Of a DNA stretch of 46,454 nt, positions 1-46,454 are shown in pieces (the stretch's first letter is position 1; every line of letters starts with the position of its first letter). The stretch spans positions 1-46,454 of the forward strand of contig SKLV01000060.1 of assembly GCA_007121385.1 (NCBI GenBank), written 5' to 3'. The stretch is from Bdellovibrionales bacterium. Its GTDB lineage: Bacteria; Bdellovibrionota; Bdellovibrionia; Bdellovibrionales; UBA1609. The position numbers were made by a program, and so were the translations under genes. The notes beneath the pieces were generated by a model that saw only the letters and a program-made list of their open reading frames with translations, was not told the DNA's origin and did no database searches.

Positions 1-158
1 ACGGAAAAGATATGTTTGCCAGCTTTGCCCTACAAGATCAAACGGGCCAGGGGATGCTGCGCCACTATCTTTGCCACTACCACGGCCGCCATATTGACTG
101 TCATAGACGCCGCAGCCAAGGTCCCGGCGCCATCCCCGAAACTATTCCGGCCCAGTGA
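1..158 (+). CDS. 3' end of an unidentified protein (partial)
   Basis: An open frame runs in from the left edge and stops at TGA 156-158, leaving the last 51 residues. The tail is rich in His, Cys and Arg (around HYLCHYHGRH) and matches no family I recognise. It ends 14 bases before the likely TTG start of the lipoprotein gene and reads the same way, so it is probably the first visible gene of the zinc uptake operon. A metal-related role would fit the His/Cys content and the neighbours, but that is only context. The frame is open and the stop is followed at once by a good ribosome binding site for the next gene, which supports it being real. Confidence 0.55.
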   Translation, partial: GKDMFASFALQDQTGQGMLRHYLCHYHGRHIDCHRRRSQGPGAIPETIPAQ

Positions 159-172
159 TAAGGAGAAGTGAG

Positions 173-955
173 TTGAAAGCTTTAAAGCACAGAGTCCTCC
201 CTCTCAACGACCTCCCCCGATGGGCAGAGGTCAGTTTGATCAGCCTTGGGCTGGGGCTTTCAATTCTGACCGGCTGCGGAGGTGGACACAATCCGGACCT
301 GGCTTTTGAAGAGGGAGCCAGCTACAAAATGGGGGCCTGTCAGGTGAAAGAGATCATCGCCTCTGGACAGGAGAGCCGCTTGAGTTTTGCCTCGCTGGAT
401 TCGGTTCAAGGCCCTCAACATTCCGTGGAGGGCTTTGGTGAACTGCTCTTTCTCTGCCCCCTTGAACAAGTGCAAAGCCAGCACAGCTTTGAACTGAGCT
501 TTGAATTGGAAGAGGGGGGATCTGTCACCTTCGTCAGCTTTGCCAATGGAGAGCTCCAGCACGGCTTTGAAATTGAATGGAGAAGGCAACATGAAGAGCT
601 TGTGGTTCAAGCCCGAAGTGGAGGAGTAGAGCAAAATTGGTCCGGTCCCTCCTGGGCCCCTCGCTTTGCTGAGGGACACTTCGCTTCAGTCCATGCCAGT
701 AAGCCTTTACAGTTTACTGTGGATATTCATAACTGGGAAACTCCTGCCCATGTGCTGATCTGGCAGGGCTTAAGAAAGCCTCAAAGGCAGACTCCACATC
801 AAGCCCTCTTCAACTCGGCCACTGACACTTTGGAGCTCAAAAACAACTACCCTCAGAGCTCCCCCGGGAATGGGCAGGGTCGCTTTTGGGGACTCCGCCT
901 TGACGGAGCTCGAATCACTGGGGCCAACTTTGGCGCCCCCTTGGCGGGACACTGA
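173..955 (+). CDS. Lipoprotein of unknown function in the zinc operon
   Basis: This encodes a ~260-residue protein with a lipoprotein signal: a hydrophobic stretch ending in the lipobox LTGC, followed by GGG. I place the start at TTG 173 because AGGAG (161-165) lies seven bases upstream. An in-frame GTG at 155 overlaps the previous stop and has no such site. The mature part has repeated FELSFELEEGG-type strands and looks beta-rich, with no domain I can name. It lies between the partial gene and a zinc-type outer-membrane protein, with ZnuA, ZnuC and ZnuB following. I infer that it helps the envelope step of metal uptake. There is no catalytic or metal motif to prove this. Confidence 0.7.
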   Translation: MKALKHRVLPLNDLPRWAEVSLISLGLGLSILTGCGGGHNPDLAFEEGASYKMGACQVKEIIASGQESRLSFASLDSVQGPQHSVEGFGELLFLCPLEQVQSQHSFELSFELEEGGSVTFVSFANGELQHGFEIEWRRQHEELVVQARSGGVEQNWSGPSWAPRFAEGHFASVHASKPLQFTVDIHNWETPAHVLIWQGLRKPQRQTPHQALFNSATDTLELKNNYPQSSPGNGQGRFWGLRLDGARITGANFGAPLAGH

Positions 956-958
956 CGG

Positions 959-2026
959 ATGAATAGAGGAAGCCCTTTTTTAATTAACTCCTGTTTGGCC
1001 TTCTGCATGCTCTGGCTTCCTCAATTAAGCTGGGCAGGTGAGCGCCCCGCTTGGGAAGAGCACTTAAAGACCTCTTTGGCCGCTGACTTTGTCACTGAGG
1101 AAGATCACCTGTGGCTGCGCTCGGCTGAGCTTATGCTCTATGGGGCCGTGGATCACCGCTTTGATGGGCGGCTCACCTTAGCCGCCCATGAGTACCAGGG
1201 CCAATATATGTTTGAGGTCCATGAGGCCTTTTTGTCCTCCTCCCGCTGGCTGCCCCGAGGTCAAATCAAAGTGGGGCACTTTTTTCTCAATATCGGCCGA
1301 CTCAATCAGTTTCACCAGCACGACTGGCCCTTTCTCTCCACTCCCCGAGTGCATAGGGAATTTTTAGACTTCGAGGCCGTGGCAGACACAGGAGTCGAGA
1401 TCTCCTATTTGCTCCCCGGCTCTCAGTTTCTTGAGCTCACCTTAGGGGTCACCCGCGGCTACAACTGGGGCCACACTCACACTAAGGGCTTAAGACCACA
1501 AATGCCCATCCACTATCTTCACCCCAACTTTTTTGTGGATTTGGGGCGAGGTCAGGGCCTGCTGCTGGGAACCACCTATGTGGGCCATGTGGAGAACTCA
1601 GGGCTTCGCCGAAGCCTTGTGGGCTTAGATGCCACCTACAAATGGCGCCAGGGCCGAGTGCTCAAATACCATCTGCAGAGTGAAATCTGGTATGAGAGAA
1701 TCAACCCCCAAGTCACCGAGGCTCGCGAGAGAGTGGGTGCCTACTTTTTTCCCGAATACGGGCTAGATGAACAGTGGTCGGCAGGCCTGCGCCTGGATTT
1801 GTTTAGTGACTTGAGCCGCCGCTTTGTGACCACGGGAGAAAGACAAGAAAACCTTGATGTGACCTTCATTCCCACTTTGACCTTTCGCCACAGTGAGTTT
1901 GCCCTCTTTCGCCTGGCCTATGCCTACGACTTAAGGACCGCTCAGGGCGAGTCCGATCGTCGCCATCAAGAGCTGCAGCTGCAGCTCACTTTTATTTTAG
2001 GAGATCACCCGGCCCATGAATTTTAA
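959..2026 (+). CDS. Outer-membrane beta-barrel protein, putative zinc-uptake porin
   Basis: This 355-residue protein has a signal peptide cleaved after LSWA (near residue 26). The rest alternates polar and hydrophobic residues as in an outer-membrane barrel and ends in a short aromatic-rich strand region. The segment GHFFLNIGRLNQFHQHDWPF, followed by REFLDFEAV, resembles the conserved core of barrels that other Gram-negatives encode beside zinc transporters, where the usual form is GRFFSNIGYxNxxHxHxWDF. Its gene starts three bases after the lipoprotein gene and overlaps znuA by 11 bases, so co-expression is likely. There is no plug domain or TonB box, so I read it as a passive or partner-dependent channel. 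Its metal specificity is inferred from context. Confidence 0.7.
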   Translation: MNRGSPFLINSCLAFCMLWLPQLSWAGERPAWEEHLKTSLAADFVTEEDHLWLRSAELMLYGAVDHRFDGRLTLAAHEYQGQYMFEVHEAFLSSSRWLPRGQIKVGHFFLNIGRLNQFHQHDWPFLSTPRVHREFLDFEAVADTGVEISYLLPGSQFLELTLGVTRGYNWGHTHTKGLRPQMPIHYLHPNFFVDLGRGQGLLLGTTYVGHVENSGLRRSLVGLDATYKWRQGRVLKYHLQSEIWYERINPQVTEARERVGAYFFPEYGLDEQWSAGLRLDLFSDLSRRFVTTGERQENLDVTFIPTLTFRHSEFALFRLAYAYDLRTAQGESDRRHQELQLQLTFILGDHPAHEF

Positions 2027-3098
2027 AAGCTGGCCATCAGAAATCAAATCGAAAGCTTTAACTTGGGCCCTTGGCCTGGCAAGGGCTCTTGGCTTAGCAG
2101 AGGGCCTTGGCTTGGCCAGAGCCATTGGCCTCAGTGGAGCCCTTCTCCTCGCTGGCCCCGCAGTTTCTGCCAAGGAGAGCCTCTCACAAACGCCCTCGGC
2201 CCTTAGGGCTCTCACCACTCTGCCGGACTTGGCTGAAATTATTCAGACCATTGGGGGCGACCGGGTCCAAGTGCAGAGCCTTCTCACCGGACACGAAGAT
2301 CCCCACTATGTGGATGCCCGCCCCGACTTTGTGGCTCAAGCCAGTCAAGCGGATCTGCTCTGCTCTATGGGTCTTGATCTGGAGGTGGGCTGGCTGCCTC
2401 GGGTCTTGAGCCGCTCCGGCAATCGCTCCATTCAGCGAGGGGGACCTGGCTTTTGCGAAGCTGGCCGCTCTGTGCGGGCCCTCGATGTGCCCTCTGGTCC
2501 CATTGATCGCTCCATGGGTGACCTTCACCCCCACGGCAACCCCCACTTTAACTTGAGCCCCCGCTCCATGGCCGAGGCCTCTGAGGAGGTTTTGCGAGTG
2601 ATGGTGGGCCTCCGGCCTGAGTGGCAGGCTGAGTTTGAGAGTCGACAAAAGGACTTTGTTCAGTCCATGGCAAAATTGGAAGAGGCTGTCCGCGAAAAGC
2701 TCCAAGTGCTGAAGACCTCAGGTGCGGCCCCTCTTGTGATCGAGTACCATCAGGAGTTCACCTACTTTTTGCGCCTCTATAATATCCCCTCTCTCGGCTC
2801 CATTGAGGAGAAGCCCGGGGTGGCCCCCTCAGCAGCTCACTTGGCTCAGGTGGCCAAGAGGGCCCGAGAAAACTCTGTGCGCTTGGCCTTGGCCAACCCC
2901 TCAAGCCCTAGACGAACTCTGAGGCGCTTTGAGCAGCTCTCTGGAGTCAAGGTGTTGAGGCTCCCTTTGAGCATTAAGCCCTCTCATCCTGAGCTTGCGA
3001 CCATTGCTCGGCTCCAGCATCACTTGGCCGATCAGTTGATCCTGGCTTTGGGAACAAAAGATTCTGAGCAGGGAGTCCAAGCCCGCCGTGACCACTGA
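2016..3098 (+). CDS. znuA: Zinc ABC transporter substrate-binding protein ZnuA
   Basis: This is the periplasmic metal-binding protein that hands zinc (or possibly manganese) to ZnuBC. At 360 residues it is a little longer than usual because of its N-terminus: about 50 residues made of repeated LGLA-type blocks before the cleavage region GPAVSA. The three family histidines are present in DPHYVD, NPHFNL and EYHQEF. The acidic fourth ligand usually found near the C-terminus is not obvious; the region reads LRLPLSIKPSH. Three-His binding without that Asp is more like zinc binders than manganese binders. There is no long His-rich loop of the E. coli type. The gene overlaps the outer-membrane gene upstream and znuC downstream by 11 bases each. 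Confidence 0.88.
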   Translation: MNFKSWPSEIKSKALTWALGLARALGLAEGLGLARAIGLSGALLLAGPAVSAKESLSQTPSALRALTTLPDLAEIIQTIGGDRVQVQSLLTGHEDPHYVDARPDFVAQASQADLLCSMGLDLEVGWLPRVLSRSGNRSIQRGGPGFCEAGRSVRALDVPSGPIDRSMGDLHPHGNPHFNLSPRSMAEASEEVLRVMVGLRPEWQAEFESRQKDFVQSMAKLEEAVREKLQVLKTSGAAPLVIEYHQEFTYFLRLYNIPSLGSIEEKPGVAPSAAHLAQVAKRARENSVRLALANPSSPRRTLRRFEQLSGVKVLRLPLSIKPSHPELATIARLQHHLADQLILALGTKDSEQGVQARRDH

Positions 3099-3744
3099 AA
3101 CTCAAAGTCCCATTCAGACCACTCCCACTCCCTCCGCTCTGCTCAAAGTTCAGCAGCTGCAGGGACAGACTCCTTTGGGCGAGCCTCTCTTTGAGCCCAT
3201 TGATTGGAGCCTGGGCCCTGGAGAACTCTGGGTCCTGCGAGGTCCCAATGGAGTGGGAAAAAGCACTCTGCTCAAAATTTTCCTCGGCCTTCACCCCCAC
3301 TTCACCGGCCAATGGGACTGCTCCCTTTCCCCCAGTGAGAAAGTCTACTTGCCCCAGATCACCCAGCCCCATCTGGCCTGGCCCATCACTTTGGGCGAAG
3401 TCTTGGCCCTGGAAGCCCCTGAGGACTCTACTTTGACGGCCAAGGCTCTTGAGCTCAAGTTGATTACCCCTGAGCTGCTTAAGCGCCCATGGGCTGGAGC
3501 CAGTGGAGGAGAACGCCAGCGTCTGCTCTTAGTCAAAAGCCTACTTCAGCCTGGGGGAAAGCTTCTGTTGTTGGATGAGCCCTTTAATCACTTGGATGAG
3601 AGAAGCCTCTTTGCCGCCCATCAGCTGCTCCAGTGGCAGATTGAAAGAGGCCAGGGAGTGGCCGCCCTGATCAGCTGTCACAATGACTGGGAAGTGCCCT
3701 CTAATATCCATGGAGAGCTGCGTTTAAAGAAGGTGAAGGCATGA
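3088..3744 (+). CDS. znuC: Zinc ABC transporter ATP-binding protein ZnuC
   Basis: This is the cytoplasmic ATPase that drives metal import with ZnuB. All ABC motifs are present in order: Walker A GPNGVGKST (52-60), Q-loop Q90, signature SGGERQR (139-145), Walker B LLLLDE (159-164) and H-loop H198. The length of 218 residues is normal for the family. I use GTG 3088, which lies inside the last codons of znuA. The stop overlaps the ATG of znuB (ATGA at 3741-3744), so the three transporter genes are translationally coupled. Confidence 0.9.
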   Translation: MTTETQSPIQTTPTPSALLKVQQLQGQTPLGEPLFEPIDWSLGPGELWVLRGPNGVGKSTLLKIFLGLHPHFTGQWDCSLSPSEKVYLPQITQPHLAWPITLGEVLALEAPEDSTLTAKALELKLITPELLKRPWAGASGGERQRLLLVKSLLQPGGKLLLLDEPFNHLDERSLFAAHQLLQWQIERGQGVAALISCHNDWEVPSNIHGELRLKKVKA

Positions 3745-4652
3745 GTGACTGGTCACAGCTCTTTCACCTACTGAGCATTTACAAATGGACTTTGCTGACC
3801 ACTCCCCTCCTGGCCCTGGCTTTGGCTTTGGTGGGAATGCATCTGATGGCCAGAGGCCAGAGTCTGCAGACTCTGGTGGTGTCCCAGGGCTCTTCGCTGG
3901 GAGTGCTCTTAGGGATCGCTTTGAATGTGCTTCTCCACAGCCATGGGGGAGACCACGGCCATGGCTCTAGTCATAATGGGGCGGTCTACAGCTCCGAGCT
4001 GGAGTCCGGACTTTTGCCCCTTCTTCTAGGTTTGGGGGTGGCGGGCTTGAGTTATCTCTGGAGTGAAAAACTGCGCTGGAGACAAAACCCCTCTCTGGCC
4101 CCGGCCTCCTTGCTCATGGCCTTTGCACTATTAATGGCCTTAAGCCATGTAACCGCCTCCCTGTCTCCTCACCTTGAGACCCATATGAGTGCCATTTACT
4201 TTGGGGACCTGGCCACTCTCTCGGATCGAGAGGCTTTAAGTGCAGGGGTATTGAGCTTTTTAAGTTTGGGAGCTCTTTTCTATTGGCGTCGCCTCTGGCT
4301 CAAGCAGAGCTTCAATCTGGCCGTACTCGGCCCCACGCAAATCCCCTCTTGGAGTTTCACTCTGCTGGCTCTGTTTTTGATCAGTCTATCGATTCAGTAC
4401 TTGGGCCTGCTCTTTACCTTAGGAGGACTCTTTATTGCCCCAAGTCTTCTGGCCCGGCGCCAGGACTTGTCCCACCAAGCCTACCAACTGCGCCTCACTC
4501 TCGCCATCCTCCTCGGCTCCACCTCAGGCTTCATAGCCTCCTTGCTCTGGCCCACTCTTCCCACAGCTCCTGCCGTGGTGTTGGGGGTTGCAATTGCCAG
4601 CGGCCTGTTACTATTTGAACCAAAAGTGAAAAAGCTTAAATACAAAATCTAA
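3741..4652 (+). CDS. znuB: Zinc ABC transporter permease ZnuB
   Basis: This is the membrane channel of the metal ABC transporter (ABC-3 family). About eight hydrophobic segments are spread over 303 residues. The family's glycine-rich stretch, GLLFTLGGLFIAPSLLARR, lies in the second half. The loop after the second membrane segment is unusually rich in histidine (HSHGGDHGHGSSH, about residues 66-78). In E. coli such a His-rich loop sits in ZnuA, which lacks it here. The start overlaps znuC by four bases. The end overlaps the convergent gene on the other strand by four bases, and I see no terminator there. Confidence 0.88.
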   Translation: MSDWSQLFHLLSIYKWTLLTTPLLALALALVGMHLMARGQSLQTLVVSQGSSLGVLLGIALNVLLHSHGGDHGHGSSHNGAVYSSELESGLLPLLLGLGVAGLSYLWSEKLRWRQNPSLAPASLLMAFALLMALSHVTASLSPHLETHMSAIYFGDLATLSDREALSAGVLSFLSLGALFYWRRLWLKQSFNLAVLGPTQIPSWSFTLLALFLISLSIQYLGLLFTLGGLFIAPSLLARRQDLSHQAYQLRLTLAILLGSTSGFIASLLWPTLPTAPAVVLGVAIASGLLLFEPKVKKLKYKI

Positions 4653-5815
4653 GGGCCGCCAAAGGAGAGGTTATGATAGAGCTGCTTGCGCTCAAGAAGA
4701 ACTTCAGGGGGATGCTCTTTCAGAAGTTTAGAGGTGGAGACGCCCTCTGGCCCCACGACAGTGCGCACTCGCACTCCCACCAGATCGTTCCAAAATTGGA
4801 CCAAATTGAAGTAATCTCCGTCGTTCACATTGAGCATACGCACGACGGGAGCCGCAGCTCCCGCAAAAAACGGGGACTGGTCGAGGCGTGGATTGGGCTC
4901 TCTGAGCTCTAGCATGGAGTACAAAAATAGATTCCACGCACTGATGTCCCAGCCGCTATTGTGCCCGTGGTAGCTCTGGGAAAAGATCTCCTGAATCTGC
5001 CTCCAGCCCAACTCAGGGGAGTTCAAAATCTGTCGGATCATCAGCTCGGTGGTGGCCACATAGTTTTGGATGCGAGTTTGCTCAGCGGGAGTTAGGAGTT
5101 CAGCCCTTTCAGCCAGCAAAATCTGCGCTCGCTCAGGGAGGGACTCTACAAAAAGACTTAAGGCCACAAGACTTTCTTGATTGAGAATCACCTTGGGGTC
5201 CAATTTTAGCGGGGAGCGGGACAGGTAAACCTTATCGGCTATCGGAATACTGGCCAAATCGGCCAGTCTTGGGTGCATGGGCGACTGGGGAAACCTCTCC
5301 TCGCTCTGCAGGGGCCGGCGCAGGGGCTCACTGCCGCCAAAGCCCACAAACTTGCTGGCCTTGGACTGACCGATCAGTCGGTCGCCGTCGGCAATCAGTA
5401 CCACCAGCACCTGCTCTCGCCTTAAACCCATCTCCTGCATATAGGCCTCAAGAGCTCTCTGCACAAAGAGGGCGTGATTTTGATGGATGACATCGTAGCT
5501 ACCGGGCAGGAGCAAAATATGCTGACCCAACTGGCGGCTCTCAGCAATCAGAGCCTTCATCTCCATCCAGTCACTGACCACTTTTTGTTGCAAATAGGCC
5601 AGATCAGAACTCACCACCAGAAGCCCATCTTTGTCCACCAACAGGCTGCGCTCCTGAAGGTTGTGCATATAACCCGTCAGCAGCTCGCGACAGTTTCGAT
5701 CATGGGCCAAAAGGAGTTGAGGAAAGATAAGGAGGGCTAAAAAGAAAAGACGAAGTTCAAGATAAAAATTCCAAGCTCTTCGATCAGATCCCTGCACATT
5801 ACCCCCAGAGGTCAA
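4649..5815 (-). CDS. Secreted protein of unknown function
   Basis: This is a ~388-residue protein with a hydrophobic N-terminal segment ending LLLAHD, which looks like a signal peptide. No family comes to mind. Visible features are VDKDGLLVVSSD, LVVLIADGDRLIG and a region near the C-terminus, NDGDYFNLVQFWNDLVG, but I cannot assign a catalytic set. TTG 5815 gives the longest form. A GTG at 5797 is as likely, because GGGGGT lies just before it and the shorter form begins closer to the signal peptide. The gene is monocistronic and converges on znuB with a 4-base overlap. Codon use resembles the neighbours, so it is probably native. Confidence 0.65.
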   Translation of the reverse strand: MTSGGNVQGSDRRAWNFYLELRLFFLALLIFPQLLLAHDRNCRELLTGYMHNLQERSLLVDKDGLLVVSSDLAYLQQKVVSDWMEMKALIAESRQLGQHILLLPGSYDVIHQNHALFVQRALEAYMQEMGLRREQVLVVLIADGDRLIGQSKASKFVGFGGSEPLRRPLQSEERFPQSPMHPRLADLASIPIADKVYLSRSPLKLDPKVILNQESLVALSLFVESLPERAQILLAERAELLTPAEQTRIQNYVATTELMIRQILNSPELGWRQIQEIFSQSYHGHNSGWDISAWNLFLYSMLELREPNPRLDQSPFFAGAAAPVVRMLNVNDGDYFNLVQFWNDLVGVRVRTVVGPEGVSTSKLLKEHPPEVLLERKQLYHNLSFGGP

Positions 5816-6024
5816 GATATCTTAGCTTTTCTGTGTACTTTTGCTCACAACTCTCTAGCCTTTGGCGTCCTGGAAGAAAAGCCCAAAGACTGATCTCTGT
5901 AGAATGTACAAGTCCTGCCAAAAAAAAGAGCAGCCTTTGCCCTCTCTCAGCCCCCAAAGTCTGAAGTTTTCATTGCCTTAGTAGAGGCTTTCTCCTTAAA
6001 TCAGAGATCTTCAGGGAGAGTAAA

Positions 6025-6975
6025 ATGAAATTGGACAATATACTGCAGGCCATTGGCAACACCCCATTGGTGAAGGTCAACCGAGTGGCCCAACATCTCA
6101 AATGTAATGTGTGGGCCAAGTGTGAGTTTATGAATCCTGGGGGCTCGGTGAAGGACCGCATTGGCTACCAGATGGTGGTGGATGCGGAAAAATCAGGCCG
6201 CATCAAGCCCGGCGACACCCTGATTGAGCCCACCAGTGGCAACACTGGAATTGGCTTGGCCTTAGCTGGAGCTGTGCTCGGCTACCGAGTGATTATCACT
6301 ATGCCGCAAAAGATGAGCCAGGAAAAGCAAGTGATGCTGGAGGCCCTGGGGGCCGAGATTATCCGCACTCCCACTGAGGCCGCCTGGGATGCGCCAGAAA
6401 GCCATATTGGCGTGGCCAAGAAACTGCAAAAAGAGCTGCCCAAGGCCCATATTTTGGATCAGTACGCCAACCTCTCCAACCCCAATGCCCACTACCATGG
6501 TACAGCTGAAGAGATCCTTCGCGACCTCAACAATCAAGTGGATATGTTGGTGATTTCAGCGGGCACTGGAGGCACTTTAAGTGGAGTGGCGCGAAGAGTG
6601 AAGGAGGTCTGCCCTCAGGTAGAGGTGGTGGGCGTGGACCCCGAGGGCTCTATTTTAGCTGGAGAAGGGCCCATCAGCTCCTACCAAGTGGAGGGCATTG
6701 GCTATGACTTTGTCCCTGAGGTTTTGGATCGCAGCCTGGTGGATCGCTGGGTGAAAACCAATGACCGGGATTCCTTTTTGATGGCTCGCCGCCTGATCCG
6801 CGAAGAGGGTTTTTTGTGTGGGGGCAGCTGTGGAGCCGCCATGACGGGGGTCATGGAAGCGGCCGGCTCACTGAAAGAGGGGCAGAACTGCGTGGTCGTC
6901 CTGGCCGATGGAGTGCGCAACTACATGAGCAAGTTTGTCTCCAACCAGTGGATGAAAGAGCAGGGCTACTTTTAG
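6025..6975 (+). CDS. Cystathionine beta-synthase (catalytic core only)
   Basis: This PLP enzyme joins serine and homocysteine to give cystathionine in transsulfuration; cysteine synthase activity is the alternative. It is a fold-type II protein of 316 residues. The PLP lysine is K43 in GGSVKDR, the substrate loop is PTSGNTG, and the phosphate-binding loop is GTGGT. Along its length it follows animal CBS better than CysK or CysM. Telling segments are [30 protein letters not shown] and [14 protein letters not shown]. It stops where the catalytic core stops, so the C-terminal regulatory CBS domains are missing, as is the N-terminal haem region. No cystathionine lyase lies nearby. A GGGAG ribosome site sits before the ATG. 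Confidence 0.85.
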
Positions 6976-6988
6976 GCCTCGCCTGCCC

Positions 6989-7690
6989 CTATTGCCCGGA
7001 TGGCCCCTGAGCCGGAGTGCGGAGACTCTGGCTTTTGACCTTCCCACTGTCAGCCTGATGGAGACGAATCTCCGAGAGGTTCACCTTAAAAGAAGACTTG
7101 GTGTCGTCTCCATCTGAAGACAGCCACAGGGCCACCACCTCCACCGGCTGATCAAATTCATGGCGGTACTCAAAGGGACCATCGCCCTTGTGCTTCCACA
7201 CCACATGCTCTTTCAGCAGATCACTTAATGGATGAGCCCGCTTTCGACCGATTTGCTCATCCATCTGCCCCACATTCAAAAACAAAATGTGATCTACTCC
7301 CATATTGGGAGGAGCGAGGTCAAAAAGGGTGCGTATCCACTTGGCAGCAATTCGCCTTTGCACAAAATTCAGACGTTGCTCTCCCTTGAGCACCAGGCCC
7401 AGACGAAAGATATAATCATCAGCAGCCCCATCGCCCTGAATCTGTCCCTCTTTAAGCTTTACCTTCCCCTGAAACTCACCCTTCACTTCCACCGCAGAGA
7501 GTTTTTTGACCTCAGGCAGTGGAAAGATCAGCGGACTGGCTGAAGAGTTTACGGCAATGTTTAAGCCTTTTTCTTGAGAGAACTCCACCTTATTGGCTGG
7601 GATGCGCGAAAACTCTAAGGATTGCCACTGACCTTTTTCTTGCAATGGCACCACAAAGGCCGCCGCCAACAGTGCATTTTTGAACTTCAT
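6989..7690 (-). CDS. Secreted protein of unknown function, possibly DUF3047-like
   Basis: This is a ~233-residue protein starting MKFKNALLAAAFVVPLQ, a short signal peptide. I use ATG 7690 because GAGGGA lies directly upstream; the in-frame GTG at 7702 is part of that ribosome site. The body is beta-rich (QSLEFSRIPANKVEF, AVEVKGEFQGKVKL). A central stretch around VDHILFLNVGQ loosely recalls DUF3047 proteins, but I would not rely on that. Its stop lies 14 bases beyond the end of the convergent cystathionine synthase gene, with no clear terminator between them. Confidence 0.6.
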   Translation of the reverse strand: MKFKNALLAAAFVVPLQEKGQWQSLEFSRIPANKVEFSQEKGLNIAVNSSASPLIFPLPEVKKLSAVEVKGEFQGKVKLKEGQIQGDGAADDYIFRLGLVLKGEQRLNFVQRRIAAKWIRTLFDLAPPNMGVDHILFLNVGQMDEQIGRKRAHPLSDLLKEHVVWKHKGDGPFEYRHEFDQPVEVVALWLSSDGDDTKSSFKVNLSEIRLHQADSGKVKSQSLRTPAQGPSGQ

Positions 7691-7721
7691 AATTTCCCTC
7701 ACCCTGTTAAACTAAAACTTT

Positions 7722-7750
7722 ATTGTAAAACCATGAGGCCCTATTGGAAA
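7722..7750 (-). promoter_or_regulatory. Sigma-70 promoter of the 6989-7690 gene
   Basis: On the minus strand, TTTCCA (7750-7745) and TACAAT (7727-7722) are 17 bases apart. They match the -35 at 4 of 6 positions and the -10 at 5 of 6. The predicted start lies about 25 bases before the ATG. This promoter overlaps the TTG codon that would be the earliest start of the divergent gene, which favours the later ATG for that gene. Confidence 0.5.
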
Positions 7751-7767
7751 GAATTAAGCCCACAAAA

Positions 7768-8475
7768 ATGACCAAAGCCCGTTACCTTCAATCTGGCGGT
7801 CTGGTCTATCACTTTAAAGCTCTTCAATATCGCCACCGACTTTGGGCCAATTATTTGGCTGGGGTCAGATCCTGGCTCCACTCCTGGAGCCCCCAGGAGA
7901 AGAACTTGATCCTGGTGGGCCCCAGTCTGGGCTGGTCCCTGGACCTGGGATTTCTGCAAAGATTTGAATCCATTTTGGCCTTTGAGCCCGACCCCTGGTC
8001 CCGTTGGCTTTTTAGTCGCCGCTTCCCCCAAGTCAAAGTGCATTGGCGCCGGGTGGATTTGCTCAATCCACTCCAGTTGGAATCCCTTCACCGGCAACAG
8101 GGCGATCACTGTCTGCTCTTTTGCAATGTACTTGGACAAATACCATTAATTTACCAAGATCTGGACATGGATCAGTGGCAAAAAGAATTCAGGGCCCAAC
8201 TCAAGCCTTGGAGTTGGGCCAGCTATCACGATATCTATTCTGGACAGGCCTCCCCGGCCTCACCAGCTCTACTACAAAGAGTACTTCAACTTGAAAGCTT
8301 TCCCACTGAGAAAACGATAGGTCAAATTTTTGCTCGCAATCTCAAGCGCCTGGCCCAAGTGCAGGACCATCTCACCGGCGACCTCTTTGCCCCTTTCCGC
8401 AAGCGGCCCCAATACCTCTTGTGGGAGCTTCGCCCTGGACAAATTCACCTTATTGAGTTTTTGAAAAACGACTAG
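7768..8475 (+). CDS. Putative SAM-dependent methyltransferase-like protein
   Basis: The ~235-residue product has a segment LILVGPSLGWSLDLGFL followed by FESILAFEPDP and VHWRRVDLL. This resembles a Rossmann methyltransferase in layout: a glycine-containing first strand and loop, an acidic end to strand two, and a D after strand three. The first motif is degenerate (GPSLGWS rather than GxGxG), so activity is uncertain. I prefer ATG 7768. A TTG at 7744 is in frame but lies within the promoter of the divergent gene. The gene is monocistronic, facing away from one secreted protein and converging on another. The target is unknown. Confidence 0.55.
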   Translation: MTKARYLQSGGLVYHFKALQYRHRLWANYLAGVRSWLHSWSPQEKNLILVGPSLGWSLDLGFLQRFESILAFEPDPWSRWLFSRRFPQVKVHWRRVDLLNPLQLESLHRQQGDHCLLFCNVLGQIPLIYQDLDMDQWQKEFRAQLKPWSWASYHDIYSGQASPASPALLQRVLQLESFPTEKTIGQIFARNLKRLAQVQDHLTGDLFAPFRKRPQYLLWELRPGQIHLIEFLKND

Positions 8476-8519
8476 GGTCCTGAGACCCGACCAATTAAAA
8501 AGCCTGTGACCCGCATATC

Positions 8520-9740
8520 TTAAAAGCAGCTTTTGGCCATAAAGCCTCTTTGGCCCGAGCGCAGCTGAACCTCATACCAGCTGGCCGAGTGATCTCGAGC
8601 GAGAACCACTGTCCCCCTTGAAACCTCCATGGTCACCTGAGAGGGCGCTCGAGCGCTGGGCTGAGTGCGCAGGTTACAGTTACGCCCCACTGTGCGGCGC
8701 TGAGGCTGTCCGGAACCAGACTTGGACCTCAACTCCACATTGACTTGACCGGCCTCGGCCCTGGCTCTGGCATCAGTGATACCCTGATCGGCCGCCGTGG
8801 CCGTGGTGCGAGCCTTGACCTCTCGTTCCCGACTCTGAACCACACTTTGCTGGGCCTCATCGCGGCGCTGTTGAGCTCGTTGAACTTGGCTCTGCTGTTC
8901 CTGACGAAGCTGCTGGGCCCGAACTTCGGCTTCGCGAGCGCGAACTCGGCTCTGCTCAGCTTCAGCCTCAGCCATCACTGCTTGCTCTTGCAAAGTGTCC
9001 ACCTGTCGGCGCAGATCTCGGACCTCCTGCTCAGTCTTGGCTACTTTATCTCGAGAAGCAGAAATGTCCTGACGAAATCCCTCAATACGCCTCTCAGACT
9101 CCGCTTTTTCTCGCAGATGGGTCTCCCTGGCTCTTGCCAAACGCTCCATGGCCACATTTTCCTGTTGCTTAGCCTGTTGCAGCTCTCTTTGCACCTGGCT
9201 GGTCTCATCCCTTAAAGCCTGAATCTCAGACTCCACCTTCCTCGCCTGCTCGACCAACTGGGCCACCTTGGCCACTTGCGCATCCCTCTCCTCTTTAGCA
9301 GACTGAGTCACAATTCTTGCCTGCTCCAGATCCCGATTCTTTTCCTGTATTTGAGTCTCGTATTGTTTAACTTCTTCCTCGGCCCTGGCTCGACTCTCTT
9401 CATATCGCCGGTACTCAGCTTGACTGGCGGTAATTTGACGATCCAGATCCCGGATCTCCTGTTGCGCTGCCCTCTCCTTCGCTCTCGCTTGAGAGGCTGC
9501 GGCCTCAGCATCTCTCTTAGCCTGTTCGGCCCTTCGCCTTTCATCTTCTGTCCGACGGCGAGTGGCCTCAGCCTCAGCCCTGGCCGCTTCTGATTCAGCC
9601 ATAGCCTCCTCCATTCCAATCTCTACGTCATCGAGGTCAATGGATAGAGCGGAAGGAGAAAAAATAAGCCCTCCGAGGGAGATAAGCCCCAAGAGAGTCA
9701 CCATCGAAGTAGTCTGCTGGAAAAAATTTAAGCTTTTCAT
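8520..9740 (-). CDS. Secreted coiled-coil protein with C-terminal SH3 domain
   Basis: This is a 406-residue protein with a signal peptide (FFQQTTSMVTLLGLISLGG onward to ALS). Then come about 290 residues of charged heptad coiled coil rich in Ala, Arg, Glu and Gln. It ends in a ~60-residue bacterial SH3 domain: RNCNLRTQPSA, then RGTVVLARD, WYEVQLRSGQRGFM. Such SH3 domains usually bind peptidoglycan, and the layout recalls envelope organisers that work with amidases. The neighbouring divergent gene encodes an amidase, which fits but does not prove a link. I use ATG 9740 (AGGGAGG just upstream) rather than an in-frame codon at 9791. The low-complexity coiled coil makes homology searches unreliable. 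Confidence 0.7.
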   Translation of the reverse strand: MKSLNFFQQTTSMVTLLGLISLGGLIFSPSALSIDLDDVEIGMEEAMAESEAARAEAEATRRRTEDERRRAEQAKRDAEAAASQARAKERAAQQEIRDLDRQITASQAEYRRYEESRARAEEEVKQYETQIQEKNRDLEQARIVTQSAKEERDAQVAKVAQLVEQARKVESEIQALRDETSQVQRELQQAKQQENVAMERLARARETHLREKAESERRIEGFRQDISASRDKVAKTEQEVRDLRRQVDTLQEQAVMAEAEAEQSRVRAREAEVRAQQLRQEQQSQVQRAQQRRDEAQQSVVQSREREVKARTTATAADQGITDARARAEAGQVNVELRSKSGSGQPQRRTVGRNCNLRTQPSARAPSQVTMEVSRGTVVLARDHSASWYEVQLRSGQRGFMAKSCF

Positions 9741-9870
9741 GGCCTCCCTATCGGGGGAGAGAGGAAGGAACTTTATAAACTCAGTGAACAAAAGTGAAAT
9801 TAGTTCAAATCAGGACCCATTTTTGGACCGCTCGTAAAGAAGGTGGACAGAAGAACATAAAATAAGTGAT

Positions 9871-9884
9871 TTTAAGCACTTAAA
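9871..9884. promoter_or_regulatory. Palindrome, possible activator site for the sigma-54 promoter
   Basis: The sequence is TTTAAG-CA-CTTAAA, a perfect 6-base inverted repeat. It lies about 150-165 bases upstream of the predicted sigma-54 start, which is in the range where enhancer-binding activators usually bind. It could equally serve the divergent coiled-coil gene. No binding protein can be named. Confidence 0.35.
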
Positions 9885-10010
9885 CTAAAAGAAGACTCTA
9901 AAACTAAACTCCCCTCTTGCGACTAAGGGCCAGATAGGGACTTTGGGACCTTAAAGAGGCAAATTTGCCAGCCTCTAGAGGGCTTATTTTTGATTAGGCT
10001 CCTAAAAAGT

Positions 10011-10026
10011 TGGCACCGGACTTGCT
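10011..10026 (+). promoter_or_regulatory. Sigma-54 (-24/-12) promoter
   Basis: The sequence TGGCACCGGACTTGCT matches the consensus TGGCACG-N4-TTGCW at all positions but one, with GG (10012-10013) and GC (10024-10025) exactly ten bases apart. Transcription should begin near 10036-10039. No good sigma-70 pair overlaps it. It lies just before a strong terminator, so the product would be a short RNA. Confidence 0.75.
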
Positions 10027-10036
10027 TATAGGTTTG

Positions 10037-10091
10037 GTATCCCCCCTTGGCGACCTGGTCCCCCTCCTTACCCTCCAGGTCGCTTTTTTTT
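10037..10091 (+). ncRNA. Predicted ~55-nt sigma-54-dependent small RNA with an anti-Shine-Dalgarno loop
   Basis: The start is inferred from the sigma-54 element and the end from the terminator. The RNA would have a C-run at its 5' end (CCCCCC, 10041-10046). A 9-bp stem follows, GCGACCTGG (10050-10058) paired with CCAGGTCGC (10075-10083), with a 16-base loop. The loop contains CCTCCTTA (10064-10071), identical to the last eight bases of bacterial 16S rRNA. Such a loop could pair with Shine-Dalgarno sequences of mRNAs. The alternative is that this is only an early terminator in the leader of the amidase gene, 120 bases on. The sequence is clear; expression and function are inferred. Confidence 0.55.
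10050..10091 (+). terminator. Intrinsic terminator of the predicted small RNA
   Basis: A perfect 9-bp GC-rich stem (10050-10058 with 10075-10083) is followed at once by eight T residues. It points rightward, although the nearest rightward gene upstream ends at 8475 and the gene between (8520-9740) points left. So it must end a transcript starting within this gap. Confidence 0.85.
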
Positions 10092-10212
10092 GCCTTTTTT
10101 ATGGCTCACTGCATTATATGCCCTCGTAAAGTGCCGCCTTGGCCCAGGCTCTGGTTGAGTTTAGGTCCAAGCCCACTTCCACCTTGGCCTTGGGGCCCAC
10201 TACAATTGGATT

Positions 10213-11016
10213 ATGCCCATAGCTCCCCTCTTCTCTCGAATTTTATTGAGCCCCTTGGTCCTTGCTGGACTGATTGGGCTTCCCGCTCAGGCTCTTCATG
10301 TGATGGTGGACCCAGGCCATGGGGGACGTGACCTTGGTGCCACCCATGGAGGACTTAGAGAGTCTGATTTGGCCCTCAGAATTTCTCAACTCCTGGCCGA
10401 ACACCTCCGCCAAGACCCTGATTTTAAAGTCACTCTCACCCGTACTGACGATCACTATGTCAGCCTCACTGAGCGGGTGCAGATGGCTCAGTCGACCCCG
10501 GCTGACCTCTTTCTCAGCCTCCATGTAAACTCATCCCCCGACTCCCGTGCTCGAGGTGTAGAGTTCTACTTTCGCAGTCAGCTTCCCCCCGATCAGGAGG
10601 CCATGGCTCAAGCGGCTCGGGAGAATGCGAACTACCTTCATCACCTTGAAGGGAGCCAGGGTCCAAAAAGTCACTTAAAAGCTCACAAAAAAAATGAGGT
10701 GGATCTCATTGTAGAGGACTTAGTTGAGCAAAAACGCACTCGTCTTAGCAGTGAGCTCACTCGCCGTCTGGATCGCCAGTGGAGGGGATTGCGCAAACAG
10801 TCTAAGATGAACAGTCTTCGCCAAGCTCCTTTTAGAGTGATCACCCAGCCCCCCATGCCCTCCGCTCTTGTTGAAGTGGGCTTTTTAACTAACAGTCGAG
10901 AGGCCCAACTCCTTAAGAGCCCTGAGTACCAAGCCCAAGTGGCTTTAAGCCTTTATAGAGGCTTGAGAGATTTTAAAGAATTAATGGACAAAGATCGGCC
11001 CCTAGGCCTACAGTAG
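10213..11016 (+). CDS. N-acetylmuramoyl-L-alanine amidase (Amidase_3)
   Basis: This is a periplasmic zinc amidase that cuts the bond between MurNAc and the peptide stem. It is 267 residues long with a signal peptide ending PAQA (about residue 27). The zinc ligands are visible: His in VDPGHGG, Glu in GLRESDL and His in SLHVNSS. The catalytic Glu is in ALVEVGFLTN. It is a bare catalytic domain of the AmiC type, lacking an AMIN domain, so it must be targeted another way. The coiled-coil/SH3 gene across the promoter region is a possible partner. Its stop lies five bases before RNase PH, so these two are probably co-transcribed. No clear ribosome site precedes ATG 10213. Confidence 0.88.
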   Translation: MPIAPLFSRILLSPLVLAGLIGLPAQALHVMVDPGHGGRDLGATHGGLRESDLALRISQLLAEHLRQDPDFKVTLTRTDDHYVSLTERVQMAQSTPADLFLSLHVNSSPDSRARGVEFYFRSQLPPDQEAMAQAARENANYLHHLEGSQGPKSHLKAHKKNEVDLIVEDLVEQKRTRLSSELTRRLDRQWRGLRKQSKMNSLRQAPFRVITQPPMPSALVEVGFLTNSREAQLLKSPEYQAQVALSLYRGLRDFKELMDKDRPLGLQ

Positions 11017-11021
11017 GCGCC

Positions 11022-11756
11022 ATGCGCACAGACGGCCGAAACCCGAATGAAATCCGCCCCCTTCATTTAACTCCTGAAGTCATTCGCCACGCTGAAGGCA
11101 GTGTGGAGATCAGTATGGGTCACACCCGCCTGATCTGCACGGCCTCAGTGGACGATCGGTTACCAAAATGGCTGGCCGGCTCTGGTCAGGGTTGGGTCAG
11201 TGCTGAGTATGGCATGCTGCCACGCTCAACTCATTCCCGGATCTCTCGAGAAAAAGCCCTGACAGGAGGTCGCAGCCAGGAGATCTCCCGCCTGATTGGC
11301 CGAGCCCTGAGGGCTGGGGTCAATCTAAAGGCTCTGGGTGAACGACAAATTAATGTGGATTGCGATGTGATCCAGGCCGATGGGGGGACCCGCACGGCGG
11401 CAGTCACCGGAGGCTTTGTCGCCTTGGCCTTGGCTCTTAAGTTTTTACAAGACCAAGGTGAGCTGAAAGAATTGCCTTTAACTCAGTATATTGCCGCTAT
11501 CAGTGTGGGCCTCCATAGAGGAGAAGCCCTTCTGGACCTGAACTACGATGAGGACTTTGCCTGTGGAACGGACATGAACTTTGTTCTGGCTCCTGGAAAC
11601 CGCTTTGTTGAGGTCCAGGGAACTGCAGAAAGTGGCACCTATAGCCGCCAAGAGCTCAATGCCATGCTGGACTTGGCAGTGAGCGGCTGTGATCATCTCT
11701 TTGTCCAACAGGCCAAGATTATTGGCTCTTTCTTTCCTCTCCAAAGCGAGAGTTAA
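11022..11756 (+). CDS. rph: Ribonuclease PH
   Basis: This is a phosphate-dependent 3' exoribonuclease that trims tRNA precursors. It has 244 residues, the usual length. Family hallmarks are MRTDGR at the N-terminus, EYGMLPRSTHSR, GRSQEISRLIGRALR, the phosphate-binding and active-site region DCDVIQADGGTRTA, and DLNYDEDFACGTDMNFV. It lies between the amidase and rdgB with gaps of five and three bases. The order rph-rdgB is common in bacteria. Confidence 0.95.
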   Translation: MRTDGRNPNEIRPLHLTPEVIRHAEGSVEISMGHTRLICTASVDDRLPKWLAGSGQGWVSAEYGMLPRSTHSRISREKALTGGRSQEISRLIGRALRAGVNLKALGERQINVDCDVIQADGGTRTAAVTGGFVALALALKFLQDQGELKELPLTQYIAAISVGLHRGEALLDLNYDEDFACGTDMNFVLAPGNRFVEVQGTAESGTYSRQELNAMLDLAVSGCDHLFVQQAKIIGSFFPLQSES

Positions 11757-11759
11757 GCA

Positions 11760-12362
11760 GTGATTGACCAGCTTTGGGTGGCCACCACCAATTCGGGAAA
11801 ACTGGCTGAATTTCGCGCCCTTTTGGATGGCTACGGAGTTGGGGTCCACTCTCCGGCTGAACTGGCTGTTTACTCCAGCCCTCCGGAAACTGGAGATAGC
11901 TTTTTGGCCAATGCTCGCATTAAGGCTAAGGCCCTCAGGGCTCTTAAGGCCGACCAGTGGGTTATTGGGGAGGACAGCGGACTGGAGGTGGACGGCCTAG
12001 GGGGGCTGCCAGGAATTCACTCTGCCCGCTATGCTGGAGACAAAGCCTCAGATCCTGAAAATGTAGCAAAGCTCCTTAAAATGCTGAAGATTCGCTCTCC
12101 GCAAAACCGCCGAGCCCGCTTCCGGGCCCTTTTAGTGGCCCTCTCCCCCCAGGGGGAGGAATTCGTCTTTGAGGGGCTCTTGGAGGGGCAAATTAGTGAA
12201 GTCCCCAAGGGTCAAAAGGGCTTTGGCTATGACCCTGTGTTTATTCCGGAAGGAGAGGATAAAACTCTGGCCGAGCTGCCGCCCGCCTTTAAGAACAAGG
12301 TCTCTCACCGGGCTCAGGCCCTCCGCCAGTGGGCTAGAGAGCAAAAAATTATCCCTGAATGA
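11760..12362 (+). CDS. rdgB: dITP/XTP pyrophosphatase (RdgB/HAM1)
   Basis: This enzyme removes non-canonical purine nucleotides (ITP, dITP, XTP) from the pool by hydrolysis to the monophosphate. It has 200 residues. Motifs are VATTNSGKLAEF at the start, GEDSGLEVDGLGGLPGIHSARYAG in two parts, GYDPVF, and the C-terminal KNKVSHRAQAL. Translation starts at GTG 11760, three bases after the rph stop, which suggests coupling. Confidence 0.93.
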   Translation: MIDQLWVATTNSGKLAEFRALLDGYGVGVHSPAELAVYSSPPETGDSFLANARIKAKALRALKADQWVIGEDSGLEVDGLGGLPGIHSARYAGDKASDPENVAKLLKMLKIRSPQNRRARFRALLVALSPQGEEFVFEGLLEGQISEVPKGQKGFGYDPVFIPEGEDKTLAELPPAFKNKVSHRAQALRQWAREQKIIPE

Positions 12363-12363
12363 A

Positions 12364-12413
12364 GCCTAGGTGGACAGACTCACTTCTGTAGGCTAAGAAC
12401 TGGAAGTCCTTAG
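12364..12413 (+). promoter_or_regulatory. Two inverted repeats in the prs leader
   Basis: Between rdgB and prs are AGCCTA...TAGGCT (12364-12369 with 12389-12394) and CTAAG-A-ACT-GGA-AGT-C-CTTAG (12393-12413). The second forms a tight 8-bp hairpin with one mismatch. Neither is followed by a T-run, so they are not standard terminators. They may be leader structures or an operator for prs. Confidence 0.3.
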
Positions 12414-12453
12414 AATTTCTGAGGCAACCAAATTGATCCATAGGGACCCGTCA

Positions 12454-13446
12454 ATGAGTGAACTCACCGGATTAGGTAATATGAGTGGTTTTTCAACCAC
12501 AAATGGCTTGAAAATTTTTTCTGGTAACTCCAATCCAGAGTTTGCCCATAAGGTCGCCACAGAGGCCGGCGTGGAACTTGGGCACTGCGATATTAGTCGA
12601 TTTGCCGATGGAGAGGTCAGAGTAGAAATTCACGAGTCTGTGCGCGGCTGCAATGTCTTTGTGATTCAAAGCACCAGCCCTCCGGTCAATGAAAACTATA
12701 TGGAGTTGTTTATGATCGTGGACGCTCTGAAAAGAGCTTCAGCGGCCGATATCACTCTGGTGATGCCCTACTATGGTTATGCCCGTCAAGATCGCAAGGT
12801 GGCACCCCGAGCTCCTATCTCAGCCAAATGTGTTGCCAAACTTTGCGAGGCGGCTGGGGCTCGAAGGATGGTGGTGGTAGACCTACACAGTAGCCAAATT
12901 CAGGGCTTCTTTGATGGCCCTGTGGACCACCTCTTTGCCATTCCCACCTTAGCCCGAGCCTGGCGGCAGAAAATGGGCTTTGGCCAAGATTTTGTCTGTG
13001 TCAGCCCCGATGCTGGAGGGGTAGAGAGAGCTCGAGCTTTTGCCAAGCGCATTGAATGCAGCATGGCCATCATCGACAAAAGGCGCTCTGGCCCCAACGA
13101 GGCCCAGGCTCTGCACCTGATTGGGGATGTGGCGGATAAAACGGCCATCATTCTTGATGATATGATTGATACTGCGGGAACCATGGTGCAAGCAGTTGAC
13201 AGCCTCCTGAAAAATGGGGCAAAAAGGGTGTTTGCCGTGGCCACCCACCCCGTTCTGTCGGGCCCGGCCATCTCAAGGCTCAACGAAAGTCGCATTGAGA
13301 AGGTCTGGGTGACAGACTCCATCCCCTTAAAGGATGAAGCCAAGGAGTGCAAAAAAATTGAAGTGGTCAGTGTAGCTCCCGTGGTGGCCGAGGCCATTCG
13401 GCGAATTTACACATATGATTCGGTGAGTGCTTTATTTGATAACTGA
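12454..13446 (+). CDS. prs: Ribose-phosphate pyrophosphokinase (PRPP synthase)
   Basis: This makes PRPP from ribose-5-phosphate and ATP for nucleotide, His and Trp synthesis. Motifs are the N-terminal KIFSGNSNPEFA, the catalytic-loop region PYYGYARQDRK, DLHSSQIQGFF, and the PRPP-binding DDMIDTAGTM. I choose ATG 12454 because AGGGA lies seven bases upstream. This gives about 18 residues before the usual start. ATG 12481 gives a more normal length but has only a weak AGG upstream. The gene is followed by L25 and Pth, a common order (prs-rplY-pth-ychF). Confidence 0.94.
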   Translation: MSELTGLGNMSGFSTTNGLKIFSGNSNPEFAHKVATEAGVELGHCDISRFADGEVRVEIHESVRGCNVFVIQSTSPPVNENYMELFMIVDALKRASAADITLVMPYYGYARQDRKVAPRAPISAKCVAKLCEAAGARRMVVVDLHSSQIQGFFDGPVDHLFAIPTLARAWRQKMGFGQDFVCVSPDAGGVERARAFAKRIECSMAIIDKRRSGPNEAQALHLIGDVADKTAIILDDMIDTAGTMVQAVDSLLKNGAKRVFAVATHPVLSGPAISRLNESRIEKVWVTDSIPLKDEAKECKKIEVVSVAPVVAEAIRRIYTYDSVSALFDN

Positions 13447-13482
13447 TGGATAACTAATTTATTAGGATAACGAGGTCTTGCC

Positions 13483-14139
13483 ATGACAACCCAGGAAAAT
13501 ATAACCCTTGAAGCTTTCCCCCGACAATCTGGAAAAGGGCAAGCGCGTTCTCTGCGTCGAGATAAAAACACCCCCGCTGTGGTCTATGGTCCAAAAGTCA
13601 ATGGACTGCCTTTCTCTCTGCTCGAAAAGGAAGTGGTTAAGTATTCAAAGCACCACTTTGAAAATACCATCTTCACTTTAAAGAGCTCCGACCCCAAACT
13701 GAATGGATTAAGAGTTCTGCGCAAAGCCATTGACGTTCATCCGGTGTCTCGTCGCCCCATGCATGTGGACTTTATTGCCCCCGATATGACCAAAGAGGTG
13801 CGAGTGAATTTGGAGCTGCGCTTTGAAGGCAAGGCCAAAGGCACTCTTGAGGGCGGAGTCGTCAATATCATCAAACGGGACATTGAGGTGGAGTGCCTGC
13901 CCACAGCCATTCCCGAGTTCATCTCTGTGGATATCAGCCACCTGGATGTGGATGGAAGTATTCATGTCTCCGACCTCAGCATCCCTCCGGGGGTGGAACT
14001 CATCACGGCAGGTGATGAAACAGTGGTGACCTGTGCGGTGGTGGCGGAAGAGCCGGCCACACCAGCTGCTGGAGCTCCTGCTGAAGGCGCTGCAGCTGGC
14101 GGGACCGAGACGGCCGCCCCAGCTGAAGACAAGAAGTAG
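13483..14139 (+). CDS. rplY: Ribosomal protein L25 (CTC/TL5 form)
   Basis: This 5S rRNA-binding large-subunit protein is in the long two-domain form (218 residues). The first ~95 residues are the L25 domain (RSLRRDKNTPAVVYG, then HVDF). A beta domain of the TL5/CTC type follows, with a low-complexity Ala/Pro/Gly/Glu tail of about 30 residues. It lies 36 bases after prs and 17 before pth, in the usual operon order. Confidence 0.93.
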   Translation: MTTQENITLEAFPRQSGKGQARSLRRDKNTPAVVYGPKVNGLPFSLLEKEVVKYSKHHFENTIFTLKSSDPKLNGLRVLRKAIDVHPVSRRPMHVDFIAPDMTKEVRVNLELRFEGKAKGTLEGGVVNIIKRDIEVECLPTAIPEFISVDISHLDVDGSIHVSDLSIPPGVELITAGDETVVTCAVVAEEPATPAAGAPAEGAAAGGTETAAPAEDKK

Positions 14140-14156
14140 ACTCCGGGCCCCTGGGC

Positions 14157-14726
14157 ATGAAAATGATTGTTGGCCTGGGAAACCCCGGCCCCAAGTATCT
14201 TCTGACAAGACACAATATTGGCTTTATGGTGATCGATGCCCTGGCTCAGCGGTGGGGCCAAGGGGTCTTTCGCTCCGAGCATAAATCTTTGACTGAGAAG
14301 CTGAGCCTTGAGGGACAAAAGCTTCTCCTCGCCAAACCCCAAACTTATATGAACCTTTCCGGCGAGGCCGTGCAGAGCCTTCTCAGCTACTATGCGGTGG
14401 AAACTGAAGATCTCGTGGTGATTCAAGACGACTGTGACCTCCCCTTTCAAGCCCTACGTCTTCAGCGCCATCGGGGGCATGGGGGACATAATGGGATTCG
14501 CAATATTCACCAGCACTTGGGCCCTGACTACATTCGGCTTAAATTGGGAGTGGGACGCCCCTCTCACCCCTCTCAACCTGTGGCCGACTATCTCCTTTCT
14601 GACTTCAGTCGGGAGGAGCAAAAGGCCCTTCCCGACTTTTTGGCTTATTCTTGTGAGGCCCTAGAAAATCTGCTTCGCCAGGGCTATGATAAAACTTCAT
14701 CCTTATTCAATCGAGGAGCTCCATGA
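14157..14726 (+). CDS. pth: Peptidyl-tRNA hydrolase
   Basis: This frees tRNA from peptidyl-tRNA that has dropped off ribosomes. It has 189 residues. The catalytic His is in TRHNIGF and the supporting Asp in IQDDCDLP. Asn sites are in QTYMNLSGE and GGHNGIRNI. The stop overlaps the ATG of ychF (ATGA at 14723-14726). It follows rplY, as in many genomes. Confidence 0.95.
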   Translation: MKMIVGLGNPGPKYLLTRHNIGFMVIDALAQRWGQGVFRSEHKSLTEKLSLEGQKLLLAKPQTYMNLSGEAVQSLLSYYAVETEDLVVIQDDCDLPFQALRLQRHRGHGGHNGIRNIHQHLGPDYIRLKLGVGRPSHPSQPVADYLLSDFSREEQKALPDFLAYSCEALENLLRQGYDKTSSLFNRGAP

Positions 14727-15823
14727 GTTTAAAATGCGGAATTGTTGGTTTGCCCAATGTGGGAAAAAGCACTTTGTTTAACGCCTTGACGGCAGCCAAA
14801 GCTGAGGCCGCCAACTATCCCTTTTGCACTATTGATCCCAATGTGGGTGTTGTGACGGTTCCCGATCCCCGGATGGAGCAGATCAGTCAGTGGATAAAGC
14901 CGCAAAAACAAATTCCAACGACCATTGAGTTTGTGGACATTGCCGGCCTAGTGGCGGGGGCCAGCAAAGGGGAAGGGCTGGGAAATCAGTTTTTAGCTAA
15001 TATTCGTGAGACAGATGCCATTGTTCATGTGGTGCGCTGCTTTGAAGACAGCAATGTAGTCCATGTGAGTGGCTCCATTGATCCCTTACGAGATATTGAT
15101 GTGATCAATACGGAGCTGATGCTGGCTGACTTAGAGAGTGTTGAAAAACGGCTCAAACGCATTGAAAAGGTGGCCCAGGTGAGCAAGGACGCCAAAGTGA
15201 AGGCCGAATACCAGTTGCTCAAAAAACTTTTTGCGGCCCTAGGCGATGGTCGCCCTGCCCGCAGCGTGGAGGTGGAAGAAGCCGAAGTCTCCGTGCTGCG
15301 TGAGCTTCATCTGCTCACGGCTAAACCCACCCTCTACGCCTGCAATGTCTCGGAGGAAGATTTTAGCCGGGGCCAAAGCACCTTTGTCGATTTGGTACAA
15401 CAGCGAGCCGACTCGGAAGGTAATAAGTGCCTGATGATTTGCAGTGCTCTGGAGGCGGAAATTGCCCAGCTGGAGCCTGAGGAGAGGCAAGAGTTTCTCC
15501 AATCACTGGGAGCCTCTGAGCCAGGCCTTCACCGCCTCATCAGGGAGTCCTATGCTCTCCTGAACTTGATCACCTATTTTACGGCCGGAGAGAAAGAGGT
15601 CAGAGCTTGGACCATTGTCAAAGGCACAAAAGCCCCTCAGGCCGCCGGAGTGATTCACACAGACTTTGAAAAGGGCTTTATTCGGGCTGAGACCTACCAC
15701 TGCGAAGACCTCTTTGAACTCAAAAGTGAAGCGGCTGTCAAAGAGGCCGGGCGCTATCGCTCAGAGGGAAAGGAGTATGTGGTTAAAGATGGAGACATTC
15801 TCTTTTTCCGCTTTAATGTTTAA
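14723..15823 (+). CDS. ychF: Redox-responsive ATPase/GTPase YchF
   Basis: This is an Obg-family P-loop protein (366 residues) that binds ATP in preference to GTP and associates with ribosomes. P-loop GLPNVGKST is at the N-terminus, followed by DIAGLVAGASKGEGLGNQFL. The G4 position reads NVSEED instead of NKxD, which is typical of YchF and its ATP preference. The C-terminal TGS domain ends in GDILFFRFNV. Translation is coupled to pth. The gene converges with the PilZ gene four bases on. Confidence 0.95.
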   Translation: MSLKCGIVGLPNVGKSTLFNALTAAKAEAANYPFCTIDPNVGVVTVPDPRMEQISQWIKPQKQIPTTIEFVDIAGLVAGASKGEGLGNQFLANIRETDAIVHVVRCFEDSNVVHVSGSIDPLRDIDVINTELMLADLESVEKRLKRIEKVAQVSKDAKVKAEYQLLKKLFAALGDGRPARSVEVEEAEVSVLRELHLLTAKPTLYACNVSEEDFSRGQSTFVDLVQQRADSEGNKCLMICSALEAEIAQLEPEERQEFLQSLGASEPGLHRLIRESYALLNLITYFTAGEKEVRAWTIVKGTKAPQAAGVIHTDFEKGFIRAETYHCEDLFELKSEAAVKEAGRYRSEGKEYVVKDGDILFFRFNV

Positions 15824-15827
15824 AGAT

Positions 15828-16649
15828 CTATGATTTTTGAGTGACTTCAGGCAAAAAAGCCCGACGCCGGCCATGCAGAAGATCCTTAAGCCAAAAACGA
15901 AAGCTGGTGAGAAAGTCATCTCCAGCGTTTTTAATTTGAAAACCTAAGAGTCGTAGAGCAAAAATCAAGTCGCGAATCTGATGCCTCTCCTCTCGGCTTA
16001 AGTTCAACTTCACGCCAAAGCCCTTGGTCTCATCTGCCGAAGTGCGACAGTGTAATATCTGACCCGGAAAAGAAAACTTTTGGCCAGCAATATCAAAAGT
16101 TAAAGTCAGACTCTCTCCTTGGCGTAAATCTGCAGTACTTTCAAAAAAGACTCCCCCCTCAGAGAGGTCTCGGATTTTACAGGGCAGAGAATATTTGGCT
16201 GTTTCCACCTGCCCAGGAAAAGACACGCTAAAGCGAGGCTGATTTTCCCACCAGCGAATTCGCCGATCAAAGTAAACTCGACGCACGGCTGGCAAAAGGT
16301 AATAAGTGACAAAGATCAAGTTCACCAGGGTGATAAAGAGCAAAACAAAAATTGAATTAGTCAGGGCCTCACCCCTCCACCACAGCCAAAAGTTAGATCC
16401 CATACTCCATAACAGCACGGCTAGGAACACAGGATAACTCCAGCTCTTCATGGCCAAAATAGCCAAGCCAGCTAAAGGAAAGGGTACAAAAAAAAGCAGG
16501 ATCTCTGTGCTAGTGCGAACCTCCCAAAAAGCTTGCAGATAGAGCCAAGGAGAAACTGGGATCAATGCCGCATTTAAAATCAAGCTAAAGGCCGGCATCA
16601 ATATTTGGATAAGAGCCAATAAAATCACCGGCCAGGGTCTGTTTTTCAT
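15828..16649 (-). CDS. Membrane protein with a PilZ-like domain
   Basis: This is a 273-residue protein. About four hydrophobic segments fill residues 8-125, followed by a PilZ-like domain (about 130-235) and a basic tail. The domain keeps the second PilZ motif as DLSEGG. The first motif, RxxxR, is altered: the stretch is WENQPRFSV, with Glu where the first Arg should be. Classic PilZ proteins bind cyclic di-GMP with these arginines, so binding may be weak or lost. It stands alone on the minus strand between ychF and the acyl-CoA dehydrogenase. A role in envelope or motility control is plausible, but no target is visible. Confidence 0.75.
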   Translation of the reverse strand: MKNRPWPVILLALIQILMPAFSLILNAALIPVSPWLYLQAFWEVRTSTEILLFFVPFPLAGLAILAMKSWSYPVFLAVLLWSMGSNFWLWWRGEALTNSIFVLLFITLVNLIFVTYYLLPAVRRVYFDRRIRWWENQPRFSVSFPGQVETAKYSLPCKIRDLSEGGVFFESTADLRQGESLTLTFDIAGQKFSFPGQILHCRTSADETKGFGVKLNLSREERHQIRDLIFALRLLGFQIKNAGDDFLTSFRFWLKDLLHGRRRAFLPEVTQKS

Positions 16650-16707
16650 ATGAGTCTATTCTTGGCTGAGCCCAGACAGGGGTCAACCAAGATCTGGGAG
16701 GCAGTTT

Positions 16708-17877
16708 TTAACGAATAGCCGAAAGTCCAGTCACTTCTAGACCCACCACTAGACGATGCACATCTTCCGTGCCCTCATAAGTGTTGACCGTCTCGAGATT
16801 GAGCATATGTCGAATCACTGGATATTCATCAATAATGCCATTGCCTCCCAACATATCCCGAGCCTCGCGAGCCACATCTAAGGCCACCCGGCAGTTGTTC
16901 ATCTTAGCCAAAGAAATATGGTGGGGCTTGATCTGTCCGGACTCTTTAAGCCGCCCCAATTGGAGAGCTAAAAGTTGACCCTTGGTGATCTCCTGAACCA
17001 TCTTGACCAGCTTGGCTTGAGCCAACTGATAGTTAGCCAAGGGCTTGCCGTCAAAGAGGACTCGATCTTTGGCGTAGTGAAGAGCTGTATGGTAGCAGGT
17101 GTTGGCCGCACCCAAAACCCCCCAGGCAATCCCGTAGCGGGCCTGAGACAGACAACTTAAAGGTCCTTTGAGCCCTTCAATACCAGGCAAAAGACTGTCC
17201 TCAGGAACTACGCAGTCTTCCAAGTGCAGTTCAGAGGTGACACTCACCCTGAGGGAAAATTTGCCCTTCATGGTGGAAGTGGAAAAGCCTGGAGTTCCCT
17301 TTTCCACAACAAAACCCCTGACTACCCCATCGAGCTTGGCCCAAACAATGGCAATATCAGCAATGCAGCCATTGGTGATCCACATCTTGTTGCCATTGAG
17401 CTTGTAGCCACCCGACACTTTTTCTGCCCGAGTCAGCATGGCCCCCGGGTTGGAACCTGCATCAGGCTCGGTAAGTCCAAAGCAGCCCACCAGCTCAGCG
17501 GTGGCAAGACGGGGCAAGTACTTGTTTTTCTGCTCTTCTGAACCATAGGCAAAAATGGGATACATGACCAAGGCCCCTTGGACTGAGCAAAAGGAGCGAA
17601 TGCCTGAGTCCGCTCTCTCCAGTTCCTGCATCACCAATCCATAGGCAATGTTGTTGAGTCCAGCACAGCCATAGCCTTGGATGGTGGAGCCCAGAACCCC
17701 CATCTCACCAAAGCGAGGAATAAGCTGCATGGGAAACTGCTCATCCCGATGGGCCTGCTGAAGGGTGGGTATGACTTCCTGACTCACAAAATCCCGAACT
17801 GAGTCCCTCACCATGAGCTCTTCCTGAGAAAAGAGCATTTCCTCATTCATAAAATTCAGGGACTCGTATGCCGCCAT
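16708..17877 (-). CDS. gcdH: Acyl-CoA dehydrogenase, glutaryl-CoA dehydrogenase type
   Basis: This FAD enzyme oxidises and decarboxylates glutaryl-CoA to crotonyl-CoA in lysine and tryptophan breakdown. It has 389 residues. It follows the GcdH subfamily rather than general acyl-CoA dehydrogenases: GYGCAGLNNIAYGLVMQELER, split as GYGCAG and YGLVMQELE, then GCFGLTEPDAGSNP and ARYGIAWGVLGAA. The catalytic base is E368 in NTYEGTED. AGGAGGAC lies directly before ATG 17877. The gene is divergent from the fused E1 gene, which also acts in amino-acid carbon breakdown. ETF and downstream enzymes are not in the window. Confidence 0.88.
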   Translation of the reverse strand: MAAYESLNFMNEEMLFSQEELMVRDSVRDFVSQEVIPTLQQAHRDEQFPMQLIPRFGEMGVLGSTIQGYGCAGLNNIAYGLVMQELERADSGIRSFCSVQGALVMYPIFAYGSEEQKNKYLPRLATAELVGCFGLTEPDAGSNPGAMLTRAEKVSGGYKLNGNKMWITNGCIADIAIVWAKLDGVVRGFVVEKGTPGFSTSTMKGKFSLRVSVTSELHLEDCVVPEDSLLPGIEGLKGPLSCLSQARYGIAWGVLGAANTCYHTALHYAKDRVLFDGKPLANYQLAQAKLVKMVQEITKGQLLALQLGRLKESGQIKPHHISLAKMNNCRVALDVAREARDMLGGNGIIDEYPVIRHMLNLETVNTYEGTEDVHRLVVGLEVTGLSAIR

Positions 17878-17894
17878 GAAGTCCTCCTATGGAC

Positions 17895-17913
17895 CCCCGA
17901 TCTGGACTCGGGG
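17895..17913. repeat. Inverted repeat between gcdH and the E1 gene
   Basis: CCCCGA (17895-17900) and TCGGGG (17908-17913) form a 6-bp stem with a 7-base spacer. It lies between the start of gcdH and the promoter of the E1 gene, so an operator serving the divergent pair is possible. It is short and could be chance. Confidence 0.25.
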
Positions 17914-17919
17914 TTTGCC

Positions 17920-17949
17920 TTGCCACTGGCTAGATGATTCGCCTACACT
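17920..17949 (+). promoter_or_regulatory. Sigma-70 promoter of the E1 gene
   Basis: TTGCCA (17920-17925) and TACACT (17944-17949) are separated by 18 bases, matching 5 and 4 of 6 consensus positions. The start would fall near 17957, about 23 bases before ATG 17980, which has AAAGGTGG ahead of it. Confidence 0.45.
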
Positions 17950-17979
17950 TTTTAAGGATTTTAACTTAAAGGTGGCTCG

Positions 17980-20184
17980 ATGTTCAATCGCGCTGAGATT
18001 GTGGACCAAAATTTTTCCAAATTCCTCAGGCAGGGCCACCTTCCTCCGGCCCGGAGTACAACAGATCTGGCCTCAGCCCAGCTTCAGCCCGAAGAGTTTA
18101 TTGATCTCTTTGAGAGTCAGATCATCAGCCGGCACCTGGACTTAAAGGCTCGACAGCTCAAGAACGAAAATCTCTGCTTTTACACTATTGGTAGCTCAGG
18201 CCATGAGGGCAATGCCGCTTTGGGTAAGGTCTTTCGCTACCGAGATATGGCCTTTCTCCACTACCGCAGCTGCGCGTTAATGATACAAAGAGCCAAACAG
18301 CTTCCCGGAAGCACCCCCATTTACGACACTCTGCTCTCCTTTATGGCCTCCAGCGAGGACCCCATTGCCGGGGGTCGGCATAAGGTTTTTGGCAGTCGCT
18401 CTCTTTTTGTCCCCCCCCAGACCAGCACCATTGCCTCCCATTTACCTAAAGCGGTGGGGACCGCCCTCTCCATCGCCCGCGCCAAAGACCTTCAGCTGGA
18501 GGGAACAGAGCTGCCCTCCGACTCAGTGATCTTATGTAGCTTTGGCGACGCCTCAGCCAATCACTCTACGGCCCTTGGAGCCATTAATACGGCCAGCTTG
18601 GTCAGCTATCAGCACATGAACATGCCCTTGGTCTTTGTCTGCGAGGACAACGGGATTGGCATTTCCGTCCCCACCCCTCACAGCTGGATCGAGGACAACT
18701 TCTCAAAGCGCCCAGGGCTTACCTATCTCTCCGCCGATGGGCTCAACCTCTGCGATGTGGTGGCAAAGGCGAAGATTGCTGAGCGCTTTGTTCGCTTGAG
18801 AAGAAAGCCTGTCTTTTTTCACCTCAAAACGGTGCGCCTACTGGGCCATGCGGGCTCTGATGTGGAGTCCACTTACAAGGCCTTAAAGCAAATCGAAGAA
18901 GAGGAATTCAATGATCCCCTTCTTCACTCAGCTCGCCTGGCTTTGGAACACCAGCTGCTTTCCGTAAACCAAATTTTGGACCTCTATGAAAGTCTCAGGG
19001 AGCAAGTGGCCGCCGTAGCCAAAGAAGCCACCTCTCGCCCCAAACTTTTAGAGGCGAAAGAGGTCCGAGAGGCGGTGACGGCCTGTGCATTTCCCCGCAA
19101 AGCGCCCCCACATCGCCCCCCCCCTTCGGGGCCCTTGTCCGCCTCGGGCTCACGCTGGCATCTAGCCAAAATGATCAATCTCAGCCTGCATGAGATCCTG
19201 GCCCGTTACCCTTCAGCCCTTGTCTTTGGGGAAGATGTGGCCGCCAAAGGCGGGGTCTACAATGTGACCGATGGCCTATTGAAGAACTTTGGACACAAGC
19301 GGGTCTTTAACTCCCCCTTGGATGAACAGTCTATCTTGGGCACCGCGATTGGGCTGGCCCATAATGGCTTTCTTCCCATTCCAGAAATTCAGTTTTTAGC
19401 CTATGTCCACAATGCCGAAGATCAGATTCGTGGCGAGGCCGCCACCTTGGCCTTCTTTTCTCAAGGTCAGTACACCAACCCCATGTTGGTGAGAGTGGCT
19501 GGTCTCCCCTACCAAAAGGGCTTTGGAGGCCACTTTCACAACGACAACTCCCTGGCTGTTTTTCGGGATATTCCTGGCCTGATTGTGGCTGTTCCCTCTA
19601 ACGGGGCCGATGCGGTAAAAATGCTTAGGCGTCTGTCCCGATTGGCCTATGAGCAGGGGCGAGTCGTGGTTTTTGTAGAACCTATTGCTCTCTATATGAC
19701 TCGAGATCTTCACCAGAGTGGAGACAAGCTATGGACTTTTGAATACCCTGAGGCCGAGAAGGAGATCGAGGTGGGGGAAGTGGGAGTCCACAGCCACTGG
19801 GCCCATGGGGAACCTCTGGACTTAGCCCTGATCACCTATGGCAACGGCACCTATTACTCTCTGCAGGCGGAGAAAATCCTGCGCGAACAGCATGGAGTCA
19901 AACTCAAGGTGATTGACCTGCGCTGGATCGCTCCCTTTGAAGTTAAAAATCTGACTCAAGAGGTAAAAGATATTCCCCGGGTCCTTATCGTCGACGAATG
20001 CCGCAAGTCGGGGTCCTTGAGCGAGGCCATTGTCACTGGTCTGGTGGAGACTCTGGATCCCCTACCTAAAATTCAGGTGGAGGCTGCTCACGACTGCTTT
20101 ATCACCTTGGGTGTGGCGGCAGCGGCTGGTCTCCCCAGTCGCGACAGCATTGTGGCCCGAGCCCTGGAGGTCCTCAATGTCTAA
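17980..20184 (+). CDS. Fused alpha-beta 2-oxoacid dehydrogenase E1 (branched-chain type)
   Basis: This thiamine-diphosphate enzyme decarboxylates 2-oxoacids for transfer to a lipoyl E2. Both E1 halves lie in one 734-residue chain. The alpha part (about 30-365) has GGRHKVFGS, QTSTIASHLPKAVG and the TPP/Mg motif GDASANHS...EDNGIGIS. A Pro-rich linker follows (about 370-390). The beta part has FGEDVAAKGGVYNVT, FNSPLDEQSILG and the catalytic-His region GGHFHND. No E2 or E3 gene is in the window. The likely substrates are branched-chain oxoacids, but pyruvate or 2-oxoglutarate cannot be ruled out by eye. The stop overlaps the start of the FabD-like gene by eight bases. Confidence 0.87.
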   Translation: MFNRAEIVDQNFSKFLRQGHLPPARSTTDLASAQLQPEEFIDLFESQIISRHLDLKARQLKNENLCFYTIGSSGHEGNAALGKVFRYRDMAFLHYRSCALMIQRAKQLPGSTPIYDTLLSFMASSEDPIAGGRHKVFGSRSLFVPPQTSTIASHLPKAVGTALSIARAKDLQLEGTELPSDSVILCSFGDASANHSTALGAINTASLVSYQHMNMPLVFVCEDNGIGISVPTPHSWIEDNFSKRPGLTYLSADGLNLCDVVAKAKIAERFVRLRRKPVFFHLKTVRLLGHAGSDVESTYKALKQIEEEEFNDPLLHSARLALEHQLLSVNQILDLYESLREQVAAVAKEATSRPKLLEAKEVREAVTACAFPRKAPPHRPPPSGPLSASGSRWHLAKMINLSLHEILARYPSALVFGEDVAAKGGVYNVTDGLLKNFGHKRVFNSPLDEQSILGTAIGLAHNGFLPIPEIQFLAYVHNAEDQIRGEAATLAFFSQGQYTNPMLVRVAGLPYQKGFGGHFHNDNSLAVFRDIPGLIVAVPSNGADAVKMLRRLSRLAYEQGRVVVFVEPIALYMTRDLHQSGDKLWTFEYPEAEKEIEVGEVGVHSHWAHGEPLDLALITYGNGTYYSLQAEKILREQHGVKLKVIDLRWIAPFEVKNLTQEVKDIPRVLIVDECRKSGSLSEAIVTGLVETLDPLPKIQVEAAHDCFITLGVAAAAGLPSRDSIVARALEVLNV

Positions 20185-21208
20185 AAAGAAACGCACAGTG
20201 GTGATCTGTCCAGGCCGAGGTTCTTACACTAAAGACGAGCTGGGCTACCTGAAGGAGGCCCGCCCCCTGGCGGGAGACTTTTTAGACGACCTGGATCGTC
20301 GCCGCCATGAGCAAGGGGATCCCACGATCACCGAGCTGGACTCCGCTCCTCAGTTCAAAGTGGCCCTCCACACCAAGGGAGAGCATGCCTCTCCTCTGAT
20401 CTACGCCTGCTCCTATTATGACTTCACCCGCTTGGACAAAAGTGAACACGAAATTGTAGCTATCACGGGCAACTCCATGGGTTGGTATATAGCCTTGGCC
20501 TTGGGAGGCTCTCTGGGCTGGGCCGAGGCCTTTGCTCTCATCCAAGGTATGGGTGGAATGATGAGAGATGAGATCATTGGCGGCCAGATCATCTACCCCA
20601 TTTGTGATGAGAATTGGCATATCCAAAAAAATATAGAAGATGAAGTCATGGCCCTGGTGGATGAGGTCAATGGACAGGAGGGTTTTCAGGCCTTTCTCTC
20701 CATCCGATTAGGTGGTTATTTGGTGATTGGGGGAAACAATCTAGGGTTAAAAGCTCTTCTTCAAAAATTGCCAGCAAAAGAGAACTACCCCTTTCAGTTG
20801 GTCAACCACGCAGCCTTTCACACTCCTTTGATGAAGGACACCTCAGAGCTGGCCTTTGACCTCTTTGCCCCCTCTTTGTTCAAAGCCCCTCTCGTTCCCC
20901 TGATTGATGGACGAGGAGCCATTTGGAAGCCTCACAGCAGCCGAACCTCCGAACTCTACCAGTACACTTTAGGCCACCAGGTGGTGGAGCCCTACGACTT
21001 CACCCAAGCGGTGACTGTGGCTCTTAAGGAGTTTGCCCCGGACCGATTGGTTCTTCTGGGACCGGGAGGGAGCCTAGGTGGAGCCATAGGACAGATCTTG
21101 GTCAGCTGTCGTTGGCAGGGCCTCCGCAGTAAATCCGACTTTCAAAGCCGCCAGCAAGGCCAGCCTTTCCTATGGTCCATGGGGCGCCCCAGTTTGTCCA
21201 AAGTGTGA
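20177..21208 (+). CDS. FabD-like acyltransferase with altered substrate pocket
   Basis: This 343-residue protein of the malonyl-CoA:ACP transacylase fold starts at ATG 20177, overlapping the E1 stop (ATGTCTAA). A longer frame from 20030 is only read-through inside E1. The nucleophile Ser100 lies in GNSMG, where the family usually has GHSxG. The catalytic His is H215 in AFHTPLM. The Arg that holds the malonyl carboxylate in FabD (in the pattern xRGxxM) is replaced by Met125 (QGMGGMM). The N-terminal PGQGSQ is PGRGSY. Loss of that Arg is known to let this fold take uncharged acyl groups. With E1 upstream, transfer of a branched or short acyl group to ACP or another carrier is a reasonable guess. 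Confidence 0.75.
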   Translation: MSKKKRTVVICPGRGSYTKDELGYLKEARPLAGDFLDDLDRRRHEQGDPTITELDSAPQFKVALHTKGEHASPLIYACSYYDFTRLDKSEHEIVAITGNSMGWYIALALGGSLGWAEAFALIQGMGGMMRDEIIGGQIIYPICDENWHIQKNIEDEVMALVDEVNGQEGFQAFLSIRLGGYLVIGGNNLGLKALLQKLPAKENYPFQLVNHAAFHTPLMKDTSELAFDLFAPSLFKAPLVPLIDGRGAIWKPHSSRTSELYQYTLGHQVVEPYDFTQAVTVALKEFAPDRLVLLGPGGSLGGAIGQILVSCRWQGLRSKSDFQSRQQGQPFLWSMGRPSLSKV

Positions 21209-21280
21209 ACATCATTCAAAGCCCTTGACACTTTATGACACCTACCAGAGGTGAAAAGGCCCTAGATTGGTTCTGAGGTC

Positions 21281-21297
21281 TGGCTTCGACTTTGCTT
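21281..21297 (+). promoter_or_regulatory. Probable sigma-54 promoter of the zinc-ribbon/TPR gene
   Basis: TGGCTTCGACTTTGCTT keeps TGGC and TTGCT with GG (21282-21283) and GC (21294-21295) ten bases apart. The middle ACG is changed to TTC. The -12 element is 29 bases before the ATG, the same distance as in the other sigma-54-like sites of this window. Two TGACAC copies (21226-21231 and 21237-21242) lie upstream. Confidence 0.5.
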
Positions 21298-21323
21298 CTC
21301 TAAAGGCTTAAGAGGAGGTCACT

Positions 21324-22079
21324 ATGTCTCATTATGCGATTTGCCACCACTGCAAGAGCCCAATTCCCCCAGAGAGGTTTTACGATAAACCTATCGTCTG
21401 TGCGGGCTGTGGCGAGACCAACACCCAACACTCAGCGAAGATTCAGAGATCTCTGTCTCTTCAACTGACCACCTTTTATATCGTCTTTTCCATTCTCTTT
21501 GTGGGGTCGGTGGCCCATGTGATGAAGTGGGATCGCTTTGCCCTTGAAGTTTTGCCTTTAAAGTCCGCTCAGTCCAGCGGAACAGCCAGCCCTGAGCAGC
21601 TACAAAGAGTGGCTGAGATATGCTCTACACGCCTACTTCACGACTGCACAGAGCAAGCCTTGCGCGACCTCGCACAACACTCTTCCCATCAGCTTGAAGC
21701 TTTTGAGAGCTTGGCCACCTTACAGCGACTGAGAGGACAAAAAGCAGCTGCAATGGAAAGCTACGCCGATTACCTCAGAGCCGGAGGTGAGGATTTTGAG
21801 GCCATCTTTCACTACGCCACTCTTCTGGGCGAAGCGGGTCAATTTGAAGCGGCTAATCAATACTTTGAGCACCTTTTGTCTCACAGACCTGATGTGCTTC
21901 AAATCACTGTCACTCGCACCTACGTGAGTTTACTCAAGGACCAAGGTAACCTGCGCCGGGCGAAGTCTCTTATTGAAGGGATTCGCCGCAAGGGAGGTAA
22001 TGCCGCCCAGTTCATGGATAATGAGCTTAAAGAAATCAACGAGGCCCTGAGAGTCGCTCAGCGAGTGGCTCGACGCTAA
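21324..22079 (+). CDS. Membrane-anchored zinc-ribbon and TPR protein
   Basis: This is a 251-residue protein with three parts. An N-terminal zinc ribbon has CxxC pairs at about 7/10 (CHHC) and 26/29 (CAGC). One membrane segment spans about 47-66. A helical region with two to three TPR-like repeats follows (about 90-245, for example ALRDLAQHSSHQLEAFESLA and YFEHLLSHRP). The layout puts the ribbon in the cytoplasm and the repeats in the periplasm, or the reverse. Such proteins often scaffold complexes. A strong AGGAGG site precedes ATG 21324. It is monocistronic, with a likely sigma-54 promoter, and converges on oppC. Confidence 0.65.
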   Translation: MSHYAICHHCKSPIPPERFYDKPIVCAGCGETNTQHSAKIQRSLSLQLTTFYIVFSILFVGSVAHVMKWDRFALEVLPLKSAQSSGTASPEQLQRVAEICSTRLLHDCTEQALRDLAQHSSHQLEAFESLATLQRLRGQKAAAMESYADYLRAGGEDFEAIFHYATLLGEAGQFEAANQYFEHLLSHRPDVLQITVTRTYVSLLKDQGNLRRAKSLIEGIRRKGGNAAQFMDNELKEINEALRVAQRVARR

Positions 22080-22089
22080 ATTATAAGAC

Positions 22090-23046
22090 TTAACTTCGCC
22101 CCCTCAATTGGGGGTCGAAGGCATCCCGAAGTCCATCTCCCAAAAGATTAAAAGCCAAGATGGTCAGAAAAATAGCCACCCCAGGAGCAATCATCAGATG
22201 GGGAAAGCTGCGTAAACTCCTCCACCCATCATCCGCCATCACTCCCCAACTGCTAAAGGGAGGCTGAAGTCCTAAGCCAATAAAGCTCAAGAAACTCTCG
22301 TACAGGATATTTAGGGGAATTTGGAAGGTTAAAAGGACGATGATGGGACCTAGAATATTGGGAAAAACATGGCGCCATAGAATGGATAAGGAGTGAGATC
22401 CCAGAGCTCTCGCTGCCTCCACATAGGCCATTTCTTTGACTTGCATAACTTGGCCTCGAACCACCCGAGCCAAGGTCACCCAACCCACCACGCTTAAGGC
22501 CAAAAGGATACCGGTCAAGGCCCTTAGCTCTGGATGTGTGAACAAATTGACAGAGTCAAAGATCACCTTCACCAGGATTAAAAGAACTAAAGTGGGCACA
22601 GAATAGAGAATATCCACTATGCGCATCATCACTGAGTCCACTCGACCACCCACCCAACCCGAGATGGACCCATAGGCCGTTCCTATCAGCAGGGAAATCA
22701 CTGCCGTGATCACACCGACGGCCATGGACATTCGAGCCCCATAAATCAAGCGGGAGAGCATGTCCCGTCCCAAAGCATCTGTCCCCAACCAGTGCTGCCA
22801 ACTCGGGGACTGCAGGATTCGATCCATATGCTGCTCATCAAAGGAGTAAGGAGCGATCCAGGGGGCAAAGACAGCCACAAAGGCTACAAAGAGGACAAAA
22901 TAAGTGGAGGCCACGGCCATGGTATTCTGGCGATAGCGTTTAAGCCCCTCTGCCCACAGACTCCGGGAGCCTTGAGGAGTGGGTGGGGACCCTGTCTGGG
23001 TCAGCATCACCACAGAAGCTGTGTCGGAACGGGTTGCACCACTCAT
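22090..23046 (-). CDS. oppC: Oligopeptide ABC transporter permease OppC
   Basis: This inner-membrane permease works in peptide uptake with OppB and OppA. It has 318 residues. An N-terminal OppC_N segment (LWAEGLKRYRQNTMAVAS) precedes HWLGTDALGRDMLSRLIYGAR, which is the family signature. The EAA loop EAARALGSHSLSILWRHVFPN couples to the ATPase. The start overlaps oppB by four bases. No OppD or OppF ATPase gene follows, so the ATPases must be encoded elsewhere. Confidence 0.92.
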   Translation of the reverse strand: MSGATRSDTASVVMLTQTGSPPTPQGSRSLWAEGLKRYRQNTMAVASTYFVLFVAFVAVFAPWIAPYSFDEQHMDRILQSPSWQHWLGTDALGRDMLSRLIYGARMSMAVGVITAVISLLIGTAYGSISGWVGGRVDSVMMRIVDILYSVPTLVLLILVKVIFDSVNLFTHPELRALTGILLALSVVGWVTLARVVRGQVMQVKEMAYVEAARALGSHSLSILWRHVFPNILGPIIVLLTFQIPLNILYESFLSFIGLGLQPPFSSWGVMADDGWRSLRSFPHLMIAPGVAIFLTILAFNLLGDGLRDAFDPQLRGRS

Positions 23047-24137
23047 GAGAGCTTTATCCTCGGGTCAAAGTAAGCATAAAGAATATCCACTAGCAAATTA
23101 GCCAGCACCAACATGATGGAAAAGACCAAGGTCGTCCCCAAAATCAAAGGGTAGTCTCGGTTAGTCACACTCTGCACCATATGCCGGCCCATTCCTGGTA
23201 TGGCAAAAATCTGCTCCACGACAAAGGCCCCGGAAAGAACCCCCGCCACGAGAGGACCTGAAAAGGTCAAAACCGGAATCAGGGAATTCTTGAGCACATG
23301 TTTATAGAGGATCACTTGATGAGAGAGACCCTTGGCCTTAGCCGTGCGGATATAATCGGAGCGAATCACCTCCAGCACACTGGAGCGGGTCAGTCGGGCG
23401 ATGATTGCCGCTGGTCCCGTCCCCAGCACAATCACAGGCAGGACATAGTACTCTGGCCCCAGCCAGAGAGCCACTTCAAACCAATTAAGCTTAAATGCAA
23501 AAATAATAATCAAAATAGGGGCAATCAGAAAGCTCGGCAAGGCCAAGCCCACTATGGCAAAAATCATAGCTGCATTGTCGGCCCAGGTGTTGTGACGAGA
23601 GGCTGCGAAAAGCCCTGCTGGAATGCCAATCAAAAAGGCCAAGAGCAGGCTGTAAGTGCCCAACTGTAGAGAGACGGGCAGACTTTCGGCTACAATCTGA
23701 GAGACATTCCGGCCCAAAAACTTATAAGACTCGCCTAAATCTCCCTTTAAAAGCCCTAACATATAATCGGCATACTGATGGTGCAAAGGAGCGTCTAAGT
23801 TGTATTTGGCCGCAATGTTGGCAATCACTTCTGGAGGTAGAGCTTTTTCCGTATCAAAGGGACCACCGGGGATCACTCTGAGCAAGAAAAAAGTCAAACT
23901 GGCGATCACCCAAATCACAAAGAGGGCCTCGGCCAGTCTCTTCATCACATAGACAAACAGATTTTGCGAAAAAGTGTAATGAATAAAGCTCAGGCCCCCC
24001 AGGATTCCCACCAGCCACAACAAAAAAACTGGGATGGGGAGGGCAAAGAAGCTCAAAACGACGACGGCCATAAAGCCACCTATAAAGCCCAAGCCCAAAA
24101 GAGGAGCCCAATGACTCTTCAGTTCAAGTCCCCTCAC
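23043..24137 (-). CDS. oppB: Oligopeptide ABC transporter permease OppB
   Basis: This 364-residue permease is longer than the usual ~306. The first ~55 residues form two extra membrane segments before the normal start region FVYVMKRLAEALFVIWVIAS. Core motifs are present: DLGESY, GIPAGLFAA and the EAA loop RTAKAKGLSHQVILYKHVLKN. It overlaps oppA by four bases upstream and oppC by four downstream, so the three are translated together. Possible roles of the extra helices are unknown. Confidence 0.9.
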   Translation of the reverse strand: MRGLELKSHWAPLLGLGFIGGFMAVVVLSFFALPIPVFLLWLVGILGGLSFIHYTFSQNLFVYVMKRLAEALFVIWVIASLTFFLLRVIPGGPFDTEKALPPEVIANIAAKYNLDAPLHHQYADYMLGLLKGDLGESYKFLGRNVSQIVAESLPVSLQLGTYSLLLAFLIGIPAGLFAASRHNTWADNAAMIFAIVGLALPSFLIAPILIIIFAFKLNWFEVALWLGPEYYVLPVIVLGTGPAAIIARLTRSSVLEVIRSDYIRTAKAKGLSHQVILYKHVLKNSLIPVLTFSGPLVAGVLSGAFVVEQIFAIPGMGRHMVQSVTNRDYPLILGTTLVFSIMLVLANLLVDILYAYFDPRIKLS

Positions 24138-25756
24138 TTCAGGGAGACCTCGCGAAAAATAAATCGGGCCAGCCGGTTGACCGGGTAGTTCTGCACTCGC
24201 TCATTGACCAATAGATGATTCACTTGAGCAAACAGGGGGAGAACGGCAGCTCCCTCTTCAGTCAAGATTCTCTGCGCCTCCACATACAGAGCTTGCCGCT
24301 TGGCAGGGTCCCCTTCCGCCACCGCTTGTCTCACCAGCTCATCGTAGCGCTCGCTCTTCCAGCGCGTATAGTTTTGGTCAGAAAAGGAAGTCATAATACC
24401 CATGAAGTTGTCCGGGTCCGGATAATCGGCCAACCAGCCCAAGCGGTAAATGTGACTGGGATTGGTACTCAGCGAGCGCAAATAGACTTTCCACTCCTCG
24501 TTAGCCAACTCCACATTGATACCCAAATTGCGACGCAACTGGGCCTGAATGTTCTCAGCCACACGCCGGTGGTCTTCCAATGTGTTGAAAGAGAGGGTGA
24601 TGGTGGGGAAAGTGGATCGGTCAGCAAATCCAGCCTCATCGAGCAAACGGCGAGCCTCATCCGCATCGAACTTAAGGCCCACATCGGCCTCATAGCCCAA
24701 CATTCCTGGGGGCACCCAGTTACTGATGGGGATCTGTCCTCCCCCCAACATGTCCGTGATCTGCTTGCGATCCACGGCATGGACAATGGCCCTTCTCACT
24801 AAGACATTGTCCATGGGCGGGCGTGTGGTGTTAAAGCCAAAGTAATAGGTGGCCATAATGCCCGTTTCTCTATACTCTTTGCGTCGCTTAAGATGAACCA
24901 GCTCCCGACTGGGCAGAGTGTGAAGGGAGTCCAAACGACCTGAGTCAAAAAGGTTTAAGGCCGTTGAAGTCTCGTTGATCATATAGGCCAAAATATTTTT
25001 CACCAGGGCCTTTTCCCCGTAATAGTTTTCATTTCGCTCCAAGACAATGGCGCGGTCGTGATCCCACACCTTCAAGTTATAGGCCCCCAGGGTCACAATG
25101 TTTTCGGGCTCCGTCCACTGATCCCCATGCTTGGCAATGACATCGGTGCGGATGGGAAAAGTACTGGAGTGAGTCAGTAGCATGGGAAAGTAGGTCTTGG
25201 GTTGTTCCAATTCCACAACAATGCGGCCCTCAGAATCCACTTTCGCTCCCACCTGAGCAAAATCCTTGATGCTGCCCTCATTATAGAGACGGGCATTCTT
25301 TAGAGAGTAGAGAAAGTAAGCATACTCTGAGGCCGTCTGTGGGTTGAGCAATCTTTCCCAACTGGCCAAAACATGCTCAGCCTTAAAAGGCACCCCATCA
25401 TTCCACTCTACCCCTTCTCGAAGAGTGAAAACCCAGCGGGTGAAATCTTCATTGGAACTCCACTCTGTGGCCAAAGCTGGCTTGAGCCGGAAATCAGGAT
25501 CCTTCAAATCGTACTGGATCAGGCCCTCCATAATATTATCCTGAATCAAGGAGGATGTGGTGTCGGTGGAGCGATTCCAATCCAATGTGGGTGGCTCTGA
25601 GAGGATATTGATGCGCAAAGTATCTGCCAACTCAAGGCCATACTCCAAGCGCCTTTCTCGGGTGCAACCACTGCTCACCGCCAAGAGGAAGCCCAGGGCC
25701 AAAACCCAGCTCATCAGTTTTTTTGATATTTTTCCGAAGTCTTTAAGAACAGGCAT
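24134..25756 (-). CDS. oppA: Oligopeptide-binding lipoprotein OppA
   Basis: This periplasmic substrate-binding protein of the SBP_bac_5 family has 540 residues. A lipoprotein signal ends in VSSGC, so it is tethered to the membrane. The mature part starts with SEPPTLDWNRSTDTTS, the usual peptide-binder opening. WVFTLREGVEWNDGVPF, GAYNLKVWDHD and RRAIVHAVDRKQI are family segments. A good promoter precedes it. The three-gene order binder-permease-permease is typical. Peptide or cell-wall peptide uptake is the likely role. Nickel or sugar transport is less likely from these motifs. Confidence 0.92.
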   Translation of the reverse strand: MPVLKDFGKISKKLMSWVLALGFLLAVSSGCTRERRLEYGLELADTLRINILSEPPTLDWNRSTDTTSSLIQDNIMEGLIQYDLKDPDFRLKPALATEWSSNEDFTRWVFTLREGVEWNDGVPFKAEHVLASWERLLNPQTASEYAYFLYSLKNARLYNEGSIKDFAQVGAKVDSEGRIVVELEQPKTYFPMLLTHSSTFPIRTDVIAKHGDQWTEPENIVTLGAYNLKVWDHDRAIVLERNENYYGEKALVKNILAYMINETSTALNLFDSGRLDSLHTLPSRELVHLKRRKEYRETGIMATYYFGFNTTRPPMDNVLVRRAIVHAVDRKQITDMLGGGQIPISNWVPPGMLGYEADVGLKFDADEARRLLDEAGFADRSTFPTITLSFNTLEDHRRVAENIQAQLRRNLGINVELANEEWKVYLRSLSTNPSHIYRLGWLADYPDPDNFMGIMTSFSDQNYTRWKSERYDELVRQAVAEGDPAKRQALYVEAQRILTEEGAAVLPLFAQVNHLLVNERVQNYPVNRLARFIFREVSLK

Positions 25757-25804
25757 CGAGCTTCTCCGTGCACCGGGTGAGCCGGCTTACAATTGAAGCC
25801 CCCT

Positions 25805-25833
25805 TTTAAACAAGGAGAAGTCCTTGATGTCAA
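25805..25833 (-). promoter_or_regulatory. Sigma-70 promoter of the opp operon
   Basis: On the minus strand TTGACA (25833-25828) is a perfect -35, followed after 17 bases by TTTAAA (25810-25805), a 4-of-6 -10. The start lies about 40 bases before the oppA start codon. Confidence 0.6.
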
Positions 25834-25869
25834 GCGTCACTCAATGATCTTCATGTTTTACAGATAAAA

Positions 25870-28251
25870 TTACAGAGTGTCCCAGTTTTCGCGGGCAGGA
25901 AATCTCTCTGGACGAGGAAGTCCCAAAGGTTGAGCTAACCACTCCAGGCGCACCCTGTCAGGCGTCCGCCCCGGGGAAGCCAATTGCAGTTGGCTATAGA
26001 CTCCGTAGTGACCTAAAACCCTCTTCACATAGTTGCGTGTCTCCAAAAAGGGAATGTGCTCAATAAACTCGTCCATTTCCAGAGAGCCAAAGGAAGACAG
26101 CCAGCCCTCCACCCGGTGAGGGCCGGCATTGTAAGCAGCGGCCATAAGAGGTAGGGAGCCTTGAAAAAGTCGAGAGAGGCGGGACAAATACCTGACACCC
26201 AAACGAATGTTCACTTGAGGATCAAAGAGCTGATCCACATCAAAGTTCTCTTCTCCCGCCAGTCGGGCCACCTGACGCCCTGTATTAGGCATGATCTGCA
26301 TAAGCCCTCGAGCCCCCACCGGGGACACCACATCCGGCTGAAAGTAGCTCTCGGCCTTCATGATCGACCAGACAAATTCTGCAGGCACCAAGTGCTTTTC
26401 GGACTCAGGGCCAACCCAGGGCGCATAGGCCTGGGGGAAGGCCTGGCGCCAGAGGGGCAGAGCTTCGGTAAAGGATTGGCGGTTTCGTCTTTGGGCAAAG
26501 TGGTTTTGACTGATTCGTGCCGAACGATTAAAGGCATTGATCCGTTCGTATTGATGAATCAAAGTCTTTAAATAATTTCTATTTCGAGTTCTTGTCTCAA
26601 TTTCATAGAGTTCCCAGCGCGCCCAATCAAAGAGACCCATTTGCACTAAATCATTGGCTCGATCAAAACGCACTTGCATTTGAGGGTTTTCAAAGGCCGT
26701 CACCATCAAAAGCTCTTCACTTTCGGCCAGATCCTCGTCACTTCCCACTACAGGAAGATCCTCCTCCTCGTCCTGTCCAGGGTCAGAGCTCAGCCCCTCC
26801 TCCGACTCACTGGGGTCTCCCTCTGCCTCAGCCAAATCATAGGCAGGCTCTGAAGCCTCCTCTCTGTCTGAGGCCAATCCACGCAGAGGGACTGAGGGCC
26901 CATGCGGAGGAATTTTGTCTGCAGGAATCCCCCCCATTCTCTCGCGGGCCGCCAAAGCATAAAAGCTATGGGGGTTAATTTCTATAAGACGAGAAAAAAT
27001 CTGATGAGCCTGGGCAAAGTCTTCCATTCGGAAGTAACTCATACCTTTCCAATAGCGAACCTTATCCGCGGGATGACGAGCCCAGGCTCTTTGGGATCGG
27101 GCCCGCCACTGCAGAATTCGCTCAAAGTGGGCTATAGCTCCCTCATAGTCGCCCCGTAAATAGCGAATCCAGGCCCGATGCCACTGAGCATCGCGAGTTA
27201 ATCCTGAGCTAGGATAGGTTTGAATAAACTCTTCAAAGCGTCGACTGGCTCCATCGTAGTCCTGAAATTGATAGCTCAGAAAGGCGGAGTGAAAAAGGGC
27301 TTCTCGTCCCTGACGGCTGCGAGGACTGAGCTGGTAGGCCGAATAATAGAGGCCCACGGCTGCCGGGAACTCCCCAGCTCGAGCCGCCGCCCGGCCTAAG
27401 GCCAAAAGATAGTTCAAATTCTTTTGCTGCTCCGAGTAGTGGCGCACCAGGACTTCAATGGCCTCATCCACAAAGCCCTCTTGAACCAGAAAATTGGCCA
27501 AAAAGGAGTCGGCCTCATAAACTGCCGACCCGCGGGCCCGCTGGCGCAGAAGCTCGATTTCGGCCCGAGCTCGATCGGGCTCACCAGCCCACTGTAGGCG
27601 GCGAAAGCGGCGGCGCTGATCATTTTCGGTGGCCACACAGTCCAAACGCTCCCCATTATAAAGAGCCGCCTGAAGGTCCACTCCCCAGGTGGCAATCTTA
27701 TCGTAAGAGGGGTGGTCTGAATAGAGGCGACGAGCCCAGCGACAAGCCATCCACTTACGATTCCTCCGAATCTCAACACCTATGAGATCCCAGAGAATAT
27801 CTGGATACTTCTCACTGCGTCTCCAGCCCCTCTCTAAAAAGGTGAGGTGGCGCTGGGCCTCATTCCACTGCCGCCTCTCAATGGCCACCTCAGAAAGGCC
27901 ACGACGAATATGGCGCCGTAACTCCCGGTTAGGATCCAAACTCAGAGCTCGAGTGAATTCCTCTTGAGCTTGAGACCATTGTCTTTGGCCGGCTTTGACT
28001 CGCCCCAAATAGTAGCGACTGTAGGCCTCCAGTCGCCCCGCATTTTTATTGACCTCGATCAACTGCTCCTCGGCCTCCTGCCATTTTTCCTCTCTAATAA
28101 GCTCTATGGCCCTGGGAAGCCCCAGGGTAGAGTCCGCCGAGCTCTCAGCCCGGAGAGTGGAGGAAAAGAGTCCCATAGAGCCCAAAAGCCCCAGAGCTAA
28201 AGTGAGCCACCACTTTTTCCCATTCCCTAAGCGCAGAAGTTCTGGTTGCAA
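25870..28251 (-). CDS. Soluble lytic murein transglycosylase with TPR-type superhelix
   Basis: This periplasmic enzyme cleaves the MurNAc-GlcNAc bond to give 1,6-anhydro products. It has 793 residues. A signal peptide ends at STLRA. A long helical TPR/SEL-like region follows (about 40-450). Then come an acidic linker rich in Glu, Asp and Ser (about 460-520) and the C-terminal SLT domain. The catalytic Glu is E634 in MKAESYF, followed by GARGLMQIMPNTG and AAYNAGPHRVEGW. Translation starts at TTG 28251, since GGAGG lies six bases upstream and no ATG fits. The layout is that of Slt70, but the acidic insert is unusual. In predatory bacteria such enzymes may act on self or prey wall; nothing here decides. 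Confidence 0.88.
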   Translation of the reverse strand: MQPELLRLGNGKKWWLTLALGLLGSMGLFSSTLRAESSADSTLGLPRAIELIREEKWQEAEEQLIEVNKNAGRLEAYSRYYLGRVKAGQRQWSQAQEEFTRALSLDPNRELRRHIRRGLSEVAIERRQWNEAQRHLTFLERGWRRSEKYPDILWDLIGVEIRRNRKWMACRWARRLYSDHPSYDKIATWGVDLQAALYNGERLDCVATENDQRRRFRRLQWAGEPDRARAEIELLRQRARGSAVYEADSFLANFLVQEGFVDEAIEVLVRHYSEQQKNLNYLLALGRAAARAGEFPAAVGLYYSAYQLSPRSRQGREALFHSAFLSYQFQDYDGASRRFEEFIQTYPSSGLTRDAQWHRAWIRYLRGDYEGAIAHFERILQWRARSQRAWARHPADKVRYWKGMSYFRMEDFAQAHQIFSRLIEINPHSFYALAARERMGGIPADKIPPHGPSVPLRGLASDREEASEPAYDLAEAEGDPSESEEGLSSDPGQDEEEDLPVVGSDEDLAESEELLMVTAFENPQMQVRFDRANDLVQMGLFDWARWELYEIETRTRNRNYLKTLIHQYERINAFNRSARISQNHFAQRRNRQSFTEALPLWRQAFPQAYAPWVGPESEKHLVPAEFVWSIMKAESYFQPDVVSPVGARGLMQIMPNTGRQVARLAGEENFDVDQLFDPQVNIRLGVRYLSRLSRLFQGSLPLMAAAYNAGPHRVEGWLSSFGSLEMDEFIEHIPFLETRNYVKRVLGHYGVYSQLQLASPGRTPDRVRLEWLAQPLGLPRPERFPARENWDTL

Positions 28252-28353
28252 TGCTCCCCTCCCAGAACTTTTAGGCTAAGATCTCCCCACACATACCGCA
28301 AGTCTAGATATAGGTTTTGAATTTCTTAAGCCCCAGTGATAACTCCTAGGGCT

Positions 28354-29793
28354 ATGGCCAAAGTCAAAACTCTCTTTGTCTGTCAGGAATGTGGCGCCAG
28401 CCGACCCAAATGGGAAGGACGCTGTTCCGACTGCGGGGCCTGGAACTCCTTGGTGGAGGAAAAACAGGTGAAAGCCAGCTCCTCAACTCGAGGCTGGTCC
28501 GTGGCCGCCGACCAAGGCGCCCTGCGGCCAATGCGCCTTGACAAACCGGTCAGCGAACTTAAGATTCAGCGCAATAAAACTGGCTTTAAGGAGCTGGATC
28601 GAGTTTTAGGGGGAGGTCTAGTGCCCGGCAGCTATGTCTTGGTGGGAGGAGACCCTGGAGTGGGTAAGAGCACCCTTCTTCTGCAGATGGCCGGGGGTCT
28701 GGCCCAACAGGGACTGAGTGTCCTCTATGCTTCGGGGGAAGAGAGTGTTCAGCAGACAGCCCTGCGAGCCCAAAGGCTGGGTGTTCGCCAAGGAGGCGTG
28801 GAGGTTCTCAGTGAGAGCCGACTGCAGAGTTTGATTGAGCTGGCTCGCTCTCGTTCTCCTTCTGTGCTGATCGTGGACTCAATTCAAACAGTTTATTTAG
28901 ACGAAATCAGCTCTGCTCCCGGCTCTGTCTCTCAGGTGCGCGAATGCGCCAGTCAACTGATGGGACTGGCTAAGGGCTCCGGCATCAGTGTCTTCTTGAT
29001 TGGCCATGTGACCAAAGAGGGGCAGCTGGCGGGCCCACAGACTCTGGCCCATATGGTGGACACCGTTTTGTCTTTTGAAGGAGACAGCAATCACCAGTTT
29101 CGCCTGCTGAGGGCTCTCAAAAATCGCTTTGGGGCCACTAACGAGCTGGGGGTCTTTCAAATGGCCACCGAGGGACTGTGCGAGGTGGATAACCCGTCGG
29201 AATTTTTTCTCCAAGAGAGGGGTGATGACTTGGTGGGCTCGGCCATTTATGCCGCTATGGAGGGGAGCCGCCCTCTGCTCTGTGAAATACAGGCCCTGGC
29301 CTCTCCCACTTCCATGCACACCCCTCGTCGCACCTCCTTAGGATTTGAGGTGAACCGGGTTCATCTCTTGGCCGCAGTCCTGGACAAGCACTTGGATCTG
29401 GGATGCCAGAACAGTGAGATTTATGTCAATGTGGTGGGGGGCCTTAAACTTTCTGAACCCAGCGCCGATTTGGCGGTGGCAGCCAGTCTGATCTCCTCAG
29501 TCAAAAACCAAGAGCTGCCAAGAAACAGCTGCTTCTTTGGCGAGGTGGGACTCACAGGAGAGATAAGGGCCAGCACCTTTGCCGAAGACAGAGTGAAAGA
29601 AGCTTTGAAGTTGGGCTTTAAAGAGTTTGTCCTGCCAGCCTCGAACCGCCGTCATCTCAAAGTCAAATCCTCAGAGGGACAGCACTTTCACTGGGTTAAA
29701 ACCGTACACGACTTGGAAAAAGTGTGCGGGCAACGGCGAGCCGCCAGGACTCCAATCGTCGCTTCCTCTCCGCAGCCCTCATCTTCACCTTAA
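28354..29793 (+). CDS. radA: DNA repair protein RadA (Sms)
   Basis: This is a RecA-like helicase that helps branch migration in recombination. I use ATG 28354; an in-frame GTG at 28336 lacks a ribosome site. The N-terminal C4 zinc finger has CQECG and CSDCG. Walker A GGDPGVGKSTLL is near residue 100. The RadA-specific KNRFG motif follows. The C-terminal domain is Lon-protease-like (NVVGGLKLSEPSADLAVAAS). The final ~30 residues are low-complexity Ser/Pro and overlap the 3' end of glpK on the other strand by 98 bases. Confidence 0.94.
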   Translation: MAKVKTLFVCQECGASRPKWEGRCSDCGAWNSLVEEKQVKASSSTRGWSVAADQGALRPMRLDKPVSELKIQRNKTGFKELDRVLGGGLVPGSYVLVGGDPGVGKSTLLLQMAGGLAQQGLSVLYASGEESVQQTALRAQRLGVRQGGVEVLSESRLQSLIELARSRSPSVLIVDSIQTVYLDEISSAPGSVSQVRECASQLMGLAKGSGISVFLIGHVTKEGQLAGPQTLAHMVDTVLSFEGDSNHQFRLLRALKNRFGATNELGVFQMATEGLCEVDNPSEFFLQERGDDLVGSAIYAAMEGSRPLLCEIQALASPTSMHTPRRTSLGFEVNRVHLLAAVLDKHLDLGCQNSEIYVNVVGGLKLSEPSADLAVAASLISSVKNQELPRNSCFFGEVGLTGEIRASTFAEDRVKEALKLGFKEFVLPASNRRHLKVKSSEGQHFHWVKTVHDLEKVCGQRRAARTPIVASSPQPSSSP

Positions 29794-31204
29794 AAGACCG
29801 ATCCACTTGCCAGATTTTTGTCAACTCCCCCTTGTCAGCCCAAAAGCCCACTCCTAAACCGGCCAGGTAAGCTGCTCCTAGAGCTGTGGTCTCCACCATC
29901 TGGGGGCGTTCAATCTCCACGCCTAGATAGTCAGCTTGAATCTGCATTAACAGATTGTTATTCACCGCTCCCCCATCCACACGCAGAGTTCGTAACTTAG
30001 TCTTAGATTCAGACTGCATGGCCAAGAGGATTTCCACATTCTGCAAGGCCATGGCCTCTAAGGTGGCCCGAGCGATATGGGCCCGGTTAGATCCCCGGGT
30101 CAAGCCTGTGATCAGGCCTCGGGCATGGGGATCCCAGTAGGGAGCCCCCAGTCCAGCAAGAGCGGGAACAAATTCCACCCCTCCTGAGTCGGCCACCTGC
30201 CCGGCCAGCTCCTCCACCTCACGGCTTTCCTTAATAAATCCCAACTCATCGCGCAGCCACTGTACGGCCGCTCCGCAAATAAAGGCTCCCCCCTCAAGGG
30301 CATAGGTCATCTTTTTATCCTGAGCCAACTGCCAGGCCACAGTGGTCAAAATGCCCTTTTTGGACTTGGGGGCCTGACTACCGGTGTTGAGTAGAATAAA
30401 GCTGCCCGTGCCAAAGGTGCACTTGGCCTGACCCGGTTTAAAGCAAGTTTGCCCAAAAAGAGCAGCCTGCTGATCTCCGGCCACTCCGGAAATGGGAATA
30501 CCATCGGGCAAACCTGGTACATTTTTCGTGACCGCCAAAACCCCATTAGAAGGGGAGATCTCCGGCAATATGGAGGAGGGGACCGAGAAGATTTTAAGGA
30601 GGTCAGAGTCCCACTGCCCACTGTGAATGTTCATCAGTTGGGTGCGCGAGGCATTGGTGACATCGGTGCGATGGACCATCCCCCCGCTCAGCCTCCAAAT
30701 GAGAAAGCTGTCAATGGTCCCCGCCGCCAGTTGACCGGATCGAGCTCGCTTTTCCGCTCCTGATACATTTTTTAAAAGCCAACGCAGTTTTGATGCAGAA
30801 AAATAGGGATCAATCACCAAACCTGTTTTCTTTGCCAGAGTGGGGCCCAGCTTTTTCTTTTTCAAAGTGTCACAAAAGTCGGCTGTCCGCCGACACTGCC
30901 AGACAATGGCGTTGGCCACGGGGCGCCCGGTTTCCCTCTCCCACAAGACCACTGTCTCTCTTTGGTTAGTGATTCCTATGGCGGCTATAGAGGCCTCTTT
31001 GGCCCCCTGGGCTTGAGCCTGAGCCAAGGCTCTCTTTATACAGGACAACACCGACCGCCAAATCGCCTCCGGGTCGTGCTCCACCCAGCTAGGCTGAGGG
31101 TAGATTTGTGGATACTCCTCATTAACCTTGGCCCAGACTCGGCCGGTTTGATCCACCAAAGTCACTGTGGTTCCTGTTGTTCCCTGATCAATGGAAAGAA
31201 TCAT
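29696..31204 (-). CDS. glpK: Glycerol kinase
   Basis: This phosphorylates glycerol to glycerol-3-phosphate with ATP. It has ~502 residues. Motifs are the N-terminal phosphate loop DQGTTGTTVTLVD, QRETVVLWERETG, the FGGY signature region GLGAPYWDPHARG, and LRVDGGAVNNN. I use ATG 31204; an earlier in-frame TTG (31219) lies at its ribosome site GGGGGG. No glycerol facilitator or dehydrogenase is nearby. The last 33 codons overlap radA in antisense, and these residues extend beyond the usual end near WRLAVARTL by only a few residues, so most of the overlap is paid for by radA's tail. Confidence 0.95.
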   Translation of the reverse strand: MILSIDQGTTGTTVTLVDQTGRVWAKVNEEYPQIYPQPSWVEHDPEAIWRSVLSCIKRALAQAQAQGAKEASIAAIGITNQRETVVLWERETGRPVANAIVWQCRRTADFCDTLKKKKLGPTLAKKTGLVIDPYFSASKLRWLLKNVSGAEKRARSGQLAAGTIDSFLIWRLSGGMVHRTDVTNASRTQLMNIHSGQWDSDLLKIFSVPSSILPEISPSNGVLAVTKNVPGLPDGIPISGVAGDQQAALFGQTCFKPGQAKCTFGTGSFILLNTGSQAPKSKKGILTTVAWQLAQDKKMTYALEGGAFICGAAVQWLRDELGFIKESREVEELAGQVADSGGVEFVPALAGLGAPYWDPHARGLITGLTRGSNRAHIARATLEAMALQNVEILLAMQSESKTKLRTLRVDGGAVNNNLLMQIQADYLGVEIERPQMVETTALGAAYLAGLGVGFWADKGELTKIWQVDRSFKVKMRAAERKRRLESWRLAVARTLFPSRVRF

Positions 31205-31293
31205 CTGGTGGCCCCCCAAAAAGGTTAAACTGGGCCAATATAAAAACTCTCTAAGCCAAGATCATCTTGCGCAGCGCTATTTTGAGACAACCC

Positions 31294-31569
31294 CTACTCC
31301 TCCTCAAAAATCACATCAATTTGATCTGAAGCAATGGCCTCAATAATCCCTCTCCAGGCCTCAATCACAAATCCTGGACTGTCCTCATTGCGACTGATCA
31401 TGAGAGAAGTCAGCATCACAGCGATGGACACTCCCACCACCAGAAGTAGAACATACTCCACCACAATCTGCCCCCCCTGCCTCAACCTGAAGGGGCTAAA
31501 AGACTTGGGACAAGCCTGTTCCCCTTGACCTTGAGGAAGCTTATTCTTAGTTTCTGCCCGTGAGCCCAC
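31294..31569 (-). CDS. Small Tad/Flp-like prepilin protein
   Basis: The product is 91 residues. An N-terminal polar leader is followed by RQGG-QIVVEY and one hydrophobic helix (VLLLVVGVSIAVML). A glycine before the cut, then Glu at +5 and Tyr at +6, is the pattern of Flp pilins and TadE/F pseudopilins. The C-terminal part is acidic. GTG 31569 is the only plausible far start; TTG 31485 would remove most of the leader. If GTG is right, its 5' end sits almost against the divergent thioredoxin-like gene. No other pilus genes are in the window, so it is an orphan. Export by a type IV-like system elsewhere is implied. Confidence 0.5.
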   Translation of the reverse strand: MGSRAETKNKLPQGQGEQACPKSFSPFRLRQGGQIVVEYVLLLVVGVSIAVMLTSLMISRNEDSPGFVIEAWRGIIEAIASDQIDVIFEEE

Positions 31570-31601
31570 AAATAGATAACCCTCGCTATGTGTTTCTCAT
31601 C

Positions 31602-32195
31602 ATGAAGTTAGCTGCCCTGCTGGCTGCCCTTCTTCTTATCGGCTTGATTTATTTGAACTCCAATCTCAATCCGAGTCATCAGGGAACCCCATTAAAGGTT
31701 CCAGACCTTAGCCAAGTGGACCTTAACCATGCCCCCCTAAAGACCTTCTCCATAGCTGATCTCAACCCAGACTGGACCACTCCACTGGGGAATCAAGCAA
31801 CTGGGCAAAACTTTCCTGGTCAACTTATGCTTTTAAACTTCTGGGCCCACTGGTGCTGGCCTTGCCTAGTCGAACTTCCTCGTCTCAACCAGCTACATAA
31901 GGAACTTTCTCACCAAGGTCTATTTATAGTGGCAGTCAATTTAGACGAGGATCCTGTACAGCAGGAGCAGGCCCAAGAGTTTTGGAAGGAAAATAACTTG
32001 AATATGGCCTCTCTGCGAATGACTCTGTCTGAACTTGAGGACATTTTTCCTATCCCCTTATCAAGCCTTCCCTTTCACGCCCTTGTGGGTCCGCAGGGGC
32101 ATATTCTTTGGAGCCAGCAGGGGGCCTTAGATTGGAGTCACCCCCAAGCTCTAAGGCAACTGACTGAGCTTTTAACAAAATTGGACTCTTTTTAG
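31602..32195 (+). CDS. Membrane-anchored thioredoxin-like protein (TlpA/ResA type)
   Basis: This 198-residue protein has one N-terminal membrane helix (LAALLAALLLIGLIYLNSN). A thioredoxin fold follows with NFWAHWCWPCLVELPRL, the redox motif being WCWPC. PFHALVGPQGHILW lies late and includes the TlpA-type loop, but the usual cis-Pro Thr-Pro pair appears as LPFH. A role in periplasmic thiol chemistry, for instance cytochrome c maturation or lipoprotein oxidation, is likely, but no partner is near. I use ATG 31602 because the hydrophobic helix begins there. GTG 31560 gives 14 more residues; neither has a clear ribosome site. Confidence 0.75.
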   Translation: MKLAALLAALLLIGLIYLNSNLNPSHQGTPLKVPDLSQVDLNHAPLKTFSIADLNPDWTTPLGNQATGQNFPGQLMLLNFWAHWCWPCLVELPRLNQLHKELSHQGLFIVAVNLDEDPVQQEQAQEFWKENNLNMASLRMTLSELEDIFPIPLSSLPFHALVGPQGHILWSQQGALDWSHPQALRQLTELLTKLDSF

Positions 32196-32297
32196 TAAAA
32201 AATTATCCTTTTGAGACAAAAGATTCAGTTCTGCATAGACTGACTGCTTGAAAGCACTTTTGATTCTCCTGCCAGCCCTTCAAGCTATCTCTTCTCA

Positions 32298-32340
32298 AGA
32301 CATTCATTTTTGATTTTTATGTCTAGACCATAGTCGAGAC
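32298..32340. promoter_or_regulatory. AGACA/TGTCT repeats upstream of the lipoprotein promoter
   Basis: AGACA (32298-32302), TGTCT (32320-32324), and the half-site repeat GTCTAGAC (32321-32328) and GTCGAGAC (32333-32340) lie 66-108 bases before the sigma-54 -12 element. The same words occur before the other two lipoprotein promoters of this region, so they may be activator sites. Confidence 0.35.
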
Positions 32341-32390
32341 CTCATATTTTACAATTTTCTCAACTTTCCTCCAATTGAGACGCAGTTGAA

Positions 32391-32407
32391 GAGGCACCGG
32401 GTTTGCA
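32391..32407 (+). promoter_or_regulatory. Sigma-54 promoter of the RGP-repeat lipoprotein gene
   Basis: Reading GAGGCACCGGGTTTGCA, GG (32393-32394) and GC (32405-32406) are ten bases apart and GGCAC and TTGCA match the consensus. Only the first T is an A. The ATG is 35 bases past the -12 element, so a leader of about 20-25 bases with a GGGAGG ribosome site is predicted. Confidence 0.7.
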
Positions 32408-32440
32408 CAAATCTGGCTTGTGTTAAAAGGGAGGATTTTT

Positions 32441-33424
32441 ATGACTCGGTCTCTGAAACTCATACTAGGAAGTTTAGGTGTCAGCTTTTTTCTGATTGGC
32501 TGCTCTGATATTGACTTTGTTCCTGCAGAGGGACTCTCTTCTCAGGGTAACAAAGCCAACTGTTGGTATCCCCAGCTAGATCCTGATGATCCTGACTACT
32601 TTGAACCAATTCATGATCCAGACTGCTACGATCCCATGGTTCCCTTTCCTGACCCCGATGCAGATCCCGATGCTCCTGCTCCCGGTGATGACATGAACAA
32701 TGATAACAACATGAACGACGGCAACGACAATGGCATGAACGATGACAATAACATGAACAACGGCAACGACAACAACATGAACGATGGTGACTTGGTTAAA
32801 CAGCCAGTTCCTGACAACTCTGGAGATGCTTGGCTGGATACCCATTGCTCAAAGGGTGGGGGAATGATTGCGCCCCTGCAAATCAGCGCCAATGCCTCTG
32901 ACGTGAACCTCTCCTCTCAAAGAGGCCGAACCTTGGTCTCCGAAGCCCGAAATCTGTCTGCAGAGAACATGCGTGGGCCTCTTTTGGTTCAAAAGGCAGA
33001 TCGCGTGACTCATCTCCTCGATTTGCGCGGAGGAACTGCTGTTTTTGCCAACCATATTGACTTGGTGGAATTCAACCGCGGGCCCGTCGACCTTTCAGCT
33101 CAAAGTGTGGGTAGCTTGATGAATTTGAGAGGCCCACTGCGCGTCAACGCTGGAAAAATTGATACCATCTACGACAACCGCGGCCCTCTGTGTGTGAGCA
33201 CCCACCGACTGGCGGAGATCGACAACAGCAATGGTCCTATCCGCATCTTTGGTGTGAGTCAAAATGGAGAGCGTGCGAAAATTGATGTGATCCGCAACAC
33301 GAGAGGTCCTATCTTTATCTACAATGCTGATGTGGGACGCATTGAGAATGCCAACGGCCCTGTTTTTGTCCACGAAGGTTCAGTGGGAGAGACTATCAAC
33401 CGTCGCGGTCCTCCGATTCGATAA
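32441..33424 (+). CDS. RGP-repeat lipoprotein A with Asn/Asp-rich spacer
   Basis: This is a 327-residue lipoprotein; ATG 32441 has GGGAGG six bases upstream. The signal ends in FLIGC, followed by SDIDF. Residues 25-75 are acidic and Pro-rich. Next comes a low-complexity spacer with Met-Asn words every 6 and 8 residues (DNA 32693-32790). The C-terminal ~170 residues are eight to nine repeats of about 17 residues, each starting RGP or NGP, with a small hydrophobic strand pattern (for example RGPVDLSAQSVGSLMNL). One repeat is longer by 7. The pattern suggests a beta-solenoid. The gene at 35423-36109 is a paralogue. I do not recognise the family, and function is unknown. An intrinsic terminator follows. 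Confidence 0.8.
   Translation: MTRSLKLILGSLGVSFFLIGCSDIDFVPAEGLSSQGNKANCWYPQLDPDDPDYFEPIHDPDCYDPMVPFPDPDADPDAPAPGDDMNNDNNMNDGNDNGMNDDNNMNNGNDNNMNDGDLVKQPVPDNSGDAWLDTHCSKGGGMIAPLQISANASDVNLSSQRGRTLVSEARNLSAENMRGPLLVQKADRVTHLLDLRGGTAVFANHIDLVEFNRGPVDLSAQSVGSLMNLRGPLRVNAGKIDTIYDNRGPLCVSTHRLAEIDNSNGPIRIFGVSQNGERAKIDVIRNTRGPIFIYNADVGRIENANGPVFVHEGSVGETINRRGPPIR
32693..32790 (+). repeat. Coding tandem repeat, 42-base period
   Basis: ATG-AAC words occur at 32693, 32711, 32735, 32753 and 32777, spaced 18, 24, 18 and 24 bases, so the unit is 42 bases. It codes alternating six- and eight-residue Met-Asn/Asp/Gly blocks in the spacer of the lipoprotein. Copy number may vary between strains. Confidence 0.8.
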
Positions 33425-33463
33425 TTTGAAATTTGTCTCCTAAATTGAAAATGACACACTCAC

Positions 33464-34120
33464 TTAGGGCCTACTGGAAAAATCAGTAGGCCCTTTTTCT
33501 ATATTTAGCCACCTGACCCTCTCGACGGGATCCTCAGCATCATAGGCCAAACTCAAATAAAAACCCATTTCATAGTAACTGACCACCACAGATTTATTGG
33601 AAGAGAGAGAGGACTGACTCAGCCCCTCTCCGGAAAGTTTAACTCTGGCTTCCTTACAGGTCCAGCGCCAAAAAAAATAGTCCTCACGATGTCGCCCAGT
33701 CATCGGCAGAGCCTCCATAGCTCTCAACTCCCCGGGAGTAAAAACTCTTTGTGCCAGCTGTTCTATTCTAACCGGACGAATTTTTTCGATGTCCAGGCCC
33801 ACTGGACCGAGAGAGCTCAAGGCCAGAGCCACCCGGCCCCTGCTATGAGATAGGCTAAAATGCAATTCGGGACTAGATAAATAGGGCTTGCCCCTAGGGG
33901 AGGAGATGATCTTAATTTCTGAGGCCCTCTTTGGCCCCAAATAAAGGCTCAACAAAAAGTGCACCAGCCTCCGGCCTGCCCTAAACTCCTGTCTGCGCTT
34001 CTCGGAACTCATCCGGGCGGGGGGAATCTCCTCTCCTCTAGGCAAATTCAAAGCGAAAGAAATGGGACAGCGCCAAATATGAACTTCTTTACTAAGATTT
34101 GGAGCCTTAAAATCGCCCAT
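33464..34120 (-). CDS. 4'-phosphopantetheinyl transferase (Sfp type)
   Basis: This transfers phosphopantetheine from CoA to a Ser of acyl- or peptidyl-carrier proteins. It has 218 residues. Motifs in order are GKPYL, HFSLSHS, the Mg-binding GLDIEKIRP (Asp and Glu) and FFWRWTCKEARVKLSGEGL, whose Glu and Lys are catalytic. Being Sfp-type it may serve non-fatty-acid carriers as well, but no polyketide or peptide synthase is in the window. Its 3' end carries the terminator of the opposing lipoprotein gene. Start choice: ATG 34120; no strong ribosome site is seen. Confidence 0.88.
   Translation of the reverse strand: MGDFKAPNLSKEVHIWRCPISFALNLPRGEEIPPARMSSEKRRQEFRAGRRLVHFLLSLYLGPKRASEIKIISSPRGKPYLSSPELHFSLSHSRGRVALALSSLGPVGLDIEKIRPVRIEQLAQRVFTPGELRAMEALPMTGRHREDYFFWRWTCKEARVKLSGEGLSQSSLSSNKSVVVSYYEMGFYLSLAYDAEDPVERVRWLNIEKGPTDFSSRP
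33467..33498 (+). terminator. Intrinsic terminator of the RGP lipoprotein gene, inside the phosphopantetheinyl transferase coding end
   Basis: GGGCCTACTG (33467-33476) pairs perfectly with CAGTAGGCCC (33484-33493) around a 7-base loop, followed by five T residues. On the minus strand the same bases code the last residues of the transferase up to its stop codon (33464-33466). Confidence 0.9.
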
Positions 34121-34160
34121 AGATCGAGATCATATCTGTTCCCATTGAAGGAGCGAACCT

Positions 34161-34195
34161 AAAAAAACAAAAAGCCAGGGTCATGGGACCTCTGG
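34161..34195 (-). terminator. Intrinsic terminator of the acidic-repeat lipoprotein gene
   Basis: Reading leftward, GCCAGAGGTC pairs with GACCCTGGC around a 4-base loop with one bulge (34174-34195), then TTTTTGTTTTTTT follows (34173-34161). It lies 34 bases after the stop of the lipoprotein gene at 34229. Confidence 0.88.
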
Positions 34196-34210
34196 CCTTC
34201 TGTTAGGGTG

Positions 34211-34232
34211 CTAAAAAAGGGGCCTTTTTTAG
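34211..34232. repeat. 22-base palindrome at the lipoprotein stop codon
   Basis: CTAAAAAAGG-GG-CCTTTTTTAG is a perfect inverted repeat that contains the TAA stop of the leftward gene. The A/T-rich flanks make it look like a weak bidirectional terminator; the stronger one lies just downstream. Confidence 0.5.
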
Positions 34233-35251
34233 AAAGGACTCGTGACTTTGAGAGTTCCTGTGCCCTTGAGCGTGGGGGTCAGAATACAGCGTCCGCTCCT
34301 TCCGGCCTGAACAATCTTCACTGAATCCATATCAAACTGGATCAGGTAATCACTGTCACCCTCAAAGCGCTGAGAGCCCAAAGCAATTTTAAGCCCAGAC
34401 TGCTGAGCACTGGGAGTTTGGAGGGCAAAGCTGCGGCCATCTAAGTCCACCAGTTGATTGCCTTCCACCTCCAACACAATATTCAGTTGTTGGGCTCGGG
34501 TGGCTGTGGCCACATAGACGGGAATTCCCTCGGCCAACTCGGCCAAGCTACGCACTCCGTATACTGAAGCCACAGGAGTTTGCCCCAAAAAGACTTCCCG
34601 AATATTCACTCGCACATCGCTCAATCCTTGTACTCCACAAGCCAAGTCAATCTGATCTACAGACTCAGCCGCCGGCGCAGGAGTGGGGGCGGGAGCGACT
34701 TCCTCCTGATGAGAAGCCTGGGATTCGGAGGCCACTTCAGGCTCGGAGATCACTTCAACCTCAGCCACCATTTCAGGCTCTGAAGCCACTTCAGGCTCAG
34801 AGATCACCTCCACTTCAGCCACCATTTCAGGCTCTGAGGCCACTTCAGGCTCAGAGATCACCTCCACCTCAGCCACCATTTCGGGCTCTGACGCCACTTC
34901 AGGCTCAGAGGCCACTTCAGAGGGCCCCTCAGCTGCGTCTTGGCTTTCACTGGGCGCACTGTTTTCTGCGTGATGCTCCTGATACTGCTCATGCTCCTGA
35001 GCTTCCTCAATTATTTCTACCACTTCAACTTCCAAGTTCTCTGGTAGATCAATCGGAATCACTGGCACCGCTGGCTCTTCCACACCCACATCAAACTCAA
35101 AGCTGTCACTGAGTCCCTCAAGAATACTCCCTCCTGAAAGGTCTGTCGGTGAAAAATGAACCTCTGAGCAGTTTTGGAAAGATACACCTATAAAGAAAAT
35201 ACCGGAGAAAATTCCGGTGAGAATAATTCGTCTTTTGTGTCTCTCTTGCAT
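34229..35251 (-). CDS. Lipoprotein with acidic 18-residue repeats
   Basis: This is a ~340-residue lipoprotein. ATG 35251 has AAAGGGGG six bases upstream. The signal ends in SFQNC followed by SEVHF. Residues 30-115 are acidic. An 18-residue repeat follows (EVISEPEVASEPEMVAEV, three copies plus a partial; DNA 34731-34910), then an Ala/Pro linker. The last ~150 residues form a beta-rich domain (ACGVQGLSDVRVNIREVFLG, DYLIQFDMDSVKIV) with two cysteines. The acidic repeats are likely an extended, elastic spacer holding the end domain away from the membrane. Function is unknown. It shares a CS-x-V-x-F start with the neighbouring lipoproteins. Confidence 0.75.
   Translation of the reverse strand: MQERHKRRIILTGIFSGIFFIGVSFQNCSEVHFSPTDLSGGSILEGLSDSFEFDVGVEEPAVPVIPIDLPENLEVEVVEIIEEAQEHEQYQEHHAENSAPSESQDAAEGPSEVASEPEVASEPEMVAEVEVISEPEVASEPEMVAEVEVISEPEVASEPEMVAEVEVISEPEVASESQASHQEEVAPAPTPAPAAESVDQIDLACGVQGLSDVRVNIREVFLGQTPVASVYGVRSLAELAEGIPVYVATATRAQQLNIVLEVEGNQLVDLDGRSFALQTPSAQQSGLKIALGSQRFEGDSDYLIQFDMDSVKIVQAGRSGRCILTPTLKGTGTLKVTSPF
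34731..34910 (-). repeat. 54-base tandem repeat in coding sequence
   Basis: There are three near-perfect copies (34731-34784, 34785-34838, 34839-34892) and a partial one. Only a few bases differ, mostly silent, which suggests recent expansion. The frame is kept because 54 is a multiple of 3. Confidence 0.9.
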
Positions 35252-35280
35252 CACGCACCCCCTTTGACACAGATACTTAA

Positions 35281-35294
35281 GCAAATTCCAGGCT
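35281..35294 (-). promoter_or_regulatory. Possible sigma-54 promoter of the acidic-repeat lipoprotein gene
   Basis: Reading leftward, AGCCTGGAATTTGC has TTGC at the -12, with AG instead of GG ten bases before it. The -12 is 30 bases before ATG 35251. The -24 mismatch makes this a weak call, supported by the same spacing as the neighbours. Confidence 0.35.
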
Positions 35295-35350
35295 CAGTAG
35301 AAAAGCCTGAAACTCTTTTTATTTTCAGATCACCTCTCAAAGTGATCCAC

Positions 35351-35365
35351 TGTCTGTTTAAGACA
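35351..35365. promoter_or_regulatory. TGTCT-N5-AGACA inverted repeat
   Basis: A perfect 5-base inverted repeat lies 70-84 bases upstream of the -12 element for the acidic-repeat lipoprotein. It fits an activator site and resembles words at 32298-32328 and 36249-36253. Confidence 0.4.
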
Positions 35366-35422
35366 TCGACATTAACTAAAAGATCAACATCAGATTCTCA
35401 TGTTAAGACAAATCCTCCTTTC

Positions 35423-36109
35423 CTATAGTCTTCGAACCCATCCACGATGATCAGATAAACTTTCAATCACACTGTCTCCTTTTAAGACAATCACACCTCG
35501 GTGGTTTTCAAGTCTTCCCACATCCACTTGGTCTAATATAAGGAGGCCACGGGTGTTGGTGATCGTCTCTACGCGAGTTCGCTCACCGGCAGCGGCAGAA
35601 CCTAGAATTTTGATCGGACCTCTCATGTTTTCCAGGGAGCCCACCGATTGGGCGCTCAAGCAGACGGGACCCCGAGTCTTTTCCACTAGGTCCACTCTCT
35701 GGGCGTTGAGATGAAGCTTTCCTCTCAAATCCACCACATAGTCCACTTCGGCGGCTAACCCCACCAATAAGACCCCACGAATATTCTCCGCAGACAGCCT
35801 TCGGGCTTCACGAAAAATATGAAACCCCCTGAGCCCCAACAGATCTAAAACAGGGGCCTCCGGACTCAGAGCCGAAATATCAGAAGCTGAGCCTCGCCTG
35901 AAACAACGGGCCTTCAGCCAGTCTTTTTCTTCTGGGTTGTTCTCATCATAGATGCGATCAAAGCTCTCCTCATCCAAATCATAGAGGTCTCCCAGGGATT
36001 GGCGAGGGGGTGACTCTGAGGCAGCAAACTCCACCTGAGAGCAGTTTTGGAACACCAATGCCAATGAAACTAAGATGACCCAGACTAAGATTCCTGACCA
36101 AGCTTTCAT
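35423..36109 (-). CDS. RGP-repeat lipoprotein B
   Basis: This is a 228-residue lipoprotein; ATG 36109 has GGAGGGGG five bases upstream. The signal ends in VFQNC followed by SQVEF. After an acidic stretch, a Cys (KARCF) begins the repeat region. That region aligns end to end with the first lipoprotein (32441-33424): REARRLSAENIRG, VDLVEKTRGPV, SAQSVGSLENMRGP and the longer AGERTRVETITNTRG. It has about two repeats fewer and no Asn-rich spacer. The pair probably arose by duplication followed by inversion. Function is unknown; a beta-solenoid surface or periplasmic domain is the best guess. Confidence 0.78.
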   Translation of the reverse strand: MKAWSGILVWVILVSLALVFQNCSQVEFAASESPPRQSLGDLYDLDEESFDRIYDENNPEEKDWLKARCFRRGSASDISALSPEAPVLDLLGLRGFHIFREARRLSAENIRGVLLVGLAAEVDYVVDLRGKLHLNAQRVDLVEKTRGPVCLSAQSVGSLENMRGPIKILGSAAAGERTRVETITNTRGLLILDQVDVGRLENHRGVIVLKGDSVIESLSDHRGWVRRL

Positions 36110-36136
36110 GATGACCCCCTCCAGACACTCTTCAAA

Positions 36137-36150
36137 GCAATTCTCATGCT
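36137..36150 (-). promoter_or_regulatory. Possible sigma-54 promoter of RGP lipoprotein B
   Basis: Reading leftward, AGCATGAGAATTGC has TTGC at the -12 and AG in place of GG at the -24, ten bases apart. The -12 is 28 bases before ATG 36109. The same AG deviation is seen before the gene at 35251. Confidence 0.35.
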
Positions 36151-36321
36151 GAGATGAAGGGAGCCCAATTGAAACAGAGGGGCATCTCGCCCCAAATTGA
36201 GAGGGCTTAGCTGTTTAGGTTCTCAACAGGGGTAAAAAACTCAAACAGAGACATCTCATATTGATACAGAGCCCAGCTTGGGCTAGTAAGAGGTCTGTGT
36301 CGTTTTTTCAAGGAGCTTGAA

Positions 36322-36903
36322 ATGTCCCAAAGCCCTACATCGATCCAAGTCTTTTATGAAGCTACGCCCAATCCTGAGGCTATGAAATTTATTGCTACCC
36401 AAGCCTTGAGCCCAAAAACCGTCTTTTTTGAAGATGTGAGTCAAGCTCGCCTCTCCCCTTTGGCCATGAAGCTTTTTGGTTTTCCCTGGATGCAGGCCGT
36501 ACTGATCGGCCCCAACTTTGTAACCATCACCAAACAAAATTGGGTGGATTGGCCCACCTTGGCTGACCCCCTAGCCCATATGATTCAGGAGCATTTGGAG
36601 TCAGGGGAGCCGGTGCTCTTGGAAGAGCAGGGTACTTCCTCCTCGTCTAACGACTTTGCTGACGATCCCAATGACAGTCCCATTGTGCGCGAAATCAAGA
36701 GAGTTCTCAACTTTGAGGTGCGCCCAGCTGTGGCTATGGATGGAGGAGATATTATCTTCCACAAATATGAAGAGCAAAAGGTCTATGTGTATATGCAGGG
36801 CTCTTGCTCGGGCTGCCCCAGCTCCACCATGACTCTCAAGCAGGGCATTGAAGCTCGCCTTAAGGAAGTGATTCCTGAAATCGACGAGGTCATTGCCCTT
36901 TAA
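36322..36903 (+). CDS. Iron-sulfur cluster carrier Nfu
   Basis: This delivers Fe-S clusters to target enzymes. It has 193 residues in two domains. The N-terminal Nfu_N domain has TPNPEAMKFIA and FGFPWMQAVLIGPNFVTITK, as in mitochondrial NFU1. An acidic linker follows, then the NifU-like domain with RPAVAMDGGDI and the cluster-binding CSGC (C162 and C165). AAGGAG precedes ATG 36322 with nine bases between. It stands alone. A palindrome at its stop may end transcription. Confidence 0.9.
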   Translation: MSQSPTSIQVFYEATPNPEAMKFIATQALSPKTVFFEDVSQARLSPLAMKLFGFPWMQAVLIGPNFVTITKQNWVDWPTLADPLAHMIQEHLESGEPVLLEEQGTSSSSNDFADDPNDSPIVREIKRVLNFEVRPAVAMDGGDIIFHKYEEQKVYVYMQGSCSGCPSSTMTLKQGIEARLKEVIPEIDEVIAL

Positions 36904-36920
36904 AGGGGAGCCCCTTTAAA
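36899..36920. terminator. Palindrome between nfu and the DUF366 gene, likely bidirectional terminator
   Basis: TTTAAAGGGG-AG-CCCCTTTAAA is a perfect 10-bp inverted repeat holding the nfu stop codon, and it lies 19 bases from the stop of the convergent gene. The T-runs are short, so efficiency may be modest. Confidence 0.5.
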
Positions 36921-36938
36921 TTCACCCTCCACTAAAAT

Positions 36939-37511
36939 CTACCTGACCCACTTCACTTTGCGAGTGGCCTGGGTGATAGACTCCACCTCTTGGCAAAGTC
37001 GATCCATTAACTTTTCCGCAAATTCAGACTCTCCTTGAACACCCAGATCTTGCAAACAGAGGGTGGGAACCGGAGTGCCCTCATTGGTCAGGTTGACGGC
37101 AAAGTGAATGAGAGAACTGACAGGGCTCTGGGTGGCAATACTAATAGACAGCTTATTTTCACCTAAGTAGAGGTCGTCACCCTCTCTCCTTAAATCCCGA
37201 CAGCCCTTATCCACCAGCCCCATCTCGGCCACTAGATCTTGGCAGAGGCTGGCCATCAATCGCTGCAGAGCCACCGCTCCCCAAAGCGGGCAGTCAAACT
37301 TCTCAACAATAAAGTGCAACATACGATCTCCAGTAATGGGACTTTGGGCCAAAAGATCTTCCCCATCCACCATATGCTGAAAATCAATCTGGCAGGGCCC
37401 GGCCCAGGCCACCACCGAATCCCCCAAAAGCCCATGCTCCAGATAGGCATAGAGGGAGCGCAGCTGAGTGCCATCATAATTAAAGCTGTCCTTGATCCAC
37501 CGATATTGCAC
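36939..37511 (-). CDS. DUF366 family protein linked to queC
   Basis: This is a ~190-residue cytoplasmic protein. Start GTG 37511 is chosen because AGGAG lies eight bases upstream and it lies one base after the queC stop; a longer frame would run back into queC. Family features are YDGTQLRSLYAY, GDSVVAWAGPC, the HMVDGED region, LHFIVEKFD, and the late GDDLYLGENKLSISIATQSP. This pattern matches DUF366 as I remember it from archaea and bacteria. Its biochemistry is not known to me. The tight coupling to queC suggests a step in or around 7-deazaguanine synthesis or use. Confidence 0.75.
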   Translation of the reverse strand: MQYRWIKDSFNYDGTQLRSLYAYLEHGLLGDSVVAWAGPCQIDFQHMVDGEDLLAQSPITGDRMLHFIVEKFDCPLWGAVALQRLMASLCQDLVAEMGLVDKGCRDLRREGDDLYLGENKLSISIATQSPVSSLIHFAVNLTNEGTPVPTLCLQDLGVQGESEFAEKLMDRLCQEVESITQATRKVKWVR

Positions 37512-37512
37512 T

Positions 37513-38172
37513 TTAAATCTCCTCTCCCACGGCCCGCAAAAACCGCTGACAGCTTTCACACTGCCTGCAGATCTCTTCGCCCCCCAAGTAGCAGGGCCAA
37601 AGATCGGCAAGAGGAAGGCCTAGCGCCTTGGCCCCAGTGGCGATCTCTGTCTTGTCCATCTGAGTGGAGTAACATTGAATTTTGACTTTGGACGCAGTGG
37701 AGTAACTCAGAGAGTGATCCATAGCTATAATAAAATCTTGCGAGTTATCGGGAAAGGTTTGAGCCTCTTCTCGGTTGAACCCCACCACCACCTGATCCGC
37801 GCCCAAGCCCTCGGCAAAGCCTGCGGCAATATTTAAAAAAATTCCGTTGCGGTTGGGCACCCAAACCTGCTGGGCTGTTTTGTGAGCTCTCTCCATATCT
37901 GAAAGAGAGACCTCTGAACCCTGGGGCAGATCCTGGGTGTGATCCACCAAAGCACTCTCACTAAAAAGGGCAAACCAGGGCAGTTCCACCACCTGATGCT
38001 TTAAGCCCAACCGAAGAGCCAACCTCTCCGAGCGCTCCACCTCACGAATTTGGGCCCTCTGTCCATAGGCGAAGGTGAGGACCAAAAGCACCTCTGTCTC
38101 CCGCTGAGCTCGCCAAAGGTTGTAGCTGGAGTCCAGACCCGCACTGAGTAAAACCACAGACTTGGTCTTCAT
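37513..38172 (-). CDS. queC: 7-cyano-7-deazaguanine synthase QueC
   Basis: This turns 7-carboxy-7-deazaguanine into preQ0 with ATP and ammonia, on the way to queuosine. It has 219 residues. The PP-loop is LLSAGLDSS (SAGLDS where most have SGGLDS). VPNRNGIFLNIAAGFAE is the family signature. The C-terminal zinc site is C-LGGEEICRQC-ESC. The start overlaps recJ by four bases and the stop is one base from the DUF366 start. QueD, QueE and QueF are not in the window, while Tgt and QueA are. Confidence 0.93.
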   Translation of the reverse strand: MKTKSVVLLSAGLDSSYNLWRAQRETEVLLVLTFAYGQRAQIREVERSERLALRLGLKHQVVELPWFALFSESALVDHTQDLPQGSEVSLSDMERAHKTAQQVWVPNRNGIFLNIAAGFAEGLGADQVVVGFNREEAQTFPDNSQDFIIAMDHSLSYSTASKVKIQCYSTQMDKTEIATGAKALGLPLADLWPCYLGGEEICRQCESCQRFLRAVGEEI

Positions 38173-39896
38173 CGAATGTCCTCCAAAATAAGCTGCAAAG
38201 TCTGTTTTCCATTAAAGTAATTCCATTGGGGATGAGCCAGCACCTCAACCGGGCGGCCCGGCCTCAAGCCCTCCGAGCGCAGAACCTGATGTTGAGGGGG
38301 GGGAGAAAACCATAAAGCCTCCATACGCACCTGAGACCAACTGCGATCGGCCAGCTCCAATTTGAGATGGCCCCCTCTCAGCTCCCGCAATGACTTCACC
38401 TCCAGTTCATCCAAATGAAAGCGGGGCAACTCAAACTCAGCACCAAAGGGCCCCAAACCCTCATACCACTTCATCATCTGTGGGGTCACCTCTGGCAGTC
38501 GGCCTGAGGCATCGTAATACTCCACCTCTGCCCCCTCGCAACTCTTTTGGCTCTGATAAAAGTCACAGAGCTGTGCAAACAATTCTCCGACTCTATCCGG
38601 ATGAATCTCAAAGCCAGCGGCCTGAGCATGGCCCCCAAATCTCTCCAAGGCCGAGCTGGCCCTCTCCAATCCGGCCAAGACTCCGGGCTCCAAGCCAGTG
38701 CCCCGAGCACTGCCCACAATCATCCCCTCACGCAAAGCCCCTACAAAGCTGGGGCGGGAAAATTTCTGTGCCAGTCGAGTGGCCACCAGTCCCACCACCC
38801 CTGGATGAAAACTCTCATCCCAAACCAAAAGACAGGGAGGTGTTTCACCACTCTCAGCCTGAAGGGCCAACACCCTCTCTTCTGCCAGAGCCTCTGCCGC
38901 AGCCTGTAGAGCCACTCTCTCCTCGTTGTTCTGAACCACCTGGGCCACCCTCTCTTCGGCCTCTGCATCAGACTTTAAAAAGAATAGATCAATGGGAAAA
39001 ATCCCCTGCTCCATGCGGCTCAAGGCATTGAGCTTGGGCGCAAAGCGAATGGCCACATCCTGAGCACTCAGAGGTCTCCCCCAAAGCCCCAAATTCTTCA
39101 GCAGAGCTCGCAAGCCCGGTCGCTGAGTCCTGGCCAACTCCACCAAGCCATGCTTGACCAAAACTCTATTCTCCTCCACCAGGGGAACCATATCGGTTAA
39201 AGTGCCAATCACAAAGCAGTCCAGTAGCTCTTTCGAGTTGATCTCAGACTTGACCCATCCTCTCTCCTGAAACTTCATCTTAAGCGCCAAAAACAGATAA
39301 AAGGCCACCCCGGCCCCGCACAGATGTCCCATCCCTGAGGGACAAGTCCCCTTATTGGGGTTCACCAGGGCCACAGCCTGGGGCAGTTGCTCTTTAGGTA
39401 AATGATGATCGGTAATAATAAGGTCTAGACCCAGCTGCTGAGCCCTTTGGGCCCCATCCAGAGCCGTAATCCCCAGATCAATGGTCACCACCAGCTGAAC
39501 TCCCTGGGCCTTTAAGGACTCCAGGGCTGAAACATGGAGACCATAGCCCTCAGAGAGCCGACGAGGTTGATAGTGACAGAGATTTTCAAAGCCCAAAATC
39601 TCCAGACCTCTTTTGAGCAGGGCCAAGCCTGAGGTTCCATCCAGATCAAAATCCGCATAGAGGCAAACCTTCTCTCTCTTTTCATAGGCGGAACAAAGCC
39701 TGGCAACGGCCGCCTCCATTTGATCTAGACTCAAGGGGCTCCTCAACTGCTTAAGCTGAGGAGAGAAAAGCCTTTGAATGTCGTCCTGAGATTCAATCCT
39801 CCGGGACTGGAGGATCTGCCAGATCAGGGAGGGCATGGGAAAGGGCGGAGATGAGCTGGCAGAGGCCAGTCTGGGCTGCCAGGGCTTGGTAGGCAA
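38169..39896 (-). CDS. recJ: Single-stranded-DNA exonuclease RecJ
   Basis: This is a 5'-3' exonuclease in recombination and mismatch repair (575 residues). The DHH domain shows ADFDLDGTSG (usually DYDVDG), VTIDLGI and ITDHHLP. NPNKGTCPSGMGHLCGAGVA follows. The DHHA1 domain has GSARGTG and ERFGGHAQAAGFEI. A C-terminal OB-like domain closes it. The start is TTG 39896 behind GGGGGAGAG. It follows secF by 24 bases and overlaps queC. Confidence 0.93.
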   Translation of the reverse strand: MPTKPWQPRLASASSSPPFPMPSLIWQILQSRRIESQDDIQRLFSPQLKQLRSPLSLDQMEAAVARLCSAYEKREKVCLYADFDLDGTSGLALLKRGLEILGFENLCHYQPRRLSEGYGLHVSALESLKAQGVQLVVTIDLGITALDGAQRAQQLGLDLIITDHHLPKEQLPQAVALVNPNKGTCPSGMGHLCGAGVAFYLFLALKMKFQERGWVKSEINSKELLDCFVIGTLTDMVPLVEENRVLVKHGLVELARTQRPGLRALLKNLGLWGRPLSAQDVAIRFAPKLNALSRMEQGIFPIDLFFLKSDAEAEERVAQVVQNNEERVALQAAAEALAEERVLALQAESGETPPCLLVWDESFHPGVVGLVATRLAQKFSRPSFVGALREGMIVGSARGTGLEPGVLAGLERASSALERFGGHAQAAGFEIHPDRVGELFAQLCDFYQSQKSCEGAEVEYYDASGRLPEVTPQMMKWYEGLGPFGAEFELPRFHLDELEVKSLRELRGGHLKLELADRSWSQVRMEALWFSPPPQHQVLRSEGLRPGRPVEVLAHPQWNYFNGKQTLQLILEDIR

Positions 39897-39920
39897 AACT
39901 CTCTCCCCCTCTCTTTCAGC

Positions 39921-40919
39921 TTAAGCGGCTGCAGCAGCCAGAGCCTTCTTGCGCTCCTCCAGTCGATCCAACCAGATCACTATGGGAGCTGCCACATAAA
40001 TTGTGGAATAAGTTCCCAAGACCAATCCAATGGCCAAAGTAAAGGCAAAATCCTGAATCACCCCACCCGCAATAAAGTAAAGGGCCAGGATCGCCAACAT
40101 GGTGGTGGTGGTGGTCAATAAAGTGCGAGAAAGAGTGTCGTTGAGAGAGCGGTTCACTACCCAAGAGAACTTTTCATCTCGATAAATACTCAAATTTTCC
40201 CGAATCCGGTCAAAGACCACGATGGTGTCGTTGAGAGAGTACCCAATCAGGGTTAAAATAGCAGCCAGGGTCTGAACATTCACCTCTATGCGAAAGAGAG
40301 CAAAAATTCCCAGAGTGATAATGGCATCATGAAAAAGGCAAAAAACCGCCCCTGGGGCAAATTTGTAATCAAAACGCATTCCAATATAAAAGAGAACCAA
40401 GAGTAAGCTGTAAAACATAGCCAGGAGTCCATTGCGCTTCAACTCCGCCCCAATCTGAGGTCCCACCGAGTCCACTCGACGAATCACCGGCCCCTCTGAG
40501 GAAAAGAAAGAGGTGAGAGCCGAGGTGATCTTTTGAATGGTCTCGTTGACCAGGGCCTGGGTCTCTTCATCCGTTTCCCCTTCGATAATTCCTAGGCGAA
40601 TCAAAAATTCATGCTCGTCCCCAAAGCTCTGGACTGAGGCATTTTGAAAGCCCAACTCATTGGTGAATTGGCGCACTTGGGCTACATCCACATCCTCTTG
40701 AAACTGAACCTGTACTTCCGTTCCACCAGCAAAGTCGATCCCGAAGTTGAAGCCAGTGATCAAGATGTTCGCCAAGGCCAAGACAGAGAGAACCGCCGAG
40801 ACCACAGCAAACTGTTTAGCAATGGCCAGAAAGTCAAAACGCCCAGGGTTGTTTTTTGAAGTTCTTCTTGGGCCCTCTCCCGAACCAGTCCCTTTATTGC
40901 TTCCCATTCGATTTCCCAT
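39921..40919 (-). CDS. secF: Protein translocase subunit SecF
   Basis: This proton-driven helper of Sec export works with SecD. It has 332 residues, six membrane segments and a periplasmic domain. Signatures are FGIDFAGGTEVQVQF, GPQIGAELKRNGL, and GYSLNDTIVVFDRIREN. The N-terminus carries ~20 extra polar residues before the first helix. It begins four bases after secD. An Ala-rich tail ends it. Confidence 0.95.
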   Translation of the reverse strand: MGNRMGSNKGTGSGEGPRRTSKNNPGRFDFLAIAKQFAVVSAVLSVLALANILITGFNFGIDFAGGTEVQVQFQEDVDVAQVRQFTNELGFQNASVQSFGDEHEFLIRLGIIEGETDEETQALVNETIQKITSALTSFFSSEGPVIRRVDSVGPQIGAELKRNGLLAMFYSLLLVLFYIGMRFDYKFAPGAVFCLFHDAIITLGIFALFRIEVNVQTLAAILTLIGYSLNDTIVVFDRIRENLSIYRDEKFSWVVNRSLNDTLSRTLLTTTTTMLAILALYFIAGGVIQDFAFTLAIGLVLGTYSTIYVAAPIVIWLDRLEERKKALAAAAA

Positions 40920-40923
40920 CCAC

Positions 40924-42648
40924 TTATCTCCCCACTGCCGCTGAATTCACATTTACTGGGACCAGGTTTTTAAAGCCCAACCGCCCTACTAAAATCTCCA
41001 TAATTGTCCGTGAGACAAAGAGAGCCGTAAACATAGAGGTCACAATTCCAGCTGTCAAAGTCACAGCAAAGCCCTTCACCGGCCCGGTTCCGTAATACAT
41101 CAACACAATACACACAGCCACTGTTGTAATGTTGGCATCAAAGATGGCCGAGAAAGCATTGCCAAAGCCCATGCGAATGGCACTTTGAATTCCAGCTCCT
41201 TTGCGCAGTTCCTCTTTAATTCTTTCAAAAATAATCACATTGGCATCCACAGCCATACCGATGGTCAGCACTAAACCTGCCACACCGGGAAGCGTGAGGG
41301 TGGCCCCCAAAGAGGTGAGAATAGCCATAACAAAAAAGAGATTTAAAATAAGAGCGATATTGGCGATCAGGCCAAGAGTTCGATAGTAAATCAACATAAA
41401 GATCAAAACCAGAACTCCCCCCACCATTCCGGCAATGCTGCCTTTGCGGATGGAGTCAGCTCCCAATGTGGGGCCCACTGTGCGCTCCTCCAATTGCTCC
41501 AAGTTGGCTGGGAGGGAGCCCGCCCGCAGCGTGGTGGCAATCATATGGGCTTCTGCCAAAGATTGCTGATAATCTCTGGAACCCAAGGTGATCTGCCCGG
41601 AGTCCGTGATTCGCCCTCGCAAAACCGGAGCTGAGACCACCACATCATCTAACACAATGGCCATCTGTCGCCCTAAGTTGGCCCCGGTCAATTCGCCCGA
41701 GAGTCTGCGGCCCTCGGGGCCCCAGCGGAAAGTCACAGCTGGCTGGTTGAACTCGGTAAAGCTCACTCGAGCATCGGTCAACATATCCCCCGTGAGCTGC
41801 TGATCCATCTTGAGCAACAGGGGAATGCGGCCCATTTCAAGGCTGGTGGCATTGGGAGCCCGCTCAAAGAAGATGGCTGTGTCCTCGGGAATACGGCCCT
41901 GCAAAGCCTCATTCACTCTTGCCACATACTCTTGATAGCGCAAATCGTCCTGACCTAAAGTAAAGCCACCGGCCTCTTCCACCTCGTTGACCAAAGCCAT
42001 CAACTGGTTGACATCCATATCCTCAGAGACAATGCGAAAGACCAATCGAGCCGCCCGGTTGATCAACTCCTTGGCTCGGGCGGAGTCCTGAATTCCCGGA
42101 AGCTGAACGACAATACGATCTCGACCCTGAGCCGCAATCACGGGCTCAGCCACGCCAAACTCATCAATCCGATTGCGGATCACTTCGATGGATTGGTTCA
42201 GCACCTGCTGCTGAAACTCCCTGGTGTTCTGTTCAAACTGGCGCAGAGTCATAGATGTGGCCGAACGATCCAGTATCTGCAGCTCGCGAGCATAATTGTC
42301 GGCGATGTACTTTTCCAAAAGAGGAAAGTCGGCGGCATCACTGAGCACAACTTGGATCTGGGGAGGACGGCCGGAGAGAAGGCTCACAGACTCAACGCGG
42401 ACCCCTCGCTCCACCAGGTCCTCTCTGATGGTGCGGGAGAGGCGCTCGTTGCGCTCCCGCAGAACCCCATCCACATCCACTCCCATGACCAAGTGAATGC
42501 CTCCTTGAATATCCAGGCCCATCACCATCTTATCCCGGGAGAACCACCAACCTTCACCGAGGTCTACAAAATTGGGTAAAATCCAAATGGTGGCCACCAC
42601 CAAAGTTGCCATAATAATGGCAATGCGAACTCTGAAACTCTCTATCAT
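40924..42648 (-). CDS. secD: Protein translocase subunit SecD
   Basis: This is the 574-residue partner of SecF. One N-terminal membrane segment is followed by the periplasmic P1 region (MGLDIQGGIHLVMGVD, EVIRNRIDEFGVAEP). The C-terminal five-helix RND part has VLTIGMAVDANVIIFERIKEE with the conserved Asp. The start overlaps yajC by four bases. The order yajC-secD-secF is standard. Confidence 0.95.
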   Translation of the reverse strand: MIESFRVRIAIIMATLVVATIWILPNFVDLGEGWWFSRDKMVMGLDIQGGIHLVMGVDVDGVLRERNERLSRTIREDLVERGVRVESVSLLSGRPPQIQVVLSDAADFPLLEKYIADNYARELQILDRSATSMTLRQFEQNTREFQQQVLNQSIEVIRNRIDEFGVAEPVIAAQGRDRIVVQLPGIQDSARAKELINRAARLVFRIVSEDMDVNQLMALVNEVEEAGGFTLGQDDLRYQEYVARVNEALQGRIPEDTAIFFERAPNATSLEMGRIPLLLKMDQQLTGDMLTDARVSFTEFNQPAVTFRWGPEGRRLSGELTGANLGRQMAIVLDDVVVSAPVLRGRITDSGQITLGSRDYQQSLAEAHMIATTLRAGSLPANLEQLEERTVGPTLGADSIRKGSIAGMVGGVLVLIFMLIYYRTLGLIANIALILNLFFVMAILTSLGATLTLPGVAGLVLTIGMAVDANVIIFERIKEELRKGAGIQSAIRMGFGNAFSAIFDANITTVAVCIVLMYYGTGPVKGFAVTLTAGIVTSMFTALFVSRTIMEILVGRLGFKNLVPVNVNSAAVGR

Positions 42649-43016
42649 TTTTTGTCCTCACCACTGTTGGCTGGAGATGCAATTTGGGTTTTGAGAATCC
42701 GGATTCGGACGTCCTTTGCAATCTCCAAAGTCACATACTGATCCGTCAAGCCCTCTATGGTTCCCAAAATACCCCCTGATGTCAAAACCGAATCACCGCG
42801 CCGCAAACCCTCCAAAAAAATCTGGTGGTTTTTAGCTCGGCGCTGCTGGGGTCGAATGAGCAAAAAGTAAAAAATAATCAGAATAAAAACAAAGGGCATC
42901 AACTGTTCCCAGACACTGGGCCCCGATCCCGCCCCTTGAGCCCAAGCCACAGAGCTGGCGCTGGCACCCACGAGCAGTGAAGTTAAAATGACCCTGAACC
43001 TAAGAAATAACTGCAT
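42645..43016 (-). CDS. yajC: Preprotein translocase subunit YajC
   Basis: This is a small accessory subunit of SecDF, about 123 residues. I take ATG 43016, which has GGAGG five bases upstream; the longer in-frame version from 43052 includes that site. A signal-like segment (SLLVGASASSVAWA) comes first and is unusual for YajC, which is normally a single-pass protein. The main helix (FVFILIIFYFLLIRPQQRR) and the domain RGDSVLTSGGILGTI follow. Confidence 0.9.
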   Translation of the reverse strand: MQLFLRFRVILTSLLVGASASSVAWAQGAGSGPSVWEQLMPFVFILIIFYFLLIRPQQRRAKNHQIFLEGLRRGDSVLTSGGILGTIEGLTDQYVTLEIAKDVRIRILKTQIASPANSGEDKK

Positions 43017-43160
43017 TTTTTCCTCCATCGACAAGCGTTCGCACCCTTTCATTGGCCCTTAAAAAAATCAACGACTATTTAAGGCGAGCGGGCTGGCTTG
43101 TGAATCAGAACCAGCCTATGGAGCTGATCTGACAGCCTCTAACGCAACGCCGCCAGCTGC

Positions 43161-44291
<1,131 letters not shown>

Positions 44292-44431
44292 TTAGCCCAC
44301 TTTAACCCCAAGGTCAGCAGGCATTTACTAGGAATATTCAGATTTTATGTGAATTTTGTGAAGAGAACTAAAATTCCCACTCTCAGAGCCCCCTGCTATT
44401 CTTTTCGAACATCACCAACAAGGAGGGATCT

Positions 44432-44836
44432 ATGACTTCACAGCAATCAGCCAACCAGCCCCGTTTCCACTACGAGATTGCCTTTGCCGACCAGGACCCC
44501 ATTGAGAGTGTGCGGCAAGAAGTGCTTAAAGGCATGGTGAAACTGGAGCGAGTTTTCAATCGCATCATCTCCTGCCATGTGACCCTGCGCACCCCTCATC
44601 GCCACCAAGTTCAGCCCCTCCATGAGGCCCATATTTATTTGGAAATTCCCGGCGATGATTTGGTGATCAACAACGGCTCCAGCCGAAGACTGAGTCACCA
44701 GGATCCCCATTTGGCCGTACGCCAAGCTTTCCGCGCCCTGCACCGACAGCTGCGCAAACAAGTGGAACGTATGCAGGAGAGGTCTTCCCGACCCAGACCC
44801 GAGCCCTTAGTCCTTGAGGGAACCGCCAACCTGTGA
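44432..44836 (+). CDS. Ribosome hibernation factor, HPF/RaiA family (short form)
   Basis: This is a 134-residue S30Ae-family protein that binds idle 30S subunits. The N-terminal beta-alpha part has FHYEIAFADQDP and HVTLRTPHRHQ. The helix VRQAFRALHRQLRKQVERM is family-like. The C-terminal dimerisation domain of long HPF is missing, and a Pro/Arg/Glu tail replaces it. AAGGAGG lies eight bases before ATG 44432. Older names call this family sigma-54 modulation proteins. It lies inside the block between queA and tgt. Confidence 0.8.
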   Translation: MTSQQSANQPRFHYEIAFADQDPIESVRQEVLKGMVKLERVFNRIISCHVTLRTPHRHQVQPLHEAHIYLEIPGDDLVINNGSSRRLSHQDPHLAVRQAFRALHRQLRKQVERMQERSSRPRPEPLVLEGTANL

Positions 44837-44838
44837 CA

Positions 44839-44857
44839 GGCTAGTGGTGATAGCCTA
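44839..44857 (+). repeat. Hairpin between the hibernation-factor and His/Cys-rich genes
   Basis: AGGCTA and TAGCCT flank a 7-base loop. There is no T-run, so it is a weak terminator or a processing hairpin at best. Confidence 0.3.
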
Positions 44858-44886
44858 ATTGTTCACCATCAACAGGAGAGACCGCT

Positions 44887-45231
44887 ATGTCACAAAAAGG
44901 GTTTTTAACCGCTTTTTTCAGTATTATTTTTGTTTTGGGAATGGGCCTTAGTGCCACTCCCTCAGCTTGGGCCTCTTGTGGCAAAGAGCACAAGCACGAG
45001 CATAAACATGACCATGACCACAAACATGGAGAGTGCGATGAGGACGGCGAAGGTAAGGCCTGTTCTCGCTGTGGCAAGGACAAAGGGGAAAAAAGCTGCG
45101 GCAAAAAGGAAGGCAAAGCTTACAAAAAAGGACACAGGGGTCACAAAAAGGGCATGAAGGAAAGAGCTTCAGAAGCTCAAGAGTCTTCGCCTGGAAGATC
45201 CCGCAGCGCCCCCCGAGTTTTTGAACTCTAA
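44887..45231 (+). CDS. Secreted His/Cys/Lys-rich protein
   Basis: This is a 114-residue protein with a signal peptide ending PSAWA. The mature part begins SCGKEHKHEHKHDHDHKHG, then has CxxC spacing (SRCGKDKG, CGKK), then Lys- and Gly-rich sequence. The His-Lys alternation and the cysteines point to metal binding in the periplasm, perhaps as a zinc, nickel or copper buffer. No domain is recognised. AGGAGA lies eight bases before ATG 44887. It is parallel to the hibernation-factor gene 50 bases upstream. Confidence 0.65.
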   Translation: MSQKGFLTAFFSIIFVLGMGLSATPSAWASCGKEHKHEHKHDHDHKHGECDEDGEGKACSRCGKDKGEKSCGKKEGKAYKKGHRGHKKGMKERASEAQESSPGRSRSAPRVFEL

Positions 45232-45263
45232 AAGTCTTTATCGGTCGAGTAAATTTGACCTTA

Positions 45264-45299
45264 AGAGAGCCAGGGGCACCCGTTGCCCCAGGACTCTCT
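45264..45299. repeat. Long imperfect inverted repeat between the His/Cys-rich gene and vapC
   Basis: AGAGAG (45264-45269) pairs with CTCTCT (45294-45299) and, inside, GGGGCA with TGCCCC around CCCGT. It has no T-run. It could be a terminator relic or a boundary of the inserted vapBC segment. Confidence 0.35.
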
Positions 45300-45400
45300 C
45301 CCCCTGCATATGAATACTCCTGCCCGTAAACGCAAGTAACAAAACCTGACGATGAGATTGGAGAGCTCAAAAAATTTTCCCTTAACGGAGCCGATGTGAC

Positions 45401-45823
45401 CTAAATTAACTTGATAGGGCTCAAGAACGAATACTTTTTGAAATCGGAATCCCATGTGAAGATTCGTTTTACTCCATGACTTCTAAGGCAAAGAGCAATG
45501 CGAGCATCAAAAATTTCGTTTCCTTTCAATCCGGAAATTTCTTTTTCAATCTTTGGAAGATCTTTCCACCAGTCGGTCGGCTCATCCAATATTAAAACAT
45601 TATAACTTTCGAGAAAAGATGAGAAATGAGATACAGCTTTAGTTAGATTTAATGGCCTCTCAAAAACTCTGGGGTGAGTCAGTATTCTAATGGTTTCTCC
45701 TACATTTGTTGGCGTTGTACAAAGAAGATCGCTTAGATTATCCAAGCCTTTTATGGCATTGGCATGATTGGACGACGTAGAAACCAAAGCCGCTATTAAT
45801 ACATTTGTATCAAGTCCTGTCAT
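45401..45823 (-). CDS. vapC: VapC-type PIN-domain toxin
   Basis: This is a likely endoribonuclease toxin of 140 residues. The PIN acidic residues are in place: D5 in LDTNVLI, E43 in NVGETI, D106 in IFDARI and D125/D127 in WDSDF. It overlaps the antitoxin gene by 14 bases, as is usual for toxin-antitoxin pairs. The region is clearly richer in A/T than its neighbours, with different codon use, so transfer is likely. Confidence 0.88.
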   Translation of the reverse strand: MTGLDTNVLIAALVSTSSNHANAIKGLDNLSDLLCTTPTNVGETIRILTHPRVFERPLNLTKAVSHFSSFLESYNVLILDEPTDWWKDLPKIEKEISGLKGNEIFDARIALCLRSHGVKRIFTWDSDFKKYSFLSPIKLI

Positions 45824-46046
45824 CGTCCAACGACTCCATCCATTCTTTTCGGCTAGAGAGATCTACTTTTTGTTCTCCCAGGCTAATGGCCTTAAAGGGA
45901 ATAGACTTGCCTTTTTGCTTTTTCCATAAGTCTCTTCCAAGAGCACTCCACTGACTTATAATCTCACTTAAAGATCGACCTGTGGACGCTGACTCTTTTT
46001 TTGCGTCTTCATAAACTCGATCATCTATTATTAGGCTCGTTTTCAC
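45810..46046 (-). CDS. vapB: VapB-type antitoxin (ribbon-helix-helix)
   Basis: This is a 78-residue protein. The N-terminus MKTSLIIDDRVYEDAKKESA and GRSLSEIIS match a ribbon-helix-helix DNA-binding fold; the acidic C-terminus would neutralise the toxin. GTG 46046 has AAGGAG seven bases upstream. A promoter with an overlapping inverted repeat lies before it, which fits autoregulation. Confidence 0.85.
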   Translation of the reverse strand: MKTSLIIDDRVYEDAKKESASTGRSLSEIISQWSALGRDLWKKQKGKSIPFKAISLGEQKVDLSSRKEWMESLDDDRT

Positions 46047-46062
46047 GCATATCTCCTTATAG

Positions 46063-46097
46063 ATTCTAATTATAAGAATATGTATTCAAAGTAGCAA
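46063..46097 (-). promoter_or_regulatory. vapBC promoter and operator
   Basis: On the minus strand TTGCTA (46097-46092) and a perfect TATAAT (46074-46069) are 17 bases apart. ATTCT-N7-AGAAT (46063-46079) is an inverted repeat covering the -10, as expected for an operator bound by VapB. Confidence 0.65.
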
Positions 46098-46191
46098 GGA
46101 TAATTATTCGCCCGTATCGATGTGAGAAGGCCATTGAGCAACTTGGAATCACACAAGTTCTAACCCATCTCGCCGGTGGCCTCAGTGGGCC

Positions 46192-46454
46192 TCAGCGAGT
46201 CCAAATGGAGAGATCACCATAGCTGAATAAGCGAAACTCTTTGTCCAGGGCCCACTTATAGGCCTCCATGACTCTTTGCTGACCGGCAAAGGCACAGACT
46301 AAGGCCAGGAGAGTGGAGCCCGGCTGGTGAAAATTGGTCATCAGCCCCTCCACCACTTGAAACTCATAGCCCGGCTGAATCAAGAGATCCGTGCCCCCGG
46401 CCACACTCCCATCGGACTGAGTCTCAAAGTGCCCCTGGGCCCAGGCCTCAAGAC
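46192..46454 (-). CDS. queA: S-adenosylmethionine:tRNA ribosyltransferase-isomerase QueA (3' part)
   Basis: This makes epoxyqueuosine on tRNA after Tgt has inserted preQ1. The last ~86 residues are visible; the gene runs off the right edge. The end matches QueA: GYEFQVVEGLMTNFHQPGST, LLALVCAFAG and RLFSYGDLSIW. It stops at TGA 46194-46192. In many bacteria queA directly precedes tgt; here about 1.9 kb lies between them. Confidence 0.9.
   Translation of the reverse strand, partial: LEAWAQGHFETQSDGSVAGGTDLLIQPGYEFQVVEGLMTNFHQPGSTLLALVCAFAGQQRVMEAYKWALDKEFRLFSYGDLSIWTR

Follow-up and report, generated by a model that had tools for sequence, protein, structure and literature searches.

A candidate sigma-54-driven small RNA of the Bdellovibrionales with conserved C-rich runs that may pair with G-run ribosome-binding sites

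Results

Architecture of the locus

The window, a 46,454-nt stretch of DNA from a Bdellovibrionales bacterium, carries a compact unit at positions 10011–10091. The gene upstream (8520–9791) lies on the minus strand and is transcribed away from the unit, so that it does not read through into it, as the original prediction had noted; an amidase gene starts at 10213, on the same strand as the unit and ~120 nt past its terminator. All elements of the unit lie on the plus strand. The first, read directly from the DNA, is a sigma-54 (−24/−12) promoter element, TGGCACCGGACTTGCT (TGGCAC-N5-TTGCT, 10011–10026), which conforms perfectly to the consensus TGGCAY-N5-TTGCW and to its core GG-N10-GC, with GG at 10012–10013 and GC at 10024–10025. 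Promoter geometry, with the start set 12 nt past the C of the −12 element, together with the terminator, predicts an sRNA of ~54 nt spanning 10037–10090. Its leader contains a 5′ single-stranded C-run, CCCCCC (10041–10046), the putative leader seed. The 9-bp hairpin of an intrinsic terminator follows (10050–10083), and its arms, GCGACCTGG (10050–10058) and CCAGGTCGC (10075–10083), enclose a 16-nt C-rich apical loop, TCCCCCTCCTTACCCT (10059–10074), the putative second seed. The anti-Shine-Dalgarno octamer CCTCCTTA occupies 10063–10070 within this loop, and the hairpin runs into a conserved tract of eight T's, also read directly (10084–10091). Promoter element, C-run near the RNA 5′ end, hairpin with its T-tract and octamer are all present as the original prediction had described them.

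Taken singly, the promoter or the octamer means little, because 1.2 −24/−12 elements with at most one mismatch are expected per shuffled 46-kb window, and CCTCCTTA occurs five times in the window against 2.1 expected. The predicted RNA fold had a z-score of −5.45, with none of 200 shuffles as good, and was dominated by a single hairpin (frequency 0.81). The unit as a whole is confirmed and beyond doubt, because its homologues across the family and order keep the order of the parts and a covarying stem.

Distribution and promoter conservation

Using a 121-nt query, blastn recovered homologues in ~28 of the 59 relatives. The exact pattern occurred at 43 loci in named genomes, nearly all of them Bdellovibrionales and including a strain of B. 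bacteriovorus; the few exact-pattern loci from other phyla were without the RNA's hairpin and T-run. A covariance model (R1) trained on 39 sequences matched the window at 10011–10092 (E = 6e-20, the window sequence itself being in the training set) and placed the RNA in 113 of 369 genomes of the phylum, at one copy per genome. These genomes belong to the window's order, apart from two that represent another family of the same class. Absences within the window's family fell mostly among small genomes of 1.2–2.0 Mb. One copy lies at 2,620,002–2,620,083 on the minus strand of a genome that we take to be B. bacteriovorus HD100.

Two loci depart from the usual layout. The window's own genome has a second C-loop terminator hairpin (CCCCCCTTGGTCGGCTGCCCCCCAGCCGGCC followed by T8; L111, G000:C125:20471–20538, minus strand) that is without a −24/−12 element; it may be a relative or a chance occurrence and was left out of the copy count. 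At L130 (G038:C35:19601–19704, minus strand), a sigma-54 element is present and an extra CCCCA-loop hairpin stands between the leader C-run and the terminator.

Conservation of the promoter was assessed in 17 blastn homologues aligned through the RNA part only, a set unbiased by the pattern and model searches. A −24/−12 element of the form TGGCAY-N5-TTGCT stood at the right distance in 16 of them; the exception, L022, is with L120 and L123 among the few members that have apparently lost the element. The sigma-54 gene rpoN was found in 56 of the 59 genomes, among them that of the window (G000:C92, E = 1.6e-64). On this sequence evidence, the sRNA is apparently sigma-54-driven. In part of Bdellovibrio, a TGTC-N9-GACA dyad (CAATTGTC...CTGTCnAAAnnCTCGACA) precedes the −24 element by ~60 bp, in a block conserved upstream of the sRNA promoter at L139, L132, L143, L146 and other loci; no such block was found in the window. 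Because the dyad also occurs at many unrelated HD100 sites, most without a good −24/−12 element nearby, it does not allow an activator to be named.

Covariation of the stem and composition of the loop

We aligned 74 distinct homologues by sequence only. Across the 9-bp stem, 98.2% of pair cells held standard pairs, and both sides had changed at six of the nine pairs; none of 500 shuffles and no slid register came near this level of covariation. The stem was strongly conserved in sequence as well. The loop varied in length from 9 to 25 nt and was biased in composition (61% C, 2.7% G). C-runs were nearly universal, with at least five consecutive C's in 69 of the 74 loops and at least four in all 74 leaders.

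Relation to known RNAs

No Rfam family (release 15) exceeded its gathering threshold in the window. The best match below threshold, ncS54 (21.7 vs 43 bits), was rejected as resting mainly on a generic terminator. Membership of the 6C RNA family (RF01066) was likewise rejected: the HD100 copy scored 20.6 bits (E = 0.86), below the 47-bit cut-off, and has one hairpin only. The 6C RNA of Actinobacteria resembles the present RNA in its C-rich loops but has two hairpins, and reportedly pairs with several mRNAs without a chaperone.

RepG of Helicobacter pylori is ~87 nt long with two hairpins; we know of no sigma-54 drive for it, and its host, to our knowledge, is without Hfq. At ~54 nt, the RNA described here is shorter; it has a single hairpin, carries a 5′ C-run in addition, and belongs to a different phylum. 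The trait matched, a likeness by description, is the C/U-rich terminator loop, which in RepG, a conserved and abundant sRNA, base-pairs to a G-repeat within the leader of an mRNA (PMC8295292). The target encodes a chemotaxis receptor (tlpB), and its G-repeat is variable (PMC8295292).

The alpha-r14 / NfeR1 sRNAs of Rhizobiales carry an unpaired anti-Shine-Dalgarno motif in their hairpin loops and have several mRNA targets (PMC10746234). They combine three hairpins, an ultraconserved CCUCCUCCC and a sigma-70 promoter, whereas the present RNA has one hairpin, a drifting loop and a sigma-54 promoter; membership was rejected, since a single hairpin with a variable loop does not provide the conserved CCUCCUCCC in three loops. 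Pxr of Myxococcus xanthus, which takes part in lifestyle control in a predator, has a predicted sigma-54 promoter and enhancer region (PMC5684412). Set side by side by their descriptions, the two RNAs share a predicted sigma-54 promoter and a predatory host, but Pxr has three stem-loops against one here.

Closer in phylogeny, a 2013 RNA-seq study of HD100 described eight attack-phase sRNAs of 98–655 nt, some with FliA promoters (PMC3627812). None of the eight lies at 2.62 Mb (PMC3627812), which counts against the proposed sRNA, though libraries of this kind readily miss transcripts of 54 nt. These sRNAs and merRNA, from the same organism group, are larger than the present RNA and lie at other loci (PMC3627812); the hit-locus sRNA of HD100, at 96.4 kb, is also away from it. 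In the literature searched, we found no base-pairing Bdellovibrio sRNA whose structure is widely conserved and for which a target has been proposed. By sequence and analogy, the RNA appears to represent a new sRNA family that would work most like RepG and, from what is reported of it, 6C RNA.

G-run ribosome-binding sites and a candidate target

Hfq was detected in none of the 59 relatives of the window's order, in a search that was positive for 5 of 14 control genomes. In ten Bdellovibrio genomes, there were 58 occurrences of GGGGGG 3–9 nt before ATGAAR compared with 8 of the reversed pattern, and only one gene family, a secreted S8 subtilase, had this G6 pattern in all ten. A G-run of at least six within 25 nt of the start codon preceded the subtilase in 24 of 30 Bdellovibrionaceae genomes, compared with 2 of 210 background genes, although the first count cannot be read as a probability because the genomes are related. 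It comprised all ten discovery genomes and 14 of the 20 others. The G-run was retained in other genera even though the rest of the leader differed.

In 27 of the 30 genomes, the predicted pairing of the leader or the loop with the subtilase site was equalled or bettered at only 0–6 of 210 background sites. In HD100, a predicted duplex of −17.7 kcal/mol joins the leader segment GCAACCCCCCAU to AUGGGGGG at the subtilase site, and 1 of 210 background sites did as well or better. Compensatory changes between seed and subtilase site showed no consistent pattern beyond the G:C run. These comparisons and pairing models suggest that the secreted subtilase mRNA is likely a target in Bdellovibrionaceae. 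In the window's own family, no target was found, and G6 was absent from the subtilase homologues checked there.

The number of G6 ribosome-binding sites per genome was ~14 in RNA-bearing members of the window's family vs ~4 in RNA-less members, whose genomes are smaller; it was ~6 in Bdellovibrio and similar in outgroups without the RNA, genome size and composition confounding these comparisons. G-run ribosome-binding sites thus occur in RNA-less genomes, and how many there are shows no clear relation to the presence of the RNA. A G-run can itself act as a Shine-Dalgarno site. Apparent targets with a longer G-run (TG8 followed by ATG) were discarded, being mostly the antisense strand of the sRNA itself.

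Two observations were made alongside. In most of the genomes sampled from the phylum, poly-G tracts of at least six before start codons exceeded the reversed pattern several-fold and often preceded exported proteins, which the ATGAAR filter favours. Bdellovibrio subtilase leaders (L273–L302; in HD100, upstream of G190:C1:2169176, minus strand) contain an apparently covarying hairpin just before the G-run site, GGACTTCAA-TTG-TTGAAGTCC, with the variants GGACTCC/GGAGTCC and GGATTTC/GAAATCC.

Discussion

The explanation we favour, and consider reasonably probable, is that the unit encodes a single-copy, trans-acting sRNA under sigma-54 control, which blocks selected mRNAs by pairing its C-runs, without Hfq, to their G-run ribosome-binding sites. 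Sigma-54 polymerase, together with an enhancer-binding protein, would start near 10037, and the hairpin would halt it at the T-tract. The resulting RNA would expose two unpaired C-rich seeds, the CCCCCC of the 5′ leader and the terminator loop, both of which could bind the G-run ribosome-binding sites, again without Hfq, and so keep ribosomes off the selected mRNAs. The analogy with RepG suggests that a terminator-type sRNA with two unpaired C-runs would pair with G-runs.

The original prediction had instead centred on the loop as a copy of the 16S rRNA 3′ tail, in an RNA that could bind the Shine-Dalgarno sites of many mRNAs as a global brake or a selector. As a global anti-Shine-Dalgarno brake, the loop would mimic the tail and compete for many ribosome-binding sites at once. 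The window's loop does contain CCTCCTTA, as do 10 of the 74 aligned loops, CCTCC occurs in 27 of 74, and in Rhizobiales the alpha-r14 sRNAs target many mRNAs through CCUCCUCCC loops (PMC10746234). The octamer is nevertheless confined to this minority, mainly within the window's family; in Bdellovibrio the loop consists of a C-run that ends in AAU. The 16S sequence barely changes, and a general anti-Shine-Dalgarno RNA would be expected to preserve it. Because the octamer is rare while C-runs are nearly universal, we regard it as a local variant of the conserved C-rich loop, and a global brake as unlikely. The exact match to the 16S tail is therefore not the key feature it had been taken for. 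Comparison with related genomes, proposed at the outset as a check, accordingly upheld the promoter and not the loop octamer; what stands of the sRNA reading is a short sigma-54-promoter unit with a conserved promoter, stem and C-rich loop. Judging by the conserved C-runs, the partners would be G-run sites and not Shine-Dalgarno sequences in general.

The same drift of exact letters within unpaired stretches that stay C-rich and G-poor would also suit an RNA that acts on a protein, for instance as bait for Rho or another C-binding protein, and the strong conservation of the stem sequence fits such a role too. A 54-nt RNA with ~12 + 16 unpaired bases is, however, short for Rho, and the predicted pairing with a conserved G-run speaks for base-pairing; we think it rather improbable that the RNA works through a protein alone.

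The genomic surroundings bear on two further alternatives. In the window's family, the order is a coiled-coil/SH3 gene (minus strand), the sRNA and amidase-rph-rdgB-prs (plus strand), an arrangement that, with the amidase downstream on the same strand, would fit a cis-acting attenuator or leader of the amidase gene, the plain alternative of the original prediction. In Bdellovibrio, by contrast, the amidase lies upstream of the RNA on the other (minus) strand and the coiled-coil gene downstream, and in other families the RNA is found beside peptide-binding, transporter and other genes. Because the orientation of the amidase flips and the neighbours differ between families, the RNA is an independent unit. 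Its divergence from the amidase in Bdellovibrio rules out the attenuator in our view, and the absence of any alternative to the dominant hairpin leaves this reading very improbable on structural grounds as well. The amidase, used as a query against viral contigs, returned no match. It is more improbable still that the promoter alone matters and the RNA is waste, with sigma-54 polymerase or its transcription interfering with neighbouring promoters: the unit does have divergent genes on either side, both in the window and in Bdellovibrio, but it is kept beside unrelated neighbours too, and it would be left unexplained why the leader C-run, the covarying stem and the C-rich loop are conserved. 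A small peptide read from an ATG or TTG past the C-run can be rejected as barely credible because loop lengths (9–25 nt) do not change in steps of three, and the ATG that follows the leader C-run in Bdellovibrio copies is not a conserved start codon.

Returning to the double-seeded sRNA, its presence in the model strain HD100, short and single-copy, with a definite promoter and a candidate target, makes the proposal directly testable. A wider version is possible, although we offer it tentatively: throughout the order, sigma-54 and a signal may induce this double-seed C-rich RNA to silence mRNAs with poly-G sites, including those of secreted hydrolases, without Hfq. If this is true, the G-run would be the address tag of a regulon in predatory bacteria, and the RNA would illustrate a way of sRNA control in an order in which Hfq was not detected.
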